From assembly GCA_902782225.1 (NCBI GenBank), contig CACZMF010000014.1, positions 53,535 through 117,534 on the forward strand: 64,000 nt of DNA, given 5' to 3'. Both the position numbers and the translations under genes were made by a program. Every line of letters starts with the position of its first letter. Position 1 is the stretch's first letter. The DNA comes from an uncultured Bacteroidia bacterium (GTDB lineage Bacteria > Bacteroidota > Bacteroidia > Bacteroidales > UBA932). Positions 1 through 64,000 of this stretch are shown piece after piece. The notes beneath the pieces are model-generated. The model did not search any database, was not told the origin of the DNA, and saw only the letters and a list, made by a program, of their open reading frames with translations.

Positions 1-1902
1 TTCTCCCGCAACCCGGCCTCCGGCGACAACAAGTTCTACGGTGAGTGGCTGATCAACGCCCAGGGCGAAGACGTCGTGGCCGGTATCCGCACCCCGAACC
101 CCCTGAACGAAGCCACCAAGACCGAGCACAACAAGCATCTGCAGTCCCTCGAGGCCGCAATGCCCGAGGTCTATGCAGAGCTCGACGGCATCCGCAAGCG
201 CCTGGAAGAGCACTTCCATGATATGCAGGATATCGAGTTCACGATCCAGGAAGGCAAGCTCTGGATGCTCCAGTGCCGTATCGGCAAGCGCACCGGCATC
301 GCCGCCCTGCAGATGGCTATGGACATGCTCTCCGAGGGCATGATCGACGAGAAGGAGGCCGTTCTCCGCGTGTCTCCCGCCCAGCTCGACGAAATCCTCC
401 ACCCTATCCTCGACCCCGCTTCCGAGAAGAAGTCCCAGGTCGTGGCCAAGGGCCTTCCCGCATCCCCGGGCGGAGCCGTCGGCACCATCGTCTTCACTTC
501 CGAGGCCGCTATGGAGGCCGCTGCGGCAGGCCGCAAGGTGATACTCATCCGCGAAGAGACCTCCCCTGAAGACATCGAAGGCATGCGTGCTTCCGCAGGT
601 ATCCTGACCACCCGCGGCGGTATGACATCCCACGCAGCCCTCGTGGCCCGTGGCTGGGGCAAGTGCTGCATCGTGGGCTGCGAATCCATGAAGATCAACC
701 TTGCCGCCAAGAGCGTGAGCTTCGGAGGCGAGACCTATAAGGAAGGCGACTGGTTCTCCCTGAACGGCTCCAAGGGCTACGTCTATGCCACCAAGCTCGA
801 CACTATGGACGCCAGCGAGAATCCTCTCTTCATCCGTTTCATGGAAATAGTGGACAAGTTCCGCCGTCTTGGAATCCGCACCAATGCCGACACCCCCGAG
901 GATGCCGCCCGTGCCCTTTCCTTCGGCGCCGAAGGTATCGGCCTCTTCCGTATCGAGCATATGTTCTACGGCAAGAATTCCGAGACTCCTCTCGCAAAAC
1001 TCCGCAAGATGATCCTTTCCGACACCAACGAGGAGCGCAAGGCCGCCCTTGACGAGCTGGAGCCGTTCATGAAGGCTTCCGTCAAGAGCACCCTGAAGAT
1101 CATGGACGGCAAGCCGGTGGTCTTCCGCCTGCTCGACCCGCCTCTCCACGAATTCGTCCCGAAGGGCAAGGAGAAGGAACTCGAGCTTGCCAACGAGCTC
1201 GGCATTTCCGTGGACGACATCGAGAAGCGCGGCGAGAACCTCCACGAGGTCAACCCGATGATGGGTCACCGCGGAGTGCGTCTCCACGTGACTTATCCCC
1301 TCATCGCCGAGACCCAGTACAGGGCTATCTTCACCGCCGAGGCAGAGCTTCAGCGTGAGGGCTTCCACCCCATCCCCGAAATCATGATCCCCGTGACCAT
1401 ATCCGAGCGTGAGCTCCGCTTCCAGAAGGCTATCTGCGTGAAGATCAAGACAGAAGTGGAAGCCGCAACCGGCGAGGTCCTCGACTTCAAGTTCGGCACC
1501 ATGATCGAAATCCCGCGTGCAGCCCTGACTGCCGACCGTATGGCCCGCACCGCCGAGTTCTTCAGCTTCGGCACCAACGACCTGACCCAGATGACCTTCG
1601 GCTTCAGCCGCGACGACGTCGGCACCTTCATGGGCGACTATCTCGGCAACAAGATCCTCGACTCCGATCCGTTCCAGACCATCGACGTGAAGGCCGTCGG
1701 CAAGCTCGTCGAACTGGGTATCCAGGGCGGCCGCAGCAAGCGTCCCGACCTCAAGTGCGGCGTCTGCGGCGAGCACGGCGGCGATCCCGATTCCGTGTAC
1801 TTCTTCAACCGCATCGGCGTGGACTACGTGAGCTGCTCTCCTTTCCGCGTGCCTATCGCCCGCCTCGCCGCGGCCCAGGCTGCAATCAAGCAGAACGCAT
1901 AG
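1..1902 (+). CDS. ppdK: Pyruvate, phosphate dikinase, 3' part (5' end outside window)
   Basis: PPDK interconverts pyruvate, ATP and phosphate with PEP, AMP and pyrophosphate in the cytoplasm. The frame is already open at base 1, so the usual N-terminal ATP-binding domain lies mostly upstream and only its end is visible. The swivelling phosphohistidine motif TRGGMTSHAA follows, with the His codon at 631-633. After it comes the PEP/pyruvate TIM barrel, ending in the CGVCGEHGGDP motif; the likely catalytic Cys is at 1762-1764. An internal GTG at 76 should not be taken as the start, because homologous sequence continues upstream of it. The gene ends 13 bases before the next ORF. Only the missing N-terminus leaves doubt. 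Confidence 0.95.
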   Translation, partial: FSRNPASGDNKFYGEWLINAQGEDVVAGIRTPNPLNEATKTEHNKHLQSLEAAMPEVYAELDGIRKRLEEHFHDMQDIEFTIQEGKLWMLQCRIGKRTGIAALQMAMDMLSEGMIDEKEAVLRVSPAQLDEILHPILDPASEKKSQVVAKGLPASPGGAVGTIVFTSEAAMEAAAAGRKVILIREETSPEDIEGMRASAGILTTRGGMTSHAALVARGWGKCCIVGCESMKINLAAKSVSFGGETYKEGDWFSLNGSKGYVYATKLDTMDASENPLFIRFMEIVDKFRRLGIRTNADTPEDAARALSFGAEGIGLFRIEHMFYGKNSETPLAKLRKMILSDTNEERKAALDELEPFMKASVKSTLKIMDGKPVVFRLLDPPLHEFVPKGKEKELELANELGISVDDIEKRGENLHEVNPMMGHRGVRLHVTYPLIAETQYRAIFTAEAELQREGFHPIPEIMIPVTISERELRFQKAICVKIKTEVEAATGEVLDFKFGTMIEIPRAALTADRMARTAEFFSFGTNDLTQMTFGFSRDDVGTFMGDYLGNKILDSDPFQTIDVKAVGKLVELGIQGGRSKRPDLKCGVCGEHGGDPDSVYFFNRIGVDYVSCSPFRVPIARLAAAQAAIKQNA

Positions 1903-1915
1903 TTATATAATATAA

Positions 1916-2320
1916 ATGTATAAGAAGTTACTTTTACTGCTGCTGACGCTTGCCGTCGTGATTCCCTGCTCCGGGTCATCCGCCCAGAAGCGCAAGGATT
2001 CCGTCGATGAGCCCATGATTGACTTCAGCCACCGCTACGCCAAGATCAATATGACCATGACGCTCACGAAGCTGAAGACCTTCAACAAGTTCCTGCCCAA
2101 GAGCCTGAGGCGCGAGGTCGGAGATGAGTACTATCCCGAAATCCGCCGCCAGCTCAAGGGCAAGGAGACCGGCAGCATGCACTACAAGGAGGGAGATGCG
2201 GAAATACAGAGCTATCCCGACGGCAAAGTCAGGCTGACGCTCAAGTTTCCGAACTTCATCATGGTGATACGCAACGTCACGTGGGACCAGCTTGACGTGG
2301 TGTTTTCGGAGTATTTCTAA
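1916..2320 (+). CDS. Small exported protein of unknown function
   Basis: This 134-residue protein starts with a hydrophobic signal peptide (about residues 1-23, ending near SSAQ) followed by a charged mature part. There is no lipobox, so it is probably periplasmic. I recognise no family; the segment after residue 60 alternates basic and aromatic residues and could form a small beta-rich domain. It starts 13 bases after ppdK with no promoter visible between them, so co-transcription is possible. A rho-independent terminator lies about 30 bases after the stop. Confidence 0.7.
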   Translation: MYKKLLLLLLTLAVVIPCSGSSAQKRKDSVDEPMIDFSHRYAKINMTMTLTKLKTFNKFLPKSLRREVGDEYYPEIRRQLKGKETGSMHYKEGDAEIQSYPDGKVRLTLKFPNFIMVIRNVTWDQLDVVFSEYF

Positions 2321-2349
2321 GTGACTACCTTATATATTTAGCTGAAATT

Positions 2350-2394
2350 TGCATCCCGGCGCCCTCTGGTGGGGGTCGGGATGTAAAATTTTTT
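2350..2394 (+). terminator. Rho-independent terminator
   Basis: A GC-rich hairpin (CATCCCG pairing with CGGGATG, extended inward by a G/C-rich stretch) is followed by a T-rich run. It closes the ppdK and small exported protein unit. Confidence 0.8.
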
Positions 2395-2403
2395 AAAAAA
2401 TAG

Positions 2404-2434
2404 TTGCACAAGAAATTTTTTCTATATACATTTG
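2404..2434 (+). promoter_or_regulatory. Bacteroidetes-type promoter for the collagen-repeat lipoprotein
   Basis: A -33 TTG (2404-2406) and a -7 TACATTTG (2427-2434) are separated by 20 bp, matching the Bacteroidetes primary sigma consensus. The leader to the start codon at 2558 would be over 100 nt, long for this genome. It contains a short hairpin at 2460-2474 followed by five T residues, which could act as an attenuator. Confidence 0.75.
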
Positions 2435-2557
2435 CACGTTATTAGGTTTCGTGGCGAAGAGGGTATTGTACCCTTTTTGGACTTGAAACCATTTGGCAAG
2501 GTTACTAAACCCTAGAACATAAAATTTTTTAATAATTAACTTTTAAACAATTTGTGT

Positions 2558-5500
2558 ATGAAAAAAATCTTTAGATTCGCAATTGTGTTCGCCATCGCTG
2601 GCGCAGCACTTTTGACCGGATGTACCAAAGATTATGGCACTGAGATTGCTGACCTGCAGAAAAAGGTCACTGATCTTGAGTCCGCTGTCCAAGGTCTGAG
2701 CAGTTCCATCAAGAATGGAGCTATCCTCAAGAGCGTGACTCCTACTTCCAACGGTATCGCTGTCGTTGTGACCAAGGACGGCACCGACCAGACCTACAAC
2801 ATCACCAATGGTACCAATGGCAAGGACGGCAAGGACGGCACCAACGGCAAGGACGGCGTCAACGGCAAGGACGGTACCAACGGCAAGGACGGCACCAACG
2901 GCAAGGACGGAAAGGACGGCAAAGACGGTAAGGACGGCAGCGTCGTTACTATCGGCACCGACGGTTTCTGGTACATTGACGGTGTGAAGCAGGCCTTCAA
3001 AGCCGAAGGTAAGGACGGCAAGGACGGCAAGGACGGCACCGACGGCAAGGACGGAGATTTCTGGGCTGTCGAAGAAGTCAATGGCGTTCTCAGCTTTGTC
3101 AAGTACAACGGCGAGACCGGCAAGAAGTACGATCCCGTGCAGGCACAGGCTGTCTTCCCCAACGGTGAGAAGCCTATCACCGCTGTCTGGGACACCGCTG
3201 GCAACACCCTCACCCTCTTCAACGTGAAGGATGCTCCCAACGGCCAGGTCGTTTTCAGCCTTGATGCAACTCTCGCAAGCATCGTCACCATCCCTCAGTT
3301 CTACTATGGTGGTATTGAGGCCCTCTATTATCACTATCTCGATGGTCTCTATCAGAACGTCACCGGCACCGCAACCGGTACCGATTTCGAAGACCAGGGT
3401 ACCTACAGCGTCAAGGCAAAGAACGCTCCCATCGATCTCCTCGTGAATCGTCAGACTGTTCCTTACGCATTCGGTGCTGTCGAGACCGCAGACTACCACG
3501 TGAATCCTCAGGCATTCAAGTTTGAGACCGCAGTCGGTCAGTGGGGCTTCAACTGCCTGGATCGCGACTATGTTGACGTGAAGGCCGGAGACCCCAAGTG
3601 GAGCGCCGAGTTCAAGGGCGTGAGCCGCAAGAACACCAACATCGCTTCCGTCAAGTTCAAGATCAACAACGCCAACGAGCTCAATCCTACTGTTGCTGCT
3701 ACTCCTACCGCTCCTGCACAGTATGTTGTCTCCGTGATGAGCCTCTATGCATCTGACAAGACCAACGACAACAAGATCACCACTTCCGATTACGCTGCTG
3801 TCGTGGCTGCTCCCGAGGTCCTCGAGCACCTTGCATTCGTTCCGACTGTGAACTACACAGCCAAGCAGTGCGCCGGTACTCCCGTCCTCACCGCACCCAA
3901 TGACAAGAAGATGCTTTATGAGTCCGCTGGTGAAGCTGCCGAGAACGCTGCAAGCGTGCCCGTTCAGTACGATAAGTACGGCGAAGCCGGCTTCCCTCTG
4001 AACTTCATCGGTGTCCACGTCAGGGGTGATGACAATATCACCTCTCTTGCTGATCTCCAGAAGAAGTACCCCAACCTCGACCTCCGTTACGAACTCATCG
4101 ACTACACCGTCGGTTCCAACGTGACTTCCGAGAATGCATTCGGTATCATCCCTGCAAACCAGAAGGTTTTCTTCCCTGCATTTGCTAAGACCAACGCCGC
4201 CGGTAACGGCTGGACCGTCGAGAAGATCACCAAGACCAACAGCATCGAAGGTATCTCCGCTGTCGGCCGTCGTCCTATCGTGCTCGTCACCCTCGTCGAC
4301 ACCGACAAGACCTCCGACAACATCGTTCTCGCAGGTTACTTCAAGATCAGAATCGCTCTGATCGCCAACGAGACCAAGTGGTACGATATGTCCTACCAGA
4401 TCCTCGAGGATGGTCTCCAGATGACCTTCAATGACTTCCGTGGCAACTACACCTGGGAGGCTGACAAGACCTACTACAAGCAGGCTGATGGCACAATGAA
4501 GCTCAACGACAGCAGGTCTGACCACAAAGACAACTATGGTCAGGTGACCTACACCAAGGATAACGCTTCTACCGGCGATGCAGACATCACTGGTGTGAAC
4601 GATATCTTCAAGCTCGCCGTCAACAAGGCACAGGCTGAGAATATCGGTGTCGGCAAGACCATGACTCTCTACGCCCACTTCACCAAGAACGCCGGCAGCA
4701 CCCTCAACGGCAAGCCCGATCACGTCTACATTGGTCTTACCTTCAAGGTTGGCGACAAGCCTGCTGTCAAGTTCATCAAGAAGAACGAGGTGTACTGGTT
4801 CGACGATCTGAACTTCAAGTATCCCAACGACGCCAAGACCGACCTCGGCATGGCTACCATCCGTAACAACGTCCGCGTCCCTCTCACCTGGATCAAGGGC
4901 GGCACTGCCAACTCGCCTGCAGTTACCCTCTTCGACAAGGATATCGATGACGACTGGCTGGTGAACACCACCACCAACAAGAACGAGGTCAAGATCGTTG
5001 CTGCTGCCACCGGCGCTGTCATTCCTGGAGCTACCTATTTCTATCGCTTCAGCGCTGACAACAAGGACATCACTGTCAAGGGCAAGAAGTGGACCAAGGT
5101 CAACGACGGCCAGCTCAACTGGAACGCCACCGAGGCCATCACCCTCACCAACGACGGTGTGATCACCTACCTCTGCAACGATGTGACCAAGGAACTCATC
5201 AACTGGGGCACCAACCCTCAGGAGAAGGTTGAGAATCCTAACCTCACCGAGAACTTCCTGTATTGCAACGTTGATGTCGTTGCCCAGGTTCAGGGTGCTA
5301 CCCAGGGTGATATCTGCGAACTCCTTGTCGAGCAGATCCACGTCCGCTTCCTGCGTCCTGTGTATCTGAAGTTCAACCCCGCCGAGAATTACCTCGTCGA
5401 TGGTGAAGCTACCGGTTCCCGCGTTCCTTTCGGAACTCTCTTCAGCGCTACCGACTGGCAGAACTACAAGATCTTCGCATACGATCCTGCGACCAAGACC

Positions 5501-5944
5501 TACAAGAAGGGTTACTACAATCCTGTCGACAAGACCAATGCTACCGAGGCTAACCACCAGGTTGACTGGTACGACTACTATGGATTCACCAAGCTGAGCG
5601 TTGACCTCAACACCGTGGCCACCAACCAGAAGGATCCTAAGTCCAACAACTTCACCCTGATCAAGGATGTCAACCGTGCCGCTATCATCGGTATCATCGA
5701 TCCCGCAGATCCTTCCAACCCGAAGATCTATGACATGAACACCACCGGCGCTGCCAATGTCATTGACATCGACATCACCGACCTCAACAACCTTGCAGGA
5801 TATCAGTTCTGGTATGCCAACAACATGGGTTATGCAGAAGACTTCAAGCTCCGCGTTGATGTTTCCCTGACCTACTCATGGGGTACCTTCACAACTCCTA
5901 TCGAGATTCCTGTCTACGGTACTGAGCACAACTATCAGAATTAA
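2558..5944 (+). CDS. Large surface lipoprotein with collagen-like GKDG repeats
   Basis: The signal peptide ends in the lipobox LLTGC (Cys about residue 22), so this is a lipoprotein, probably surface-exposed. The region after it (about 23-80, coiled-coil-like, then a short beta segment) resembles the DUF4988-type N-terminal domain of Bacteroidetes surface proteins. Two blocks of collagen-like Gly-Lys-Asp/Asn-Gly-Thr triplets follow at residues 84-127 and 150-166, separated by a segment containing GFWYIDG. The remaining roughly 950 residues are rich in Thr, Asn and Asp and look like beta domains with no family I can name. I chose ATG 2558 over an upstream TTG because it leaves a canonical signal peptide. 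The gene is monocistronic, with its own promoter and terminator. Adhesin or matrix roles are inference. Confidence 0.85.
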   Translation: MKKIFRFAIVFAIAGAALLTGCTKDYGTEIADLQKKVTDLESAVQGLSSSIKNGAILKSVTPTSNGIAVVVTKDGTDQTYNITNGTNGKDGKDGTNGKDGVNGKDGTNGKDGTNGKDGKDGKDGKDGSVVTIGTDGFWYIDGVKQAFKAEGKDGKDGKDGTDGKDGDFWAVEEVNGVLSFVKYNGETGKKYDPVQAQAVFPNGEKPITAVWDTAGNTLTLFNVKDAPNGQVVFSLDATLASIVTIPQFYYGGIEALYYHYLDGLYQNVTGTATGTDFEDQGTYSVKAKNAPIDLLVNRQTVPYAFGAVETADYHVNPQAFKFETAVGQWGFNCLDRDYVDVKAGDPKWSAEFKGVSRKNTNIASVKFKINNANELNPTVAATPTAPAQYVVSVMSLYASDKTNDNKITTSDYAAVVAAPEVLEHLAFVPTVNYTAKQCAGTPVLTAPNDKKMLYESAGEAAENAASVPVQYDKYGEAGFPLNFIGVHVRGDDNITSLADLQKKYPNLDLRYELIDYTVGSNVTSENAFGIIPANQKVFFPAFAKTNAAGNGWTVEKITKTNSIEGISAVGRRPIVLVTLVDTDKTSDNIVLAGYFKIRIALIANETKWYDMSYQILEDGLQMTFNDFRGNYTWEADKTYYKQADGTMKLNDSRSDHKDNYGQVTYTKDNASTGDADITGVNDIFKLAVNKAQAENIGVGKTMTLYAHFTKNAGSTLNGKPDHVYIGLTFKVGDKPAVKFIKKNEVYWFDDLNFKYPNDAKTDLGMATIRNNVRVPLTWIKGGTANSPAVTLFDKDIDDDWLVNTTTNKNEVKIVAAATGAVIPGATYFYRFSADNKDITVKGKKWTKVNDGQLNWNATEAITLTNDGVITYLCNDVTKELINWGTNPQEKVENPNLTENFLYCNVDVVAQVQGATQGDICELLVEQIHVRFLRPVYLKFNPAENYLVDGEATGSRVPFGTLFSATDWQNYKIFAYDPATKTYKKGYYNPVDKTNATEANHQVDWYDYYGFTKLSVDLNTVATNQKDPKSNNFTLIKDVNRAAIIGIIDPADPSNPKIYDMNTTGAANVIDIDITDLNNLAGYQFWYANNMGYAEDFKLRVDVSLTYSWGTFTTPIEIPVYGTEHNYQN
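2807..2940 (+). repeat. Tandem 9-bp-based repeat encoding GKDG/NGKDGT
   Basis: Near-identical GGC AAG GAC units with AAC and ACC variants are repeated in tandem and encode the first collagen-like block. The near-perfect DNA repetition makes this prone to slippage and length change. Confidence 0.9.
3007..3057 (+). repeat. Second GKDG-encoding tandem repeat
   Basis: A shorter block of AAG GAC GGC units encodes the second collagen-like stretch of the same lipoprotein. Confidence 0.85.
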
Positions 5945-5962
5945 TCTAATAGTTCTTTCAAA

Positions 5963-5996
5963 TATGGCGCGTCTCTGTGAGGCGCGCCATTTTTTC
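5963..5996 (+). terminator. Rho-independent terminator
   Basis: The stem ATGGCGCG pairs with CGCGCCAT and is followed by a T run. It ends the collagen-repeat lipoprotein transcript just before the next ORF. Confidence 0.85.
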
Positions 5997-6005
5997 TAAT
6001 AATTT

Positions 6006-6524
6006 ATGAGATTTCGTTTTCTTTTTGTTTTTGCATTTGTTGCAGCCTTTCTTGCTTCTTGTAACAACTCGCCCAAAGTGATGACCTACAAGGATGCAGA
6101 AAGGGAATTTATCGCTTCGCTGACCAGGCAGGATACGCTTGACGTTGTCAATCTTGGCACGAAGTTCTTCACATATATAGAAGAGAACAACACTGAGGCT
6201 GCATTGGATATGCTCAACGTGCTTGAAGGCAATGTGCTATACGGAATTGCAGATGAATCAAAGGATTTTGTCCGTCCCAGATTCGCTCGTATGCCCGCCG
6301 AAGGCTGGTCTTTCGTGCGCTACAGTTTCTCCACTCCGGGGGTGAATGATCTTGTGTATCTCTACGGTGGCCTGAAACTTGTATTCAATCCCGTGAAAGT
6401 GGGTGATCATTGGTTCCTGACTCTCAAGGATGGCTATCAGTCCAGCAAGGACCTTAGCTCTTCAGATCAGATCAATCCGAATTCACCTGCACCGTATCCG
6501 ATAAGACTGCACTCTAAGAATTGA
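6006..6524 (+). CDS. Lipoprotein of unknown function
   Basis: This 172-residue protein has a short signal peptide and the lipobox FLASC (Cys at about 19). The mature part starts with a helical segment (residues 25-75) and ends in a likely beta region. No family is recognised. Its last codons overlap the next gene by four bases (TTGA), indicating translational coupling to the DUF1573 protein; the two probably act together at the envelope. Confidence 0.8.
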   Translation: MRFRFLFVFAFVAAFLASCNNSPKVMTYKDAEREFIASLTRQDTLDVVNLGTKFFTYIEENNTEAALDMLNVLEGNVLYGIADESKDFVRPRFARMPAEGWSFVRYSFSTPGVNDLVYLYGGLKLVFNPVKVGDHWFLTLKDGYQSSKDLSSSDQINPNSPAPYPIRLHSKN

Positions 6525-7570
6525 TTAAGGTTCTTTTAACATTTTTGATCGCTTTTTGCGCACCGGCTCCGGGCGCCCTTCAGTTCGAGACCACTGAACT
6601 CGATCTTGGGGACCGCCCGAGGCTGGAGCGCGAAATCGCTTTTGATTTCCCTTTTGTGAACACTTCTTCCCACGACGTCAGGATTGCGTACGCCGTGGCT
6701 TCGTGTTCATGCACACAGCTGAGCTGGACCACTGAGGCCGTTCCGCCAGGTGGCACCGGCAAGGTGTCCGCTCTCTACAACATCGAGCGTTACACTGATT
6801 CTTTCCATAAATCCATCACGGTGATGGTGGATGGGGAGTCTTCTCCCTACATCCTCCGCTTTTCGGGTTCCATCCACGACACTCCGCAGTCTCTCTTCAC
6901 TGATTTCCGCTATCGTCGCTCCGCACTCGGTCTTGAGAGCGATCCTCTCAGAGTCGGGGTAGTGCATTCCGGATCTGAACAGAACGGGCGGGTGGAACTC
7001 TGCAATTTCTCCGACAAATCTATCGAGCTCGAGTTCAAAGACATCACTCCGGGCTTGATCCTATCATACACAAGTAAAACAATAGAGCCGGTGTCAAGGA
7101 CCTACTTTTCTTATTCCTTTATTCCGGATTCTCTCTCCCGCGGACCTTTCGCTTATTCCTTCACTCCTGTCCTTGACGGTGAGCCTCTCGCCCCTTACAG
7201 GATAGAAACGATTGTGGTCGATGATTTCAGCTCCCTCACTTCAGCAGAGCGAAACTCTTCGGCCATCCCGAAACTTGCGGCAAGTGAGTTTTCCTTTGGC
7301 GAAATCCCTTCCGGCGCCCAGGCAAGCGTCGATATTGTGCTGCTGAATTCTACGGATTTCACGGCAAAGATCCAATCGGTCTCATCCAGCAGGGAGGGGC
7401 TTGAATTCTCGTATCCCGAAGTTCTGGAAGCCAAGTCCAGCACTGTTGTCAAGGCGAGCGTGGTCCCCGGCAAACTGCGTTCCGGAAGTCTTCGTTTCAA
7501 GGTGACGATCGTGACAAGTTCACCGCTCGTGCCTTTACTGGAGACTTGGGTCACAGGTTATGTAAAATAA
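6521..7570 (+). CDS. Exported DUF1573-domain protein
   Basis: A signal peptide (about residues 1-18) precedes a DUF1573-like Ig-fold domain whose hallmark is visible at VASCSCTQLSW...PPGGTGKV (about residues 60-85). A second, more divergent copy of the same kind of domain lies near residues 245-345. DUF1573 proteins are secreted Bacteroidetes proteins of unclear function. The apparent start is TTG in the TTGA overlap with the preceding lipoprotein gene; no better in-frame ATG keeps the signal peptide, so this start is likely but unproven. Confidence 0.8.
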   Translation: MIKVLLTFLIAFCAPAPGALQFETTELDLGDRPRLEREIAFDFPFVNTSSHDVRIAYAVASCSCTQLSWTTEAVPPGGTGKVSALYNIERYTDSFHKSITVMVDGESSPYILRFSGSIHDTPQSLFTDFRYRRSALGLESDPLRVGVVHSGSEQNGRVELCNFSDKSIELEFKDITPGLILSYTSKTIEPVSRTYFSYSFIPDSLSRGPFAYSFTPVLDGEPLAPYRIETIVVDDFSSLTSAERNSSAIPKLAASEFSFGEIPSGAQASVDIVLLNSTDFTAKIQSVSSSREGLEFSYPEVLEAKSSTVVKASVVPGKLRSGSLRFKVTIVTSSPLVPLLETWVTGYVK

Positions 7571-7581
7571 TAAATTTGTGC

Positions 7582-7589
7582 TATATTTG
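7582..7589 (+). promoter_or_regulatory. -7 promoter element ahead of the microprotein and FISUMP gene
   Basis: TATATTTG matches the Bacteroidetes -7 box exactly. No TTG is present at the expected -33 distance, so only half of the consensus is seen. Transcription would start almost at the microprotein ATG (7596). Confidence 0.6.
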
Positions 7590-7595
7590 CATGTT

Positions 7596-7727
7596 ATGAA
7601 AAATTGTATTTATTCAGCACCGGCGCTTGAGTTCTGTGAACTCCGCGAGTACGCTTTGGTCTGCCAGAGTCCGGAAGGTCCGGAAGGTACGACCGAAAAC
7701 TATGTTGTTGGCGACTTTGAGTGGTAA
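7596..7727 (+). CDS. 43-residue microprotein upstream of the FISUMP lipoprotein
   Basis: This short ORF begins MKNCIYSAPALEF and ends in GDFEW, with no signal peptide or membrane segment. It lies directly after a -7 promoter box and 18 bases before the FISUMP lipoprotein gene. It aligns without gaps over its middle to a second tiny ORF at 18567-18716, also just upstream of a fimbrillin-like lipoprotein; the shared pattern is YxAP, six residues, LR, seven residues, S, then TTE. The conserved spacing and genomic position argue that it is a real gene family. Function is unknown; a peptide made or co-regulated with surface lipoproteins is the simplest guess. Confidence 0.65.
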   Translation: MKNCIYSAPALEFCELREYALVCQSPEGPEGTTENYVVGDFEW

Positions 7728-7745
7728 CCCTTAAACTATGATGAT

Positions 7746-10700
7746 ATGAAAAGGATTTTTAGATTTGCAGCTTTGCTGCTCCCAGTCGCACTCCTTGTGG
7801 CATCCTGTGCCAAGGAGTTCGGTTCCGAAGAGGGAGGCCCTCGTCGTACTTATGATTTTGTCGGCTATCTGGACTCCGGCACCAAGACGGATCTGGACGA
7901 CGGCGACCAGACTATCTGGAAAGCCGGCGACCAGGTGTACTTCTACACGCAGGGCGCTGAGCAGGCCCAGACCCGCACCGTTGCAACTGACGGCGCCAGG
8001 GCCGAATTCGGCGCTGTTGAAGCCGAAAGATACGTGAGCGCAGTCTATGGCGCAACGGCCTCTAAATGGGGAACCAACGGTTTCATCCTTTCGCAGGTCG
8101 TGAAGTCCAGCCAGGACGGCACTTTCGGTGATGCCCATGTCTCTGTGGCGCATACCACCGACCTTGAAGGCGGCAGTCTGTTCTTCAGCAACCTGACAAG
8201 TATGCTGAGATTCACCATCCAGCGTACGGACGTAGCGTATGTGCGCGTGGAGAGCCGTTCCAGGGCCCAGCTTTATGGCGACGCCCAGGTTATTTTCGAC
8301 GAAAACAACCAGCCTTCCGCTACCTGGAACAGCACCGGCGGCTCCTCGATCAAGGTGAGCACAAAGAACGGCAATGGCGTATACTACCTCTCCCTTCTTC
8401 CCGGCGAGTATAAAGACGGATTCGAGTTCCGTTGCTACAATGCCAGTGGCAAGAGGGTCGGCGCCGCTATTTCCCGCAAGACTCTTTCCCTGCAGCGCAA
8501 CCGCATCCTCGATCTCGGCGTGCTCGAAAATTACTTCGCTCCGGAGCCGGACGACCTTGGCAATGTCATCGGCACCAACGAGACCGCCAACTGCTATATT
8601 GCTCCCGCCATCAACAAGGAGTATAAGTTTGTCGCTCTCTACAAAGGCAACAGCCGTATCCCTCTTGGTATCGATGATCCCTACAGGGCTGAAGTCCTTT
8701 GGGAGACTTACGGGACGAGCGAGAATCCTGTGGCCGGCACTGTGGTGTCCGACGTCAGCTACAGCGACGGATACGTGTATCTGACCGCTCTCCGCAACGG
8801 AAGTGCCCTTGTCTGCGTGCGTGATGAGGAAGGCAATATACTTTGGAGCTGGCATATATGGGTCTGGGACGGCTACGATATCATGGAGGCCTCCCAACCC
8901 TACTACAACAATGCCGGATCCCTTATGGACCGTAATCTCGGCGCCTCCTCCGCCACCATCGGCGTGGCAGGAGCCCGCGGTTTCATGTACCAGTGGGGCC
9001 GCAAGGATCCCATCCTTGGAGCCACCTCGGCGGCTGTCAGTGCCGAAGATATAAAGGAAAAGCATACCATCATTGCTTCTTCTGACCAGACCGGCACGAT
9101 CCAGTATTCCATCGAGCATCCCATGACCTTCATCTACTATTCCAACCAGACTCCCGGAGACTGGCTGGCAGATGGCAATTCCAATGACAACCTCTGGACT
9201 GAGGATGCAAAATCCATGTATGATCCCTGTCCTCCGGGATGGAGAATACCGGAATCGGATTTCTGGTCCAAGGCACTCAAGGGTGCTGCGGGAAGCCAGT
9301 TGGAATTCACCAAGGCCTTCGACATGAGCAACTACGGCATTGATTTCGCCGGAGCCAACGACGGCCGCAATATGGGTCAGGGACCTTCCATCTGGTATCC
9401 TGCCACCGGCTACCGTGACGGCTCATCCTCCTCTTCCACAATCAATTGGATCCAGTTCTACAACTTCATGTGGACTGCCGGAGCCAGGAGTGGTTATGGT
9501 GTGGATCTCGCTATCCTCGGCCTTGAGAAGGCTGTCAAGTCTTCCACCACATCCAGGAAGGCCAGCGGCTTGAGCGTGCGCTGCAAGCTTGATTACACTC
9601 CTCCCGTGATCGAAGCCACCGGCATTTCCCTTGACAAGCCGTCCATCAGCATGATGCGCTACGAGTCCGCACAGCTTACGGCTACCGTGACTCCTTCCTA
9701 TGCAGCCAGCACCGCAGTGCACTGGGAGACGTCCAACTCCAGTGTTGCTACCGTGACCAGTGATGGTGTTGTGACCGGCGCCGGTGAGGGCTCCTGCGTA
9801 ATCACGGCCTATGCATCCTATGCCAACGGCACCAAAAACCAGAACATCAAGGCTCAGTGTTCCGTGACCGTGAGCAAAGACCAGGACAATCTCCTGGCAC
9901 CTGCAAACTGCTTTATCGTGAACAAGCCCGGCGAGTATCATTTCGATGCACGCATCAAGGGCAACGGCACGACCCAGGAGCTCCAGCCCGTGTTTGCACG
10001 CCTCATCTGGCAGTCTTACGGTAACGCCACCTACCCGACCCTCCCTATCGTTTCGAACATCAGTCTCGATGCCGAATCCGGACAGATCGGTTTCACGGTC
10101 CCCAGCCCTATGCAGAACGGCAACGCCGTGATTGCCGTGCTTGGCGGCACCGGCCAGATTCTTTGGAGCTGGCATATATGGGCCTGCCAGGGATTTGATC
10201 CCGACGGCACGCACCACCACGTGTATAACCACACGGGTGCTGTTGTCATGGACCGCAACCTTGGCGCTACCAGCAATGCAAAGGGTAGCGTGGAGACCAA
10301 TGGCCTCCTGTACCAGTGGGGCCGCAAGGACCCGTTCCTCGGGCCCAGGAGCATTACTGATTCAGAGACACAGAAAGCAGTTTCCGACTCTTCCTGGCCT
10401 GATGCCATAACATCCAACGACAGTGTGGGCACGATAGATTATACCGTCAAGAATCCTATGACCTTCATTTCCGGCGCTTCTCCGTACTATGACTGGATGT
10501 ATGTCCGTACGGACAACCTCTGGGGCGACGGAGGAAATAAGACCATCTATGATCCCTGCCCTGCAGGCTGGAGGGTCCCGTCCGGCGGAACAGCAGGTAT
10601 GTGGGCCAAGTCCTGGTTCGGCGACAATGTGCCCACGAATCTGGGTGTCACAGCCACCTGGGACACCATCAACCGTGGCTTCGAGCTGACCGGCACAAGC

Positions 10701-10946
10701 ACTACCGGCTTCTCCTCCAGCACGATCTGGTTCCCGTTTGCAGCCTACCTCACCCGAACTGGCGGCAAGCTTGGCGGCCAGGGACAGTATTCCCGCCTCT
10801 GGACTTCGACTCCGACGACCAACAGCAACAACACTTCCTCACAGGCATTCTGGCTCAACTACGGCCCCAATGCGACCGGAGAGCTGGTGATCTCGTCCTC
10901 CTGGCAGCGCTCCTTCGCTGCGTCGATCCGCTGCGTCAAGGAATAG
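7746..10946 (+). CDS. FISUMP-type surface lipoprotein with duplicated unit and Big_2 domain
   Basis: The signal peptide and lipobox LVASC (Cys about 21) mark a lipoprotein. Residues 30-260 resemble a fimbrillin-like domain (LDSGTKTDL, IWKAGDQVYFY). Two FISUMP (Fibrobacter succinogenes major paralogous) units follow: one near 290-615 with MDRNLGA at about 394 and YQWGRKDP, and a second near 715-1066 with the same motifs at about 835. Each is introduced by a matching segment ending in LWSWHIW. A bacterial Ig-like (Big_2) domain sits between them at about 625-710 (GISLDKPSISM...SSVATVTSDGVVTG). The ATG at 7746 is the last of closely spaced ATGs and gives the canonical signal peptide. Probably a cell-surface protein; ligand unknown. 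Confidence 0.88.
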   Translation: MKRIFRFAALLLPVALLVASCAKEFGSEEGGPRRTYDFVGYLDSGTKTDLDDGDQTIWKAGDQVYFYTQGAEQAQTRTVATDGARAEFGAVEAERYVSAVYGATASKWGTNGFILSQVVKSSQDGTFGDAHVSVAHTTDLEGGSLFFSNLTSMLRFTIQRTDVAYVRVESRSRAQLYGDAQVIFDENNQPSATWNSTGGSSIKVSTKNGNGVYYLSLLPGEYKDGFEFRCYNASGKRVGAAISRKTLSLQRNRILDLGVLENYFAPEPDDLGNVIGTNETANCYIAPAINKEYKFVALYKGNSRIPLGIDDPYRAEVLWETYGTSENPVAGTVVSDVSYSDGYVYLTALRNGSALVCVRDEEGNILWSWHIWVWDGYDIMEASQPYYNNAGSLMDRNLGASSATIGVAGARGFMYQWGRKDPILGATSAAVSAEDIKEKHTIIASSDQTGTIQYSIEHPMTFIYYSNQTPGDWLADGNSNDNLWTEDAKSMYDPCPPGWRIPESDFWSKALKGAAGSQLEFTKAFDMSNYGIDFAGANDGRNMGQGPSIWYPATGYRDGSSSSSTINWIQFYNFMWTAGARSGYGVDLAILGLEKAVKSSTTSRKASGLSVRCKLDYTPPVIEATGISLDKPSISMMRYESAQLTATVTPSYAASTAVHWETSNSSVATVTSDGVVTGAGEGSCVITAYASYANGTKNQNIKAQCSVTVSKDQDNLLAPANCFIVNKPGEYHFDARIKGNGTTQELQPVFARLIWQSYGNATYPTLPIVSNISLDAESGQIGFTVPSPMQNGNAVIAVLGGTGQILWSWHIWACQGFDPDGTHHHVYNHTGAVVMDRNLGATSNAKGSVETNGLLYQWGRKDPFLGPRSITDSETQKAVSDSSWPDAITSNDSVGTIDYTVKNPMTFISGASPYYDWMYVRTDNLWGDGGNKTIYDPCPAGWRVPSGGTAGMWAKSWFGDNVPTNLGVTATWDTINRGFELTGTSTTGFSSSTIWFPFAAYLTRTGGKLGGQGQYSRLWTSTPTTNSNNTSSQAFWLNYGPNATGELVISSSWQRSFAASIRCVKE

Positions 10947-10964
10947 TGCGGCAAATATATGATG

Positions 10965-10998
10965 AAGCCGGGTGCAATTGCATCCGGCTTTTTTTTGT
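10965..10998 (+). terminator. Rho-independent terminator
   Basis: The stem AGCCGGGTGC pairs with GCATCCGGCT (one G-U pair) and is followed by eight T residues. It ends the FISUMP transcript. Confidence 0.85.
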
Positions 10999-11025
10999 TT
11001 TTTTGCTGAAATTTGCGTAATATTG
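10995..11025 (+). promoter_or_regulatory. Probable promoter for the OmpA-family gene
   Basis: A TTG (10995-10997) lies 20 bp before TAATATTG (11018-11025), one mismatch from TAnnTTTG. It overlaps the T run of the upstream terminator, a compact arrangement. Confidence 0.5.
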
Positions 11026-11068
11026 CACACTGTAATCATAGTAGCTAAAAATTTATCATTTTATAAGT

Positions 11069-12433
11069 ATGAAAAAATTATTTTTGGTTCTTACTTCCGT
11101 GCTCGTCCTTGCTACGAGTGCGTTTGCTCAGGATGTGTTCTATCCGGGCTTCCAGTTAGGTATAAAGGGCGGTGCATCCCACACTGTCGGTGAGACCAAC
11201 GACTTCTTCAAGCTCGTCTCTCCCGCAGCTGCCCTCGACCTTGGCTATCAGATCAGCCCTGTGTTCGGCATCCGCGCCGACATCTCCGGCTGGCAGGGCA
11301 AGGGCTGGTATGCCACCCTCAATGACGGCTACAAGTTCAACTTCGCCCAGGTCGCTCTCGATGCTACCTTCGACATCTGCAACATGTTCGGCTACAAGAG
11401 CCGCCTCCTCAACCCCTACGGCTTCATCGGCGTGGGTGCTGTCGGCTACTTCAACAACGGTGCAGACCAGGCCAAGCTCCCGACCCCCAACCACTACTGG
11501 AACGGCTTCAAGTTCAACACCGTGGCCCACGCTGGTGCCGGTGTCGACATCCGTCTTTCCGACCTTATCGCAATCGAGATCGAATATGTGGCCAACGCCC
11601 ACAGCGACAAGTTCAACTCCAAGGACAATGTCGGTCCCAAGATCGACTGCGACTGGCAGCACTCCGTGCTCGCAGGTCTGAAGTTCGACTTCGGCCAGGC
11701 CGCCGGCAAGAAGAAGGTCGCTGAGGCCGCTGCCGCCGCCGCTGCCGCCGCTGCCGCACAGGCCGCCGCTGCACAGGCTCGCGCAGACAAGGAACTCGCC
11801 GACGCTATCGCCGCCGCCAAGGAAGCTATCGAAAGGGCCCAGAAGGCTCTTGCCGAGAATGACTTCCTCCCTGAGGATGTCGCTGCCATCAACGACGCCA
11901 TCAACGCTCTGAAGAAGGCTATCGACGCCAAGGACATCGACGCCATCAAGGCCGGCACCAAGGCTCTCAACGATGCCGTGGATGCTGCCAGGACCAACAA
12001 GAAGGCTGCTGACGAGGCTGCCGCAAAGGCCGCTGCCGAGAAGGAAGCTGCTGAGAAGGCTGCATACGAGGCTGCAAAGGCCCAGGCCCTCCAGGATGCA
12101 ATCGAGGCTGCAAAGAAGTCCAACAACGTTGTCTACTACGTGATCGGCAAGTACGATATCCGCAATCAGGAGCGCTACAAGATCAACAACCTGATCAAGA
12201 AGCTCAAGAAAGATCCTGATGCCAAGGCTATCCTCTGTGGTTTCGCAGACCGTGAGACCGGTACCACCGATGGCAACTGGGTGCTTTCCGAGAATCGTTC
12301 CCACATCGTGGCCGAGGCTCTGACCGCTGCCGGAATCGATCCTTCACGTATCACTTGCTACTGGTACGGCGACACCGAGCGCATCTCCAAGGTTCCCGAG
12401 AAGAACCGCGCCACCGTGCTTCTTTGCAAGTAA
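11069..12433 (+). CDS. OmpA-family outer membrane protein with Ala-rich linker
   Basis: The signal peptide ends at SAFAQ (about residue 21). Residues 25-215 form an outer-membrane beta-barrel domain (GFQLGIKGGAS at the start, aromatic/Gly-rich strands). A very alanine-rich, charged helical stretch at about 220-350 probably spans the periplasm as a coiled coil. The C-terminal domain (350-454; GFADRETGTTDGNWVLSENRSHIVAEAL) resembles the OmpA peptidoglycan-binding fold, though the usual NxxLSxxRA signature is diverged to NWVLSENRSHIV. The likely role is tethering the outer membrane to peptidoglycan. It is monocistronic, with its own promoter and terminator. Confidence 0.88.
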   Translation: MKKLFLVLTSVLVLATSAFAQDVFYPGFQLGIKGGASHTVGETNDFFKLVSPAAALDLGYQISPVFGIRADISGWQGKGWYATLNDGYKFNFAQVALDATFDICNMFGYKSRLLNPYGFIGVGAVGYFNNGADQAKLPTPNHYWNGFKFNTVAHAGAGVDIRLSDLIAIEIEYVANAHSDKFNSKDNVGPKIDCDWQHSVLAGLKFDFGQAAGKKKVAEAAAAAAAAAAAQAAAAQARADKELADAIAAAKEAIERAQKALAENDFLPEDVAAINDAINALKKAIDAKDIDAIKAGTKALNDAVDAARTNKKAADEAAAKAAAEKEAAEKAAYEAAKAQALQDAIEAAKKSNNVVYYVIGKYDIRNQERYKINNLIKKLKKDPDAKAILCGFADRETGTTDGNWVLSENRSHIVAEALTAAGIDPSRITCYWYGDTERISKVPEKNRATVLLCK

Positions 12434-12453
12434 TTCATAGAAGTCAAGTCTAT

Positions 12454-12486
12454 AAAAAAGGTTGGCCTGTATGACCAACCTTTTTT
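12454..12486 (+). terminator. Rho-independent terminator
   Basis: AAAAAAGGTTGG pairs with CCAACCTTTTTT around a 9-base loop. The symmetric A/T flanks mean it could stop transcription from either side. It ends 12 bases before the typA start codon. Confidence 0.85.
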
Positions 12487-12497
12487 CTTCCGAAAAG

Positions 12498-14306
12498 ATG
12501 CAGGAAATTAGAAATATCGCCATCATTGCGCACGTAGACCACGGCAAGACCACCCTCGTGGACCGAATGATCTACCAGGCCAATCTCGTGCGCCAGCCTG
12601 AGAATCTCGGGCAGCTGATTCTCGACAACAACGATCTCGAGCGCGAAAGGGGTATCACCATCCTTGCCAAGAACGTGTCCGTGATCTATAAGGGCGTCAA
12701 GATCAATATTATAGACACTCCGGGCCATAGCGATTTCGGAGGCGAAGTGGAACGTGTCCTGAATATGGCGGACGGAGTGCTGCTGCTAGTGGATGCATTC
12801 GAGGGCTGTATGCCCCAGACCCGTTTCGTGCTCCAGAAGGCCATCTCCATGGGCAAGAAGCCAATCGTGGTGATCAATAAGGTTGACAAGCCGAATTGCC
12901 GTCCCGATGAGGTGCAGGAAGAGGTTTTCGACCTGATGTTCAACCTCGACGCCAACGAAGACCAGCTGGATTTTACCACCGTGTACGGTTCCGCAAAGCA
13001 GGGCTGGATGTCGCTGGACTGGCGCAAGCCCACCGACAACATCACGCCTCTGCTGGACACCATACTTGAGGTGATTCCCGCCCCTCCGGTAGTGGAGGGC
13101 ACGCCCCAGATGCTCATCTCATCGCTTGAGTATTCTCCCTATGTGGGCCGTATCGCCGTGGGCCGCGTGACCCGTGGCGAACTCCGCACCGGGAGCCAGA
13201 TCAGCCTCTGCAAGCGCTACGACGTGGTGCAAAAGCAGAAGATCAAGCAGCTGATGGTGTTCGAGGGCCTTGGCAAGACCAACGTCGAAAGCGTTGGCTG
13301 CGGCGATATTTGTGCTGTCGTGGGTGTGGACGGGTTCGAAATCGGCGACACCATTGCTGATTACGAGCATCCCGAAGCCCTTCCGCCGATTGCTATCGAC
13401 GAGCCCACCATGAGCATGCTCTTCTCCATCAACAACTCCCCGTTCTTCGGAAAGGACGGCAAATATGTGACTTCGCGCCATATCAAGGAGCGCCTTGAGA
13501 AGGAGCTGGAAAAGAACCTTGCGCTTCGCGTGAAGCCGGGCCTGTCGGCAGATAGTTTTGTGGTCTACGGGCGCGGTGTGCTGCATCTTTCCGTGCTCAT
13601 CGAGACGATGCGCCGCGAAGGTTTCGAACTTCAGGTGGGCCAGCCTAAGGTCCTGGACAAGACCATAGGCGGCCAGCGCTGCGAACCCATCGAGGACCTC
13701 AGCATCGAGGTGCCTGAAGAGTTCGTGGGTGCCGCGATTGAGATTTCCACCCGCCGCAAGGGCGCGCTGGTGCGTATGGAGCCGCGCGGCGACCGCACGC
13801 TCCTCGAATTCGAAATTCCGACCCGTGGCCTTATGGGACTGCGTTCCAATCTTCTGACCGCCACCCAGGGCGAAGCCGTCATCGCGCACCGTTTCAAGGA
13901 ATACCAGCCCTTCAAGGGCGAGATCGAGCGCCGCAACAACGGTTCCCTTGTGTCGCTTGAGACCGGTGAGGCAATTGCCTATTCCATCAACAAGCTCCTC
14001 GACCGCGGCCGCTTCTTCGTGGAGCCGGGAGAGGAGATCTATTGCGGACAGGTGGTAGGGGAGCACACCCGTGAAAGGGACTTGAACATCAACATCTGCA
14101 AGACCAAGAAGCTGACCAACGTCCGTGCCGCCGGTTCGGATGAAAAGATCATACTTCCTCCCGCCATCAAGTTCTCCCTGGAAGAGGCTCTGGAGTACAT
14201 ACAGGATGACGAATTCGTCGAAGTGACGCCTCATTTCATGCGAATTCGCAAGATTCTGCTGGATCCTCTCGCCCGCAAGAGAAATAGTGACAGCGAAGAT
14301 TGTTAA
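12498..14306 (+). CDS. typA: Ribosome-associated GTPase TypA/BipA
   Basis: This is a translational GTPase acting on the ribosome, linked to 50S assembly and stress growth. The sequence starts MQEIRNIAIIAHVDHGKTT with the P-loop at residues 10-18, RERGIT switch I near 47, DTPGH near 73 and NKVD at 127. EF-Tu domain 2, EF-G-like domains and a TypA-specific C-terminus follow. I chose ATG 12498: an upstream in-frame TTG would start inside the terminator hairpin and add a non-conserved extension. The resulting 602 residues match the family. Its 3' end overlaps the DUF177 gene by 20 bases if that gene starts at GTG 14287. Confidence 0.96.
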   Translation: MQEIRNIAIIAHVDHGKTTLVDRMIYQANLVRQPENLGQLILDNNDLERERGITILAKNVSVIYKGVKINIIDTPGHSDFGGEVERVLNMADGVLLLVDAFEGCMPQTRFVLQKAISMGKKPIVVINKVDKPNCRPDEVQEEVFDLMFNLDANEDQLDFTTVYGSAKQGWMSLDWRKPTDNITPLLDTILEVIPAPPVVEGTPQMLISSLEYSPYVGRIAVGRVTRGELRTGSQISLCKRYDVVQKQKIKQLMVFEGLGKTNVESVGCGDICAVVGVDGFEIGDTIADYEHPEALPPIAIDEPTMSMLFSINNSPFFGKDGKYVTSRHIKERLEKELEKNLALRVKPGLSADSFVVYGRGVLHLSVLIETMRREGFELQVGQPKVLDKTIGGQRCEPIEDLSIEVPEEFVGAAIEISTRRKGALVRMEPRGDRTLLEFEIPTRGLMGLRSNLLTATQGEAVIAHRFKEYQPFKGEIERRNNGSLVSLETGEAIAYSINKLLDRGRFFVEPGEEIYCGQVVGEHTRERDLNINICKTKKLTNVRAAGSDEKIILPPAIKFSLEEALEYIQDDEFVEVTPHFMRIRKILLDPLARKRNSDSEDC

Positions 14307-14715
14307 AACTGAAAAAAAATTATTACCTTTGCAACCCTTTATAGTTAAACTGAATGGTCCGGCTTCGGGCAGGACGGCTTTCAACTGGAAAGCGGACAAG
14401 GCGTTCTTTGATCAATTCGGCAATCCCGACATCCTGGATGCGGACGTGGAGGTGCAGGCCCTGGTGGCCGACCACGGTGTGACCGTGGACGTGAAATGCA
14501 CTATCGAAGGCACTGTAGTGGTGCCCTGCGACCGCTGCCTGGACGACCTTGAGATCGAGGTCGCCGCGGATTTCGAAGAGACCTACACCCCTGAGTCCGA
14601 TGAACTCGACCTCAGCCAGGATGTGTACGACTACGTGTGCACGGCGATTCCGCTGCAGCGGGTCCACCCCGACGGGGAATGCAATCCTGAGACTATAAAG
14701 TTTTTGAGCAAATAG
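14287..14715 (+). CDS. DUF177 (YceD-type) protein
   Basis: DUF177 proteins sit upstream of rpmF in many bacteria and are linked to 23S rRNA biogenesis. The signature is visible as VPCDRCLDDLEIEV (about residues 77-90) followed by an acidic stretch. The start is uncertain. GTG 14287 overlaps typA by 20 bases, but a good promoter at 14300-14331 would initiate downstream of it. Homology should begin around IVKLNG (14341 on), where no ATG is in frame. Two transcripts, one from typA read-through and one for rpmF, would reconcile this. Confidence 0.82.
   Translation: MTAKIVKTEKKLLPLQPFIVKLNGPASGRTAFNWKADKAFFDQFGNPDILDADVEVQALVADHGVTVDVKCTIEGTVVVPCDRCLDDLEIEVAADFEETYTPESDELDLSQDVYDYVCTAIPLQRVHPDGECNPETIKFLSK
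14300..14331 (+). promoter_or_regulatory. Promoter inside the DUF177 5' end
   Basis: TTG (14300-14302), 21 bp, then TACCTTTG (14324-14331), a full consensus match. It lies within or just before the DUF177 coding region and can drive DUF177 (from a later start) and rpmF. Confidence 0.65.
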
Positions 14716-14736
14716 TAATATTTAAATTATAGAACA

Positions 14737-14919
14737 ATGGCACATCCGAAACACAAACTCTCCAAGCAGAGAAGAGACAAAAGGCGTACCCACGACTTCG
14801 CTCCGGTACCCACCCTGGCAACCTGCCCCAACTGCGGCGCAACCGTGATGTATCACCGCGTCTGCCCTGAGTGCGGCTACTACAGAGGTCGTCAGATCAT
14901 CGTCAAGAGCGCAGAGTAA
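14737..14919 (+). CDS. rpmF: 50S ribosomal protein L32
   Basis: The 60-residue basic protein starts MAHPKHKLSKQRRDKRR and carries the zinc-ribbon Cys pairs CPNC (30-33) and CPEC (43-46) of L32. It follows the DUF177 gene by 21 bases, the usual order, and is followed 15 bases later by tRNA-Arg. Confidence 0.97.
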   Translation: MAHPKHKLSKQRRDKRRTHDFAPVPTLATCPNCGATVMYHRVCPECGYYRGRQIIVKSAE

Positions 14920-14934
14920 TCCCTGCCTCAACGC

Positions 14935-15006
14935 GGCCTCATAGTTCAACGGATAGAACGGAAGTTTCCTAAACTTTAAATCGAGGTTCGATTCCTCGTG
15001 GGGCTA
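14935..15006 (+). tRNA. tRNA-Arg (anticodon CCU)
   Basis: The 72-nt cloverleaf has acceptor GGCCTCA/TGGGGCT, D stem GTTC/GAAC, anticodon stem GAAGT/ACTTT with loop TTCCTAA (CCT at 14968-14970) and T arm CGAGG-TTCGATT-CCTCG. CCA is not encoded. The 3' end is the insertion site of the adjacent element: the integrase gene on the other strand runs into it and takes its TAG stop from the complement of 14969-14971, inside the anticodon loop. Confidence 0.92.
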
Positions 15007-16551
15007 CCCAAGCGGACTTTCCTGAAAATTCAGGGGAGTCCGTTTCTGTTTGCCCTTGTAACAGGTTGATATTTTCATATATACATCCTAGGATAGAGTT
15101 GACGGAATTGGTTCGATAAAACTTCCCGTCAAATACGATTTCTTGTGAAAAAATCGAACCAAGTAAGCGAACCTTAGTTTCTGTGCTGGCGGTGGAGAAG
15201 AATCGAGGGAGGTTCTCAACTATGTTAATACCATAGTTAAGTTTATCATTAATGTCCAGTTCTTCGCAGGTCCGCAGCACCTTGATTCTCTGAGATAGGT
15301 CTTTCAACGTATCATTGTATCTACAAAGCTGTTCTTCTCGGTCTTCCTTGCTGATTTCACCATCAAAGTAAAGGTCATTGACCTTATCCTTCCGTTCTTG
15401 AATTCTCTCGGCTTCCTTCTGCAATTTGTCGACTTCTTGTCGGTTGTTTTGCTTCACAACGCCACAGGCATCATCGAGTATAGAACGGTATAGCTCAATA
15501 GCAGCGCCACGTGGAATAAGCCCGGATATGAATTCCACAAACATAACATTTGCCTTTTCTGCTCTTATGTTGAGGTGCTTGTGGTCGTGATTACAACAAT
15601 AGTAATTGTACTGACCACCGTTCCCTCTTGAGGTGGCGCCTGTTATCCTGTGTCCACATACCGGGCAAACCAAGTACTTGCGAAGGTAAAGGTTAGGATT
15701 AATGGCTTTGTCTAACTTTACTTTTCTTTTTTTTTACCGCTCATAATACGTTGAACGGCCATGAATGTCTCGTTGTCAATAATAGGCTCGTGTCTGCCTA
15801 TTACTTCACAGGCAGGGTAATCCATAAATGCTGGAACTTGTACGTAACCTAGGTAAAAGCGGTTTTTTAACATTTTGAAAAAACTACTTTTTGATGCTTT
15901 GGGCAATAGTCTCCTTCTAATGGATGCCGGTTCTTCCACTCCTTCCGCTACCTCCCGAAATATCTGCTGTATTATTGGCGCGGTCTTATGGTCTATTGCC
16001 AAATAATGGTCAGTTCCGGTTTTTTCATCAGCCTTAATGTTAATATAGCCACGTGGAGCTTTGCCACACCATTCACCACGCATCAAATGCTCGTGTATTC
16101 CCTCTCTGGTCCTGCGAGCAATTTTAGCATCTTCGGTGTGCGCTACGCCGCAACGTATTGCGAGCCACGTGGACCAGTCAGTGGCTTTGAAGTCTATTGC
16201 CTCCTCAACCGCATTGATTTCAACGCCCATTTCATCATAGAATAAACGTTTATATGTAAAGGCAAATTCTACGTTACGTGAGTACCTGTCCCAGCGTAGG
16301 AAGAGAATAAGGTCAACCTTTCCTCGGTTCTTCTTACAATACTCGTAAATACGTTTGATTTCAGGTCGTCTCATATCGTAGTCTTTGGCTGAATAGTCTT
16401 CCTTATACGGTTGCTCGTCCCCGATTATTTCATAGCCGCGATTCTGGCAGTAGAGGCGGAGGCTTCTTTCCTGCGCCTCAATACTTAGACGTTCTTTTTG
16501 TTCGTCACTGGATACTCTGGTGTAGAGTATCACTCTTTTCTTGTGGTCCAT
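14969..16551 (-). CDS. Large serine recombinase (integrase), split by a -1 frame break
   Basis: The N-terminal frame (16551 to 15718) begins MDHKKRVILYTRVSSDEQ with the catalytic Ser near residue 14, then the resolvase core (DLILFLRWDRYSRN) and a Recombinase domain (GKAPRGY...). It stops shortly after MSGKKKEK. The C-terminal frame continues with a zinc ribbon (CPVCGHR...CC) and a long coiled coil. The frames join exactly if A9 (complement of 15727-15735) is read with a -1 shift, giving about 525 residues, normal for the family. The C-terminus is encoded by the tRNA-Arg antisense strand. Alternatives are programmed frameshifting, a real inactivating indel or a homopolymer sequencing error. 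I chose ATG 16551; upstream in-frame codons lack conservation. Confidence 0.85.
15001..15016. repeat. Candidate attL (GGGCTACCC core plus AAGCGGA)
   Basis: GGGCTACCC covers the last six bases of tRNA-Arg and three beyond it, followed directly by AAGCGGA. The same two blocks recur at 22302-22323 with a 6-bp insertion between them. This fits an attachment-site duplication by the adjacent recombinase. Confidence 0.6.
15012..15047 (+). terminator. Terminator-like hairpin after tRNA-Arg
   Basis: CGGACT plus TCCTGAA pair with TTCAGG plus AGTCCG, followed by TTTCTGTTT. It can end tRNA-Arg transcription and lies within the 3' coding end of the integrase on the other strand. Confidence 0.65.
15727..15735 (-). 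other. A9 slippery run at the integrase frame break
   Basis: On the coding (minus) strand the sequence is GGT, nine A, then GAAAAGTAA. Reading on in frame 0 reaches TAA after three more codons. A -1 slip anywhere in the A run gives an open frame into the zinc ribbon. A AAA AAG-type runs are known sites of -1 ribosomal slippage in mobile elements. Confidence 0.75.
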
Positions 16552-16705
16552 TAAATATAGTATTATTGATTTTATTATTATTGGCTTCTTCGATTTGAAG
16601 ATAGGCCCATTTTTCAAGAAAGGTCTTGAGTTGTTGAAGTTCTTCATCGTCCAAGGTTAAGCCGTGTTTAGTAATGATGGCTCTACATCGTGATAATGAT
16701 ATCAT
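16505..16705 (-). CDS. Small helical protein overlapping the integrase start
   Basis: This 66-residue ORF begins MISLSRCRAIITKHG and continues LTLDDEELQQLKTFLEKWA, a compact helical pattern with an acidic turn. Similar small ORFs occur directly ahead of serine recombinase genes in Bacteroidetes elements, but I can give no function. It overlaps the integrase start by 47 bases. A perfect palindrome TAATGATATCATTA spans its start codon (16694-16707) and could be an operator. Confidence 0.55.
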   Translation of the reverse strand: MISLSRCRAIITKHGLTLDDEELQQLKTFLEKWAYLQIEEANNNKINNTIFNGPQEKSDTLHQSIQ

Positions 16706-16707
16706 TA
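16694..16707. promoter_or_regulatory. Palindrome at the start of the 66-residue gene
   Basis: TAATGATATCATTA is a perfect 14-bp inverted repeat overlapping the start codon, placed where an autoregulator could bind. No binding protein is evident. Confidence 0.35.
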
Positions 16708-16821
16708 ATAGTTTTGGGGGATTCTCCGCTGTAACGCTGCGGTAGCTTATTAGGGGTTGATACCCTCATCGAGTTCAACTTTATCAAAAATATGCTAAAT
16801 CCCAGAGAAAAACAAATAATA

Positions 16822-17460
16822 TCATAAATCAAATGTTTTTTTTATCCTCTGGACCGTAGAAACCCCCACCTTGCAAATCTTGGAGGTGTCCCTGATGCTG
16901 CACCCCTTCTTCAGATATTTTATTATGTCGGTGTGCTTCTCTGCTTTTCGTTCTTTGGTTTCTACGGAACCCGGCTTACGCCCCATCTTCACACCTCTGG
17001 CTTTGGCTTGCTCACGACCACTGTTAAGCCTGAATTTGATACTCTCCAGTTCAAGTGAATTTGCGAGGCTCAGGCAGGAAAGAAGGACGGGGGCGAATAT
17101 TGAAGGCTTACCGTCAGCATCTAGCAGGGTAAACTGTTCTTTCTGGGCATAAAGGTTTACGTGGGAGTCCATAAGGTCCTTAACAAAGTTCATTGTATCA
17201 AATACGGAGCCCCTGTTGATACGGCTGAGTTCACTTACAGCGAGTACCCCAATACGGTTGTCTTTGCAGTATTGGACACATTCGTTGAGGACTGGGCGGT
17301 TTGTTCCATTCTTTGCGGACAGGTGCTCTTCAAATACCTTTGGAATCTCGTAGCCGTTATATCTACAGTACGCTTCCAAATCCCGCACTTGGCGGCTGGT
17401 ATCCTGTCGGCTTTCTAGACTGCCGGAACTGGAGGTGCGAGCGTATATGACTGCTTTCAT
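16822..17460 (-). CDS. Small serine recombinase (resolvase/invertase type)
   Basis: The 212-residue protein starts MKAVIYARTSSSG with the nucleophile Ser near residue 10. It has the resolvase core motif (ISELSRINRG-like, VLAVSELSRINRGS) and ends in a helix-turn-helix (CSIRDTSKICKVGVSTVQRIKKTF), the layout of resolvases and invertases rather than large integrases. ATG 17460 was chosen because the 12 residues upstream are not conserved. In this element it probably resolves multimers or inverts DNA. It shares the minus strand with the integrase, which lies downstream. Confidence 0.88.
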   Translation of the reverse strand: MKAVIYARTSSSGSLESRQDTSRQVRDLEAYCRYNGYEIPKVFEEHLSAKNGTNRPVLNECVQYCKDNRIGVLAVSELSRINRGSVFDTMNFVKDLMDSHVNLYAQKEQFTLLDADGKPSIFAPVLLSCLSLANSLELESIKFRLNSGREQAKARGVKMGRKPGSVETKERKAEKHTDIIKYLKKGCSIRDTSKICKVGVSTVQRIKKTFDL

Positions 17461-17501
17461 CGTGTTCGGAAATATCTTTGATAAAAATGAATTCATTTAA
17501 T

Positions 17502-17544
17502 GGTCCGTATTCATTGCGGTCATAGATTAATTTGAATACGGACC
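17502..17544. terminator. Hairpin between DUF2693 gene and small recombinase
   Basis: GGTCCGTATTCA pairs perfectly with TGAATACGGACC (12 bp), with a T run on the plus-strand side only. It lies downstream of the minus-strand DUF2693 gene, so it may act as a processing or pausing structure there. Confidence 0.45.
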
Positions 17545-17552
17545 TTTTCTGA

Positions 17553-17897
17553 CTACAGTACACGGACCAAAGATTCATAAGAGAAACAACGGAATGCGTT
17601 GCGGTCAAGGTCCCAGTACGTACAGTTACCGTACACTTCATTGGGAATCCCGTTACCGTTGATTCTGGCTTCAATGAATCCTCCCCGGGGCAGGCATCCG
17701 GTAGCCCTACGAATCATGCCGGTGCTTTTTTTTACAAATTCAAACGTAACGACCTCGCCCTTGGCAAATCTTTTCTTCAATTCTGCCACCATTTCCATTT
17801 TGATTCCAAGGAGGATGGGGTTGATATTGCCATTGGTTTTGGCAACCATAAAGGCTGCTCTCTTGATGTCGGTGTTGGTAAGTGCGATAGCGTTCAT
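17553..17897 (-). CDS. DUF2693-like protein of mobile elements
   Basis: The 114-residue protein contains the pattern VTFEFVKKSTGMIRRATGCLPR with a following YWDLDRNAFRCFSYESLV tail, resembling the small DUF2693 family often carried on Bacteroidetes mobile elements. Its role is unknown. It has a full promoter at 17919-17949 and is divergent from the 79-residue gene at 18003. It lies upstream of the recombinase genes on the same strand. Confidence 0.75.
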   Translation of the reverse strand: MNAIALTNTDIKRAAFMVAKTNGNINPILLGIKMEMVAELKKRFAKGEVVTFEFVKKSTGMIRRATGCLPRGGFIEARINGNGIPNEVYGNCTYWDLDRNAFRCFSYESLVRVL

Positions 17898-17918
17898 TGT
17901 TGTTGTCTTTTGTTAATG

Positions 17919-17949
17919 CAAATATACTGCTAATATTTAATATATGCAA
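17919..17949 (-). promoter_or_regulatory. Promoter of the DUF2693 gene
   Basis: On the minus strand TTG (17949-17947), 20 bp, then TATATTTG (17926-17919) match the Bacteroidetes consensus fully. The transcript starts about 15 bases before the start codon. Confidence 0.8.
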
Positions 17950-17967
17950 GTTTTTATATTGCTTATT

Positions 17968-17997
17968 TTGAATATCAGCCACTTTTATTTATATTTG
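17968..17997 (+). promoter_or_regulatory. Divergent promoter of the 79-residue gene
   Basis: TTG (17968-17970), 19 bp, then TATATTTG (17990-17997). The expected transcription start coincides with the ATG at 18003, so the mRNA may be leaderless or nearly so. Confidence 0.75.
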
Positions 17998-18002
17998 CTG
18001 TT

Positions 18003-18242
18003 ATGCAGGATAAAAACAAGCAGGAAAGGACAGTCGTTCACCTCGAGAAGGATGGACGGCATTACTATTATGGAAATTTGAAAGCGTTGACGGACCATTG
18101 GGGCAAAGACTCCATCGGCGTGTCACATTCATATCTTAAGAACCTCAACATTTCGGAGGAGCATCCTTTTATTAATTCAAAGTGCATAATACGTCGTGGG
18201 GTCATAGTAACCTCGCCACGAATAATAAAAGACAAGGGTTAG
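18003..18242 (+). CDS. Small protein of mobile elements, function unknown
   Basis: This 79-residue protein begins MQDKNKQERTVVHLEKDGRHYYYGNL and contains SKCIIRRGVIVTSPR near the end. There is no signal peptide or membrane helix. The pattern (a short beta hairpin, a helix with a middle SHSYLKNL, and an ending IIRRG) resembles small hypothetical proteins of Bacteroidetes plasmids and integrative elements. It has its own strong promoter and is divergent from the DUF2693 gene. Confidence 0.7.
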   Translation: MQDKNKQERTVVHLEKDGRHYYYGNLKALTDHWGKDSIGVSHSYLKNLNISEEHPFINSKCIIRRGVIVTSPRIIKDKG

Positions 18243-18269
18243 TGGTTTTCTAAGAAATCACTATATTTG
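18239..18269 (+). promoter_or_regulatory. Probable promoter ahead of the microprotein and LRR lipoprotein
   Basis: TATATTTG (18262-18269) is an exact -7 box; 20 bp upstream is TTA rather than TTG. The putative transcript opens with a very stable hairpin, GCTGC-TTCG-GCAGC at 18274-18287. Confidence 0.5.
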
Positions 18270-18566
18270 TAACGCTGCTTCGGCAGCAGACATACAGCGA
18301 AAGTGTTTTCGTAGGTCCTTTTACAGAAATGTGGAAGTTTCAAAGACAGAAGGATTACGGATGTACTTGCCGCTCGTGCATTGGTTATGTTGTAACCCCA
18401 GTTTCTCTGGGCTGTACTCCATATCAAGCCGAGTGTGGAGTATTATCAGTAGTTTATCTCTGTCAAGGTCTTCCACAACCTCTGTAAGGATAGATGAAAG
18501 AGGCTCCACACTTTTGTTTTTTAGTGCCGGGTATAGGGAGCCGTGCCCGATGTACAATAATAAAGA
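18243..18566. other. Long leader or intergenic stretch, no convincing gene
   Basis: This roughly 320-base stretch holds the promoter-like box and UUCG-loop hairpin. Open frames of 60-90 codons exist on both strands here, but none has a recognisable start context or domain. The simplest reading is a long 5' leader for the microprotein and LRR lipoprotein genes. Confidence 0.4.
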
Positions 18567-18716
18567 ATGGAGTCAAACAGCATTTCCAATCTCGCGGTGA
18601 TAATCCCCAACGACGCTCATTATCTTGCACCGGAGAGCACAATCATTACTCTTCGCCAATCCCATCCGCTAATGCTATCACAGAATGAGCAAACCACGGA
18701 AGAGGACCTGTTCTAA
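18567..18716 (+). CDS. 49-residue microprotein upstream of the LRR lipoprotein
   Basis: This small ORF starts MESNSISNLAVIIPN and ends EEDLF, with no signal or membrane segment. Its middle matches the microprotein at 7596-7727 without gaps (YLAP, six residues, LR, seven residues, S, then TTE), and it too sits 12 bases upstream of a fimbrillin-like lipoprotein gene. Recurrence of motif and position in both chromosomal and element DNA supports a real gene. Function is unknown. Confidence 0.6.
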   Translation: MESNSISNLAVIIPNDAHYLAPESTIITLRQSHPLMLSQNEQTTEEDLF

Positions 18717-18728
18717 ACGGAAAGCCTT

Positions 18729-20429
18729 ATGAGAAGAAACATTTTAATTCTAAACGCGGCACTGGCCGCTTTCGCGGCATTGTCTTCCTGCCAGACAAAT
18801 GTGGTGGTGGAATCTCCCCTTATGGAGGCTCCTGAAATAGTGGCATCTTTGGAAACCGGCATTGGGTCCAAATCAATGATATCCGTTGACGGTGAAGGAG
18901 TAGGGACGATATACTGGACCCCTTCGGACGATATAAATGTTTTCTACGGCACGACCAGCACAAAATATACTTCAAGAAATACGGAGAACGCACTTACGGC
19001 GGTTTTCCGTACAAACGATATCATCGGCAGCACAGAGAGCGCATCCGATAACATCTGGGGGCTTTATCCATATGACGATGATGCGGTGTGCGACGGAACA
19101 GCTGTGACTACAACCATCCCTTCGACCCAGTACGGTGTTCCGGACACCTTTGATGATGACCTGTTCCCGACACTGGCTCACTCGGAAACCAACGCCTTGA
19201 AGTTCTACAATGTATGCGGGGGCATAAAGTTCAGCCTGTCCCGGGATGATATCACGGAGATAACATTCAGGGGCAATAACTCGGAGGATTTGGCTGGCAG
19301 CGTGAGCCTCACATTCACAAATAACCTTCCTGCCGCATCGGTAGTGTCCGGTGAGAAAGAAATAACTTTGCTTCCTAAGACTGGTCCCACGTTTGCTGCT
19401 AGCACCAACTATTACCTTGTTCTTCTCCCCGGCATGTTGAACAATGGCTTCACAATGACATTCTTGACATCGGACGGAAGCACAGGTACTTTCAACTACA
19501 CCGCCTCCGCAGTCACAATCAAACGTTCCGTATTCAGCCGCAAAGCCAATATAGACAGTTTCGCAACATTTGTCGCTCCGGTTGTAAATATCCAGTTTGA
19601 AGATGCCAACTTCAAAGCCTACTGTGTTACGAATTTCGACACTGATGGGGATGGAGAAGTATCTTTTGAAGAAGGTTTATCGGTGACGAGTGTTGATGTA
19701 AATACAGTCAATATATCATCATTGGGGGGTGTTGAACATTTTACAAATCTTAGAATTCTGCGTTGTAGAGGAACAAGCGTTACTAATACTGGACCTAATG
19801 GACAACTAGAGTATTTGGATGTCAGTAACAATACCGCTCTATCTGAATTGGATTGTTCGTGCAACAACCTCGCAACTCTTGATTTAAGCAACAATTCTGC
19901 ATTGTCCATATTGAAATGCAGTTGCAACCTGCTTACAGGTATTGATTTACATAGTAATATAGCTCTGACCATATTGAGTTGTTATAGCAATAAAATCTCT
20001 TATTTAGATGTGAGTGATTTATCATTTTTGGAAGAATTGGTGTGCGCAGGAACCAGTACGGATAATACAACACAATTATCATCACTAAATATAAGTGGCT
20101 GTACAAAGTTGAAGGTCCTGTCTATATGGAACAGAAGTTATGGACTCACATCCCTTGACGTAAGTAATAATACTGAATTGATACGGCTGATTTGCGTTGA
20201 TAATCGAATAACATCTTTAGATTTGACAAATAATACGGCACTGGAAACCTTACAGTGCGATGGGTGTAATGAACTCACGACATTGGATGTTAGTAATAAC
20301 ACGGCATTAACATTTTTTGATTGTTACAATTGTCCTAAGCTATCGGAACTATGGCTTAGAACAGGACAGACTTTCAGCATACAGTTTACTTATAATCAGA
20401 ATGTTACAACAGTTTATTACAAAGACTAA
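18729..20429 (+). CDS. Fimbrillin-like lipoprotein with leucine-rich repeats (element cargo)
   Basis: The signal peptide and lipobox ALSSC (Cys about 21) mark a lipoprotein. Residues 35-285 resemble a fimbrillin-type domain (IYWTPSDDINVFYG, TNYYLVLLPG). An EF-hand or dockerin-like loop NFDTDGDGEVSFEEG lies near 300-316. From about 330 to 545 there are roughly 21-residue leucine-rich repeats of the LDVSNNTALxxLxCxxN type. It is AT-richer than the flanking chromosome and is the only clear cargo gene of the element. Surface binding is the likely role; the ligand is unknown. It ends in a bidirectional terminator shared with the rep gene. Confidence 0.85.
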   Translation: MRRNILILNAALAAFAALSSCQTNVVVESPLMEAPEIVASLETGIGSKSMISVDGEGVGTIYWTPSDDINVFYGTTSTKYTSRNTENALTAVFRTNDIIGSTESASDNIWGLYPYDDDAVCDGTAVTTTIPSTQYGVPDTFDDDLFPTLAHSETNALKFYNVCGGIKFSLSRDDITEITFRGNNSEDLAGSVSLTFTNNLPAASVVSGEKEITLLPKTGPTFAASTNYYLVLLPGMLNNGFTMTFLTSDGSTGTFNYTASAVTIKRSVFSRKANIDSFATFVAPVVNIQFEDANFKAYCVTNFDTDGDGEVSFEEGLSVTSVDVNTVNISSLGGVEHFTNLRILRCRGTSVTNTGPNGQLEYLDVSNNTALSELDCSCNNLATLDLSNNSALSILKCSCNLLTGIDLHSNIALTILSCYSNKISYLDVSDLSFLEELVCAGTSTDNTTQLSSLNISGCTKLKVLSIWNRSYGLTSLDVSNNTELIRLICVDNRITSLDLTNNTALETLQCDGCNELTTLDVSNNTALTFFDCYNCPKLSELWLRTGQTFSIQFTYNQNVTTVYYKD

Positions 20430-20534
20430 TCCATAAACGATGTTACTAACAATATATGGGTTGTATATATCTTCATCATTAGGGGATTATCCTAATTGAG
20501 TTTTTAATTGGCTATCATAATATACTGCATTTTT

Positions 20535-20580
20535 GCAGTGGCAGGGGGTATTGTTAATATATCCCCTGTCATTGCATTTT
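20535..20580. terminator. Bidirectional terminator between LRR lipoprotein and rep
   Basis: GCAGTGGCAGGGG (20535-20547) pairs with CCCCTGTCATTGC (20563-20575) through G-U tolerant pairing, with T-rich flanks on both sides. Confidence 0.75.
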
Positions 20581-20587
20581 AAGGATG

Positions 20588-21331
20588 TCAGTCCAGTTGA
20601 TTTTGTGGCGGCCACGTGAGAATCTTATGACCGTAATCTTTAAGCTCCTGATAGTGGAGCCGTACTTCCAGCCTATATAGTTTCTTGGGGTTGCCATAGT
20701 TGTTGAGGATATAATCTTTGTGAGAGTGGTTGAGGATTTCCGCACGCTTGTCATAAGCCTGCACCGTTATTCCTTCTGATTTGTTGTGAATGGCTTTCTT
20801 TTGCTGGATTGTAATCGTTGGATACTTCAAACGGTCCAGAGAGGTTGAATACTCAAAGAATACTCCCTCTAAAACATTTTTGCGGTCCTTTACCGCTTTA
20901 CGGTTAATGATGGTTGTAACGCTCTTGTCCCTCATCATTCGTTTTATGAACGAAGAAATGTTTATGGAACTGTCGCAAGCAAGGTCCACTGCCGTATAGT
21001 TGTTGAGGGTCATACCCAAGGACTCAGGTAAGGTCAATACGTCTTGTAGCCACTCACAGTCATACAAGATACGGTTTTCAATTTTGAAAAAAACAAAGTG
21101 GGTGTCGGCAGTTTCCGTGTACATATCAAATTTCATTTGCGCCACAGGCTCACCGCCCTCAACAATATGGAAGAAGAACTTGTACCGGTCATTGGTAATA
21201 CGGTAGAACCGGTACAGGTCTATGTCAATATAATTCCCTACCTCAACGTTTTTGAAGCTGTTTAGGGCATCATCCTTGGCGGTATAGCAAATTCGCAGTT
21301 CGTCGATAACGATACCATAACTACCAAACAT
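20588..21331 (-). CDS. Rep-like replication initiator, C-terminus frame-shifted
   Basis: The protein starts MFGSYGIVIDELRICYTA and has the conserved core of Bacteroidetes plasmid and phage-type initiators (NNYTAVDLACDSS, YDKRAEILNHSHKDYI, KLYRLEVRL). I read it as a Rep_trans/PF02486-like replication protein, possibly with nicking activity. It ends at 20588 with a non-conserved tail. The end expected of the family, IRFSRGRHKINWTDIL, is encoded in another frame just downstream (to 20569), so a small indel or deletion seems to have altered the C-terminus. The start at 21331 overlaps the upstream 71-residue gene by 11 bases. Confidence 0.72.
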   Translation of the reverse strand: MFGSYGIVIDELRICYTAKDDALNSFKNVEVGNYIDIDLYRFYRITNDRYKFFFHIVEGGEPVAQMKFDMYTETADTHFVFFKIENRILYDCEWLQDVLTLPESLGMTLNNYTAVDLACDSSINISSFIKRMMRDKSVTTIINRKAVKDRKNVLEGVFFEYSTSLDRLKYPTITIQQKKAIHNKSEGITVQAYDKRAEILNHSHKDYILNNYGNPKKLYRLEVRLHYQELKDYGHKILTWPPQNQLD

Positions 21332-21536
21332 CGTTTTCAGGGTTCGACTCAGAGTTATTATCCGATTCAGTATCGGCATCGGCTTTGGGGACTAAGGACC
21401 ACGTTTGCCGGAGGGACTGTGAAATTTTATTGTTCCAGTCTTGGGAGTGTTTGATGTTCTTTGAGAGCATCGTCTGCGAGATTTTCTGCTTGGTCTCGCT
21501 CGGCATCTGCCGCTTGTAATTTGGAATTGTATTCAT
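21321..21536 (-). CDS. Small protein upstream of rep, NUMOD3-like motif
   Basis: The 71-residue protein begins MNTIPNYKRQMPSETKQKISQTM and repeats a similar block (NNKISQSLRQTW). The SETKQKIS pattern resembles the NUMOD3 DNA-binding motif seen in homing nucleases and some plasmid proteins. It ends in an acidic Asn/Glu-rich tail. It overlaps the rep start and is probably co-translated with it; a role in rep control or origin binding is inference. Confidence 0.6.
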   Translation of the reverse strand: MNTIPNYKRQMPSETKQKISQTMLSKNIKHSQDWNNKISQSLRQTWSLVPKADADTESDNNSESNPENDVW

Positions 21537-21826
21537 AGTATTATCTTTTTGTCATAAATAGTCCAGTAGGGATAAAAAGGATAGTAAGTTGTGTTGGTCA
21601 TTAGCTGATAGAGGTAGAAATTATCACGACCAACAATATTTTCGCATTTTTTCAGAGCAATTATTTCTCGCTAAACTGTTATAACCTACTAAGCCTATAC
21701 CGTCTTGTAAGCCTTTCTTCGGCAGTGTACATAAAAGCCAGAGATAGAACCGGAGTCGGAAACAGGGCCATGAATCCTTGCCAAAAAGGGGTGGAAGAAA
21801 AAGTTTGAAAAGTTTTCGGACAGGTC

Positions 21827-21856
21827 TTGGAGGTATCGAAAAAATGCGTACATTTG
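21827..21856 (+). promoter_or_regulatory. Promoter of the leader peptide and 45-residue gene
   Basis: TTG (21827-21829), 19 bp, then TACATTTG (21849-21856). The expected start is near 21863, exactly where the first arm of the long inverted repeat begins. Confidence 0.7.
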
Positions 21857-21863
21857 CAGAAGT

Positions 21864-22000
21864 CATTTATGTTATGCCATCATTGGTGGGATAAATGAAA
21901 CGGACTCCTATCCTCTATATGGACGTCCGTTTTTTTAGACCCGTAAACTGAGGGGAGGTGAGGTCCGGCGTTCTTACACCTACCAATGATAACATAAATG
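21864..22000 (+). promoter_or_regulatory. Candidate leader-peptide attenuator
   Basis: Arm 1 (21864-21890) contains an ATG opening the nine-codon frame MLCHHWWDK (21869-21898). Arm 2 (21979-22000) is its near-complementary partner, and its last three bases are the start codon of the 45-residue gene. Between them lies a hairpin ACGGAC/GTCCGT followed by eight T (21898-21937). Pairing of the arms would hide the downstream start, and ribosomes on the leader peptide would free it. The hairpin plus T run could add transcriptional attenuation. Function is inferred from layout only. Confidence 0.5.
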
Positions 22001-22135
22001 AAAAGAAGAACGCGACCAGCAATTGTTCGCATCTCCATTGGGGTGGAGTTAGCGAAGCTTGTCAAGGTAAAGGCGCATAAGCGCCATTATAATGACAAAA
22101 CCGTGAAGGTTCGTGGTTACTACCGCAGGTATTAG
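21998..22135 (+). CDS. 45-residue highly basic protein
   Basis: The ORF reads MKRRTRPAIVRISIGVELAK and ends RGYYRRY. About one third of residues are Lys or Arg, and a short hydrophobic beta segment lies in the middle. It could bind nucleic acid. The start codon lies in arm 2 of the upstream inverted repeat, and a promoter precedes the block. No family is recognised. Confidence 0.5.
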   Translation: MKRRTRPAIVRISIGVELAKLVKVKAHKRHYNDKTVKVRGYYRRY

Positions 22136-22301
22136 AGGTGCCTGATGTAGCAAAGACTTGAACTGTACCGCAAGGTACTCTACTCTATCCCCTCAGTTTT
22201 TTATTTCCAAGTGGAAGGGTCATTGGGGTCAGGAATCCAGAACCTCAACGCCCACAGGGCATCCAAGTCTTCAAGGAATTGGTTTGATAATAGTCCGTTC
22301 A

Positions 22302-22323
22302 GGGCTACCCCTTAAAAAGCGGA
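22302..22323. repeat. Candidate attR (GGGCTACCC ... AAGCGGA)
   Basis: GGGCTACCC (22302-22310) and AAGCGGA (22317-22323) repeat the sequence at the tRNA-Arg end (15001-15016). Sequence to the right returns to the chromosomal gene style. Confidence 0.55.
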
Positions 22324-22343
22324 TTAAAAGTCCGCTTTTTTTT
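22316..22343 (+). terminator. Rho-independent terminator at the right element boundary
   Basis: AAAGCGGA and TCCGCTTT pair around ATTAAAAG-like loop sequence, followed by a T run. It may be the original terminator of tRNA-Arg before insertion. Confidence 0.7.
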
Positions 22344-22475
22344 GTGTCTTTTTCAGGCATGCTATACATTGTTTGACTCATGTTGTACCCGAGAAATAAT
22401 AAGCGATGTTGGGTATTAATCTGTTTTGGGAAGAAATCGGGGCGAAAAAACGGCAAAACCCCCATATTTATGGGG

Positions 22476-22506
22476 TTGATTCGCGTTGTCAATCTCACGA
22501 ACTTTG
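22476..22506 (+). promoter_or_regulatory. Probable promoter of the LuxR-type gene
   Basis: TTG (22476-22478), 20 bp, then GAACTTTG (22499-22506), one base off the -7 consensus. A short hairpin (CCCCATA/TATGGGG region) lies just before it. Confidence 0.45.
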
Positions 22507-22529
22507 TAATCGTAAAACGAAGTGGAACT

Positions 22530-22748
22530 ATGGACACCGACAATACACACGAAAAAGTGTCCCTTACAAAGAGGGAATTGGATGTCCTGCGGCTCCTTGC
22601 CAAAGGGTACACGTCAACCTGGATCGCCGAGGAGCTGGGCATCGGCCAGAGCACGGTAATGGACCACCGGAAGAAGCTTCACAAGAAGATGAAAGTGAAC
22701 CGGGTCGGCGAGTTGGTTTTCAAGGCCACGGAACTTCACCTGATCTGA
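22530..22748 (+). CDS. Stand-alone LuxR-type HTH protein
   Basis: This 72-residue protein is almost only a GerE/LuxR helix-turn-helix: LTKRELDVLRLLAKGYTSTWIAEELGIGQSTVMDHRKKLHKKM. It has no receiver or sensor domain. I chose ATG 22530 because the open frame upstream carries no domain and a promoter-like motif ends just before it. It resembles the C-terminal HTH of the TPR regulator at 24876-26078, and the exported-protein genes lie between the two. It probably acts as a transcription factor for this locus. Confidence 0.8.
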   Translation: MDTDNTHEKVSLTKRELDVLRLLAKGYTSTWIAEELGIGQSTVMDHRKKLHKKMKVNRVGELVFKATELHLI

Positions 22749-22773
22749 AATCAATCATTTAATCTTTTATACC

Positions 22774-23265
22774 ATGAAAAAAGTACTTTCTATCCTGATG
22801 GTTGCTTCTGCAATCGTAGTTATGGTCTCCTGCGGGAACAACGGAAACAAGAAATCCAGAAATGCGTCACAGGACAGCGCAAAGAAAGAACAAGTGGCCA
22901 AGGATGAGCCGACGACCCGTCTGACCGGTGCCAAGTATTATCGTAAGGTAACCAGCGCCGGTGATGTAACTGAGCATACCATCACCTTCGGCAAGGGTAA
23001 TGAAGTGGAGTACCACGTCGTCTGGAACTGGTCGGAGGGCGGCTCCAATTATGAGGCATCCGGCGACAAGACATTCCGCGGCACCTACACATACGAAGAG
23101 AGCGGTCAGGGAAACAACTGGAAAGCAGAAGGCAAACTTACCCTGTCGAGAGGTTCCAGCGAGTTCTATACGACTGAGTATTTCGCAGATGGGGACAACA
23201 TCAAGATTTTCAATGCTATGCCCAACGGCGACATCATCAACATTGCGAAAAAAATAGAGAAATAA
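22774..23265 (+). CDS. Lipoprotein of unknown function
   Basis: Signal peptide and lipobox VMVSC (Cys about 20) precede a Lys/Ser-rich linker and a domain from about residue 45 (TGAKYYRKVTSAGDVTEHTITF) that looks like a small beta-barrel or lipocalin-like fold. No family is named. It starts 25 bases after the LuxR-type gene and is probably co-transcribed with it and with the two exported proteins that follow. Confidence 0.8.
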   Translation: MKKVLSILMVASAIVVMVSCGNNGNKKSRNASQDSAKKEQVAKDEPTTRLTGAKYYRKVTSAGDVTEHTITFGKGNEVEYHVVWNWSEGGSNYEASGDKTFRGTYTYEESGQGNNWKAEGKLTLSRGSSEFYTTEYFADGDNIKIFNAMPNGDIINIAKKIEK

Positions 23266-23281
23266 ACCTTCCTCAGGGCTT

Positions 23282-23983
23282 ATGAAAAGAATCGCCATTG
23301 TTTCAGCCTTTATGCTGACAGTATGCGCAGCCTGGGGGCAGGATCTGGGGCTGCCGGATAACTCCGAGAATAAACCCGCGGCGGCTCCCACAATCAATAC
23401 CTCCTACTCTGCTGTGGTGTCTTATCCGTCCCATTCTGAGAGCCAGTATTTCGACCTTGCCCAGAACATAACCTACGTGAAAGGGATAGACAAGGATGAG
23501 CGCCGCATCGAGAAGCTGGACAGCCTGGTTTCCTACAAAATCAACGACCAGCGCAAGACCATCACCAAGACTTCTCTCCAAGGGGCTCCCGCCTCCGATA
23601 AATCCAAGATTGTCAGCGACGAGACCGAGGAAGTTGTCTATGGAGGCCGCTGGTGCACGGTCCGCACCTATGTGCGCAGGCATTTGAGTCCTTCCGGTAG
23701 CGACGAAGATGGTGGTATGGTGGAAGTAGAGACCGAATTCGTGGACTACACAGATATGGAAACCGGCATCGCCATCCGTCAGGACCAGGACGGCGGTACT
23801 ATGTTCGAGCTCTCCGACATCCAGCTTGGCTCTCAGTCCGGCAAGCGCTTCAATATGCCTACCAACTACAAATGGGAAGCTGAACGGGACCTTGGCAAGT
23901 TGATGCAGGGCCTCCAGAACGCCGAGAAGTCCGACAACCCTGCCGCTGCAATGAAAGACCTGCTGAAGGCACTGGGTAAATAA
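23282..23983 (+). CDS. Exported protein of unknown function
   Basis: The 233-residue protein has a signal peptide ending near AAWGQ (residue 20) and no lipobox. The mature part is mainly beta, with a repeated pattern of assays-like strands (VVYGGRWCTVRTYVRR, MVEVETEFVDYTDMETGIAIRQ), and ends in a helix (MKDLLKALGK). The design resembles the next protein (a similar DALKKQL-type end), so the two may be distant paralogues. It sits 16 bases after the preceding gene. Confidence 0.75.
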   Translation: MKRIAIVSAFMLTVCAAWGQDLGLPDNSENKPAAAPTINTSYSAVVSYPSHSESQYFDLAQNITYVKGIDKDERRIEKLDSLVSYKINDQRKTITKTSLQGAPASDKSKIVSDETEEVVYGGRWCTVRTYVRRHLSPSGSDEDGGMVEVETEFVDYTDMETGIAIRQDQDGGTMFELSDIQLGSQSGKRFNMPTNYKWEAERDLGKLMQGLQNAEKSDNPAAAMKDLLKALGK

Positions 23984-24000
23984 GCCTGTCCGCTCCACTT

Positions 24001-24858
24001 ATGAAACGTCTTTTACTGATTATCCCGGTACTGCTGCTTTCCTCCTGCAAATTCATAGGCGGGCGGCAGCCGTCTTCGGATTCCGGCGTCGCTGAAACGA
24101 TTCTTGAAAAAGTCGGTAACGCCCTGGAATCCCTTGAGCAGGCCGAAGACCAGGCACGTACTGAAGCCGACCAGGCACGCTATCAGGAAGAGGAGGATGG
24201 AATGTTTGAGGAACAGGCTGAACCCGAACCTGATCCTTGGTACAACCACGATTTCTCGCTGGTCTATGTGCAACATAAGTACGCCACGCCGTCAAGACCG
24301 GCTCCGGATCTGGATGAGACCTACTTGATTACCCGCGTCGGTGACAAGGTGTACCTCCAGTACACACTCAGAGGCGTCATCCAGAAAACAAGTATCTATG
24401 AGGCCACGCCCGAAGGTTATAACGAGACCATCTACAAGGGTGGCAAAGTGGATTGGGAGCACGCATTTGACAACCAGTCCCTAAATAGTGAAATACGCTA
24501 CCTGCTCCGGAAGAAGTATCCCGTTGCTGTGGATCTCCCTGAAGGAGTTGACCTGTGCAAAGCCAAGGAAGGCACTTTCCTCGGCCGTCCCTGCCTGATT
24601 GCCGAACTTCATGAAGAGGAGGCAGGCGGGAAAGCGACCACCACCTATTACATCGACAAGGAATACGGTTTCTTCCACCGTGCCACTCAGGTAGGGACTA
24701 ACGGAAACGGGCAGGAAATCAATATGACGCCCTTCGAGGTGACTTATTTCACCGACAAACCCACCGCACAGAACATCCCTGACCCCAAGCGCTCAAGCAA
24801 TCCTGTTGATGCCCTGAAGAAGCAGTTGCAAGGTCAATTGGATGCCGCTCAGAAATAA
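24001..24858 (+). CDS. Lipoprotein of unknown function
   Basis: Signal peptide with lipobox LLSSC (Cys about 16) is followed by an acidic helical linker (residues 28-75) and a beta-rich domain (80-265) ending in a C-terminal helix (NPVDALKKQLQGQLDAAQK). It is 17 bases after the previous gene and 17 before the TPR-LuxR regulator, so the group looks like one operon. It may be a sensor partner of that regulator, by position only. Confidence 0.78.
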   Translation: MKRLLLIIPVLLLSSCKFIGGRQPSSDSGVAETILEKVGNALESLEQAEDQARTEADQARYQEEEDGMFEEQAEPEPDPWYNHDFSLVYVQHKYATPSRPAPDLDETYLITRVGDKVYLQYTLRGVIQKTSIYEATPEGYNETIYKGGKVDWEHAFDNQSLNSEIRYLLRKKYPVAVDLPEGVDLCKAKEGTFLGRPCLIAELHEEEAGGKATTTYYIDKEYGFFHRATQVGTNGNGQEINMTPFEVTYFTDKPTAQNIPDPKRSSNPVDALKKQLQGQLDAAQK

Positions 24859-24870
24859 TCGCTACCTTTG
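24838..24870 (+). promoter_or_regulatory. Possible internal promoter of the TPR-LuxR regulator
   Basis: TACCTTTG (24863-24870) is a good -7 box; TTG at 24838-24840 is 22 bp upstream, slightly long. Confidence 0.45.
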
Positions 24871-24875
24871 CTGTT

Positions 24876-26078
24876 GTGAAACGTCTTCTTGTCATACTGT
24901 TTCTCCTGCTTCCTGCAGCCGCTTTCGGCTACCGGGACTACCGGGGTGTCAATCTTGACTCGCTGGAACGCATTGTCGCCAAATGGCCGTGGTCCCGCGT
25001 GGAAAAAGCCAGCCGTGAGGAAGTGAACGAGTATGCCGTCTGCGTCGATCAATTGTCCAGGGGCTATTCTACCATTGACCCGGCCCGCTCACAGTACTAT
25101 GCACGTATCTTCCTGAATCTGGGATACCGTTTCAATAGCGGGAACGGTGTTTATCAGGGGGCGGTTCGCCTGGGAGATCATTTCCGCGCACAGAAACAAT
25201 ATGACAGTGCTGCAGTCTATTACGGCAAGGCAATAAAGGCAATCGATATGAAGATTGCAGCAGGCGATGATGAGGCACGGATTGACGATGACCGTTCACG
25301 GCTTTACGGTTCCCTGGGCAACCTATATGCCGAGCAGGATTCTCTGGCAAAGGCATTTGAGTATTATGTCCTGGCTGATGAAATCTTCCAGAAGTATGGC
25401 TGGCTGGAGAGTTCGGCCATACTGCACCAAAACTCCGGTTTTATCTGGATGGATGTCGGGGAGCCGGAAAAGGCGCTTCCGGAATTCGAGCGAGCTTTGC
25501 AGTTAGGCACTCAGGCACAGGATTCCCTGATAGTCGCCGGAGCCCGCCTTGGGCTGGGGACTTATTATCAGGCCATCGGGAAGACAGCCCGTGCGTTGGA
25601 GGAGGTAACCGCGGCATATGAATACTACAACGAGCACTCGATGGAGGAGTCGCTTGCCCTGAAGGACTCGCTGGCCATAATGAACGCAGCCCATGAGGAG
25701 CTTTACCGGAATGCCCGGACAATGGCCATCGGTGCGTGTCTGCTGCTTATCCTTGCGGCCATAGCCGGTATCGTGCTGGCTCGCCTGAGCAAAACCAAGA
25801 AGGAACTCACGGAAACAGCGGCCGTGCTGGACGAAACCATCGAGGAACTCCGGCCGGAAGAAGTTACTGCAACCGCAGAGACCGTCCATATGGCCAAGCG
25901 TGAGAAGGAAGTGGCCCGGCTCATCATGGATGGCAAGACCACCAAGGAAATCGCCTACGAGATGGGCGTGGGCGAGCAGACAGTATTCTGGTACCGCAAA
26001 CGTCTCTACGCCAAACTGAACGTCCATTCCGCCGTCCAGTTCACATCAGAGATGCAGAGGCTGGGTCTGGATAGGTAA
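24876..26078 (+). CDS. Membrane-anchored TPR protein with cytoplasmic LuxR HTH
   Basis: The order is: signal peptide or first membrane segment (1-18), tetratricopeptide repeats (about 40-260; for example YDSAAVYYGKAIKAI, AKAFEYYVLADEIFQ, EKALPEFERALQLG), one transmembrane helix (about 283-304), a short coiled coil, and a GerE/LuxR HTH (about 345-395; AKREKEVARLIMDGKTTKEIAYEMGVGEQTV). This places a periplasmic sensor and a cytoplasmic DNA-binding domain in one chain. The start is GTG 24876, since it gives the intact signal segment. It probably regulates the operon it closes. Confidence 0.88.
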   Translation: MKRLLVILFLLLPAAAFGYRDYRGVNLDSLERIVAKWPWSRVEKASREEVNEYAVCVDQLSRGYSTIDPARSQYYARIFLNLGYRFNSGNGVYQGAVRLGDHFRAQKQYDSAAVYYGKAIKAIDMKIAAGDDEARIDDDRSRLYGSLGNLYAEQDSLAKAFEYYVLADEIFQKYGWLESSAILHQNSGFIWMDVGEPEKALPEFERALQLGTQAQDSLIVAGARLGLGTYYQAIGKTARALEEVTAAYEYYNEHSMEESLALKDSLAIMNAAHEELYRNARTMAIGACLLLILAAIAGIVLARLSKTKKELTETAAVLDETIEELRPEEVTATAETVHMAKREKEVARLIMDGKTTKEIAYEMGVGEQTVFWYRKRLYAKLNVHSAVQFTSEMQRLGLDR

Positions 26079-26093
26079 CCTATCCGGAAATAG

Positions 26094-26140
26094 ACGCCGC
26101 CATCTCTTCAGGTAATTAAGGGGTGGCGGCAAATTATTTT
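26094..26140 (+). terminator. Rho-independent terminator
   Basis: GCCGCCA and TGGCGGC form the stem base, with TCTC/GGG extension and a following A/T-rich tract. It ends the regulator operon. Confidence 0.75.
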
Positions 26141-26173
26141 TGTATTATCAGAATAATTCGTAACTTTTTTTGT

Positions 26174-26290
26174 TTAAAGGCCCTCCTCCAATCTAGGAAT
26201 CACTTTCAGTCCCAGTTCCTTTAAATTATGCCCCAAGAACACGTAGTGGATGTTTATCTTTCGGTGAGGCTCGAGGCGGGGACTTTGCAC
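26174..26290 (-). pseudogene. Possible gene remnant on the minus strand
   Basis: A 38-codon frame reads with good composition (NIHYVFLGHNLKELGLKVIPRL) and ends at 26174. It continues upstream in the same frame past one stop codon (NRSTDEVIR, stop). It looks like the end of a decayed transposase or other protein, but I cannot name the family. A minus-strand promoter at 26334-26363 precedes it. Confidence 0.35.
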
Positions 26291-26333
26291 TTAGCGAATT
26301 ACCTCATCCGTACTACGGTTTATTATCTCGATG

Positions 26334-26363
26334 CAAATGTAGCAATTATTCTCTAATCCACAA
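26334..26363 (-). promoter_or_regulatory. Orphan minus-strand promoter
   Basis: TTG (26363-26361), 19 bp, TACATTTG (26341-26334), a full consensus. No intact gene follows on this strand; only the remnant at 26174-26290 lies downstream. Confidence 0.5.
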
Positions 26364-26367
26364 AACC

Positions 26368-26442
26368 AAGCCGCCCACCGTGATGTGGTATCGCAAACGG
26401 CTGTATGCTAAGTTTGTTGTGCATTTCGAAAGATTTGCTTAA
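26368..26442 (+). pseudogene. Remnant of a LuxR-type HTH C-terminus
   Basis: The frame reads KPPTVMWYRKRLYAKFVVHFERFA before a stop. It matches the end of the HTH of the TPR-LuxR gene upstream (QTVFWYRKRLYAKLNVHSAVQF) almost word for word. No N-terminal domains remain. This is best read as the last trace of a duplicated regulator gene. Confidence 0.75.
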
Positions 26443-26452
26443 CTTCGGGCTG

Positions 26453-26686
26453 ATGAAAAGAGCTTTCATAGTGGTGTTGCTGCTTCTGGCGTGGGTGCCG
26501 GGCTACTGTCAGTTCTTCCCAAAGATAGACAACTGGCTCAGTCAACGGCAGTCGAAGCAGGCTTATCGGCAGCGCCGCAGTGCGGGCAGCCTGCTCTTCA
26601 TGGGGGAGGACGATGCCTCCATGCTGATGGGGCGGCTCAAATCGAGCGCAAATCTGACGGCTGGTATAAGATTTGACTATGAATAA
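26453..26686 (+). CDS. Short exported protein ahead of the GH2 gene
   Basis: The 77-residue protein has a clear signal peptide (MKRAFIVVLLLLAWVPGYCQ) and then only 57 residues, ending SANLTAGIRFDYE. The end looks like the beginning of an outer-membrane beta barrel, so this may be a truncated envelope protein. Its stop overlaps the GH2 start by 8 bases. No promoter is evident between it and the HTH remnant. Confidence 0.5.
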   Translation: MKRAFIVVLLLLAWVPGYCQFFPKIDNWLSQRQSKQAYRQRRSAGSLLFMGEDDASMLMGRLKSSANLTAGIRFDYE

Positions 26687-29141
26687 AATAACACTATTTC
26701 TTTCATTTTTGCTGGCATTAGCCGGGTGCTCCGGCGGGAGCAGCGCATTATGTGGCCCGGATGTTCCGCATCGCCAACAGTCCCTCAAACCTTTTGGCCG
26801 CGGTTGGCAGTTCTCCCTCGACGGCGCGCCGGAGCGCACGGTGGACATTCCCCACGACTGGGGCGTGGAGGGCCCGTTCGAGCAGGAGTATCCCGGCGAG
26901 ACCGGCAAGCTCCGCTGGTGGGGCAAGGCGCAGTATCGTAAGACTTTGCACATCCCGGCAGGATACGGCGACCACAGATTCTGCCTGGAGATCGACGGCG
27001 CCATGTCCGGTTCGCAGGTATATGCCAACGGCGTGCTCTGCGGCGGCTGGCCATATGGCTATTCTTCGTATGAGGTGGACCTCTCGGAAGCGCTGCATGC
27101 CGGTGACAATGAGATACTTATCACCCTGGATAATCCTCCTGAGTCTTCCCGCTGGTATCCGGGAGGAGGCATATACCGGAATATCTGGATAGCCGAAAAA
27201 CCGTCCGCCGGGGTGGCTCACTGGGGCACGTCCCTGACCACCCGCGTCGACGGATCCGATGCTGAGGTGCAGCTGCGTATAAAGCTTCGGAACTCCGGGG
27301 CTCCGCTTCCCGCCACCGTGGAGACCTGGCTTTGCGATGCATCACGGACGCAGCTCTCCGAAGCTGTGTCCAGTAAGATCGGCTCGCTCGAAGACGGAAT
27401 GGAAGTGGTCCAGACCCTGCCAGTCAGGAACGCCCGTCTCTGGTCGCCGGACAGCCCGGAACTCTATTGCGCAGTCACGAGAGTCGAGACCGCTGCCGGC
27501 GCCGAAGTGTACACGACATATTTCGGCATACGCACGGCCGAATTCCGCCCTGACGGATTCTACCTCAACGGCGGGAAGACCTTCCTGAAGGGCGTCTGCC
27601 TCCACCACGACGCCGGCGCGCTGGGAGCTGCCTGGCACAAGGATGCCTGGGTGCGCAGACTGCTGAAACTCAAGGAGATGGGCTGCAACGCGATACGTAT
27701 GAGCCATAACCCACCGGCCCCTGAACTGCTCGATCTCTGCGACTGTATGGGATTCATCGTGATCGATGAGCTGACCGACACCTGGACCGTGCCCAAGAAG
27801 CCGAACGGCTATGCGACGCTCTTCGACGAGTGGGCGGAAAAGGATCTGGTGGCCATGATACACCGCGACCGCAACCATCCTTCGGTGGTGATGTGGAGCA
27901 TAGGCAACGAAGTGGGAGAGCAGGGCTTGCCCGACAAATGGGATGTGGCCCGTCGCCTGACTGAAATATGCCACCGCGAGGATCCCTCACGCCCCACGAC
28001 AGCCGGCAACGACAATCTCTGGGCGGCGTCCCAGCCCTGGGCATCGACCATCGACGTGTATGGTTTCAACTACAAGCCCCACGCCTACGAAGCTTTCCGC
28101 GACGCCCATCCCGGCCAGCCGTTCTACGGCTCTGAAACGGCCTCCTGCATAAGCACAAGGGGATATTACCTCTTCCCGGTCATCGATGAGAAAGACAAGG
28201 GCTGGCTGGACGGCGCGCCCTATCAGGTCAGTTCCTACGACCTGTATGCCCCGGCATGGGCCTCCAAGCCGGACTATGAATGGAAGTATGAGGATGAGGT
28301 GCCGGAGTGCGCGGGAGAATTCGTGTGGACCGGATACGACTATCTGGGTGAGCCTACGCCCTACAATCTCGACCCTTCCGTGCTGACCAATTTCCACACC
28401 GAAGAGGAGAAGCAGGCCGCCATTGCGCAGTTCGCCGCCTGGGGCCAGAAAGTGCTGATGGAGCCCCTTCCGTCGCGCAGTTCCTATTTTGGCATCATGG
28501 ACCTGGCCGGCTTCCCGAAAGACCGTTTCTGGCTCTATCAGGCCCGCTGGCGCCCGGATCTTGCCGTGGTGCATATTGTTCCGCACTGGACATGGCCAGG
28601 CAGGGAAGGGGAGGTGACGCCCGTCCACGTGTATGGGAGCGGAGCCGTCGGAGAACTTTTCCTGAATGGCAAGTCGCTGGGTGTCAGGGAGAAAGCCGGC
28701 GGGGAATACCGTCTTCGCTGGGATGATGCCGTCTATGAACCCGGGACTCTCGAAGTCCGTGTGTATCGCGACCGTGCCGACTTCGAGTCAGGTAAGGTCT
28801 TGTGCACGGATAGCGTCTCCACCGCCGGAGCGCCGGAGAGCGTGAAACTGAGCCAGGATTATGTGGGTGCGGAGCTGATCTATGTCAGGGCCGAGGTGCA
28901 GGATGCAAAGGGCAGGCTGGTGCCGGACGCAAATGATCACATTGCGTTTTCGGTCAGCGGTCCCGCGGAGATTCTTGCCACCGACGCCGGCGATCCGACC
29001 AGCCACGCCCCGTTCTGCAGCCCCTCCGTGGATGCTTTCCACGGGCTCGCATCTGTCGTGTTGCGCCGGACAGGGCCGGGACGCGTCGTCGTCAAAGCCT
29101 CTTCCACTTCTTTGCGCCCCTCCAAGTTGAGCATTTTCTAA
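26679..29141 (+). CDS. GH2-family glycoside hydrolase lipoprotein (beta-galactosidase type)
   Basis: Signal peptide and lipobox LALAGC give a lipoprotein. A sugar-binding jelly-roll domain follows (about 45-190; GRGWQFSLDG, PHDWGVEG, WYPGGGIYRNIW), then an Ig-like domain and the TIM barrel with acid/base Glu near 411 (WSIGNEVGE) and nucleophile Glu near 486 (YGSETAS). A C-terminal Ig-like region is related to those of beta-galactosidases. It probably cleaves a beta-linked sugar from glycans in the periplasm or at the cell surface; the exact substrate is open. I chose ATG 26679 over an upstream TTG. No SusC/SusD pair is adjacent, so it is not in a typical polysaccharide locus. Confidence 0.9.
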   Translation: MNKITLFLSFLLALAGCSGGSSALCGPDVPHRQQSLKPFGRGWQFSLDGAPERTVDIPHDWGVEGPFEQEYPGETGKLRWWGKAQYRKTLHIPAGYGDHRFCLEIDGAMSGSQVYANGVLCGGWPYGYSSYEVDLSEALHAGDNEILITLDNPPESSRWYPGGGIYRNIWIAEKPSAGVAHWGTSLTTRVDGSDAEVQLRIKLRNSGAPLPATVETWLCDASRTQLSEAVSSKIGSLEDGMEVVQTLPVRNARLWSPDSPELYCAVTRVETAAGAEVYTTYFGIRTAEFRPDGFYLNGGKTFLKGVCLHHDAGALGAAWHKDAWVRRLLKLKEMGCNAIRMSHNPPAPELLDLCDCMGFIVIDELTDTWTVPKKPNGYATLFDEWAEKDLVAMIHRDRNHPSVVMWSIGNEVGEQGLPDKWDVARRLTEICHREDPSRPTTAGNDNLWAASQPWASTIDVYGFNYKPHAYEAFRDAHPGQPFYGSETASCISTRGYYLFPVIDEKDKGWLDGAPYQVSSYDLYAPAWASKPDYEWKYEDEVPECAGEFVWTGYDYLGEPTPYNLDPSVLTNFHTEEEKQAAIAQFAAWGQKVLMEPLPSRSSYFGIMDLAGFPKDRFWLYQARWRPDLAVVHIVPHWTWPGREGEVTPVHVYGSGAVGELFLNGKSLGVREKAGGEYRLRWDDAVYEPGTLEVRVYRDRADFESGKVLCTDSVSTAGAPESVKLSQDYVGAELIYVRAEVQDAKGRLVPDANDHIAFSVSGPAEILATDAGDPTSHAPFCSPSVDAFHGLASVVLRRTGPGRVVVKASSTSLRPSKLSIF

Positions 29142-29152
29142 CGAATTATTGC

Positions 29153-29160
29153 TATATTTG
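29153..29160 (+). promoter_or_regulatory. -7 box ahead of the lipoprotein gene
   Basis: TATATTTG is an exact -7 match seven bases before the start codon at 29167. The nearest TTG (29127-29129) is 23 bp away, longer than usual. Confidence 0.5.
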
Positions 29161-29166
29161 TGGGTT

Positions 29167-30399
29167 ATGCGTAAGTGTGTACTGGTCCTAACCTTCATTG
29201 CAGCAGCGCTGAGCGCGTTTTCCTGCGCCGGCGGCCCTTCCGTGGCTTCCCGTGAAGCCCCTGAATTGCTGAAGGCAGTCCCTTCCGACGCCCTGTCGGT
29301 GGGGGTTTTCAGCCGGCTGGACAAAGGACTTGAGCGTATGGTGGATTCCGCCTCCGTGTTGAGGTCGCTGGATTTCGGAAAGCTTTCCAAGGCCCGGACG
29401 GCCGTCGCCATGTGCTACGTAGGTTCGCTTTCCCCGCTTCTCGTTGTGGAGGCGGGCAGGTGCGATGGCGACACCCTTGCTCCCGTACACTCTCTCCTGT
29501 CGCTGGCGGATTCGCTTCGCATCAGTGCCGCTTTCGTCGCGCTCGAAGACCATAACGCGTTGCTGCTCAGCCCGTCAGCCACTGTGGTCACGGTTGCCGG
29601 CAGGCATATCGCTTCCGAATCATCGATCCTCGACGCTCCGGATTTTCCGTCCGTGCTTGACGTCCTTGGTGGCCAGGATGCCGTCATCTACCGCAACTCC
29701 GGGGCTGCGAAACTGTTCGGCACGGAGTTGTGCAGCGTGTCGCGCAAGACCCTGAACGCCTTCATGCACGATGCTTCGGAATGGACAGTGGTGTCCGGCG
29801 ACAAGGTGGACTGCGTCCAGCCCGGGTCCGGAAGGTATTTCTGCAATTTCCTCGAGTCGCTGGGGGACGGACAGTCCAGGCTGGCGGCTTCCTGGCCTTC
29901 CCGTTCCGAACTGGTCGTGGACCTGCCGGTCGCCGACCTTGCTTCCTTCCGTAAGTCCTATGAGGCATGGAGGGATGCACGCGTGGAGCTGGAGCAGTAC
30001 CAGAAACGCATACAGGAACTCTCGAAGAAGCGGGGCAAGAGCCCGCTTGCCTGGGAAAAAGAACTGGGGATCAAGGAAATAGCCTATGTGGCCGCTCCCG
30101 GATTCAGGGTGAATATGATCCGCACTTCCAAGGGCGTCAAGGATGAAGAAGTGGTGCCGAATCCCTACACCGGGTTCGTTAGCGCCCTGTATGGAAATCT
30201 GTTCAATCCTGCAGACAGTTGCATTGTCCGCAGGGGAGAGTGGCTGCTCAGCGGCGAACGCGCCGTGCTCGACACCCTCACCCTCGGTGCGGTCAAGCCG
30301 GAGAACTGGCCGGCCCGCGCCAGGCTCGTGCTCGACACTGATAAAACACGTATCATAAGTACACAACAGAATATAAAAGTATGGAATACCGCTCGGTAA
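29167..30399 (+). CDS. Lipoprotein of unknown function
   Basis: Signal peptide and lipobox SAFSC (Cys about 20) precede a 390-residue mature protein. The start of the mature part (LLKAVPSDALSVGVFSRLDKGLERMVD) resembles proteins of the DUF3352 kind, which begin with a short statement of values and a long alpha/beta body, but I cannot assign it firmly. A charged coiled coil (VELEQYQKRIQELSKKRGKS) lies around residues 275-300. It overlaps the acyl-CoA synthetase start by 19 bases and is thus in one operon with it. Confidence 0.75.
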   Translation: MRKCVLVLTFIAAALSAFSCAGGPSVASREAPELLKAVPSDALSVGVFSRLDKGLERMVDSASVLRSLDFGKLSKARTAVAMCYVGSLSPLLVVEAGRCDGDTLAPVHSLLSLADSLRISAAFVALEDHNALLLSPSATVVTVAGRHIASESSILDAPDFPSVLDVLGGQDAVIYRNSGAAKLFGTELCSVSRKTLNAFMHDASEWTVVSGDKVDCVQPGSGRYFCNFLESLGDGQSRLAASWPSRSELVVDLPVADLASFRKSYEAWRDARVELEQYQKRIQELSKKRGKSPLAWEKELGIKEIAYVAAPGFRVNMIRTSKGVKDEEVVPNPYTGFVSALYGNLFNPADSCIVRRGEWLLSGERAVLDTLTLGAVKPENWPARARLVLDTDKTRIISTQQNIKVWNTAR

Positions 30400-32033
30400 A
30401 CAAATTGCTCGAGAAAAGCATCAAGGATAACTGGGATCGCGCTGCGTTGTCCAATTATCAAGGCATTACCCTGAGCTATGGCGACGTGGCAAAGCGTGTC
30501 GCCTACCTGCATATATGCTTCAAGGAGTGTGGCCTCCAGAAAGGGGACAAGGTAGCCCTCTGCGCCCGCAACCAGGTGAACTGGGGCGTTTGTTTCATCG
30601 CCGCCATGAGTTATGGCGCCGTTCCCGTGCCCCTGCTCCACGAGTTCAAGCCCGAGAACATCCATTATCTCGTCAACCATTGCGAGGCAAAGGTGTTTTT
30701 CGTGGACGACACCATCTGGGAAGGCCTTTCCGAGTCGGAAATGCCCGGCGTGCAGGTGTTCGTGCAGATGTCCACTTTCACCTATCTCTTCGCCCGCAGC
30801 GAAGATATGGTGCAGGCCCGTGCCCACCTTTCCGCCACCATCAAGGAAAAATATCCTTCCGGTTTCTCGAAAGACGATGTCAACTACTATGAGGATTCCC
30901 CGGAGGAGCTCGCCCTTATCAATTATACTTCAGGCACTTCCGGCTTTTCCAAGGGCGTGATGCTGCCCTACCGTTCCCTGCTTTGCAACATACGCCTCGC
31001 GGGGGAGACCGCCGAGCCCCAGATGAACAACGAGTCGAACATGGTGGCCATGCTGCCTTCCGCCCACATGTACGGAATGATGTTCGAATTCCTCTTCGAA
31101 ATGACCATAGGCGCCCATGTCCATTTCCTGACGCGCGTGCCCAGCCCCAAGGTCATAATGAAGGCGTTTTCGGAGATTCATCCCGACGTGATAATCGCCG
31201 TCCCGCTCATCATCGAGAAGGTCTATAAGTCCCAGATCAAGCCCATCGCCGACAAGAACAAGACCTGGCTCCGCATCCCTTTCGTGGACCAGATAGTGCT
31301 CGGCAAGATACGTGAGGGCATGATCAACGCTTTCGGCGGCAAGTTCGAGGAGGTTATCCTCGGCGGCGCGGCATTCAACCCCGAGGTGGAGCAGTTCCTG
31401 CGCCGCGTGCGTTTCCCCTTCACCGTGGGTTACGGTATGACCGAATGCGGTCCTATCATCACCTACGCCAAGTGGAACAAGACCAAACTCGGCTCCTGCG
31501 GAGTTCCCATTCCGGGCTGCCAGGTGCGCATCGATTCTCCCAACCCTGAGAAGATTCCGGGAGAAGTGCAGGTCAAGGGCGACAACGTGTTCCTCGGCTA
31601 CTACAACAACCGCCAGGCCACCAAGGCCGCCTTCACCAACGACGACTGGTTCAAGACCGGTGATATGGGCGTGATGGACTGCGACGGCTACCTCTACCTT
31701 CGCGGACGCTCCAAGTGCATGATACTCGGCCCTTCCGGCCAGAATATCTATCCCGAAGAGCTTGAGGCCGTCATCAACAATCTCAACTACGTGGTCGAAT
31801 CGCTCGTCATCGAAGACAACGGCGGCCTGACAGCCCTCATCTATCCCGATTATGGCCAGGGCCAAACGGCAGGCCTCGATCCCGACCAGGTCAAGGAACG
31901 CATCAACGAGATGCTCCCCGAAGTGAACCGGCAGCTGCCTGTGTATGCGCAGATCCGCAAGATTGAATTCCTTCCCGAAGACTTTGAGCGCACACCTAAG
32001 CGCAGCATTAAACGATACCTCTACCAGCGATGA
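30381..32033 (+). CDS. Long-chain acyl-CoA synthetase-like AMP-binding enzyme
   Basis: This adenylate-forming enzyme activates a fatty acid with ATP and CoA. The P-loop-like A3 motif is LINYTSGTSGFSKGVM (about 178-193). VGYGMTECGP (A5) and FKTGDMGVMDCDGYLYLRGR (A7/A8, near 425) are clear. The C-terminal Lys region (PKRSIKRYL) is present. The 550-residue length fits fadD-like enzymes, and the substrate chain length cannot be read from sequence. The stop overlaps the dCMP deaminase gene by four bases. Confidence 0.9.
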   Translation: MEYRSVNKLLEKSIKDNWDRAALSNYQGITLSYGDVAKRVAYLHICFKECGLQKGDKVALCARNQVNWGVCFIAAMSYGAVPVPLLHEFKPENIHYLVNHCEAKVFFVDDTIWEGLSESEMPGVQVFVQMSTFTYLFARSEDMVQARAHLSATIKEKYPSGFSKDDVNYYEDSPEELALINYTSGTSGFSKGVMLPYRSLLCNIRLAGETAEPQMNNESNMVAMLPSAHMYGMMFEFLFEMTIGAHVHFLTRVPSPKVIMKAFSEIHPDVIIAVPLIIEKVYKSQIKPIADKNKTWLRIPFVDQIVLGKIREGMINAFGGKFEEVILGGAAFNPEVEQFLRRVRFPFTVGYGMTECGPIITYAKWNKTKLGSCGVPIPGCQVRIDSPNPEKIPGEVQVKGDNVFLGYYNNRQATKAAFTNDDWFKTGDMGVMDCDGYLYLRGRSKCMILGPSGQNIYPEELEAVINNLNYVVESLVIEDNGGLTALIYPDYGQGQTAGLDPDQVKERINEMLPEVNRQLPVYAQIRKIEFLPEDFERTPKRSIKRYLYQR

Positions 32034-32431
32034 AAAAATTTGACCAGCGATACCTCGAAATGGCCGAAATCTGGGCCAGGAATTCCTATTGCAAGCGCCG
32101 CCAGGTGGGCGCGCTGCTCGTGAAGGACAATATGATCATTTCCGACGGCTACAACGGCACTCCTTCCGGATTTGAAAACGTCTGCGAGGAGAACGGGGTC
32201 ACCAAGCCCTATGTGCTCCACGCCGAGGCCAACGCCATTTCCAAGGTGGCAAAGTCCGGCAACAGCAGCCTTGGCGCCACCCTCTACGTGACCGCATCCC
32301 CTTGCATCGAGTGCTCCAAGCTCATCATACAGAGCGGAATAAAGAGAGTTGTCTATAAAGACGAATATCGCCTGACCGACGGTGTGGATCTGCTCAGGCG
32401 GGCCGGAATCGAAGTGGAAAAAGTGGACTGA
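32030..32431 (+). CDS. dCMP deaminase family protein
   Basis: This zinc deaminase probably converts dCMP to dUMP for dTTP synthesis. The zinc site is HAEANAI (His64, Glu66) and PCIEC (Cys92, Cys95), and the length of 133 residues fits the family. The start overlaps the previous stop (ATGA). It is separated from the protease gene by only one base. Confidence 0.93.
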   Translation: MKKFDQRYLEMAEIWARNSYCKRRQVGALLVKDNMIISDGYNGTPSGFENVCEENGVTKPYVLHAEANAISKVAKSGNSSLGATLYVTASPCIECSKLIIQSGIKRVVYKDEYRLTDGVDLLRRAGIEVEKVD

Positions 32432-32432
32432 G

Positions 32433-33959
32433 ATGAAGCGTTCTTCCTTTCTGATGCTCGTGCTCGGCGTGCTGCTCGGGGCCGGTGTGGTGATGACTGC
32501 CAACCGTCTTTCCGAGAACCGCCGGCTGCTGAAGGTCCAGTATTCAGACTGGCGCAAGCTCAACCTGATCCTGCAGACCGTGGATGAGAACTACGTGGAT
32601 GAGGTGGACCGCGAAAAAGTCACCGAGGCCGCCGTGTCCGCCGCGCTCCAGGCCCTGGATCCGCATTCCATGTATATGCCGCCCCGGCGCCTGGAAGAGA
32701 CGGAAGAAGACCTTGCCGGCAACTTTTCCGGCATCGGAATCCAGTTCAACGTGCCCAACGACACCGCCGTGGTCATCGAGGTCATACCCGGAGGCCCGGC
32801 CGAGAAGCTGGGGATGCAGCCAGGAGACCGTCTGCTGAAGGTGGACACTACCTCGATAGCCGGCGTCTCTTTCCCGCAGGACAGCATGGTGCGCCGTATG
32901 AAGGGCCCTTCGGGGACGAAAGTCACCGTCACGGTAAAGCGCGGCTCCGAAGTGATACCGTTCGACATCACCAGGGCAAAGATTCCCACGCATTCTGTCG
33001 ACGCTGCGTTTATGGTCAATGACACCACGGCTTTCGTGCGCCTGAGCAAGTTCTCTCGCACTACTGCGGCCGAATTCCTGGATGCTGCCAAGGGTCTGCA
33101 GAAGCAGGGAATGAAGCACATGGTCGTGGACCTGCGCGACAACAGCGGCGGCTTCTTCGACCAGGCGCTGATACTCAGCAACTATTTCCTCCCGAAGAAC
33201 AAGCTCATCGTGTATATGGAGGGCCTGCACCGCAAGCGCGAGGAATACCACGCCGACGGCAAGGGCTTCCTGAAGGATGTCGGCCTCACGCTGCTGGTCT
33301 CCGACGGCAGTGCCTCTTCCAGCGAGATTTTCGCCGGCGCGATGCAGGACAACGGACGGGCGAAGCTGGTGGGCCGCCGCACCTTCGGCAAGGGCCTCGT
33401 GCAGGAGCCTGTGAACTTCACGGACGGCTCGGGAATAAGGCTCACCGTGGCTCGTTTCTACACCCCTTCCGGGCGCTGTATCCAGAAGCCGTATTCCGAT
33501 GACTATCAGTACGATATCTATAAACGCTACGAGAATGGCGAGATGGTGGCGGCAGACAGTATGCACGTCGACAACGGCGGAATTGTGCCCGACGTCTTCG
33601 TGCCTATCGACACCACCAAGGTCGAGTCTTTCTACATCAACTGCAACCGCAAGGCCACGACCATGCGCTTCGCCTCCGCCTATTTCGACGGCCACCGCAG
33701 CGAGCTTCAGGCGATAGACAGCTATCCCGAGCTGGTCCGCTATCTGGACAGGGCCGGTCTCGAAAAGGGCTTCCTTGCCTTTGCCAAGAAGCACGACGGG
33801 CTTGAGCCCACGGCCTCCGAGTGGCAGGTTGAGAAGACTTATATGATGACCCAGGTCCAGGCCCTCGTCGGCCGCTACAGCAAGCTCGGCGACAATGCCT
33901 TCTACCACCTCTACCTCCAGACCGACGACGTCTTCAAAGCCGCAATGGCGAATCTGTAG
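32433..33959 (+). CDS. C-terminal processing peptidase (S41)
   Basis: An N-terminal membrane anchor or signal (1-25) is followed by the N-domain (YVDEVDREKVTEAAVSAALQALDPHSMYM), a PDZ domain (about 85-175; GIGIQFNVPNDTAVVIEVIPGGPAEKLGMQPGDRL) and the S41 protease domain (about 190-370). The catalytic Ser lies in SDGSASSSEIF (near 293) and the Lys in RRTFGKGLVQ (near 318). A further C-terminal domain is present. It probably cuts periplasmic or envelope proteins. ATG 32433 is chosen because it restores the signal anchor. Confidence 0.94.
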   Translation: MKRSSFLMLVLGVLLGAGVVMTANRLSENRRLLKVQYSDWRKLNLILQTVDENYVDEVDREKVTEAAVSAALQALDPHSMYMPPRRLEETEEDLAGNFSGIGIQFNVPNDTAVVIEVIPGGPAEKLGMQPGDRLLKVDTTSIAGVSFPQDSMVRRMKGPSGTKVTVTVKRGSEVIPFDITRAKIPTHSVDAAFMVNDTTAFVRLSKFSRTTAAEFLDAAKGLQKQGMKHMVVDLRDNSGGFFDQALILSNYFLPKNKLIVYMEGLHRKREEYHADGKGFLKDVGLTLLVSDGSASSSEIFAGAMQDNGRAKLVGRRTFGKGLVQEPVNFTDGSGIRLTVARFYTPSGRCIQKPYSDDYQYDIYKRYENGEMVAADSMHVDNGGIVPDVFVPIDTTKVESFYINCNRKATTMRFASAYFDGHRSELQAIDSYPELVRYLDRAGLEKGFLAFAKKHDGLEPTASEWQVEKTYMMTQVQALVGRYSKLGDNAFYHLYLQTDDVFKAAMANL

Positions 33960-33969
33960 CTAATCTGCT

Positions 33970-34077
33970 GGGCAAGGTCAAATTATGTGGGGCAGACCTT
34001 GCCCGCGAATCATGCTTTGAGGCCCTTCTGTGGCACATCGCCGGGCAAGGTCCCAGCATTCTTTTTAGACCTTGCCC
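33970..34077 (+). repeat. Left 108-bp direct repeat with internal palindromes (REP-like)
   Basis: This unit carries GGGCAAGGTC twice, each followed by its inverted partner GACCTTGCCC, so it can form two hairpins. It matches the unit at 35471-35578 at 102 of 108 positions. The transposase gene on the minus strand ends 21 bases to its right. Confidence 0.92.
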
Positions 34078-34097
34078 GCAGGGGAAAGGGAGAGACA

Positions 34098-35039
34098 TTA
34101 CCCGCCGGGGCGAGGGCGGGACCGCAATCGCAGGGGAGCCAGAATGTGGGTGATTTCTTCGCGGCTGAGCCCGAAAGTCCTGGCCAGCTGGGGGACGGAG
34201 GTCTTCATAGTGCGATAGATATAGGGCAGGAGGCGGATCTTGCTTTGGACCGACAATCCGGATATGTCGCTTTGGAACCATCGGTTTGAGGTTTCATTGA
34301 CCTGCTTGAGAAACTCTCCATCGACCAGCATTGTCCTCGGAACGTCTACCAGCTTCCAGGTCATTTCGGAAGAGTTCTGGGATCCTATTACTTTCAGGAA
34401 AAAAGCGAGGTCGTTGTTGAATGCCTGTTCCAGGTATGTGTAGTCGCAAAAACTTGAGGGAATCAGCCTGCCGTCTTTGTCGAGCAGCCAGGGGACGTCG
34501 TCAAGATTGTCGCCCGTGTGCATGATATCCCTTCTTTGCCTTTTAGTCAATGACTTGACCGGGGTTGCTCCGGGGCAGTTCTTGTTCCTGAACATTGCGT
34601 TGAATCCCGACCATTTGTACTCGTTCACATTACATCCGTTGTCGAGGGCATTGCGGGGAATGTACGCCAGGGCATTGCGGACATACCAGTCGCTGTCCAG
34701 GGCAATGGCCTTTATGTCCACCCCCGCAAGAGTCCTTGACTGCCCGTATTTGTTCCTGAACCACATCGAGTACATGCGCTTCGCTTCCTGCCCATAGTCA
34801 TCGGCTTCAGTCTGCGAGCCAGCCAGCACGGCCACGTGGCAGTGGTTCGAGACCACTGTGTAGATGATGACGATGACATTCTTCCTCCTGGCGCAGATGC
34901 ACAGGATCTTCACCATGGCATCGTAGTCATCGTCATCCCTGTACAGGATCAGGCTTTCAAGACCTTTCATGCTTATGTGAAAAGGGAATACATAAGAAGC
35001 CCGGCCGTCCGGAAGCCTGCGGAGAACACTCCGTTTCAT
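34098..35039 (-). CDS. REP-associated Y1 transposase (RAYT, TnpA_REP-like)
   Basis: The 313-residue protein is a HUH-type single-strand transposase. The HUH motif reads SNHCHVAV with His66 and His68. The later NALAYIPRNALDNGCN...EYKWSG stretch corresponds to the region holding the catalytic Tyr in the family. RAYTs act on REP palindromes, and this one is flanked by two copies of a 108-bp palindromic unit. The C-terminus has an added HTH-like segment (LARTFGLSREEITHI). It starts one base after the stop of a 117-residue gene, indicating tight coupling. Confidence 0.85.
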   Translation of the reverse strand: MKRSVLRRLPDGRASYVFPFHISMKGLESLILYRDDDDYDAMVKILCICARRKNVIVIIYTVVSNHCHVAVLAGSQTEADDYGQEAKRMYSMWFRNKYGQSRTLAGVDIKAIALDSDWYVRNALAYIPRNALDNGCNVNEYKWSGFNAMFRNKNCPGATPVKSLTKRQRRDIMHTGDNLDDVPWLLDKDGRLIPSSFCDYTYLEQAFNNDLAFFLKVIGSQNSSEMTWKLVDVPRTMLVDGEFLKQVNETSNRWFQSDISGLSVQSKIRLLPYIYRTMKTSVPQLARTFGLSREEITHILAPLRLRSRPRPGG

Positions 35040-35040
35040 T

Positions 35041-35394
35041 TCAACAGGACATTTTTGGCGGTTGTACTCCAGGACCGAAGGTGATTACCTTTCCGCCTCT
35101 TCTTTCTATTTCTTTCTGTGCTTCCAACCTTGCTTTGGCCAGGCCTGCCGATTCCTTGTCCAGCATTTTAATAATTCCCTTTCTGTCGGCACAAACGGAT
35201 AAGTCAGCGATGGTCAACGCCCTTATCATGGCAATGACCGCGTTTTCATTGCCGCCCCACAAGGTCGTGAGCATGGCAAATGATGCACCTGCGATGACAT
35301 CGATAATAGCATCTGGGTTGGAGTCGGGGTCAAAATCGGTTTCAAACCGGAAATCGTGGTCTCCGTAACGGAGAACTTTAAGAACTGTTTTCAT
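35041..35394 (-). CDS. Small partner gene of the RAYT, function unknown
   Basis: The 117-residue protein starts MKTVLKVLRYGDHDFRFETDF, has a hydrophobic helical core (DVIAGASFAMLTTLWG, VIAMIRALTIADLS), and ends in a basic helix and a short KVITFGPGVQPPKMSC tail. No signal peptide is seen. It is the first gene of the RAYT operon, with its own full promoter, and its stop is one base from the RAYT start. No family is recognised. It may regulate or assist transposition. Confidence 0.72.
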   Translation of the reverse strand: MKTVLKVLRYGDHDFRFETDFDPDSNPDAIIDVIAGASFAMLTTLWGGNENAVIAMIRALTIADLSVCADRKGIIKMLDKESAGLAKARLEAQKEIERRGGKVITFGPGVQPPKMSC

Positions 35395-35421
35395 AGTCAA
35401 AAAAGTTTAAATTAACTTGGG

Positions 35422-35452
35422 CAAACTTAGCAAAAACTCTGCGAATTGCCAA
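35422..35452 (-). promoter_or_regulatory. Promoter of the RAYT operon
   Basis: On the minus strand TTG (35452-35450), 20 bp, TAAGTTTG (35429-35422), a full consensus, 28 bases before the start codon. Confidence 0.75.
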
Positions 35453-35470
35453 GATAATTCAGCGCAAATC

Positions 35471-35578
35471 GGGCAAGGTCTAATTATGTGTGGCAGACCT
35501 TGCCCGCGAATCAGGCTTTTAGGCCCTTCTGAGGCACATCGCCGGGCAAGGTCCCGGCATTCTTTTTAGACCTTGCCC
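35471..35578 (+). repeat. Right 108-bp direct repeat with internal palindromes (REP-like)
   Basis: Same orientation, length and double GGGCAAGGTC/GACCTTGCCC architecture as the left copy at 33970-34077. Six mismatches are spread over the unit, so the copies are not a recent perfect duplication. Confidence 0.92.
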
Positions 35579-35662
35579 ACGGGGGATGACGGGATCACGT
35601 CCGCGGGGGCTCCTGCTGTCCCTGGGACACCGTGGCACCTGGGGAACCGGGGGCTACGGGGG

Positions 35663-36376
35663 CTACTGGGCGATGAACTGGTATACGATGTTGCCGGTCT
35701 GGCGGGCGGGGGCGGTGGTGGAGGCGGAGAAGCGGCTGAGGCGGGCGGCGCGGATGGCGAAGGAGCGGAGGCAGCCGTCGGGGCTGGACACGTTCTCATC
35801 CACCTTTGCAGCCACCACGGTGCCGCTGTTGTCCACGGTGATCAGCACCGTGACTTCCCCGGCGCCCATGCAGCGGTAGGCGGGGATGGACAGTTTGCTG
35901 GCTTTACGGCCCTCGAGGAAATAAGACACTACCGACGGGCCGCTGTAGGCCTTCTGCTCCTGCTTCTTGTCGCCGTCCTTGCTGGGAATATTGGCTGTGA
36001 AGCCGTCGTCCGGCACTTCGAAACCGCCCTGAAGCTCGCGCGCTAGCCGTTCGGCATCCTTGTAGAGCTGGTCGGCGTCGGTGCCCCGGTCGTCCTTGAG
36101 CGCAGCCCTGTCCACGGCCACGTTGCGGTAGCCGCCGGCGGCGGCCCCCAGTTCACGCTGAAGCTTCTCGCTTATTGCCTGTTGGAATTCCGCCTCCTGC
36201 TGCAGGCGCTCCACCTCTGCCTGGAGGCGTTCAAGCTCCTCCAGCTTGCTGAAATCGAGGACGAAAGAATTCTCGCTCTGCAGCGAGAAGCCCAGGGTAG
36301 TGGCAAGCAGGACTATAATCACCGCAAGATGAATGATTACGGTGGTATATAGTCCTGCCTTGTCCTCCTGTTTCAC
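35663..36376 (-). CDS. tonB: TonB-like energy transducer
   Basis: The protein has a short cytoplasmic start, one membrane helix (about 10-31; TTVIIHLAVIIVLLATTLGF), a long charged coiled-coil periplasmic region (45-95) and a C-terminal domain (SIPAYRCMGAGEVTVLITVDNSGTVVAAKV...) of the TonB fold. It transfers proton-motive energy from ExbB/ExbD to outer-membrane receptors. It is the last gene of asnS-udk-tonB; ExbB/D genes lie upstream on the same strand beyond a terminator. Confidence 0.85.
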   Translation of the reverse strand: MKQEDKAGLYTTVIIHLAVIIVLLATTLGFSLQSENSFVLDFSKLEELERLQAEVERLQQEAEFQQAISEKLQRELGAAAGGYRNVAVDRAALKDDRGTDADQLYKDAERLARELQGGFEVPDDGFTANIPSKDGDKKQEQKAYSGPSVVSYFLEGRKASKLSIPAYRCMGAGEVTVLITVDNSGTVVAAKVDENVSSPDGCLRSFAIRAARLSRFSASTTAPARQTGNIVYQFIAQ

Positions 36377-36378
36377 AA

Positions 36379-36990
36379 TTATTTAATATACTTCTCGACC
36401 GTGGCGGTGATGATGTCGATCGCCACCTTGTTGTGGCCTCCCTGGGGGATGATTATGTCGGCGTAGCGCTTGCTGGGCTCGATGAACTGAAGGTACATCG
36501 GCTTCACGGTGCGGCTGTAGCGCTCGATGACCCAGTGGACGTCTTTGCCGCGCTCGGTGATGTCGCGCTCCATCACGCGCATCAGGCGGTCATCGTCGTC
36601 GGCGTCCACGAAGATCTTGATATCCATCTGGTCGCGGAGTTTCTTGCAGGTGAAGATCAGGATGCCTTCGATGATGATCACGTCTGCCGGCTCCACCAGT
36701 TTGGTCTCAGTCTTCGAGCGGGTGCAGGAGATGAAGGAGTAGATGGGCTGCTGGACGGCCTTTCCGCTCTTGAGCTCGCGGAGCTGGCTGCAGAGCAGGT
36801 CCCATTCAATCGCGTCGGGGTGGTCGAAATTGTGGACCCTCTTCTCCTCGTCGGTGAGGTCGCTGGAATCCTTGTAGTAGGAGTCCTGCGGCACCACGAC
36901 CACTTTCTTGCCTTCGAGTTTTTCCGTGATGGCCTTGACCACCGTCGTCTTGCCGGAACCCGAACCCCCGGCGATGCCAATGACTAACAT
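36379..36990 (-). CDS. udk: Uridine kinase
   Basis: The enzyme phosphorylates uridine and cytidine. The P-loop is GGSGSGKTT at residues 8-16, with the family motifs PQDSYYKD, NFDHPDA and IIEGILIF following. The start at 36990 is chosen because it gives the canonical beginning MLVIGIAGGSGSGK; the upstream extension overlaps asnS. Its start is one base after the asnS stop. Confidence 0.95.
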   Translation of the reverse strand: MLVIGIAGGSGSGKTTVVKAITEKLEGKKVVVVPQDSYYKDSSDLTDEEKRVHNFDHPDAIEWDLLCSQLRELKSGKAVQQPIYSFISCTRSKTETKLVEPADVIIIEGILIFTCKKLRDQMDIKIFVDADDDDRLMRVMERDITERGKDVHWVIERYSRTVKPMYLQFIEPSKRYADIIIPQGGHNKVAIDIITATVEKYIK

Positions 36991-36991
36991 A

Positions 36992-38392
36992 TTAAAATTC
37001 AGCGTTTTTCGGTGTGCGCGGGAAAGGAATGACGTCACGGATGTTCTGCATTCCGGTCACGAAGAGCAGCAGCCTCTCGAAGCCGAGGCCGAAGCCGCTG
37101 TGGGGGCAGGAGCCGAAACGACGGGTGTCGATGTACCACTCGAGGTTGCGGCGGCTCATTCCGAGTTCGTCGATGCGGGATTCGAGCTTCTGCAGGTCGG
37201 CCTCGCGCTCGCTTCCTCCGATGATCTCGCCGATCTTCGGGAAGAGCACGTCCATGGCGCGGACGGTCTTGCCGTCTTCGTTCTGCTTCATGTAGAAGGC
37301 CTTGATGTCCTTGGGATAGCCGGTCAGGATGACGGGCTTGCCAAAGTGCTTCTCCACGAGGTAGCGCTCGTGCTCGCTCTGGAGATCCACCCCCCAGGAC
37401 ACGGGATACTCGAACTGCACGCCGTTCCTGACGGCCTCTTCGAGTATCTTGATGCCTTCGGTGTATTCGAGGCGCACGAACTCTGTGCCGATGACGCTCT
37501 GCAGACGCTCGATAAGCTCCGGATCGTAGCGGTCGCTCAGGAACTTCACGTCGTCGTAGCAGTTGTCGAGGGCGTACTTGACAAGGTGCTTGATGAAGTC
37601 CTCGGCGAGGTCCATATTGTCCTTGATGTCGTAGAACGCCATTTCGGGCTCGATCATCCAGAACTCGGCAAGGTGCCTCGGGGTGTTGGAGTTCTCGGCC
37701 CTGAAGGTCGGCCCGAAGGTGTAGATTTCGCCGAGAGCCGTGGCTCCGAGTTCGCCTTCAAGCTGGCCGCTGACGGTCAGGCTTGTCTGCTTGCCGAAGA
37801 AATCCTTGCTGAAATCGGGGCGGCCCTTCTTGTCTTTGGGCACGTTCTCGAGGGGAAGGGTGGTCACCTGGAACATCTGCCCTGCGCCTTCGGCGTCGGA
37901 GGCGGTGATGAGGGGGGTGTTGAGGTAGACGAAGCCCCTGGAATGGAAGTACTCGTGGATGGCGAAGGCCATCTGGCTGCGGAGTCTCAGGATAGCGCCA
38001 AAGGTGTTGGTGCGCGGGCGCATATGGGCCACGGTCCTGAGATATTCAAAAGAGGTATCTTTCTTCTGGAGAGGGTAGCGCATGGGATCGCACTCGCCGT
38101 AGACCGTGATCTCCGATGCCCGGATTTCGACAGCCTGGCCGCTGCCCACAGATTCGACAAGTCTGCCGCGCACGCCAATGCAGGCGCCGGTGCTTATCTT
38201 CGACAGGACCGCTTCAGTCTCAGGGTTCTTATCCACCACTATCTGGATGTTCTTGATGGTGGAGCCGTCGTTCAGGGCTATGAACGCTATCTCTTTGTTG
38301 CCTCTCTTTGTCCTCACCCATCCTTTGGCGAGGACTTCTTCGCCTGCTGCCATAACCAGCAGGTCCTTCACTTTTCTTCGAGTAATTTCCAT
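36992..38392 (-). CDS. asnS: Asparaginyl-tRNA synthetase
   Basis: This class II synthetase charges tRNA-Asn. An OB-fold anticodon-binding domain comes first ([21 protein letters not shown]). The class II catalytic domain has motif 2 ([22 protein letters not shown]) and motif 3 ([15 protein letters not shown]). The length of 466 residues fits AsnRS. It is cotranscribed with udk and tonB. No clear promoter is seen between it and the upstream ExbD terminator. Confidence 0.97.
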
Positions 38393-38408
38393 TGTCTTGT
38401 ATGTTCCT

Positions 38409-38443
38409 TAAAAAAAGCAGCCGGCCCTCTCAGGCCGGCTGCC
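38409..38443 (-). terminator. Rho-independent terminator of the exb cluster
   Basis: On the minus strand GCAGCCGGCC pairs with GGCCGGCTGC, followed by seven T residues. It ends the exbB-exbD transcript ahead of asnS. Confidence 0.88.
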
Positions 38444-38463
38444 CTATCGCTTGACCGGCTCCT

Positions 38464-38934
38464 TTATTTGCCGGCCTTTCGTGCAGAGTACATAATCTTC
38501 AGCGCGGAGCATCGTCTCAGCTCCTGCTTCACGTCGGTAATGATACCCATTCTGACGTCCTGGTCGGCCCTGATGCTGACGGTCATGAACTGACGGTCGC
38601 TCTCTTTCATGGACTCACGCTCGGCAGCCACGAAGTCGCGGATGTCGTCGGTGGTCTTGAAGGAGTCGTTCAGCTGGATACGGGCCTCCGTACCGTACAT
38701 TGCCTGCAGTGACTTGATCGGAGTACCGATGTTGATGTAGGAGTTGAGATCCTTGCGCTCGAGCTTCACGACTTCGGAAGCTTCGGGGATCTTCACCATC
38801 ACCTTGTTTTCGGTCTCACGCATCTGCGTGGTCACCATGAAGAAGAACAGGAGCATGAACACGATATCGGACAGAGAGCTGCTGGTCATGGCCGGCACCT
38901 CTTTCTTATTATTGCTTCCTCCGAATTTTGACAT
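38464..38934 (-). CDS. exbD: ExbD-type biopolymer transport protein
   Basis: One N-terminal transmembrane helix holds the family's proton-path Asp (TSSSLSDIVFMLLFFFMVTT; Asp near residue 23), followed by a periplasmic domain of about 120 residues. It works with ExbB and TonB in the inner membrane. This is the second of two adjacent, different exbD genes, a common arrangement in Bacteroidetes. Confidence 0.9.
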   Translation of the reverse strand: MSKFGGSNNKKEVPAMTSSSLSDIVFMLLFFFMVTTQMRETENKVMVKIPEASEVVKLERKDLNSYINIGTPIKSLQAMYGTEARIQLNDSFKTTDDIRDFVAAERESMKESDRQFMTVSIRADQDVRMGIITDVKQELRRCSALKIMYSARKAGK

Positions 38935-38951
38935 AATTGTATCCTCCTGTA

Positions 38952-39533
38952 TTATCTTCTGCGGCCCACATCCTTAGGCTCTGCCTCGGAAATGAACTGA
39001 GGCACTGCTTTCTTGACTACGCCCTGTTCGTCTTCCGTGAGCAGTGCAAACGACTTTCCGTACTGCTTCCTGGAGAAGTCTTCACGGAGTTCGTTGACTG
39101 CCTTCACGAGTTCGTTCTGGACGGCGATGTAGGCCTGGTAACTGGTACCACGGTCGTTCTGAAGGGAGATGATACCCTTTGAGACGGGGTAGTCTCCGAG
39201 ACCCTCAATGTTCTGGATCTCCTTCTCGGGGAGGTTCGGATCATTGGCGGGGTTGGTCAGAAATTCTTTGATCTTGTCTTTAAGCTGGCTGACGTCGATG
39301 GGCTCGCTACCGGCAAGGATTCTATCGGCCGAATTGATCTTCACCTGGATGATGTTGCGGCGATTGACCTTCTGGTCCTCCACTTTCTGATCTTTGTCCG
39401 GCATGGGAGGAAGACGGCGGCTGAGGCCGGTCTGGCTGCCCATGGTCGTGGTCATCAGGAAGTAGCACAGCAGCAGGAACGCGATGTCCGCGGTCGAGCT
39501 GGTGTTCATTGCTGGTACTTTCTTCTTGCCCAT
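38952..39533 (-). CDS. exbD: ExbD-type biopolymer transport protein (first copy)
   Basis: The helix near the start holds the conserved Asp (NTSSTADIAFLLLCYFLMTTTM; Asp near 16). A longer periplasmic region (193 residues total) follows. It shares only the helix pattern with the next ExbD, so the two probably form a heteromeric complex with one ExbB. It lies two bases after the 142-residue membrane protein gene. Confidence 0.9.
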   Translation of the reverse strand: MGKKKVPAMNTSSTADIAFLLLCYFLMTTTMGSQTGLSRRLPPMPDKDQKVEDQKVNRRNIIQVKINSADRILAGSEPIDVSQLKDKIKEFLTNPANDPNLPEKEIQNIEGLGDYPVSKGIISLQNDRGTSYQAYIAVQNELVKAVNELREDFSRKQYGKSFALLTEDEQGVVKKAVPQFISEAEPKDVGRRR

Positions 39534-39535
39534 AA

Positions 39536-39964
39536 TTATTTCTTGCTAGCTATGGCCATACGGATCTCGCCAACGATGATTGCCAGGATGGCTGCACCGC
39601 CTGCGATGTATGTGAGATTAAGAATGGTATCTGTGAGCTTGAGGGTGCCTCCGGTCACAGGCGCACCTGTATAGCCGATTGCGGGGTCGCCCTTCGCCAG
39701 CAAATAGGCGATGAAGCAAAGCGCTGCCACTCCCAGAATCACGATGCCAATCTTGACAAGGCTCTTCGGGTTGTTCTTGGCACCCACGATAAGACCGATG
39801 ATGATGCAGCAGAAGATTGCCAGACCAAGCATCGCGTAGGTCCAATAGAGCAGGATGTCCACAGCGTTGCCCTCGAAGCCCCTGGAGAAGCCCCAGATCA
39901 GGAGAGCCACGCTGATGACAATCAGCGCTATCATGCCCCATTTGATTATTTTATTGAGTTTCAT
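39536..39964 (-). CDS. Four-helix membrane protein of the exb cluster
   Basis: The 142-residue protein has about four transmembrane helices (17-27, 40-62, 71-90, 112-132). Proteins of this type sit between exbB and exbD in many Bacteroidetes genomes; their role in the TonB motor is not established. Spacing to both neighbours is short, so they are co-transcribed. Confidence 0.8.
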   Translation of the reverse strand: MKLNKIIKWGMIALIVISVALLIWGFSRGFEGNAVDILLYWTYAMLGLAIFCCIIIGLIVGAKNNPKSLVKIGIVILGVAALCFIAYLLAKGDPAIGYTGAPVTGGTLKLTDTILNLTYIAGGAAILAIIVGEIRMAIASKK

Positions 39965-39982
39965 AATCTAATGGTGTCTAAT

Positions 39983-40777
39983 TTATTTCTTCTCGTTGTA
40001 TTTGGTCAGAAGGTCGATCAGGCAGATCGAGGAATCCTCCATGTCGATGGTCAGGCCGTCGATCTTGGCGAGGATATAGTTGTAGAACACCTGGAGAATC
40101 ATGGCGACGATCAAACCGCCCACGGTGGTGATAAGGGCTATCTTCATACCGCCGGCCACAACGTTCGGGGAGATGTCACCTGCTGCCTGGATGGCATCGA
40201 AGGCGTTGATCATACCGATAACGGTACCGAGGAATCCGAGGGACGGGGCGATGGCGATGAAGAGGGAAATCCAGCTGAGACCGTTCTCCATCTCGCTCAT
40301 CTGCACGGAACCGTAGGAAACGACGGTCTTCTCGACCACATCGACACCCTGGTCGTAGCGGAGGAGACCCTGATAGAAGATGGATGCGACGGGACCGCGG
40401 GTCTCGCGGCAGACCTTCTTGGCTTCTTCGACACCGCCTTCCTCAAGAGCCTTCTCGACATTGGCGAGGAGCTTCTTGGTGTTGGACTTCGAGAAAGTGA
40501 GGTAGAGGATACGCTCGATTGCAAGAGCGAGACCGATGATCAAGCAGATGATGATCAGGGACATAAAGCCTGCACCACCTTCGATGAACTTGGTCTTGAG
40601 AGCCTGGTGGAGGGGGACTTCCTCGCCGGTACCGCCAAGAAGATCGGCGGCGCTCATCTCTGCGGGAGCTGTTGCAACTTCCTCAGCGGGGGCGGCTTCG
40701 CCGTCCTGTGCGGATGCGGTGTTTGCAGTGAAGGCCATCAAGCCTGCGACTGCCAGAAAAATGAAAAACTTTTTCAT
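39983..40777 (-). CDS. exbB: ExbB/TolQ-type proton channel protein
   Basis: A signal peptide (1-24) and an acidic Ala-rich periplasmic stretch precede three membrane helices typical of MotA/TolQ/ExbB (GFMSLIIICLIIGLALAIER; WISLFIAIAPSLGFLGTVIGMINAF; KIALITTVGGLIVAMILQVFYNYI). It drives TonB with proton flow. It is the first gene of the exb cluster, with a promoter upstream. Confidence 0.92.
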   Translation of the reverse strand: MKKFFIFLAVAGLMAFTANTASAQDGEAAPAEEVATAPAEMSAADLLGGTGEEVPLHQALKTKFIEGGAGFMSLIIICLIIGLALAIERILYLTFSKSNTKKLLANVEKALEEGGVEEAKKVCRETRGPVASIFYQGLLRYDQGVDVVEKTVVSYGSVQMSEMENGLSWISLFIAIAPSLGFLGTVIGMINAFDAIQAAGDISPNVVAGGMKIALITTVGGLIVAMILQVFYNYILAKIDGLTIDMEDSSICLIDLLTKYNEKK

Positions 40778-40826
40778 AAATTTTAGATGATGTATTAGTT
40801 ATAAATTAATTTCCTGCGAAATCGGT

Positions 40827-40856
40827 GCAATTTAGCAAAAAAAATTCATTAGTCAA
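40827..40856 (-). promoter_or_regulatory. Promoter of the exb cluster
   Basis: On the minus strand TTG (40856-40854), 19 bp, TAAATTGC (40834-40827), close to the -7 consensus. The leader is about 45 nt. Confidence 0.6.
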
Positions 40857-40859
40857 TAC

Positions 40860-41894
40860 CTAATTTGACATTTCGCCACGCAAATCATACTCCAGGTATG
40901 CTTTAACGCTTTCATTATCATCGCTGTTGCCCATAAGGAAGAAAAGTTTTCCGAGGGCGCTTTCAGTGGTGATGTCCTTGCCTCCGAGCACTCCTGCGTC
41001 CTTCAGGGTCCTTCCGGTGGCATACAGGTCCATGTTCACGAGGCCCCTTATGCACTGCGTGACGTTGTAGAGAATCTTGCCCCGGGCGCCGGCTTCGCGC
41101 ACTATGTCGATGAACCAGTCGCTGGACGGGGCGTTGCCGCAGCCGTAGGATTCGATGATGACGGCGCGGGTGCGGCTGCCCAGCAGGATGTCTTCCACGA
41201 CCTGCCGGGTGATGCCGGGGTGGACCTTCAGTATGGACACGCTGGTGTCCAGCTTCGTGTGGATACGGAACGGTCCAGGGGGCGTGCGGCGGATGATGTC
41301 GCGGTTGTAGCGTATGTCGATGCCGGCTTCGGCTAGCGGCGGGAGGTTCGGGGAACGGAATGCCTCGAAGCCCGTGGCGTCCACCTTCGTGCAGCGGTTG
41401 CCCCTGAGCAGCAGGGAGTTGAAGTAGATGCAGACTTCCGGCACGGTGGGGGAACCGTCGGGCTCGCGCGCGCTAGCGATCTCGACAGCGGAGATGAGGT
41501 TCTCCTTGCCGTCGGTGCGGGGGCGGCCTATGGGCAGCTGGCTTCCGGTGAAGATGACGGGTTTGCTGAGGTTCTCCAGCATGAAACTCAGGGCGGAGGC
41601 GCTGTAGGCCATGGTGTCGGTGCCGTGGAGCACCACGAATCCGTCGTAGGAGTTGTAGTTGTCCCTTATGATTTCCGCCAGCTTCTGCCACATGGAGGGC
41701 TCGATGTCGGATGAGTCGATCAGCGGATCGAAGGTGTAGGAATCTATGCGGAGGGCGAATTTCCTCAGTTCCGGGACTTCTTCCATCAGGCTGCTGAAGT
41801 CGAAGGGCCTGAGCGTCTGGTTGCCTGGGTCTTCCTTCATTCCTATCGTGCCTCCGGTGTATATAAGGAGTACGGACGAACTGGGCTGGGTCAT
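40860..41894 (-). CDS. ansA: Type I L-asparaginase
   Basis: The enzyme hydrolyses asparagine to aspartate and ammonia. The nucleophile Thr lies in IYTGGTIGM (Thr13) and the second Thr/Asp in HGTDTM (Thr92, Asp93). No signal peptide is present, so it is cytoplasmic (type I). Its start overlaps the tatD stop by four bases (ATGA). It is the third gene of dprA-tatD-ansA. Confidence 0.95.
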   Translation of the reverse strand: MTQPSSSVLLIYTGGTIGMKEDPGNQTLRPFDFSSLMEEVPELRKFALRIDSYTFDPLIDSSDIEPSMWQKLAEIIRDNYNSYDGFVVLHGTDTMAYSASALSFMLENLSKPVIFTGSQLPIGRPRTDGKENLISAVEIASAREPDGSPTVPEVCIYFNSLLLRGNRCTKVDATGFEAFRSPNLPPLAEAGIDIRYNRDIIRRTPPGPFRIHTKLDTSVSILKVHPGITRQVVEDILLGSRTRAVIIESYGCGNAPSSDWFIDIVREAGARGKILYNVTQCIRGLVNMDLYATGRTLKDAGVLGGKDITTESALGKLFFLMGNSDDNESVKAYLEYDLRGEMSN

Positions 41895-42658
41895 ATTGCG
41901 AATAATTTACGTGCGTTGCGGGTTGTGGCTTCGGCCACTTCTTCTATCGTATGCCCCTTGAGCTCAGCGAGTTTGGCTGCGATAAGGGGCACGTTGGCGC
42001 TTTCGTTGCGGGTGCCTCTCAGGGGCGTGGGAGCCAGGTACGGGGCGTCGGTCTCGAGCAGGATGCGGTCCAGGGGGATGCGGAGTATGTCGTTGGCGAT
42101 GTGGGCTTTCTTGAACGTCAGCACGCCCCCGATGCCGACGTACCATTCGCCGTATCGCTGCATCCTTTCGAACACTTCTGCGCTGGCGCTGAAGGCGTGG
42201 AGGTTGCCCCTCAGGTGCATCCCGCGGCATTCTTCCATGACCGCGAAGAAGTCTTCGGTGGCGTCGCGCAGGTGGATGTTGACGGGCAGGTCCCAGTCGC
42301 GGGCGAGTTCGAACTGAAGCTTCAGCGCTTCTTTCTGAAGGTCCGCTGTGTCGGCGGAGTAATGGTAGTCGAGACCGATTTCGCCGATGGCTACCGGTCC
42401 CTTCTCCCTATAAGGGAGCATCGCGTCGATTTCATCCCGCCAATGCTCGTCCACGTGCCCGGGATAGAGCCCGAGCATAGGGAACACCACGCCGGGATGC
42501 CGTTCGCACAAGGCGTAGGACGCCTCCCGCTCGGCGCGGCAGGTGTCGGCCTGTATCATCTGCACCACCCCTGCTGCGACGGCCCTTTCTACTGCTGCAT
42601 CCTCTTCGCCGGCAAAAGCCTCGTCAGAGAGATGGGTATGCGTGTCGATAAACTCCAT
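41891..42658 (-). CDS. tatD: TatD-family metal-dependent hydrolase
   Basis: This TIM-barrel DNase-type hydrolase has metal ligands in DTHTH at the start, a conserved Glu in GEIGLDYH, and DAPYLAP near the end. The start ATG 42658 is preferred over a TTG nine bases upstream, since MEFIDTHTH is the normal opening. It starts 11 bases after dprA and overlaps ansA. Confidence 0.94.
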   Translation of the reverse strand: MEFIDTHTHLSDEAFAGEEDAAVERAVAAGVVQMIQADTCRAEREASYALCERHPGVVFPMLGLYPGHVDEHWRDEIDAMLPYREKGPVAIGEIGLDYHYSADTADLQKEALKLQFELARDWDLPVNIHLRDATEDFFAVMEECRGMHLRGNLHAFSASAEVFERMQRYGEWYVGIGGVLTFKKAHIANDILRIPLDRILLETDAPYLAPTPLRGTRNESANVPLIAAKLAELKGHTIEEVAEATTRNARKLFAI

Positions 42659-42669
42659 AGAATGCAAAG

Positions 42670-43836
42670 TTAAGCTTTTTTATTATCAATGCAGCAGCGG
42701 CGGAGCAAATCCGTGCAGATGTAGCCGTCACTTTCGAGGAGGCAGACGGCGGCGGCCACTTCGCCGGGCGGTATGCCGAGGTCGGCGGAGATTTCGTCGG
42801 GGGTGATGCCGCGGCGATCGCGGATCAGGAGGGCGACGCGCACAATCTGCTCCAGCGTGCCCGCATCGGTGCCGGAATATGTTTCACGCAGGCGCTCATC
42901 GAGGCTGCGGACCGTGCTTTTCCGGGGCGAGCCGAGGCCCATCTGGGCACCGAGGGCGTCGAGGTCGGTCACGGGCTCGGCCAGTTTCTCCCTTATGAGG
43001 CGGTTGCAGCCTGCCGAGCGCACGTCGTCGATGCGCCCCGGGAGGCAATAGAGCTCGCGTCCGTAGCCGGCGGCGAGTCGGGCGGTCATCGTGCCGCCTC
43101 CCTGGGCCTTGGATTCCGACAGGATCGTGGCCCCGGAAATCCCGGCGATTATGCGGTTGCGGCGCAGGAAGTTGAACGCCACGGGGGGAGTGCCGGGAGG
43201 GAAATCGGTCACGAGGGCGCAGCCGGGCGTGGCGAGCATCTTCTCGGCCACGTGCCGGTGCCGCCAGGGATAGATGCTGTCGATCCCCACGGGAATCACG
43301 GCCACCGTGGGCAGTCCGAAGGCGAGGGCGGCAAGGTGCGCCGTGATGTCCACGCCTATGGCGAAGCCGCTGACTATCACCGGTTTGCCCTCGGTGCGGG
43401 ACAGGGCTCCCACGATTCTTTCCGTCCAGTCCTTCCCGTAGGGGGAGATGTCGCGCGTGCCTACGACGGACACGTAGTTCTTGGGCTCCCACAATTGTTC
43501 GGGAGGCACGCTGCTGCGGATATACAGCCCCACCGGGGCGTCTTCGCAGTCGGCAAGAAGGGGAGGGTAGCCGGGCTCGCCGATGAGCACAAAACTACAT
43601 CCGAAGCTTCGGATGCGCTCCAGTTCTTTTGCTGAAACGTCCAGTTCTTCGCGGCAGATGGCATTACGGTACTTCGACCAGGGCCCGAAGGCCTCGTCGA
43701 GGGTCGAGGGGGATTGGGAGAACACGGCTCCGGGGGAGCCGAAGCGGCTGATCAGCCGGCGGGCGGCAGCGGGCTCATAGCCGAAAACCCTGTTGAGGGT
43801 GATGCCGCAGATGGTTTCATAGTCTGTCCGGTCCAT
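42670..43836 (-). CDS. dprA: DNA processing protein DprA
   Basis: DprA binds single-stranded DNA and loads RecA during transformation. The Rossmann-type domain (VGTRDISPYG, VSGFAIGVDITAHLAAL, PVGIDSIYPWRHRHVAEKML) is intact, and a C-terminal winged-helix domain (TPDEISADLGIPPGEVAAAVCLLESDGYI) is attached. An N-terminal helical (SAM-like) part lies before it. It heads the dprA-tatD-ansA operon. Confidence 0.94.
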   Translation of the reverse strand: MDRTDYETICGITLNRVFGYEPAAARRLISRFGSPGAVFSQSPSTLDEAFGPWSKYRNAICREELDVSAKELERIRSFGCSFVLIGEPGYPPLLADCEDAPVGLYIRSSVPPEQLWEPKNYVSVVGTRDISPYGKDWTERIVGALSRTEGKPVIVSGFAIGVDITAHLAALAFGLPTVAVIPVGIDSIYPWRHRHVAEKMLATPGCALVTDFPPGTPPVAFNFLRRNRIIAGISGATILSESKAQGGGTMTARLAAGYGRELYCLPGRIDDVRSAGCNRLIREKLAEPVTDLDALGAQMGLGSPRKSTVRSLDERLRETYSGTDAGTLEQIVRVALLIRDRRGITPDEISADLGIPPGEVAAAVCLLESDGYICTDLLRRCCIDNKKA

Positions 43837-43875
43837 AGAAGTTTTTCTTTAGTCCGGACAAAGATAAGAAAAAAA

Positions 43876-44925
43876 TCAGATAATCAGCAGGGCGTCGCCG
43901 TAGGGGCCGAAGCGGTAGCCCTCCGCAAGGGCCACGTCGTAGGCGTTCATCACCTTGTCGAAGCCACCGAAAGCGGCCTCCATCATCAGCATCGTGGAGC
44001 ACGGGAGATGGAAATTGGACACGAAGGCGTCGGCGATGCTGAACTCATAGGGCGGGAAGATGAACTTGTTGGTCCAGGTGTCGTTGGGACGGATCTCGTT
44101 GTTGGTGGTGACGTAGGTCTCGAGGGCACGGATCACTGTCACGCCCACGGCGCAGATCTTGCCGCCGGCACGCTTGGTGCCGTTGATCTCGTCTGAAGCC
44201 TGCTGGCTTATGATCATATGCTCGCTGTCCACGCGGTGCTTCGACAGGTCCTCCACATCCACGCTGCGGAAATGCCCTATGCCCATGTGGACGGTGATGA
44301 AGGTCTTCTCTATGTCGTTGAGCACCATCATGTTCATCAGCTCCCTGGAGAAGTGGAGACCGGCCGCCGGAGCGGACACTGCGCCTTCCTTGGACGCGAA
44401 GATGGTCTGGAAATCTTCGGCGTCTTTCGCATCCACGTCTTCCTTCACCCATTCGGGGACGGGGGTCTTTCCGAGGGCGAAAAGGGATTCCTTGAATTCT
44501 TCATACGGACCGTCGTACAGGAAACGCAGGGTCCTGCCGCGGGAGGTGGTGTTGTCGATTACCTCGGCCACCATGCTTTCGTCTTCCCCGAAATAGAGCT
44601 TGTTGCCGATGCGGATCTTGCGGGCGGGCTCCACGATCACGTCCCAGAGGCGCTGCTCCTTGTTGAGCTCACGGAGCAGGAACACCATGATGTCGGCTCC
44701 GGTCTTTTCTTTCTTTCCGAAAAGCTTGGCGGGAAAGACCTTTGTGTCGTTGAACACGAAGCGGTCGCCTTTCTTGAAGTATCCGAGTATGTCTTTGAAC
44801 TGCTTGTGTTCGATTTCGCCGCTGTCCTTATGGAGAACCATAAGCCTGCATTCATCGCGCCAGCGGACAGGTTCCTTCGCTATCCGGTCGGCCGGAAGAT
44901 CGAAGTTGAATTGAGAAAGTTTCAT
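43876..44925 (-). CDS. queA: tRNA preQ1(34) S-adenosylmethionine ribosyltransferase-isomerase
   Basis: QueA transfers the ribosyl part of SAM to preQ1 in tRNA to make epoxyqueuosine. The start FNFDLPADRIAKEP, the FVFNDTKVFPAKLFG motif, TPVPEWV and the C-terminal end (NFHLPCSTMLMMEAAFGG) are all present, and the length of 349 residues is normal. No other queuosine gene is adjacent. It lies 39 bases upstream of dprA on the same strand. Confidence 0.96.
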   Translation of the reverse strand: MKLSQFNFDLPADRIAKEPVRWRDECRLMVLHKDSGEIEHKQFKDILGYFKKGDRFVFNDTKVFPAKLFGKKEKTGADIMVFLLRELNKEQRLWDVIVEPARKIRIGNKLYFGEDESMVAEVIDNTTSRGRTLRFLYDGPYEEFKESLFALGKTPVPEWVKEDVDAKDAEDFQTIFASKEGAVSAPAAGLHFSRELMNMMVLNDIEKTFITVHMGIGHFRSVDVEDLSKHRVDSEHMIISQQASDEINGTKRAGGKICAVGVTVIRALETYVTTNNEIRPNDTWTNKFIFPPYEFSIADAFVSNFHLPCSTMLMMEAAFGGFDKVMNAYDVALAEGYRFGPYGDALLII

Positions 44926-44929
44926 TTGT

Positions 44930-44960
44930 TTCCGTATAAAGATGCTTTATATATACGGAA
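44930..44960. repeat. Inverted repeat between the Nudix gene and queA
   Basis: TTCCGTATA (44930-44938) and TATACGGAA (44952-44960) form a 9-bp stem with a 13-nt loop just upstream of queA. There is no T run, so it may be an operator or leader structure. Confidence 0.45.
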
Positions 44961-44977
44961 CAGCAAGTGAAAAAGTT

Positions 44978-45589
44978 TCAAATCTTTGCTTCACGGAAAA
45001 CTTCAAGTATGGAAGGGTAGGTGTTTTTCAGGTAGGGAGGCAGGCTGGACTTGGCCACCCAAGCCGCCTTGCTGATGTCTTCCTCGCGCTGGGGCGTCAG
45101 GTCCACCGGGTCGGTGTAGAGCATATCGTACCACCAGGTGTGCTTGAGGTGCCATATTCCGTCCCGCAGGTAGCAGTGGTCGGTCACGCAGATGAGCCCG
45201 CGCAGTTCGAGATCCTCCACTCCGGTCTCTTCCTGCACCTCCCGCAGGGCCGTAACTTCAATGTCCTCACCCCTCTCCTGATGCCCCTTCGGCAGGTCCC
45301 AGAGGCCGTTCCTGCTGATCAGCAGGTAATCGCCCCTGCGGTTCGACACCAGGCCGCCGGCGGCGTTGACTTCGCGGAATTCGGCGCAGAGACGGCGGTA
45401 CATACGGCCGGTGTTTTCGGTCGGTATATAGATCCGGCTCAGCGATTCGGAAGCCTTGAACATGCTCACGAGCGTGTGGATGTCGATGCGCTCCCCGATG
45501 TGGAATTCTATGGAATTGGGATCGGCGAGCGACTGGTCCGTGGGCTCACATATGATGATGCAGCGTTTCTCGAAATAAATTTTGTGCAT
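44978..45589 (-). CDS. Nudix hydrolase
   Basis: A long N-terminal region (1-75) is followed by a Nudix domain with the Nudix box at about 102-124 (GHQERGEDIEVTALREVQEETGV). The substrate is some nucleoside diphosphate derivative but cannot be read from sequence. It is divergent from the SRPBCC gene at 45628 and lies upstream of queA on the same strand. Confidence 0.88.
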   Translation of the reverse strand: MHKIYFEKRCIIICEPTDQSLADPNSIEFHIGERIDIHTLVSMFKASESLSRIYIPTENTGRMYRRLCAEFREVNAAGGLVSNRRGDYLLISRNGLWDLPKGHQERGEDIEVTALREVQEETGVEDLELRGLICVTDHCYLRDGIWHLKHTWWYDMLYTDPVDLTPQREEDISKAAWVAKSSLPPYLKNTYPSILEVFREAKI

Positions 45590-45597
45590 ACTTTTTG

Positions 45598-45605
45598 TAT
45601 ATTTG
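45598..45605 (+). promoter_or_regulatory. -7 box of the SRPBCC-rsmF-TPR operon
   Basis: TATATTTG is an exact -7 match, 22 bases ahead of the start at 45628. No TTG lies at the right distance. Confidence 0.5.
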
Positions 45606-45627
45606 CAAAGTTAACAAAAATACCGAT

Positions 45628-46056
45628 ATGACAGCACATTATGAAAGCAAGCACGGCCTGGTGGCCATCCCGGCCGAGCAACTGTATATGGGTTTCACGG
45701 ACTTGCGGAACTTCACGGGCTACGTGCCCGAGCAGTACCGCGACGCCGTCGAGGCCGATTTCGACACCATGAAATTCACGGCAAAGGGTTTCACGATCGC
45801 AGTCAGGGTCGTGGACCGTCAGCCCTACAATTTGATACGCCTGCAGGACGATGACGCGCCCTTCCATTTCAGCATATCCCTCCATTTCGACCAGGCCCCA
45901 GGCGGCACCGACTTCTTCATCGAAGTGGACGCCGACCTCAACCTGATGATGAAGGCAATGCTCGGCGGCAAGATCAAGGACGGCCTCGACAAGGCGGTCG
46001 ACGGCCTGGTGGCGGCTTCTCAGGGCAAGCGCCCCGAATTCCCCGGCGACATCTGA
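45628..46056 (+). CDS. SRPBCC (START-like) protein
   Basis: The 142-residue protein has the beta-strand/helix pattern of the polyketide cyclase and START-like fold (HGLVAIPAEQLYMGFTDLRNF..., FHFSISLHFDQAPGGTDFFIEVDADLNLMMKAMLGGKIKDGLDKAVDGL). It could bind a lipid or small hydrophobic molecule. ATG 45628 is chosen because the upstream extension is not conserved and overlaps the promoter. It overlaps the methyltransferase gene by one base. Confidence 0.78.
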   Translation: MTAHYESKHGLVAIPAEQLYMGFTDLRNFTGYVPEQYRDAVEADFDTMKFTAKGFTIAVRVVDRQPYNLIRLQDDDAPFHFSISLHFDQAPGGTDFFIEVDADLNLMMKAMLGGKIKDGLDKAVDGLVAASQGKRPEFPGDI

Positions 46057-47198
46057 TGGACGCGGCCTCCGTGTCAGTGCGCCTGAATCCCTTCAAGGGA
46101 CTGGACGGCCCCGGCGGCACACCCGTGCCCTGGAGCCCCTACGGGCGTATTCTGGAGAGCCGTCCTCAATTCATCCTGGACCCGCTGATGCACGCTGGCT
46201 GCTACTACGTGCAGGATTCGTCAGCAATGTTCGTGGGGCACGTTTTCCGGCGTGAACTGCAGCGCCTGGGCTGCCCGCCGGGCCTTCGCGTGCTGGATCT
46301 CTGCGCGGCTCCGGGCGGCAAGACCACCGACCTCGCGGCATCGCTGCGGGAGGCCTGCGGCGACGCCTTCACCCTCGTCTCCAACGAGGTGATGAAGGCC
46401 CGCGCTTCCGTGCTCTGCGACAACGTGGCCCTCTGGGGCGACCCGGCGGTCACGGTCACTTCCGTGGATCCTGCCGTTATCGGACGCACGCTGGCGGGCT
46501 GGTTCGACATCATCGTGGCCGACGTGCCCTGCAGCGGCGAAGGAATGTTCAGAAAAGACCCCAGGGCCCGGGAAGAATGGAGTCCGGCCGTGGTGGAACT
46601 ATGCGCCGCCCGCCAGAAACGCATACTTGCCGACGTCTGGCCCGCCCTTCGCGAAGGCGGAATCCTCATCTACTCCACCTGTACCTATGAAGACGCCGAA
46701 AACGACTCCAATCTGCGCTGGGCGGCGTCGGAGCTGGGCGGCGAGGTCCTGCCTCCCGAAGAGAGTTTCGGTGCCTGGGGCGTGCGCATCACCGACTGCG
46801 GCAACCTGCTGCGCGACGGCGAGGTGCCTGGCGAAGGGCAGTGGGCGGGATCCCTCAGGAAGACGGCGCCCGCCGGGCACTCGCGAGCAGGCATCGAGGC
46901 GCTGCGCCCGCTGCGGAGCGGCATCCCCGCACCCGTGGTGAAGGGCAAGGACCTGATTCCCAGCCCCGACGAGGCTCTCGGCATCTTCTTCGACAAATCG
47001 AAATACCCCTGCGTGGATGTGGATCTGAACACGGCCCTGCATTTTCTCCACAGGGACTCCCTGTCGCTCCCCGACGCCCCCCGGGGCTTCAATGTGATCA
47101 CCTACAGGGGGCACCCGCTGGGCTTCGTGAAGAACCTCGGCACCCGCTGCAACAATCTTCACCCGCTCTCGCGCAGGATAATAAAGGATATAGTATGA
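46056..47198 (+). CDS. RsmF-like rRNA (cytosine-C5) methyltransferase
   Basis: This RNA m5C methyltransferase has the SAM-binding motif LDLCAAPGGKTTDLA, motif IV DVPCSGEGMFRKD and motif VI YSTCTYEDAEND with its catalytic Cys. A C-terminal PUA-like extension follows (about 280-380). The protein begins directly at the VSVRLNP strand, so the short N-terminal helix found in most relatives is missing, even though the start (one-base overlap with the previous gene) looks firm. Confidence 0.88.
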   Translation: MDAASVSVRLNPFKGLDGPGGTPVPWSPYGRILESRPQFILDPLMHAGCYYVQDSSAMFVGHVFRRELQRLGCPPGLRVLDLCAAPGGKTTDLAASLREACGDAFTLVSNEVMKARASVLCDNVALWGDPAVTVTSVDPAVIGRTLAGWFDIIVADVPCSGEGMFRKDPRAREEWSPAVVELCAARQKRILADVWPALREGGILIYSTCTYEDAENDSNLRWAASELGGEVLPPEESFGAWGVRITDCGNLLRDGEVPGEGQWAGSLRKTAPAGHSRAGIEALRPLRSGIPAPVVKGKDLIPSPDEALGIFFDKSKYPCVDVDLNTALHFLHRDSLSLPDAPRGFNVITYRGHPLGFVKNLGTRCNNLHPLSRRIIKDIV

Positions 47199-48115
47199 AA
47201 CACATTTTTTCAATAGCGGCGCTGCTGCTTTCATGCGCCCTCATGTACGGACAGGACGACCCTGCAGCTTTCAAGAGCCGCTACGAACGGCAGGTGCGCA
47301 CCGTCGGCGCGGCCGGAGTGGGCGTGGAGACGATACTGGACCGCTGGGAAGCCGCTTTTCCGGACGACCCGGCTATGCTCGAGGGCCGCTACAACTACTT
47401 CCTGGCAAAGGCCCGCAGCACGGAAGTGGTGCCGAAAGACGCCTCCAGGTACCTAGGAGCGGAGCCGGTGCTCACCCTGAAAGACAGCACCGGACGGGAC
47501 GTGTACTACTATCAGGAGGATTTCTACGTGGACTCCCTCTTCGCCCGCTCCCAGACCGCCATCGACAAGGCGATATCGCTGCAGCCCTCCGAACTAGGCT
47601 ACAGGGTGGACAAGATCACCGCCCTGATGCTCTACGAAAAGGGCAGCCCCGACCTGGCGACGGCCGAACTTCTGAAACTCATTCAGTACAACAAGACGGC
47701 CAGGCCGTCCTGGACCTACTACGGGCTCGCCGTGGATGACGATACTTTTGTCGCCACGGTGCAGGAATACTGCTTCAACTTCTTCCGTTTCGCCACCCCC
47801 GGATGCTATGAGGCCTTCCGCACCGTGTCCGAAGAAATGCTGAAAATCTATCCGAAGAACACCGACTTCCTCAGCAACGTCGGGTCTTACTGGCTGGTCT
47901 ATAAACAGAAGCCCCGCCAGGCCCTGAAGTGGTACAACAAAGTCCTGAAAATCAATCCAAAGGACTACACCGCGGCCAAGAACTGCGTCATCCTTGCCCG
48001 CAGCGAGAAAAACCCCAAGCTCGAAAAGAAGTACCTGCCGCTGCTGATGGAAGCCAGCGATTCGGAGGCCGAGCGTGCTTCCTGCAGGGCACGGCTGGAG
48101 ACCCTGGGCAAATAA
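47195..48115 (+). CDS. Exported TPR protein
   Basis: A signal peptide (MKHIFSIAALLLSCALMYGQ) is followed by 286 residues with helical repeats, clearest near the C-terminus (YWLVYKQKPRQALKWYNKVLKINPKDYTAAKNCV). It probably acts as a periplasmic scaffold. The start ATG overlaps the methyltransferase stop by four bases (ATGA), and this start is preferred over a much longer upstream frame that would overlap that gene. It converges with the LolC/E gene with no space between the stop codons. Confidence 0.85.
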   Translation: MKHIFSIAALLLSCALMYGQDDPAAFKSRYERQVRTVGAAGVGVETILDRWEAAFPDDPAMLEGRYNYFLAKARSTEVVPKDASRYLGAEPVLTLKDSTGRDVYYYQEDFYVDSLFARSQTAIDKAISLQPSELGYRVDKITALMLYEKGSPDLATAELLKLIQYNKTARPSWTYYGLAVDDDTFVATVQEYCFNFFRFATPGCYEAFRTVSEEMLKIYPKNTDFLSNVGSYWLVYKQKPRQALKWYNKVLKINPKDYTAAKNCVILARSEKNPKLEKKYLPLLMEASDSEAERASCRARLETLGK

Positions 48116-49258
48116 TCAGCGCACCCGCACCGTCGTGGCGGGATCCACCTTGGAAATGAAGAGCGTGGGGATCAGCAGAAGGAGCATGATGGCCCCGAAG
48201 GCCACCAGGTCCACCGTCAGCACCAGCGAGGGGTCGAGATGCACCGGCACGAATGAAATGAAGTAATTGGCCGGATTGAGCTTGACGAGGTGCGTGCTCC
48301 CCTGGACGAGGCAGAACAGCAGCGCCGCGGCATTGCCGGCAAGCATTCCCAGCAGCACTATTCGCGCCGCCACCCTGAGGAACACTCCTGCTATCGAGCG
48401 GTTGCCCATTCCCATTGCCTTGAGCGTGCCTATAGTGGAGATGTGCCTGAACAGAAGTATCAGGAGCCCGGAAATCATATTGAAGCCGGCAACTATCGTC
48501 ATAAGGAAGATAATCGCGAGCACGTTGAAATCTATCAGGTCCAGCCAGTCGAAAAGCTGGGGGTAGCGTCGCCGTGCCGTGGCCGCCTGCAATATGTCTT
48601 CGTCTTCTGAGTGTGCGGTCAGGGATGTCAGGTAGAGCTCGTCTGCCTTGAGCTGCGAGTTGAATTCATAGGTGTAGCGCTCCTTCAGGTCGACTTCCAG
48701 CACGCTTGCCTGGCCCTCGGTCCATCCGCAGAGGCGCTGCATGTCGGAAAGGGGCACCAGCACCACAAGGGCGTCGTTGGAATCCATCACGCCCTGGTAG
48801 GTCCCGGCCACGGTGAAGCGGCGGGCACGCACCTTGTCTTCGATGAAATAGGTGGTGAAGCGTCCGCCTTCCTTCAGGGCAAGACTCCTGGCAAGCTGCT
48901 CGGGGATAATCGCCTGCAGGGAGCAGCTGTCGGGCATCGGGACACCCTTGACCAGCACTCCGCAGATGTCGTTCTCCCCCTTGACTATGCCGGGCTTCCA
49001 GATAGCCGGAGTGATTTTTTCCACGCCCTGCACGCTGCGGAGCTGCTCGTAGTAGGAGGGCGTAATCTCTATCGGCTCTTCGCTCCCGCGAAGCTGCACG
49101 TCGCCGGAAATATCCGAAATGCCCTGGTGGATTTCCGCCCGGAAGCCTCCGGAAATGGCGAGCGAAAGTATCATCACGAAGAACGACACCGAAATGGCCG
49201 CCATCGCGAGCCGGCCCTTGAACCTCAGCTTGCGTGCTATGAATCCTTCGGCTCTCAC
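48116..49258 (-). CDS. LolC/LolE-type ABC transporter permease
   Basis: The protein has an N-terminal helix (FKGRLAMAAISVSFFVMILSLAISGGF), a long periplasmic domain (about 40-245) and a C-terminal three-helix FtsX domain (LAIIFLMTIVAGFNMISGLLILL; IVLLGMLAGNAAALLFCLV; LTVDLVAFGAIMLLLLIPTLFI). This layout fits the lipoprotein-releasing LolC/E permeases. The start is GTG 49258 in a GTGA overlap with the upstream MltF-like gene; an earlier ATG would add a long non-conserved tail. No ATPase subunit is adjacent. Confidence 0.85.
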   Translation of the reverse strand: MRAEGFIARKLRFKGRLAMAAISVSFFVMILSLAISGGFRAEIHQGISDISGDVQLRGSEEPIEITPSYYEQLRSVQGVEKITPAIWKPGIVKGENDICGVLVKGVPMPDSCSLQAIIPEQLARSLALKEGGRFTTYFIEDKVRARRFTVAGTYQGVMDSNDALVVLVPLSDMQRLCGWTEGQASVLEVDLKERYTYEFNSQLKADELYLTSLTAHSEDEDILQAATARRRYPQLFDWLDLIDFNVLAIIFLMTIVAGFNMISGLLILLFRHISTIGTLKAMGMGNRSIAGVFLRVAARIVLLGMLAGNAAALLFCLVQGSTHLVKLNPANYFISFVPVHLDPSLVLTVDLVAFGAIMLLLLIPTLFISKVDPATTVRVR

Positions 49259-50268
49259 GGGCAGATCTGTTTGTAGCGTTCGGAGTAGGAGGATACCTGG
49301 CGCACGAAAGCTATGGTCTCGCGGCCGTTGAACGTCCCGAGGGAGATGTGGTCGAGCGCGGCGATGGAGTCGTCGCGCATCTGGGGTATCACCGCGGCCA
49401 CGTTTTCCCATCTGGAAATGTCCATTCCCATATGCCTGGCGTGGCGTATGCAGTCCCGGATGCGTCCGCTGCCGGCGTTGTAGGCCGCCAGGGTGTATTT
49501 TATGAGTTCACCCTTGCCTGCGGCTATGCTCTTGTACCGGTCTTCCAGGGCCTGCAGCAGCAGCACGCCGGCCCTGATGTTTTGCTCCGGGTCGAGGTGG
49601 TCGGTGCATCCGAATGCCTTGGCGGTGTCGGGAATCAGCTGCATAAGCCCGAAGGCCCCTGCCTGGGAACGCACCTCGATGCGGAACTTGGATTCCTGAT
49701 ACACGAGGGCGGCGAGCAGGTGCCAGTCCCAGCCCAGGGTGTCGGCATAGACCCTCAGCAGCGAATCATAGGGCGATATGAAGGCGGCGCTGTCTCCCTC
49801 GAAGGGCTTTGTCACGTTGAAAAACGGCTGTTTCACGCGGCCGTAGGCTTCAGTCCGGCGGAAGGCTTCCAGCCACTCGGAGGCCTTCCGGGCTTCCACC
49901 GCCCGCGACGCGCTGAACACCCAGATGCCGCAGCTGTCGGAAGGCATCACCACAAGTGTGGTGTCTGCGGCGAGGCTGTCGGCAAAGGGGAAGGCCACTA
50001 TGTCGAGGTCTCCGGAACGCAGCGAGTCCAGCACGGACTCCCTGCGCCCTGCAAGGCGTATTGCCGAAGTCCTTCCGGAACCCCTGGCGAAGCGACGGAT
50101 GAGTTCGTGATTGTAGCCGCAGAGCAGGGGCCCTCCCGGCTCGGAACCGCTCAGGCTGATGGCTCCGCGCAGCGGAGTGCCGTCGTGCCAGGGGTCGCCC
50201 CCCGTGCAGGCGCCGGCAGCCAGAAGCAGCAGGGCAATGGCGCAGGACAGGAAGGACAGGCGGCTCAT
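49255..50268 (-). CDS. MltF-like membrane-bound lytic murein transglycosylase
   Basis: A signal peptide with lipobox-like GAC (near 20) is followed by a solute-binding-protein-type domain (35-150) and an SLT transglycosylase domain with its catalytic Glu in ALVYQESKF, SQAGAFGLMQLIPDTA and YNAGSGRI. MltF cleaves glycan strands, with a regulatory SBP_bac_3-like domain. It lies in the six-gene operon, after the porin and before LolC/E. Confidence 0.88.
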   Translation of the reverse strand: MSRLSFLSCAIALLLLAAGACTGGDPWHDGTPLRGAISLSGSEPGGPLLCGYNHELIRRFARGSGRTSAIRLAGRRESVLDSLRSGDLDIVAFPFADSLAADTTLVVMPSDSCGIWVFSASRAVEARKASEWLEAFRRTEAYGRVKQPFFNVTKPFEGDSAAFISPYDSLLRVYADTLGWDWHLLAALVYQESKFRIEVRSQAGAFGLMQLIPDTAKAFGCTDHLDPEQNIRAGVLLLQALEDRYKSIAAGKGELIKYTLAAYNAGSGRIRDCIRHARHMGMDISRWENVAAVIPQMRDDSIAALDHISLGTFNGRETIAFVRQVSSYSERYKQICP

Positions 50269-50271
50269 AGG

Positions 50272-52983
50272 CTAATGGGAAGAGTGGGATTCGTGCTTCT
50301 CGGTGCCGAAATAGAAGGGCCAGAAGATGCCCAGTTTGAGTCCGTCGGTGCCGTCGAGGGTGCCGATGTAGTGGTCTGCCGTGAAGTAATCCTTGCGGCG
50401 CATCGGCCATCCTTTGCCGAAGTTCTGGTATTTCAGGAAGATGCAGCACTTCTTCCACTGGATGTTGAGGAAGATGTCGAAGTAGGGGCCGTTCTCGTAG
50501 AGATTGACGTTCTGGTTGTGGAACACGCCCAGGGCCGGGTTCCACGCGGGAGCGTACCACTGGGTGTTGTAGAACGCGTTCACGCCCACCTGCATTTCCA
50601 TTACATTGTGGGTGCGGGTCTCGTCGCGCTGCACCACGAACTGCGCGTACCACCTCAGGTTGAGGGCGAGGGTGGGCACAGGCACCACGTCGGGAGCCGA
50701 AGAATACTGGAACAGCACGCGGTTGTCGAAGTGCACCGGGCCGGCCACGAATTCCTTGCGCAGCGAGGCGGAAATGATGCTCATCGGGACCTTGTTCTGC
50801 TGCACGATTCCGAGCGTGTCGTAGTAGATGTTGTTGGCCAGCAGGCCGTAGCCCAGCTCTGCGCTGAGTTTCCAGCGCGGCACGTCGATGCGCCCGCGTA
50901 TCTGCGTGGTGGATATCTTGCCGAAGTCGTTCTCCCAGCGGAAATGGTTGGTGTTGACAACCTGCTGGTAGTAGTTGGGGGTGTCGAGCCTGGTCTCGAA
51001 ATGGGCGCTGACCGACACCGGGCTCCTGCGTGCGCGGCGGAAAGGATAGAAATTGAATCCGGCGTTGGCTTCCACGGACATGTCGCCGAGATTGTAGCCG
51101 ACCACGTAGAACCTTGCCTTTGCGTCCCAGTTGAAGTATTTGCGGAACTGGCCCTGGGCCCCGGCATAGGCATAGACTGAGTTCTCGATATGGCGCATAG
51201 GCCGCACCGATGAACTGTCGAAATAGTGCATCAGCCGGTCTCCGATGCCGACATCCAGCTTGGACACTATGCTTTCGCTGCCCCAGGGCTGCAGGCGCAC
51301 GAACAGCTTGTTGTCCAGCTTCATAGTGCCGAGGGAGTCGGCGCTGGCATTGCCGAAGTTGAAGACATTGTTGTAGAACGCACGTCCGTCAGCGCTGCTG
51401 ATGTTGTCGGTGTATTTGCGGGTGTAGGTGGACCACTCGCTGCTGTGGCCTATGAATGCCGTGGTCACGTCACGGTCGAGGCTGTCTGCGACGGCGTCGA
51501 CCAGGGTGTCGCGTGCCGCAAGGGTGTCGCGGACTGCGAGGGAGTCACGGATCGACGAGGTGTCTCGCCTGTGTTTGAGCTTCTCGATGAATTCGAAGGG
51601 GATGCGGTACTGCTGCTCGAGGAACCAGGTGTTCTTGGTAATTCTGGATTGGGCGCCGCTCAGGGCCACCTTGATTTCGCGGGCCTCGACGGTGGTGTCG
51701 CGTATCCACATATTGTCCACTATGCCGCCGTTTTCTGCTCGCTCCACCATGTTGTAGATGTAGCCGAAGTGTCCCATGTATCTCTTGCCCAGGTAGTTGA
51801 GGCGTGTGGAGAAGGTCTTGTTCTTGGTCTCCTCGCCTTCGAGCATACCGCCTCCGCCGAAGCGGTCGAAGCTGATGGTGAAGTTGAGCTCCGGCAGTAT
51901 GTTCTGGGTGGTCAGGATGTGGAGGTTGTCGGACTCCTTGGCGTCGCCGGCGAGCAGGGTGCCGAAGTAGGCGAGCTCGGTGTGGGGTGTCTTGGTGTTG
52001 TAGTGGGGGATGGTGCGGGGCGAGAACGACCAGGCCTCCTGGGCCTTGTAGAACTCTATGCCCTCATCGCTGGCGCGGTTGAAATAGTTATAGTACTGCA
52101 GGGGAGAGCCGGCCACGCCCAGCCAGGTGGCGTTGACGTCTTTCCGCAGGAAGGGGTAGTCGTAGTAGTGGTAGTTGTAGGTGGTGTCAGGCACGGACAC
52201 GTCGAGACGATGGAAATCGTCGTCCAGCGTCCAGTGGACGATGCGCTTGTACTGCATCGTGTCAGTGAGATAGTAGGTCTCGAGGATACGGGGGGTGTAT
52301 TCCACGATGGAGTCCTTGATGGCCTGCTTCTCCTCCTTGACCTTCCGCAGGGAGTCCATTTCCTTCAATTTGCCTGGCAGGGCCTGCTCCATGTCGTATT
52401 TCTTCCGTTCCTTGCGGCTAAGGGAGTTGTACCAGGCAAGGAACTTGGCCTTGGCGACCGCAGCGGAATCAGCCACGTAGATGGAATCTATCATCCTCCA
52501 GTCCAGTGAATCCTGTATGGCGTGCTCGAAATCGATGCGGGCAAGGCTGTCGAGAAGGCGTGCCCGGAGCGTGTCGGCCGAGACTTTCAGCGAATCGGAA
52601 CTGCGCTGCAGGGAGTCACGCACGATTACGTGGGTCAGCGAATCGATGAGGGCCACGTAGTACTTGTATCGGAATGGATCTGTAAATCGCAGGGAATCAG
52701 GCACTTTGATGGTGTCCCTGGCGGTCAGGTGCGGAAGGGTGTCGAGCACGGCGGTGCTGTCTTCTGCCGAAAGGTCCAGCAGGCTGTCCGCAATCTGCAC
52801 GGCATCGAAACTGCCCACGCGCCTGAGCTTGTAGGCGTCGGGGGTATAGACCACCGTGTCGAACACGGGGAGCGGTTCCGGGATATGGCGGTGCACGATT
52901 TCCTTGCCGCCGAAGCCGAAAGCCCCGGCGACTGCCGTGACCATCACGGCAGCAGGGAACCATATCCTGGAGAACACATTCAT
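50272..52983 (-). CDS. Putative porin (PF14121 type) with long periplasmic extension
   Basis: After the signal region (1-28), a charged, Ser/Asp-rich periplasmic part (30-250) is followed by a beta-barrel domain (about 250-903) with alternating aromatic strands (HWTLDDDFHRLDVSVPDTTYNYHYYDYPFLRKDVNATWLG, YFDIFLNIQWKKCCIFLKYQ). The whole matches the Bacteroidetes putative porin family. It probably forms an outer-membrane channel. It is 3 bases upstream of the MltF-like gene on the same operon. Confidence 0.86.
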   Translation of the reverse strand: MNVFSRIWFPAAVMVTAVAGAFGFGGKEIVHRHIPEPLPVFDTVVYTPDAYKLRRVGSFDAVQIADSLLDLSAEDSTAVLDTLPHLTARDTIKVPDSLRFTDPFRYKYYVALIDSLTHVIVRDSLQRSSDSLKVSADTLRARLLDSLARIDFEHAIQDSLDWRMIDSIYVADSAAVAKAKFLAWYNSLSRKERKKYDMEQALPGKLKEMDSLRKVKEEKQAIKDSIVEYTPRILETYYLTDTMQYKRIVHWTLDDDFHRLDVSVPDTTYNYHYYDYPFLRKDVNATWLGVAGSPLQYYNYFNRASDEGIEFYKAQEAWSFSPRTIPHYNTKTPHTELAYFGTLLAGDAKESDNLHILTTQNILPELNFTISFDRFGGGGMLEGEETKNKTFSTRLNYLGKRYMGHFGYIYNMVERAENGGIVDNMWIRDTTVEAREIKVALSGAQSRITKNTWFLEQQYRIPFEFIEKLKHRRDTSSIRDSLAVRDTLAARDTLVDAVADSLDRDVTTAFIGHSSEWSTYTRKYTDNISSADGRAFYNNVFNFGNASADSLGTMKLDNKLFVRLQPWGSESIVSKLDVGIGDRLMHYFDSSSVRPMRHIENSVYAYAGAQGQFRKYFNWDAKARFYVVGYNLGDMSVEANAGFNFYPFRRARRSPVSVSAHFETRLDTPNYYQQVVNTNHFRWENDFGKISTTQIRGRIDVPRWKLSAELGYGLLANNIYYDTLGIVQQNKVPMSIISASLRKEFVAGPVHFDNRVLFQYSSAPDVVPVPTLALNLRWYAQFVVQRDETRTHNVMEMQVGVNAFYNTQWYAPAWNPALGVFHNQNVNLYENGPYFDIFLNIQWKKCCIFLKYQNFGKGWPMRRKDYFTADHYIGTLDGTDGLKLGIFWPFYFGTEKHESHSSH

Positions 52984-52986
52984 GTC

Positions 52987-54078
52987 TTATTCAAAAAGCT
53001 TTGCAAGTGCGTTTTGAAGCCCTTCCTCGCCCAGGAAGCGCTCTGCTATGGTGCCGTCCGGGGCGATCAGGATGAGGGTCGGGATGCCTTCCACGCCATA
53101 GTTTTCGGTGGCCGAGTGGTCGGAGGTGAAGATTATGTCCCAGTCCATCTCCTTTTCCTTTGCGCAGGCGAGGCCCTTCGCGGGATCGCTTTCCCACACG
53201 TTCACGCCCACGATACGGAGGCCTTTCGAGGAGTATAACTCCTTGTAATCACGCAGTTTGGATATTGCCTGCATGCAAGGACCGCACCACGATGCCCAGA
53301 AGTCCACAAGGACGTACTGGCCCTTGCCGGCGAATTCCGAAAGGGCCACGGGAGAGCCGTCTGCCCTGGTGCCGGTCACGTCGATGAACCGGGCTCCCGG
53401 GGCGGTGGCGGAGGCAGCGCGCTTCTGTTTCATGATGCGCTGGACGTCTTCGTCGTCACGGATGAACTCCGCGGCCTGCGGGAGCAGTTCCTCCAGCCCG
53501 GCTGCGTCCATGTCGGAGCACATGTTCATAAATGCCTGCAAGCCGAGGGCGTCGTCGGTGTGGGCAAGGAAAGTCTCGCGGCTGTAGTCGTTGATCTTGG
53601 CCGTGCGGGCGCGGATGATCGAGTCGGCTGCTTCATAGGAGCCGCCCATCGTGAGCGAGCCTATGTTGGTCTCGTGCTCATAATAGATGTCGGACACTTT
53701 CTCCACGAAGTCGTTGATAGCGTCCGTGAGGGGGCTGCCGGTGACGGTGGCGGGATAGTCGAGATCTATCGTAATCTGCTCTGCGTCAGGCACGAATGAT
53801 GCGAGGAAGCGGTCGTCGTAGCGGTCGCGCCCGGGGAAACGGAGCATGGCGACCAGCTGACGGGTCTTGTCGATCTCGCCCTTGAAGGTGAACGTGCCTT
53901 TCTGGGAGACGGCGCATGAGTCTATCGGGCCGTCTTCGCCTATCAGGTACACGAGGCTTCCGGGCTGGAATGCGAGGGAGTCGGTCACGTTGCCGCGCAC
54001 GGTGAAACGCTGCTCACCGGATGTGCATGAGCATATCAGCGCGGCGATTGCGGCCAAAGCCAGGATTTTAGTCTGCAT
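52987..54078 (-). CDS. TlpA-like thioredoxin-family lipoprotein (DUF4369 + AhpC/TSA)
   Basis: Signal peptide and lipobox ALICSC give a lipoprotein. An N-terminal domain like DUF4369 (RGNVTDSLAFQPGSLVYL...) is followed by a thioredoxin-like domain with the redox pair WASWCGPC (Cys265, Cys268). The C-terminus has the GVEGIPTLILIAPDGTI motif of the fold. It likely reduces or isomerises exported proteins. It overlaps the CPBP gene by 11 bases. Confidence 0.9.
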   Translation of the reverse strand: MQTKILALAAIAALICSCTSGEQRFTVRGNVTDSLAFQPGSLVYLIGEDGPIDSCAVSQKGTFTFKGEIDKTRQLVAMLRFPGRDRYDDRFLASFVPDAEQITIDLDYPATVTGSPLTDAINDFVEKVSDIYYEHETNIGSLTMGGSYEAADSIIRARTAKINDYSRETFLAHTDDALGLQAFMNMCSDMDAAGLEELLPQAAEFIRDDEDVQRIMKQKRAASATAPGARFIDVTGTRADGSPVALSEFAGKGQYVLVDFWASWCGPCMQAISKLRDYKELYSSKGLRIVGVNVWESDPAKGLACAKEKEMDWDIIFTSDHSATENYGVEGIPTLILIAPDGTIAERFLGEEGLQNALAKLFE

Positions 54079-54964
54079 CGGAGTCGAAAATTGAAGGTAC
54101 GGTGTCCATGTTGCCTTCGGGCTTGCTGAGCGTTATCTTCCTGAATACAAGCAGGCAGAGGACAGTCAGCAGGGCGCAGGCAGCCACCAGTACCCAGTAG
54201 GTGGGTGAAGGAATGACCTCGCTCCAGCTTTCCATGTCTTTCAGGGAGTCGATGTGCCCCATTATCAGCGCGAAAGTGTTGTTGACGAAGTGCATCAGCA
54301 TGGTCAGCTTCAGGGAACCGGTCTTGTAGTACACGTAGCCGAAGAGGCACCCCAGGATGAAGGCGGGAATGGCCTGCCAGGGGTTGAGGTGGATCACGGC
54401 GAAGAAGAGGGCTGATACGGCGATGGCCACGGCCGGCCTGACTTTGTTGGAAAGCAGTCCGCGTAGCACCATGCCACGGCAGAGCCACTCTTCGCAAATG
54501 GGGGCAAAGATGCTCACCATCAGGAAGTTGAGCCACACGTTGCCGCTGGTCAGGCTCTCGAGCGCCTGCTTGAGGAGCTCAGGCATCGGAGGCAGCAGGT
54601 TGGTCAGCGGTTCGGTGGCAAATCCGGCCGCGAGCGTCATCAGGGTGACGATCAGTGCGCAGAGTACGCCGCCGACGGGGGAGAAATTGTTGCTGTCCAG
54701 CTTCACGCCGTAATGCTCCATCGAAAGGGACGCGCTCCTGACCCCGGCGTAGATCATCGGAGGGATGAACATGATGGGGTAGCTGAGCAGGTTGCCGTAG
54801 ACTGCGCCGCTCTGGGCTCCAAGCACAGCCGTGCAGATAATCATCACTATGCTGCCGGCCACGCCTCCGGCGAGGAGCCACAGCAGCAGCGTGAACATGC
54901 CCCCGAAACCGGGAATGTACCAGCTGAACTTGTCCAGGAATTTATAGTTGCCGCGCTTTGCCAT
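54068..54964 (-). CDS. CPBP-family intramembrane metalloprotease
   Basis: The 298-residue protein has about seven or eight membrane helices. The family's metal and catalytic residues are EExxxR (Glu158, Glu159, Arg163), FxxxH (His192) and HxxxN (His225, Asn228). Type II CAAX protease-like proteins process or bind membrane peptides; the substrate is unknown. It sits one base after the nucleotidyltransferase gene. Confidence 0.92.
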   Translation of the reverse strand: MAKRGNYKFLDKFSWYIPGFGGMFTLLLWLLAGGVAGSIVMIICTAVLGAQSGAVYGNLLSYPIMFIPPMIYAGVRSASLSMEHYGVKLDSNNFSPVGGVLCALIVTLMTLAAGFATEPLTNLLPPMPELLKQALESLTSGNVWLNFLMVSIFAPICEEWLCRGMVLRGLLSNKVRPAVAIAVSALFFAVIHLNPWQAIPAFILGCLFGYVYYKTGSLKLTMLMHFVNNTFALIMGHIDSLKDMESWSEVIPSPTYWVLVAACALLTVLCLLVFRKITLSKPEGNMDTVPSIFDSDAD

Positions 54965-54965
54965 A

Positions 54966-55895
54966 TCAATAGAGGGGGGAAGGATAGATGCCGTCGGAGA
55001 CGAGCTCGGCGAACTTCGCCACCACGCCCGGGCGGTCTTCCTTGAAGGTCACGCCGAACCAGCGGGAAGGGGTGGACAGGACATCGCACGCTGCGCTGCC
55101 TTCGTGGATCATGCGGTCAACTGCATAGGGGATGTAGAATTCTTTCTTGGGCTCGTCGATGTTCTCTTCGAGGAACTGGGCGAAGAAAGTTTCGCTCTTG
55201 CCGAAATAGTCGGGGGTGAAGCACCACATGTTCATTGAGCAGAGGTCTTTGCCGCGAAGCTCCACGCGCTCGCCGGAGGCGGAATTGTCGCCGCGGAGCA
55301 CACCGTCCGGCTCGATCAGCACGTTGTGGTGCTCGACTACCGTGGTCAGGTGACCCTCTTCATCGTAGTGGCAGATGCCCCTGGACACGCCGCCGGACTC
55401 GCTGAGGGTGTTGTCGATTTCGAAACCGACTATGGCATAGACGCCGCTGCCGCCTTCATGGGCCCGGCACCAGTCGCCTGCGATGCGGAATGAATCGCGG
55501 CCGTAGAAGTCGTCGCCGTTGATCACGACGAAGGGCTCGTGGATGATGTCCTTTGCCATCAGCACCGCGTGTGCCGTGCCCCAGGGCTTCTGCCTCTCGG
55601 GGTTGAGGGTGAAGCGGGCGGGGATCTTGTTGAGCTCCTGGGTCACGAATTCGAACTGCAGGGGAGTGCCGTCGTTGCACTTGACGCTGCTGTATTTCTG
55701 TTTCACGATGTCGCGGAACTGCTCGAGGAAGTATTCACGCACGATGTATACGACCTTGCCGAATCCGGCGTGCACCGCGTCGTAGATGGAATAATCTATG
55801 ATGGTCTCTCCGGAAGGACCGAGGCCGTCCATTTGTTTCAATCCGCCATAGCGGCTGCCCATGCCGGCAGCAAGTACCAAAAGTGTAGGTTTCAT
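54966..55895 (-). CDS. Sugar nucleotidyltransferase-like protein
   Basis: The start LLVLAAGMGSRYGGLKQ matches the G-rich nucleotide loop of GalU/RfbA-type nucleotidyltransferases, and VINGDDFYGRDSF supplies the metal-binding Asp. Which sugar and nucleotide are used is not clear from sequence. It is the first gene of the six-gene minus-strand operon (nucleotidyltransferase, CPBP, TlpA, porin, MltF, LolC/E). Confidence 0.88.
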   Translation of the reverse strand: MKPTLLVLAAGMGSRYGGLKQMDGLGPSGETIIDYSIYDAVHAGFGKVVYIVREYFLEQFRDIVKQKYSSVKCNDGTPLQFEFVTQELNKIPARFTLNPERQKPWGTAHAVLMAKDIIHEPFVVINGDDFYGRDSFRIAGDWCRAHEGGSGVYAIVGFEIDNTLSESGGVSRGICHYDEEGHLTTVVEHHNVLIEPDGVLRGDNSASGERVELRGKDLCSMNMWCFTPDYFGKSETFFAQFLEENIDEPKKEFYIPYAVDRMIHEGSAACDVLSTPSRWFGVTFKEDRPGVVAKFAELVSDGIYPSPLY

Positions 55896-55918
55896 AAAAA
55901 ATATTTCTTTTTAATCCG

Positions 55919-55926
55919 CAAATTTA
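55919..55926 (-). promoter_or_regulatory. -7 box of the six-gene operon
   Basis: On the minus strand TAAATTTG, 23 bases before the start at 55895. It faces the divergent -7 box at 55929-55936, only three bases away. Confidence 0.5.
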
Positions 55927-55928
55927 AC

Positions 55929-55936
55929 TATTTTTG
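55929..55936 (+). promoter_or_regulatory. -7 box of divIC-tmk-MauE
   Basis: TATTTTTG fits TAnnTTTG and lies six bases before the start codon at 55942, so the mRNA may be nearly leaderless. No TTG at -33. Confidence 0.5.
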
Positions 55937-55941
55937 TGATT

Positions 55942-56262
55942 ATGGGAAAATTTAAGGATATATGGGATAAGGAAAAAGACGGGAACCGCGCCCAGCAGCG
56001 CTCTTTCCTGCGGTTCGCCATCGTCGTGACGGCGCTGTTCGTGCTCTTCCTTTTCATCAAGAAAGACAGCGTGGTGCGCTGGGTGCAGGCCGGTTTCACC
56101 ATCCGGAGCCAGGAGCGCCGCATCGAGGAGCTGAAGCGCGACAACGAGCGCCTGGATGCAAAGATGAAGATGCTGACCACATCCAAAGATTCCCTTGAAC
56201 AATTCGCCCGCGAGGAGTTCGGCTTTGCCGAGCCCGGCGACGACGTCTATATCGAAGAATAA
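55942..56262 (+). CDS. Septum formation initiator protein (DivIC/FtsB family)
   Basis: One transmembrane helix (about 25-41) is followed by a leucine-zipper-like coiled coil (RSQERRIEELKRDNERLDAKMKML) and an acidic end. The layout and length of 106 residues fit FtsB/DivIC, which bridge division proteins at the septum. It is one base upstream of tmk. ATG 55942 is chosen because an earlier codon would add only two residues. Confidence 0.88.
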   Translation: MGKFKDIWDKEKDGNRAQQRSFLRFAIVVTALFVLFLFIKKDSVVRWVQAGFTIRSQERRIEELKRDNERLDAKMKMLTTSKDSLEQFAREEFGFAEPGDDVYIEE

Positions 56263-56263
56263 T

Positions 56264-56938
56264 ATGCTGATAGTGATAGAGGGCCTGGACGGCGCAGGAA
56301 AGTCCACGCAGGTCAGGCTGATGAAAGAATATCTCGGACGGGTCTGCCCGTCTCTGAAATACATCCATTTCCCCCGCTACGACGCTCCCGTCTATGGCGG
56401 CCTGATAGGTAAATTCCTGCGTGGCGGCTTCGGGGAAATCGACAAGGTGCATCCCCAGCTGGTGGCCCTGCTGTTCGCCGAAGACCGGCACGGCGCGGGC
56501 CCCGAACTGCGCAGCGCGCTCTCTTCAGGCTCGACCGTGCTGCTGGACCGCTACGTCTATTCCAACGTGGCCTACCAGTGCGCCAAAATGCATGATCCCG
56601 ATGATGCCGAAGACCTCAGGGAGTGGATACTCAACACCGAGTACGGCCATTTCGACCTGCCCCGTCCTGACCTGAACATTTTCCTGGACGTGCCCATCGG
56701 TTTTGTGGAGGAGAGTCTGTCGCGGCAGCGTGCCGGCTCAGACCGCGGCTACCTGCAGGGCGGCCACGACATCCATGAAGCAGACCTTGAGTTCCAGAAG
56801 CGGGTGCGCTCGTTCTACCTGCGCCAGGCATCCCTGGACTCTTCTTTCGTCGTAGTGGACTGCTCCGGACCCGACGGGAAGATGCTTCCGCCGGACGATA
56901 TTTTTGCCAAGCTCAAAGAGGTGTATGAAAAGCATTAA
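56264..56938 (+). CDS. tmk: Thymidylate kinase
   Basis: Phosphorylates dTMP to dTDP. P-loop GLDGAGKST (residues 7-15), the DR(Y/H)V-type motif LLDRYVYSN, and the lid region PDLNIFLDVP are clear. ATG 56264 is chosen because MLIVIEGLDGAGKS is the normal start; the longer upstream frame overlaps divIC. It overlaps the next gene by 14 bases. Confidence 0.95.
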   Translation: MLIVIEGLDGAGKSTQVRLMKEYLGRVCPSLKYIHFPRYDAPVYGGLIGKFLRGGFGEIDKVHPQLVALLFAEDRHGAGPELRSALSSGSTVLLDRYVYSNVAYQCAKMHDPDDAEDLREWILNTEYGHFDLPRPDLNIFLDVPIGFVEESLSRQRAGSDRGYLQGGHDIHEADLEFQKRVRSFYLRQASLDSSFVVVDCSGPDGKMLPPDDIFAKLKEVYEKH

Positions 56939-57944
56939 GCGCATCTGTGCAGTCATTGTGGGGCTGGTGCTTCTGGTGGCCGGCCTGCTGAAGCTGATGG
57001 ACCCCGTGGGCGCCGGACTGGTGGCTTCCGAATATCTGAAATTCCTCGGCCTGGACTTCCTGGAGCCCGCGTCCCGGTTCTTCGGGGTAGCAATGGCCCT
57101 GCTCGAGGCTGTGCTCGGCGCCGCCCTCATCACCGGGGTCTGGCCCCGTCTGATGGCTCTGGGCTCCGGCATATTGATCGGGGGATTCACCCTGCTGACC
57201 CTTGCCCTGTGGATAGTCAATCCTCCGATGGACTGCGGCTGCTTCGGGGAGGCCATCCACCTGACGCATCTGCAGACACTGCTGAAGAACGTGGTGCTGT
57301 GCGTGCTTTGGATTGCCGCATTCATTCCTTTCAGAAGCATACGCAAGCCCCTGAAAGTGAAGTATGTTTCCTTTGCCATATCGGTGCTGTCCGTCATCTT
57401 GTTCACGATTTATTCGATAATCAGCATCCCGGCCATGGATTTCACTTCCTTCAAGCCCGGCGCCATGCTGATGCAGGCGCAGAAGACCCCTTCGGAGGAT
57501 TCGCCCCTGTTGTCTTTCTGCGACAAGGATGGCGAGTATTGCGATGAGCTGCTTGCCGGGGGCTCGTGGATGGTGGTTTCCGTATATGACCGGGAAGAGC
57601 TCTCAGCCGCTGATGAGGCCGAGATAGCCGGGTTCTGCGCCGGTTTCAACGGCTCTGTCCGCCCGCTGGTGCTGCTTTCCGGCGGCAGAATCGACGGCAT
57701 CGAACCGTATACGTCCGACCGCCGCACCCTGATGACGCTCAACCGCTCCAACGGCGGAGCCACGCTGATTTCTTCCGGCACCGTCATAACCAAGTGGCCC
57801 AGGCGCTCTTATCCTTCTCCTGAGGCCGTGGAGGAAATCCTGGCACAGGATCCGGTGGAGGCGGTCATGCAGGAAAACGCCCCGAAGCGTATGAAGCTTC
57901 AGGGCTTTCTCCTGTATCTGTTTGCAGTGTTGCTGCTGCTTTAG
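56925..57944 (+). CDS. DoxX/MauE-like redox membrane protein
   Basis: Four N-terminal helices (about 8-22, 52-72, 78-98, 115-132) contain the conserved MDCGCFG (Cys104, Cys106) of the DoxX/MauE family. A C-terminal region (150-340) has further Cys residues (SFCDKDGEYCDELL) and ends in another helix. It may carry reducing equivalents to exported proteins. It overlaps the end of tmk, so it is in the divIC-tmk operon. It converges with sppA, sharing four bases at the ends. Confidence 0.82.
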   Translation: MKSIKRICAVIVGLVLLVAGLLKLMDPVGAGLVASEYLKFLGLDFLEPASRFFGVAMALLEAVLGAALITGVWPRLMALGSGILIGGFTLLTLALWIVNPPMDCGCFGEAIHLTHLQTLLKNVVLCVLWIAAFIPFRSIRKPLKVKYVSFAISVLSVILFTIYSIISIPAMDFTSFKPGAMLMQAQKTPSEDSPLLSFCDKDGEYCDELLAGGSWMVVSVYDREELSAADEAEIAGFCAGFNGSVRPLVLLSGGRIDGIEPYTSDRRTLMTLNRSNGGATLISSGTVITKWPRRSYPSPEAVEEILAQDPVEAVMQENAPKRMKLQGFLLYLFAVLLLL

Positions 57945-59665
57945 AGTATCCTGATCTCGTAGGGGAGGCGCGCCAGTATCTTGGCGCTCTTAAGCTGTTT
58001 TGCCATCCTCACGGTGAAGTCTTCCTGGTTGCTGTTCAGGGAGCTCATCATCGACTCCATCACGGTGGGCACCGCAGGGTAGCCCTTGACCGACCAGTTG
58101 GCAAGGTCGGGGTCGTCGGCAAGGGTGGCGGCGTAGGCGATTGCGTCTTCAAGCGTGCCGATTTCGTCGGCCAGGCGGATTCCGATGGCGTCGGAGCCGG
58201 TCCACACGCGGCCCTGTCCGATGGCATCCACCTGCTCCTTTTCTATTTCGCGGCCTTCGGATACGATGGTCGTGAAGCGGTCGTAGATATCTTCGATGGA
58301 GCGCTGGATGAAGGCGTATTCAGCGCCGTCGAACGGACGGGTCAGGGACATCATGTCGCCGTGTTTGTTGGACGAAACGGTCTCCACGCCCACGTGGAGC
58401 ACGTCCGATGCGGTCTTGCTGAATTCGGGTATCATTCCGAACACGCCGATCGAGCCGGTGAGGGTCACGGCGTCGGTGTAGATCTTCTCGCAGTTGTTGG
58501 ATATCCAGTAGCCACCGGATGCCGCATATCCGCCGTAGGAAGCCACCAAGGGCTTTTCAGCCTTGAGGCGGTCGAGTTCGGCCTTGATTTTTTCGGAGGC
58601 CAGCACGCTGCCGCCGGGGGAATTGACGCGCAGGACCACGGCCTTGACGCTCCTGTCTTCGCGCACGCTCTCGATGACCGAGGCGAACCTGTCGCCTGCC
58701 ACCTGGTCGAGGGCGCTTCCGTCCACGATCTCACCGTCGGCGTAGATGACGGCTATCTTTTGGGAAGCCTTGCCGGGGAGGGCCTTGCTGTGGGCATAGT
58801 CTGCGAAGGGAATCATCGTGACCTGCTTGTATTTGTCCACTACCGCGAGCACTGCAAGCTGGTCCTCAAGTGCCTTGCGGTCAAGCAGTTCGTCCACGAG
58901 CCCGCAGTCCACGAAGTCCTGGGGGAGGCAGAGTTTGAGGCCGTCCACGGCTTCGTTGAGTTTCCCGGTGGTGATGCCGCGGCTTTCCGCAATCTCGGCG
59001 GAAATGGCCTTCCACATGGAGTTCACCATGACCTGGTACTGCTCGCGATTCTCGGGGCTGGCGCTGTTGCGGGTGAACATCTCGCCTGCGGATTTGTATT
59101 TGCCGTGGCGTATGAGCTGCACGTTCACACCCAGTTTCTTGAGCAGGTCGCCCAGGAAGAACATCTGGGAACTGATTCCGGACACGGAAGTGTTGGCGCC
59201 GCCGTGGGGAGTCATATAGACCTTGTCGGCCACGGAGGCGAGGTAGTAGGATCCGGTGGAAGGCGCTTCCATGTAGGCGATCACCGCTTTGCCGCTGGAT
59301 TTGCGGAAATTTGCAAGGGCCTTGCGGAACTCCTCTACGTTGGCTATGCCGGAAAGCATTCCGTCGGTCTTGAGGTAGATATACTTGATTCCGGGGTCTT
59401 CAGCTGCGCAGTTGACGGCCCTGACGGCATCCCAGATGCCTATGGTCTCTACGGCCTGTCCCTGGGCCTGAATCATCTGGATGGGATCGGCCTCGCGGGT
59501 CTGCTCCCCGATGATGATTCTGGACATGTCGATCCTGAGCACTCCTTCGGCTGGAACGGCAGGGGTGCCGGAGCCGGCCAGGCCGGCGAATACCGCAAAT
59601 ACGAGTGCATTGAGCAGAAGTATGCCGCATATCACGGCAAGTACCATTTTCAGAAAATTCTTCAT
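57941..59665 (-). CDS. sppA: Signal peptide peptidase SppA (long type)
   Basis: The S49 protease has an N-terminal membrane helix (1-31) and two S49 domains. The catalytic Lys is in RHGKYKSAGEMF and the nucleophile Ser in SYGGYAASGGYWIS. The length of 574 residues fits the long E. coli type. It cleaves leftover signal peptides in the membrane. It is divergent from hisS. Confidence 0.93.
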   Translation of the reverse strand: MKNFLKMVLAVICGILLLNALVFAVFAGLAGSGTPAVPAEGVLRIDMSRIIIGEQTREADPIQMIQAQGQAVETIGIWDAVRAVNCAAEDPGIKYIYLKTDGMLSGIANVEEFRKALANFRKSSGKAVIAYMEAPSTGSYYLASVADKVYMTPHGGANTSVSGISSQMFFLGDLLKKLGVNVQLIRHGKYKSAGEMFTRNSASPENREQYQVMVNSMWKAISAEIAESRGITTGKLNEAVDGLKLCLPQDFVDCGLVDELLDRKALEDQLAVLAVVDKYKQVTMIPFADYAHSKALPGKASQKIAVIYADGEIVDGSALDQVAGDRFASVIESVREDRSVKAVVLRVNSPGGSVLASEKIKAELDRLKAEKPLVASYGGYAASGGYWISNNCEKIYTDAVTLTGSIGVFGMIPEFSKTASDVLHVGVETVSSNKHGDMMSLTRPFDGAEYAFIQRSIEDIYDRFTTIVSEGREIEKEQVDAIGQGRVWTGSDAIGIRLADEIGTLEDAIAYAATLADDPDLANWSVKGYPAVPTVMESMMSSLNSNQEDFTVRMAKQLKSAKILARLPYEIRIL

Positions 59666-59685
59666 TTCGGACGTAATTATTTGTG

Positions 59686-59693
59686 CAAAAGTA
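59686..59693 (-). promoter_or_regulatory. -7 box of sppA
   Basis: On the minus strand TACTTTTG, 20 bases before the start codon. It overlaps the region used by hisS on the other strand. Confidence 0.45.
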
Positions 59694-59695
59694 AG

Positions 59696-59703
59696 TAAAT
59701 TTG
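59696..59703 (+). promoter_or_regulatory. -7 box of hisS
   Basis: TAAATTTG, seven bases before the start codon at 59711, so the transcript is nearly leaderless. Confidence 0.5.
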
Positions 59704-59710
59704 CGGAATT

Positions 59711-61063
59711 ATGATACAGAAACCGTCAATACCCAAGGGCACCCGTGATTTCGGCCAGCGCGAAATGGCCGCCCGCAACTATATTTTCGACACCGTGCGT
59801 TCGGTGTTCAAGTCTTTCGGCTATTCCCAGATCGAGACTCCGGCAATGGAGAACCTCGGCACCCTGCTCGGAAAATATGGCGAGGAAGGGGATAAGTTGT
59901 TGTACCGCATCCTGAATTCTGGCGATGCGTTCGGCGCCGTGGATTTCGAAAAACCCCTTGCTCCGCAGGTCTGCGAGAAGGGACTCCGTTATGACCTGAC
60001 GGTGCCTTTTGCGCGCTACGTCGTGCAGCACCAGGGCGAGATTTCCTTCCCTTTCAAGCGTTTCCAGATCCAGCCCGTCTGGCGTGCGGACCGTCCGCAG
60101 AAGGGCAGGTACCGCGAGTTCTATCAGTGCGATGTGGATGCAATCGGTTCGAAATCACTGCTTTGCGAGCTTGAGCTCGTGCAGATTGTGGCGCGCGTGT
60201 TCGAACTGCTCGACCTGCGTGTGTGTATGAAGATCAACAACCGCAAGGTCCTCAGCGGCCTGGCCGAAGTCTGCGGCTTCCCGGACAAGGTTGTGGATAT
60301 CACCGTAGCCATCGACAAGCTGGACAAGATAGGGCTTGAGGCCGTGGAAGAGGAGCTTCTGGAAAAGGGCTTGACGGCGGAGGCAGTGGAGATCCTGCGC
60401 CCTGTGCTTCTGCTGGAGGGCTCGTTCGAAGAGAAGCTGGCGGTGATGCGTTCGCTGATGGGCGCTTCCGCCGAGGGGCAGCGCGGCCTGGACGAGCTTG
60501 AAGAGCTGTTCGGCCTGATCAGGTCGGCGGGCGTCGTTATGCCTTGCGAAATGGATCTTTCGCTTGCACGCGGGCTCAATTACTACACCGGCGCCATCTT
60601 CGAGGTGAAGGCTCTCGACTGGCAGATCGGCTCCATCTGCGGAGGCGGCCGTTACGACAACCTCACGGGCATTTTCGGCCTTCCGGACATGTCCGGCGTG
60701 GGCGTGTCTTTCGGAGCGGACCGCATCTACGACGTGCTGACCGGCCTTGGGAAGTTCCCGGACGACATCTCCTCGGGAGCCGACCTTCTGTTCGCCAATA
60801 TGGGCCGCGCCGAGCTGGACTACGTGCTTCCGATTGCCTCCGCGCTGCGTGGCGCCGGGCTCTCCGTGGAAGTGTATCCCGACGCTGCCAAGCTCAAGAA
60901 ACAGTTCGACTATTGTGACCGCAAGGGCATGCGTTTCCTGTCGGTGTGCGGAGAGAATGAAGTGGCGTCCGGCACCGTCCAGATCAAGAATCTCGCCACC
61001 GGGGAGCAGGTGAGCTTCGGCGTGGAGGATATCGACGGGATGGCGGCCTTTGTGCGGGGCTAG
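59711..61063 (+). CDS. hisS: Histidyl-tRNA synthetase
   Basis: Class II synthetase that charges tRNA-His. The catalytic part has IPKGTRDF at the start, motif 2 ([31 protein letters not shown]), the histidine A motif ([14 protein letters not shown]) and motif 3 ([15 protein letters not shown]). A C-terminal anticodon-binding domain follows. The 450-residue length is normal. It overlaps the LOG-family gene by four bases at the convergent ends (CTAG). Confidence 0.97.
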
Positions 61064-62178
61064 CCTTTGAAGGCGAGGATTGCGTTCACGGCTTCCTCCC
61101 GCTCGTCGGTCAGGGTCAGCAGCAGGTTCTGATAGCGTCCACCGGCCATGAGGGTCTCCAGCATGGAGTAGACGGGGATTTCTTCACCCCAGAATTTCCG
61201 CCCGAGGAACACCATCGGGCTGGACAGGCCTACAGTCTTGTAATGGTTCTGTGCGGCGTCCTGGAAGATTTCCTGAAGGGTGCCGGCGGAGCCGGGGGAA
61301 TAGATGATTCCGCCTTTGGCTATGGTCAGCAATATGTCTTCCCGCATGCTGTTCTGGAAGTATTTGGCGATGTCCGTGGCAAGGGGAGTGGAGGGCTCGT
61401 GGCCGTAGAACCAGGTGGGGATGCCGAGGCTGCGGAACCTTTTCTGGGGGAATCGTTCGCGCACCTTGAATGCCGAACTCAGCCAGCCTGAGTCGCGGAA
61501 GGTGGGTGAGGGCTCGAGCATCCTGAGGGCTTCATCCATTTCTGCCTCAGGCCTGCCTGCCATCCAGGCGCCAAGGTGGGTGGCCTCCATCGCGCCGGGA
61601 CCACCTCCGGAGGCCATCAGCTTGCCTTTTTCGGTGAGGTCCTTGCTGATCAGCGCTATTTTGCGGTACTCCGGATCTGTGCGCCTGAGGGCGTGGCCGC
61701 CCATGATGGCTACGACCTGAGTGGCGCTGAAGCGGCTGAGATAATCGGCGAGAGAGTCTTCGATGGCGCGGTCGTGGAGGGACCGGCCGAGCGTTTCGCG
61801 GATTTCGTTGCACTGTTTGCCCTTTCGGGTATAGTGGTCGTAGATCTGGGTGTCGCGGCAGGTTGCGAATGTCTCCGGCTTGTCCGGGTCGAAGCCTTCG
61901 TAAAGCTCTTCGGCGGTGTAGAGGCTCCCCCGGAATGTGCTGTAGGGGAGGCCCAGGCGGGGAAACTGGAGATTCGTGGAGTCCAGCAATTCCTGCATCT
62001 CACGAGGGATGGTGCACCCGAAAAAGAAGCAGTCGCTCCATTTATGCCCGGCAGCAACATACTGCGGAACTTCGTTGAAATCAATGTATTGGAATACATA
62101 GTGGGATATACGCCCCTTCCCGTCAGGCCCGGGAAGACTGTCGATGGAATTGATTTCCTTGTAAGAAATGCCGGTCAT
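61060..62178 (-). CDS. LOG-family Rossmann-fold protein
   Basis: The protein has the PGGxGT-type motif PGSAGTLQE and GGGPGAMEA, typical of the LOG (lysine decarboxylase-like) family, whose members include cytokinin-activating phosphoribohydrolases. The N-terminal 150 residues are longer than in most LOGs. The substrate is unknown. ATG 62178 is chosen because a promoter lies 22 bases upstream of it. Confidence 0.85.
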
Positions 62179-62200
62179 AAACGAATGTCTGTGTTTTGGA

Positions 62201-62229
62201 CAAATATAGCTTAAATTTTGCAGTTTCAA
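62201..62229 (-). promoter_or_regulatory. Promoter of the LOG-family gene
   Basis: On the minus strand TTG (62229-62227), 18 bp, TATATTTG (62208-62201). It interleaves with the tRNA promoter on the other strand. Confidence 0.65.
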
Positions 62230-62247
62230 AAAAAGTGCGTATATTTG
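62218..62247 (+). promoter_or_regulatory. Promoter of tRNA-fMet
   Basis: TTG (62218-62220), 19 bp, TATATTTG (62240-62247), a full match 10 bases before the tRNA. Confidence 0.75.
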
Positions 62248-62257
62248 CAGTCCACAT

Positions 62258-62330
<73 letters not shown>

Positions 62331-62334
62331 CGCA

Positions 62335-62376
62335 AGCAAGAAAGTCAGCCAGTTACGGCTGACTTGCTTCGTTTTT
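62335..62376 (+). terminator. Rho-independent terminator after tRNA-fMet
   Basis: AGTCAGCC pairs with GGCTGACT, extended by AAGCAAG/CTTGCTT, then five T residues. Confidence 0.85.
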
Positions 62377-62406
62377 CCCCGCCGGTGACGATACCCTGCA
62401 AAGTCT

Positions 62407-62470
62407 GTGGACCGGTATAAGCAAATTCAGCTTAAAATGCTTATACTCTGCCACTTTCGTGGACCGGTAT
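62407..62470. repeat. Short direct and inverted repeats before the AbiEii locus
   Basis: GTGGACCGGTAT occurs at 62407-62418 and again at 62459-62470. Between them GTATAAGCA (62415-62423) and TGCTTATAC (62438-62446) form an inverted repeat. This may mark an insertion boundary or an operator. Confidence 0.5.
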
Positions 62471-62560
62471 GGTCGCTCGGCGGCCCTTCTTCTTCGGCTT
62501 GTACTTGGCTACTTGAGACCGAAACAATGCGTAAGGTTAAAGTTTGTAATACTTTTTTCA

Positions 62561-62568
62561 TATCTTTG
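62561..62568 (+). promoter_or_regulatory. -7 box of the toxin-antitoxin pair
   Basis: TATCTTTG ends seven bases before the antitoxin start at 62576, with a TTA rather than TTG at the expected -33 distance. Confidence 0.5.
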
Positions 62569-62575
62569 CACAGAT

Positions 62576-62881
62576 ATGTCAAGGCAGGAATGCATACAGG
62601 GCTTTTCGGACGGCATCTTCTGGGATGTCGACAAGTATCATATCGATTTGGACCTGCATGCTCCCTATGTTGTTCAGCGGGTCTTGGAATATGGGCAGAT
62701 AGGCGATTGGAAAACTCTTCTGGCCTATTATGGCCTGGATGAAATCGTGAACATTTCCAAAAACCTCCGTTCGCTGGAACCCCGCGCACTTGCGTTCATC
62801 AGTACTATCTCACGCACCCCTCAAGAGCAGTTCCGATGCTACAATACCAGACAATCGAACCCGGAACACTGCAACTTCTGA
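62576..62881 (+). CDS. Putative antitoxin of the AbiEii-type system (DUF6922-like)
   Basis: The 101-residue protein has a compact helical pattern (GFSDGIFWDVDKYHIDLDLHAPYVVQRVLEYGQIGDWKTLLAYYG) that matches small DUF6922-type proteins found ahead of AbiEii toxins in Bacteroidetes. ATG 62576 is chosen because a -7 promoter box ends seven bases upstream; a longer upstream frame lacks conservation. It overlaps the toxin gene by 46 bases, so translation is coupled. The antitoxin role is inferred from context. Confidence 0.72.
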   Translation: MSRQECIQGFSDGIFWDVDKYHIDLDLHAPYVVQRVLEYGQIGDWKTLLAYYGLDEIVNISKNLRSLEPRALAFISTISRTPQEQFRCYNTRQSNPEHCNF

Positions 62882-63444
62882 AGTCTCTGCAGTCCATGCC
62901 GATGTTTCAGGACCTCCGTCTTGTCGGTGGAACAGCCCTGGCGCTTCAACTTGGACACAGGAAATCAATTGACCTGGATTTCTTTGGAACGATTGAGGCC
63001 GATTCGCTGGAGATCCGGGAAGCCTTGGATGAATCCCACGTGGTCAGCATAGTTAAGGAATCTAAGAATATCCACATCTATATGGTTGACGGTGTCAAGG
63101 TTGATATCGTCAACTACCGGTATACATGGATTGACGAGCCTGTCATTGATTCCGAATTAACTCTTGCGAGTATCAAGGACATTGCTGCGATGAAAATAGC
63201 GGCTGTCATTGGCAGAGGAACGAAGAAGGATTTCATCGACATTGACATCCTACTGCGCTCTTTCTCATTGCAGGAACTCCTGGATCTTTACATGCAGAAG
63301 TATCCGGACGGATCCCTGTTTATCGCGATGAAAAGTCTGACGTACTTCAAGGACGCTGAATCCGACCCCATGCCCTTCATGTTTGAGGACACTGATTGGG
63401 ATGATGTTAAAGCACGGATTCGTGAGGCTGTCATTCAACTTTGA
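62836..63444 (+). CDS. AbiEii/AbiGii-family nucleotidyltransferase toxin
   Basis: The nucleotidyltransferase core is clear: GGTALALQLGHRKSIDLDFF with catalytic Asp46 and Asp48 (DxD) after Gly31-Thr33. A helical C-terminal half follows. AbiEii proteins are toxins of a type IV toxin-antitoxin and phage-defence system that transfer nucleotides to tRNA or other targets. The start overlaps the putative antitoxin by 46 bases. Confidence 0.85.
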   Translation: MLQYQTIEPGTLQLLKSLQSMPMFQDLRLVGGTALALQLGHRKSIDLDFFGTIEADSLEIREALDESHVVSIVKESKNIHIYMVDGVKVDIVNYRYTWIDEPVIDSELTLASIKDIAAMKIAAVIGRGTKKDFIDIDILLRSFSLQELLDLYMQKYPDGSLFIAMKSLTYFKDAESDPMPFMFEDTDWDDVKARIREAVIQL

Positions 63445-63525
63445 TTTTAATATATCGCGAGATTTTTTCAAACATCAGCAGATCTTCAAAAAAGTTCGAG
63501 GATTTACCTGTGTAGTCTACTAAAC

Positions 63526-63558
63526 AAGGACATTTTTTCGGAAGTGTCCTTTTTTCGT
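63526..63558 (+). terminator. Rho-independent terminator
   Basis: AAGGACA pairs with TGTCCTT, followed by six T residues. It ends the AbiEii pair. Confidence 0.8.
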
Positions 63559-63610
63559 GTCTACACCACTATAGGAGCCTCTTTTGAGTTCGAAATCTAT
63601 TAGAAAGTGT

Positions 63611-63618
63611 TATATTTG
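63611..63618 (+). promoter_or_regulatory. -7 box of the last gene
   Basis: TATATTTG, 20 bases before the start at 63638. The nearest TTG is too far for a full consensus. Confidence 0.5.
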
Positions 63619-63637
63619 CACGTGTAAATGTAACCTG

Positions 63638-64000
63638 ATGAAACACATCATTCTTCCCTTGTTCTCACTTATTGTTTTAAGTAATTGTTGTATGCCTACA
63701 AAACCGATAATTCAGAAAGTGCATTTCGATAATGCCGATATCATTTTCGTGGACCCGTGTTATTTTGCAAAGGATGATGGCGTATGGGAAGAGTATTGTG
63801 AGGACTTCGCCCGAAACAAAAGCCTTGACAAATTGGGCTGCGAACAGAGACTTTGCATCAGTGTCGGGGATGTCTCTCCCGATGTTTTGGTTAATGAAAA
63901 CGACGGCTCAGTGCTCGGCAGCATCTGTACGGACAGCTATGTCCTCGGTTGTTTCAAGTTAGAAGATGTATTAGAGTATAATCCTGAATATGCTGAGGAT
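63638..64000 (+). CDS. Lipoprotein of unknown function, 3' end outside window
   Basis: The visible 121 codons begin with a signal peptide and lipobox VLSNC (Cys about 17). The mature part contains FDNADIIFVDPCYFAKDDGVWEEYCEDF, with an FVDPCYF core also seen in some small phage and Bacteroidetes proteins, and ends near FKLEDVLEYNPEYAED at the window edge. No function can be given. Confidence 0.7.
   Translation, partial: MKHIILPLFSLIVLSNCCMPTKPIIQKVHFDNADIIFVDPCYFAKDDGVWEEYCEDFARNKSLDKLGCEQRLCISVGDVSPDVLVNENDGSVLGSICTDSYVLGCFKLEDVLEYNPEYAED

Follow-up and report, generated by a model that had tools for sequence, protein, structure and literature searches.

Described RNA-controlled loci

The leader-controlled genes tetQ and erm carry a leader region with alternative pairing. 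A similar leader region was found upstream of a gene for a basic 45-residue protein in an uncultured Bacteroidia bacterium, but no leader peptide is conserved there, and the leader-peptide part of a comparison with tetQ and erm made in a first-pass annotation has therefore been given up. In the IsrK locus of prophage Gifsy-1, one promoter gives a short terminated RNA and a read-through mRNA, of which the former is complementary to the latter (PMC4825925). As far as the cited account goes, the layout is like that proposed for the present cassette, with a short RNA/read-through pair, alternative folds that set translation and a location on a mobile element. However, short IsrK activates, pairs with the 3' part of orf45 and leads to AntQ via anrP (PMC4825925), whereas the pairing in the cassette lies over the start codon and only one ORF is present.

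The c4 RNA of phages P1 and P7 occludes a ribosome-binding site and is the basis of heteroimmunity, and both c4 and the CI RNA of P4 resemble the RNA predicted for the cassette in being antisense RNAs of mobile elements (PMC12197685, PMC4825925, as far as these accounts reach). Judged by its sequence, the cassette would likewise give an RNA that pairs over the start region downstream in the same transcript. Unlike in the c4 and CI loci, no antirepressor or replication operon follows in the unit; the cassette ends at its terminator T2 after one ORF, and the flanks vary between copies. The host phylum is also different, and no processing is known for the cassette.

The type III system ToxIN has promoter, RNA, terminator and protein gene in one unit, and its repeat RNA binds a 171-aa RNase (PMC4147584). 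The same order of promoter, RNA, terminator and ORF can be read in the cassette, but in place of a repeat RNA it has a non-repeat arm complementary to the start codon of its 45-aa gene. No tandem-repeat RNA and no RNase of about 170 aa were found; the sole direct repeat at 21500-22600 was one 10-nt pair, 103 nt apart. In the type I system hok/sok, antisense pairing covers the translation control of a small protein, and the structured hok mRNA refolds after 3' cleavage (PMC4147584). By sequence, the cassette shares a predicted RNA complementary to the small-protein mRNA (own partner best in 38/40 and 50/58 copies), but RNA and ORF have a single promoter, and the product is basic (15 K/R in 45 aa), not a small hydrophobic membrane-spanning toxin. 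Such a toxin is usual in type I systems but not universal, SymE and RalR being exceptions (PMC4147584). Until a cyanobacterial case was added, according to PMC12390103, no phyla other than Proteobacteria, Firmicutes and Tenericutes were known to have type I systems. The cassette would work like IsrK, c4/CI and the RNA-antitoxin loci, and is best filed under none of them, since the usual type I feature and the defining type III and c4/CI features are missing. No earlier description was found in the openly licensed literature searched, and the cassette is apparently an undescribed form of a known style of control.

Anatomy of the cassette and its carrier element

The window is the whole stretch of 64,000 nucleotides that was analysed. 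The cassette spans 21827-22202 on its + strand, with the following features of the locus.

15001-22310, no strand: integrative element with limits at GGGCTACCC, its right end occupied by the cassette (supported by the L043 and L051 junctions)
20588-21379, - strand: neighbouring rolling-circle-type replication initiator (putative), 263 aa, outside the cassette (Foldseek)
21827-21829 and 21849-21856, + strand: promoter, TTG, 19-nt spacer and TACATTTG; Bacteroidota type
21862-21936, + strand: predicted short RNA of about 75 nt (arm 1, T1 hairpin and T-run), placed from promoter spacing and T-run
21863-21890, + strand: arm 1 (5' strand of P1), predicted to lie at the 5' terminus of the transcript
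21868-21897, + strand: nine-codon ORF MLCHHWWDK (ATG TTA TGC CAT CAT TGG TGG GAT AAA TGA), not conserved
21898-21936, + strand: T1, terminator-like hairpin with seven T
21945-21957, + strand: P3 5' strand, G-rich, AAACTGAGGGGAG (repeat search)
21968-21975, + strand: P4 5' strand, GCGTTCTT
21979-22001 (to 22006 as an inverted repeat of arm 1), + strand: arm 2, the 3' strand of P1, covering the AUG at 21998
21998-22135, + strand: gene for the basic 45-residue protein (ORF, relatives, dN/dS)
22006-22013, + strand: P4 3' strand, AAGAACGC, inside codons 3-6
22187-22202, + strand: P3 3' strand, C-rich, and T-run (T2), ATCCCCTCAGTTTTTT (repeat search)

A promoter upstream of a nine-codon ORF in one arm and a second arm over the start of the 45-residue gene had been described in the first-pass annotation, and both are present, the 3' arm of P1 covering the AUG. 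The promoter, with its -33-like TTG, is of the Bacteroidota type. TAnnTTTG was found within 260 nt upstream in 76/79 rows, duplicates counted, and TTG lay 16-23 nt 5' of it in 53/58 distinct copies, all preselected for having TAnnTTTG. The inverted repeat formed by the arms (21863-21890 and 21979-22006) is 75% complementary with a perfect 13-bp core (21863-21875 and 21989-22001), and the P1 helix is interrupted by five bulged nucleotides in the 5' arm. The hairpin noted earlier between the arms was recovered with strands AAACGGAC.../...GTCCGTTT at 21898-21932, but with seven T (21930-21936) and not eight. A T1 hairpin of -12 kcal/mol or lower, with at least four T in the next 8 nt, was seen in 49/58 distinct copies versus 0/174 shuffled regions. 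A simple consensus scan, which covers promoters of the sigma-70 type only and hairpin loops of up to 8 nt, listed neither the promoter nor T1, whose predicted loop is larger. A second inverted repeat, AAACTGAGGGGA/TCCCCTCAGTTT, flanks the ORF with 231 nt between its arms; since it spans the ORF, the stem partner of T2 lies far upstream. The folding energy of 21855-22140 was -95.7 kcal/mol, compared with -74.0 (sd 4.8) for 200 dinucleotide shuffles (z = -4.5, none equal), and RNAalifold recovered T1 and the base of P1 without guidance. It is conservation that lifts the anatomy above chance, as TAnnTTTG recurs together with complementary arms of unrelated sequence. The T1 loop, in the window (21909-21920) and in relatives (CCCTAA, CCTCTA, CCCCAA), resembles the P3 3' strand; a possible further switch would be its pairing with GAGGGGAG.

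The window protein of 45 aa contains 15 K/R, one D and one E. Pooled dN/dS was 0.27 over 279 pairs and 0.32 over 70 close pairs; the 279 were taken from 741 pairs of 39 distinct 45-codon ORFs with the first eight codons excluded, 455 pairs being saturated. By this measure the ORF is under purifying selection. The predicted fold is a helix (7-21) followed by a beta hairpin (22-31/34-43), with a mean pLDDT of 74. The protein had no match in Pfam and NCBIfam at E 0.1, one marginal PHROG match (phrog_809, E 0.099, 11 residues), a best E of 0.42 in a PDB profile search and a best E of 0.92 in a PDB fold search with the model. Pfam, NCBIfam and the PDB gave no convincing match, and assignment to a known protein family was rejected. 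The charge suggests a nucleic-acid-binding role.

The carrier element, about 7.3 kb long, runs from GGGCTACCC at the 3' end of a tRNA (15001) to the second copy at 22302-22310. Taken by itself, the 9-nt repeat GGGCTACCC does not stand out from other short repeats; the boundaries are supported by the junction sequences of L043 and L051. The element looks decayed, as its large serine recombinase is split in two ORFs. In the integrated state (14969-16647) the recombinase reads into the tRNA, and at the L051 junction its frame continues across the attachment site and enters a conserved tail (..LSNKFLKDLDRLWAMRPWIPDPTDPTTWK; compare 22200-22310 of the window). The C-terminus of the recombinase seems to differ between the integrated and joined forms. 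The element apparently carries a 566-aa leucine-rich-repeat protein (18729-20429) as cargo. The neighbouring 263-aa protein resembles rolling-circle initiators, its top three Foldseek hits being the RCR initiators 4cij/4cwe at E 1.3e-4 to 7.7e-4 with a model of mean pLDDT 56; no Pfam match was obtained at E 10. The neighbour in L054 is a different protein with a Phage_CRI match at E 1.9e-4. About 270 nt upstream of the cassette in L061, L062 and L034 (G029b) lies a AAGGTGATACA..TGTATCACCTT-like hairpin, common to copies with a convergent Rep-like gene and possibly a rolling-circle origin.

Relatives of the cassette and pairing of its arms

The cassette, about 385 bp long, is dispersed in gut and rumen Bacteroidales, and the relatives appear to derive from metagenome assemblies. 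A protein search gave matches at 24 places in 13/101 genomes around the window's genome. At least 55 loci were obtained by a peptide-pattern scan of one genome per species (84,980 species), a lower bound since the pattern demands nine set residues; 53 carried the title Bacteroidales bacterium or Bacteroidia bacterium, and the other two were entered under Candidatus Coprenecus, a genus of the Bacteroidales. In a sample of 393 genomes of the order, with the window's among them, clear protein matches were found in two, both of the window's genus, and marginal ones (E 4e-4 to 7e-4) in three more, outside the genus. A covariance model built on the 5' part of the cassette from 23 sequences matched 65/300 genomes of the window's genus with 88 matches, some of them fragments. 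In the 75 matches that were read, the ORF was full in 51, partial in 10 (of these, L146 and L157 seem complete on visual reading, and a contig end truncates L132 and L176) and absent in 14; on these numbers, a steering of other genes by ORF-less RNA copies was rejected. In L161 and L163, whose ORF is missing or broken, the 5' part of the cassette stands ahead of other genes, as if an RNA leader had been captured. The ORF is disrupted in L138, L151 and L159, which kept T2, and in G000c5a and G000c5b, which lost it. Phage and plasmid records searched by DNA gave no match. In viral contigs the peptide pattern had 27 fits, one of which passed, L104, weakly via a C-terminal motif and with the layout absent by eye. 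At the gathering score, Rfam found only two tRNAs within the window, and its sub-threshold hits over 21700-22350 did not cover the arms; no known RNA family was matched.

The layout is common to the copies, typically in the order promoter, arm 1, T1, arm 2 over the start codon, ORF of about 45 aa and T2. BLAST homology, with limits drawn from at least the pairs listed, ended in many pairs near -180 and +205 relative to the ORF start, corresponding to promoter and T2; it began near -106, at T1, where the arms differ, and other pairs share longer flanks. Near-identical copies were found in unrelated flanks (L065/L066, 421 bp, 96.9%; L085/L087, 521 bp, 96.9%; L072/L075, 370 bp, 96.8%), which shows that the cassette has been dispersed, alone or with its carrier. 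The contexts vary and include serine recombinases, a tyrosine-type recombinase, Rep genes and ordinary-looking genes, several of them named by eye. The 3' boundary of L085-L087 resembles an attachment end of integrative elements.

For the P1 test, each side was a stretch of 44 nt, the one for arm 1 following TAnnTTTG and the one for arm 2 following the P4 5' strand. From 80 rows, L104, L060, G024, G027b, L050 and L073 were excluded beforehand and seven were unparsed (G032a, G049b, G027c, L088, L094, L096, L100), leaving 67 rows, 40 with distinct arms. Covariation of the arms in relatives had been named as a check in the first-pass annotation, and it was borne out: the best partner of arm 1 was its own arm 2 in 38/40 distinct copies, with duplex energies of -23.9 kcal/mol (sd 3.0) for cognate and -9.2 (sd 3.4) for non-cognate arms. 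In an enlarged set of 117 parsed units, 58 of them distinct, the own partner was best in 50/58 (-23.4 vs -9.4), and three of the eight exceptions (L163, L165, L174) had no ORF. The count was only 30/45 when wider search windows were used and 41/69 when duplicates were retained. Alignments of P1 allowing only Watson-Crick pairs scored 14.2 for cognate and 6.8 for swapped partners (swapped maximum 13.0). P1 mismatches were G:T in 24 cases and A:C in 12, a modest leaning towards RNA of the + strand.

Between copies with ORFs 65-80% identical, identity was 0.59-0.62 for arm 1 (shuffled arms 0.58, sd 0.06), 0.63-0.66 for arm 2 and 0.74-0.78 for the inter-arm stretch, values that rest on non-independent pairs. 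Co-resident copies with differing arms were found in three genomes, and their cross-pairing was no stronger than that of unrelated copies. For G029a, b and c, own pairing was -22.3 to -25.0 and crossed pairing -4.7 to -10.7; in G000 and G019, crossed pairing was -5.6 to -13.1. Co-residents with the same arms do cross-pair (the window copy with G000c5b, and G019a with G019b). The arms diverge fast yet jointly, as differing cassettes with private specificity codes would produce; compensated drift could also be the source. In ten copies, some closely related, no second complement of arm 1 above the shuffled maximum was found within the element, and an action of arm 1 on Rep or another element gene was accordingly rejected.

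Two further duplexes are alternatives to P1. The strands of P4 are GUUCUU, immediately 5' of arm 2, and its complement AAGAAC, which lies in codons 3-5. There is hardly any variation in the P4 core, which explains the weak whole-duplex statistics (own partner first in only 4/40). The pair flanking the GTTC/GAAC core was Watson-Crick in 47/49 copies (T-A 31, A-T 15, C-G 1), compared with a mean of 25.9 and a maximum of 41 in 10,000 shuffles, and its 3' base is the third base of a Thr codon. The P3 duplex was present in most of 40 copies, with variation in step in several (L070, L090, L095, L101, window); among these 40, no such duplex was seen in G000c5a, G042 and L081. P3 is nearly invariant, and the cognate partner ranked in the top three for only 11/40. 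In a subfamily (L097, L098, L101, L103) strands of the CCTTT/AAAGG type take the place of these P4 strands, and no T-run directly follows the P3 3' strand. In nested folding of the full transcript (37 units) P3 usually beat P1, with mean scores of 0.26 for P1 and 0.30 for P4; in the window, the P1 score was 0.04 and the start codon was 88% unpaired. In the short RNA, arm 1 was 57% unpaired on average and 39% in the window.

Proposed mechanism and rival explanations

The best reading of the locus is translational control of the 45-residue gene by the arms, favoured because promoter, paired arms, terminator-like hairpin and start-codon pairing recur in the relatives. To this extent the attenuation layout proposed at the outset stands; its leader peptide does not. 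A nine-codon ORF does lie within arm 1, but an ATG leader of 4-14 codons was found in only 22/58 distinct copies, with differing peptides, and MLCHHWWDK was seen only in copies with the window's arms (window, G027a, G000c5b). The paired His and Trp codons seem to arise incidentally from the sequence of the arm; attenuation through them is so improbable that it was ruled out.

We lean, with moderate confidence, towards a one-promoter antisense cassette in which a short arm 1 RNA silences its own small-protein message. The sequences themselves show the pairing with its covariation, the low cross-pairing by computed energy and the conservation of a coding ORF; the short RNA, its action in trans and the translational block are inferred from them. 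Transcription would start just 5' of arm 1. Many transcripts would end at T1 and give a short RNA of arm 1 and hairpin, and read-through transcripts would carry arm 2 and the ORF. Pairing of the two arms across the start codon (P1) would block translation in cis on the emerging RNA, and the abundant short RNA would probably also block it in trans. When P1 is absent, P4 could form between GUUCUU and codons 3-5 with arm 2 in the loop, and P3 could form between the AACCGAGGGG-type strand and the 3' end, so that the ORF is enclosed in a loop. With these alternatives the RNA may take a silent or an open form. Since P3 excludes P1 in nested folding, a lock in cis must be kinetic, acting during transcription, or a pseudoknot, or else the block must occur in trans. 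This folding result is the main reason why our confidence is not higher.

The same competition of P1 with P3, and the topological crossing of P1 with P4, would suit an RNA switch that acts in cis only. A signal (the basic protein, translation or temperature) would then toggle P1 against P3/P4, T1 would merely lower read-through, and no RNA would act in trans. The basic product might bind its own RNA, and T1 stem and loop look, by eye, more conserved than a bare terminator needs. However, the random-like, pair-preserving divergence of the arms and the low cross-pairing of co-residents suggest a private specificity that a helix in cis does not need, although relaxed drift with compensation could also yield such divergence; overall, we consider this switch rather unlikely. 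Less probable still is a structure that folds as single-stranded DNA, such as a single-strand origin, a transfer origin or a recombination site. A rolling-circle-type Rep adjoins the window cassette, a Rep-like gene lies beside L054, and several copies sit at likely attachment ends. Against this, BLASTP with three of these Rep proteins located relatives next to a small number of copies (8 locus entries, counting duplicates; a distant Rep could escape), and sampled neighbours of other copies look by eye like ordinary genes. The cassette also comprises a promoter, T1 and an ORF under selection, and the G:T excess in P1 leans modestly to RNA. The origin or transfer-origin alternative put forward in the first-pass annotation has lost favour for two of these reasons, the unit including a selected protein and copies occurring also away from the kinds of Rep searched for.

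If the one-promoter antisense cassette is adopted, two roles of the protein are about equally plausible: addiction, as in RNA-antitoxin loci, or control and self-immunity of a mobile element. A more specific proposal, which we make tentatively and regard as doubtful, is a self-spreading addiction cassette that would combine a type III-like layout, a type I-like antisense code and a 5'-3' mRNA closure reminiscent of hok with a non-membrane, basic, nucleic-acid-binding toxin; its arms would diversify so that each new code addicts alone. If the mechanism is true, the cassette would provide an RNA-based control or addiction system for a major gut phylum. The dozens of natural arm pairs, which by computed energy hardly cross-pair, would form a set for studying the evolution of antisense specificity, and a family of small basic proteins, unnamed in the libraries searched, would become directly testable.
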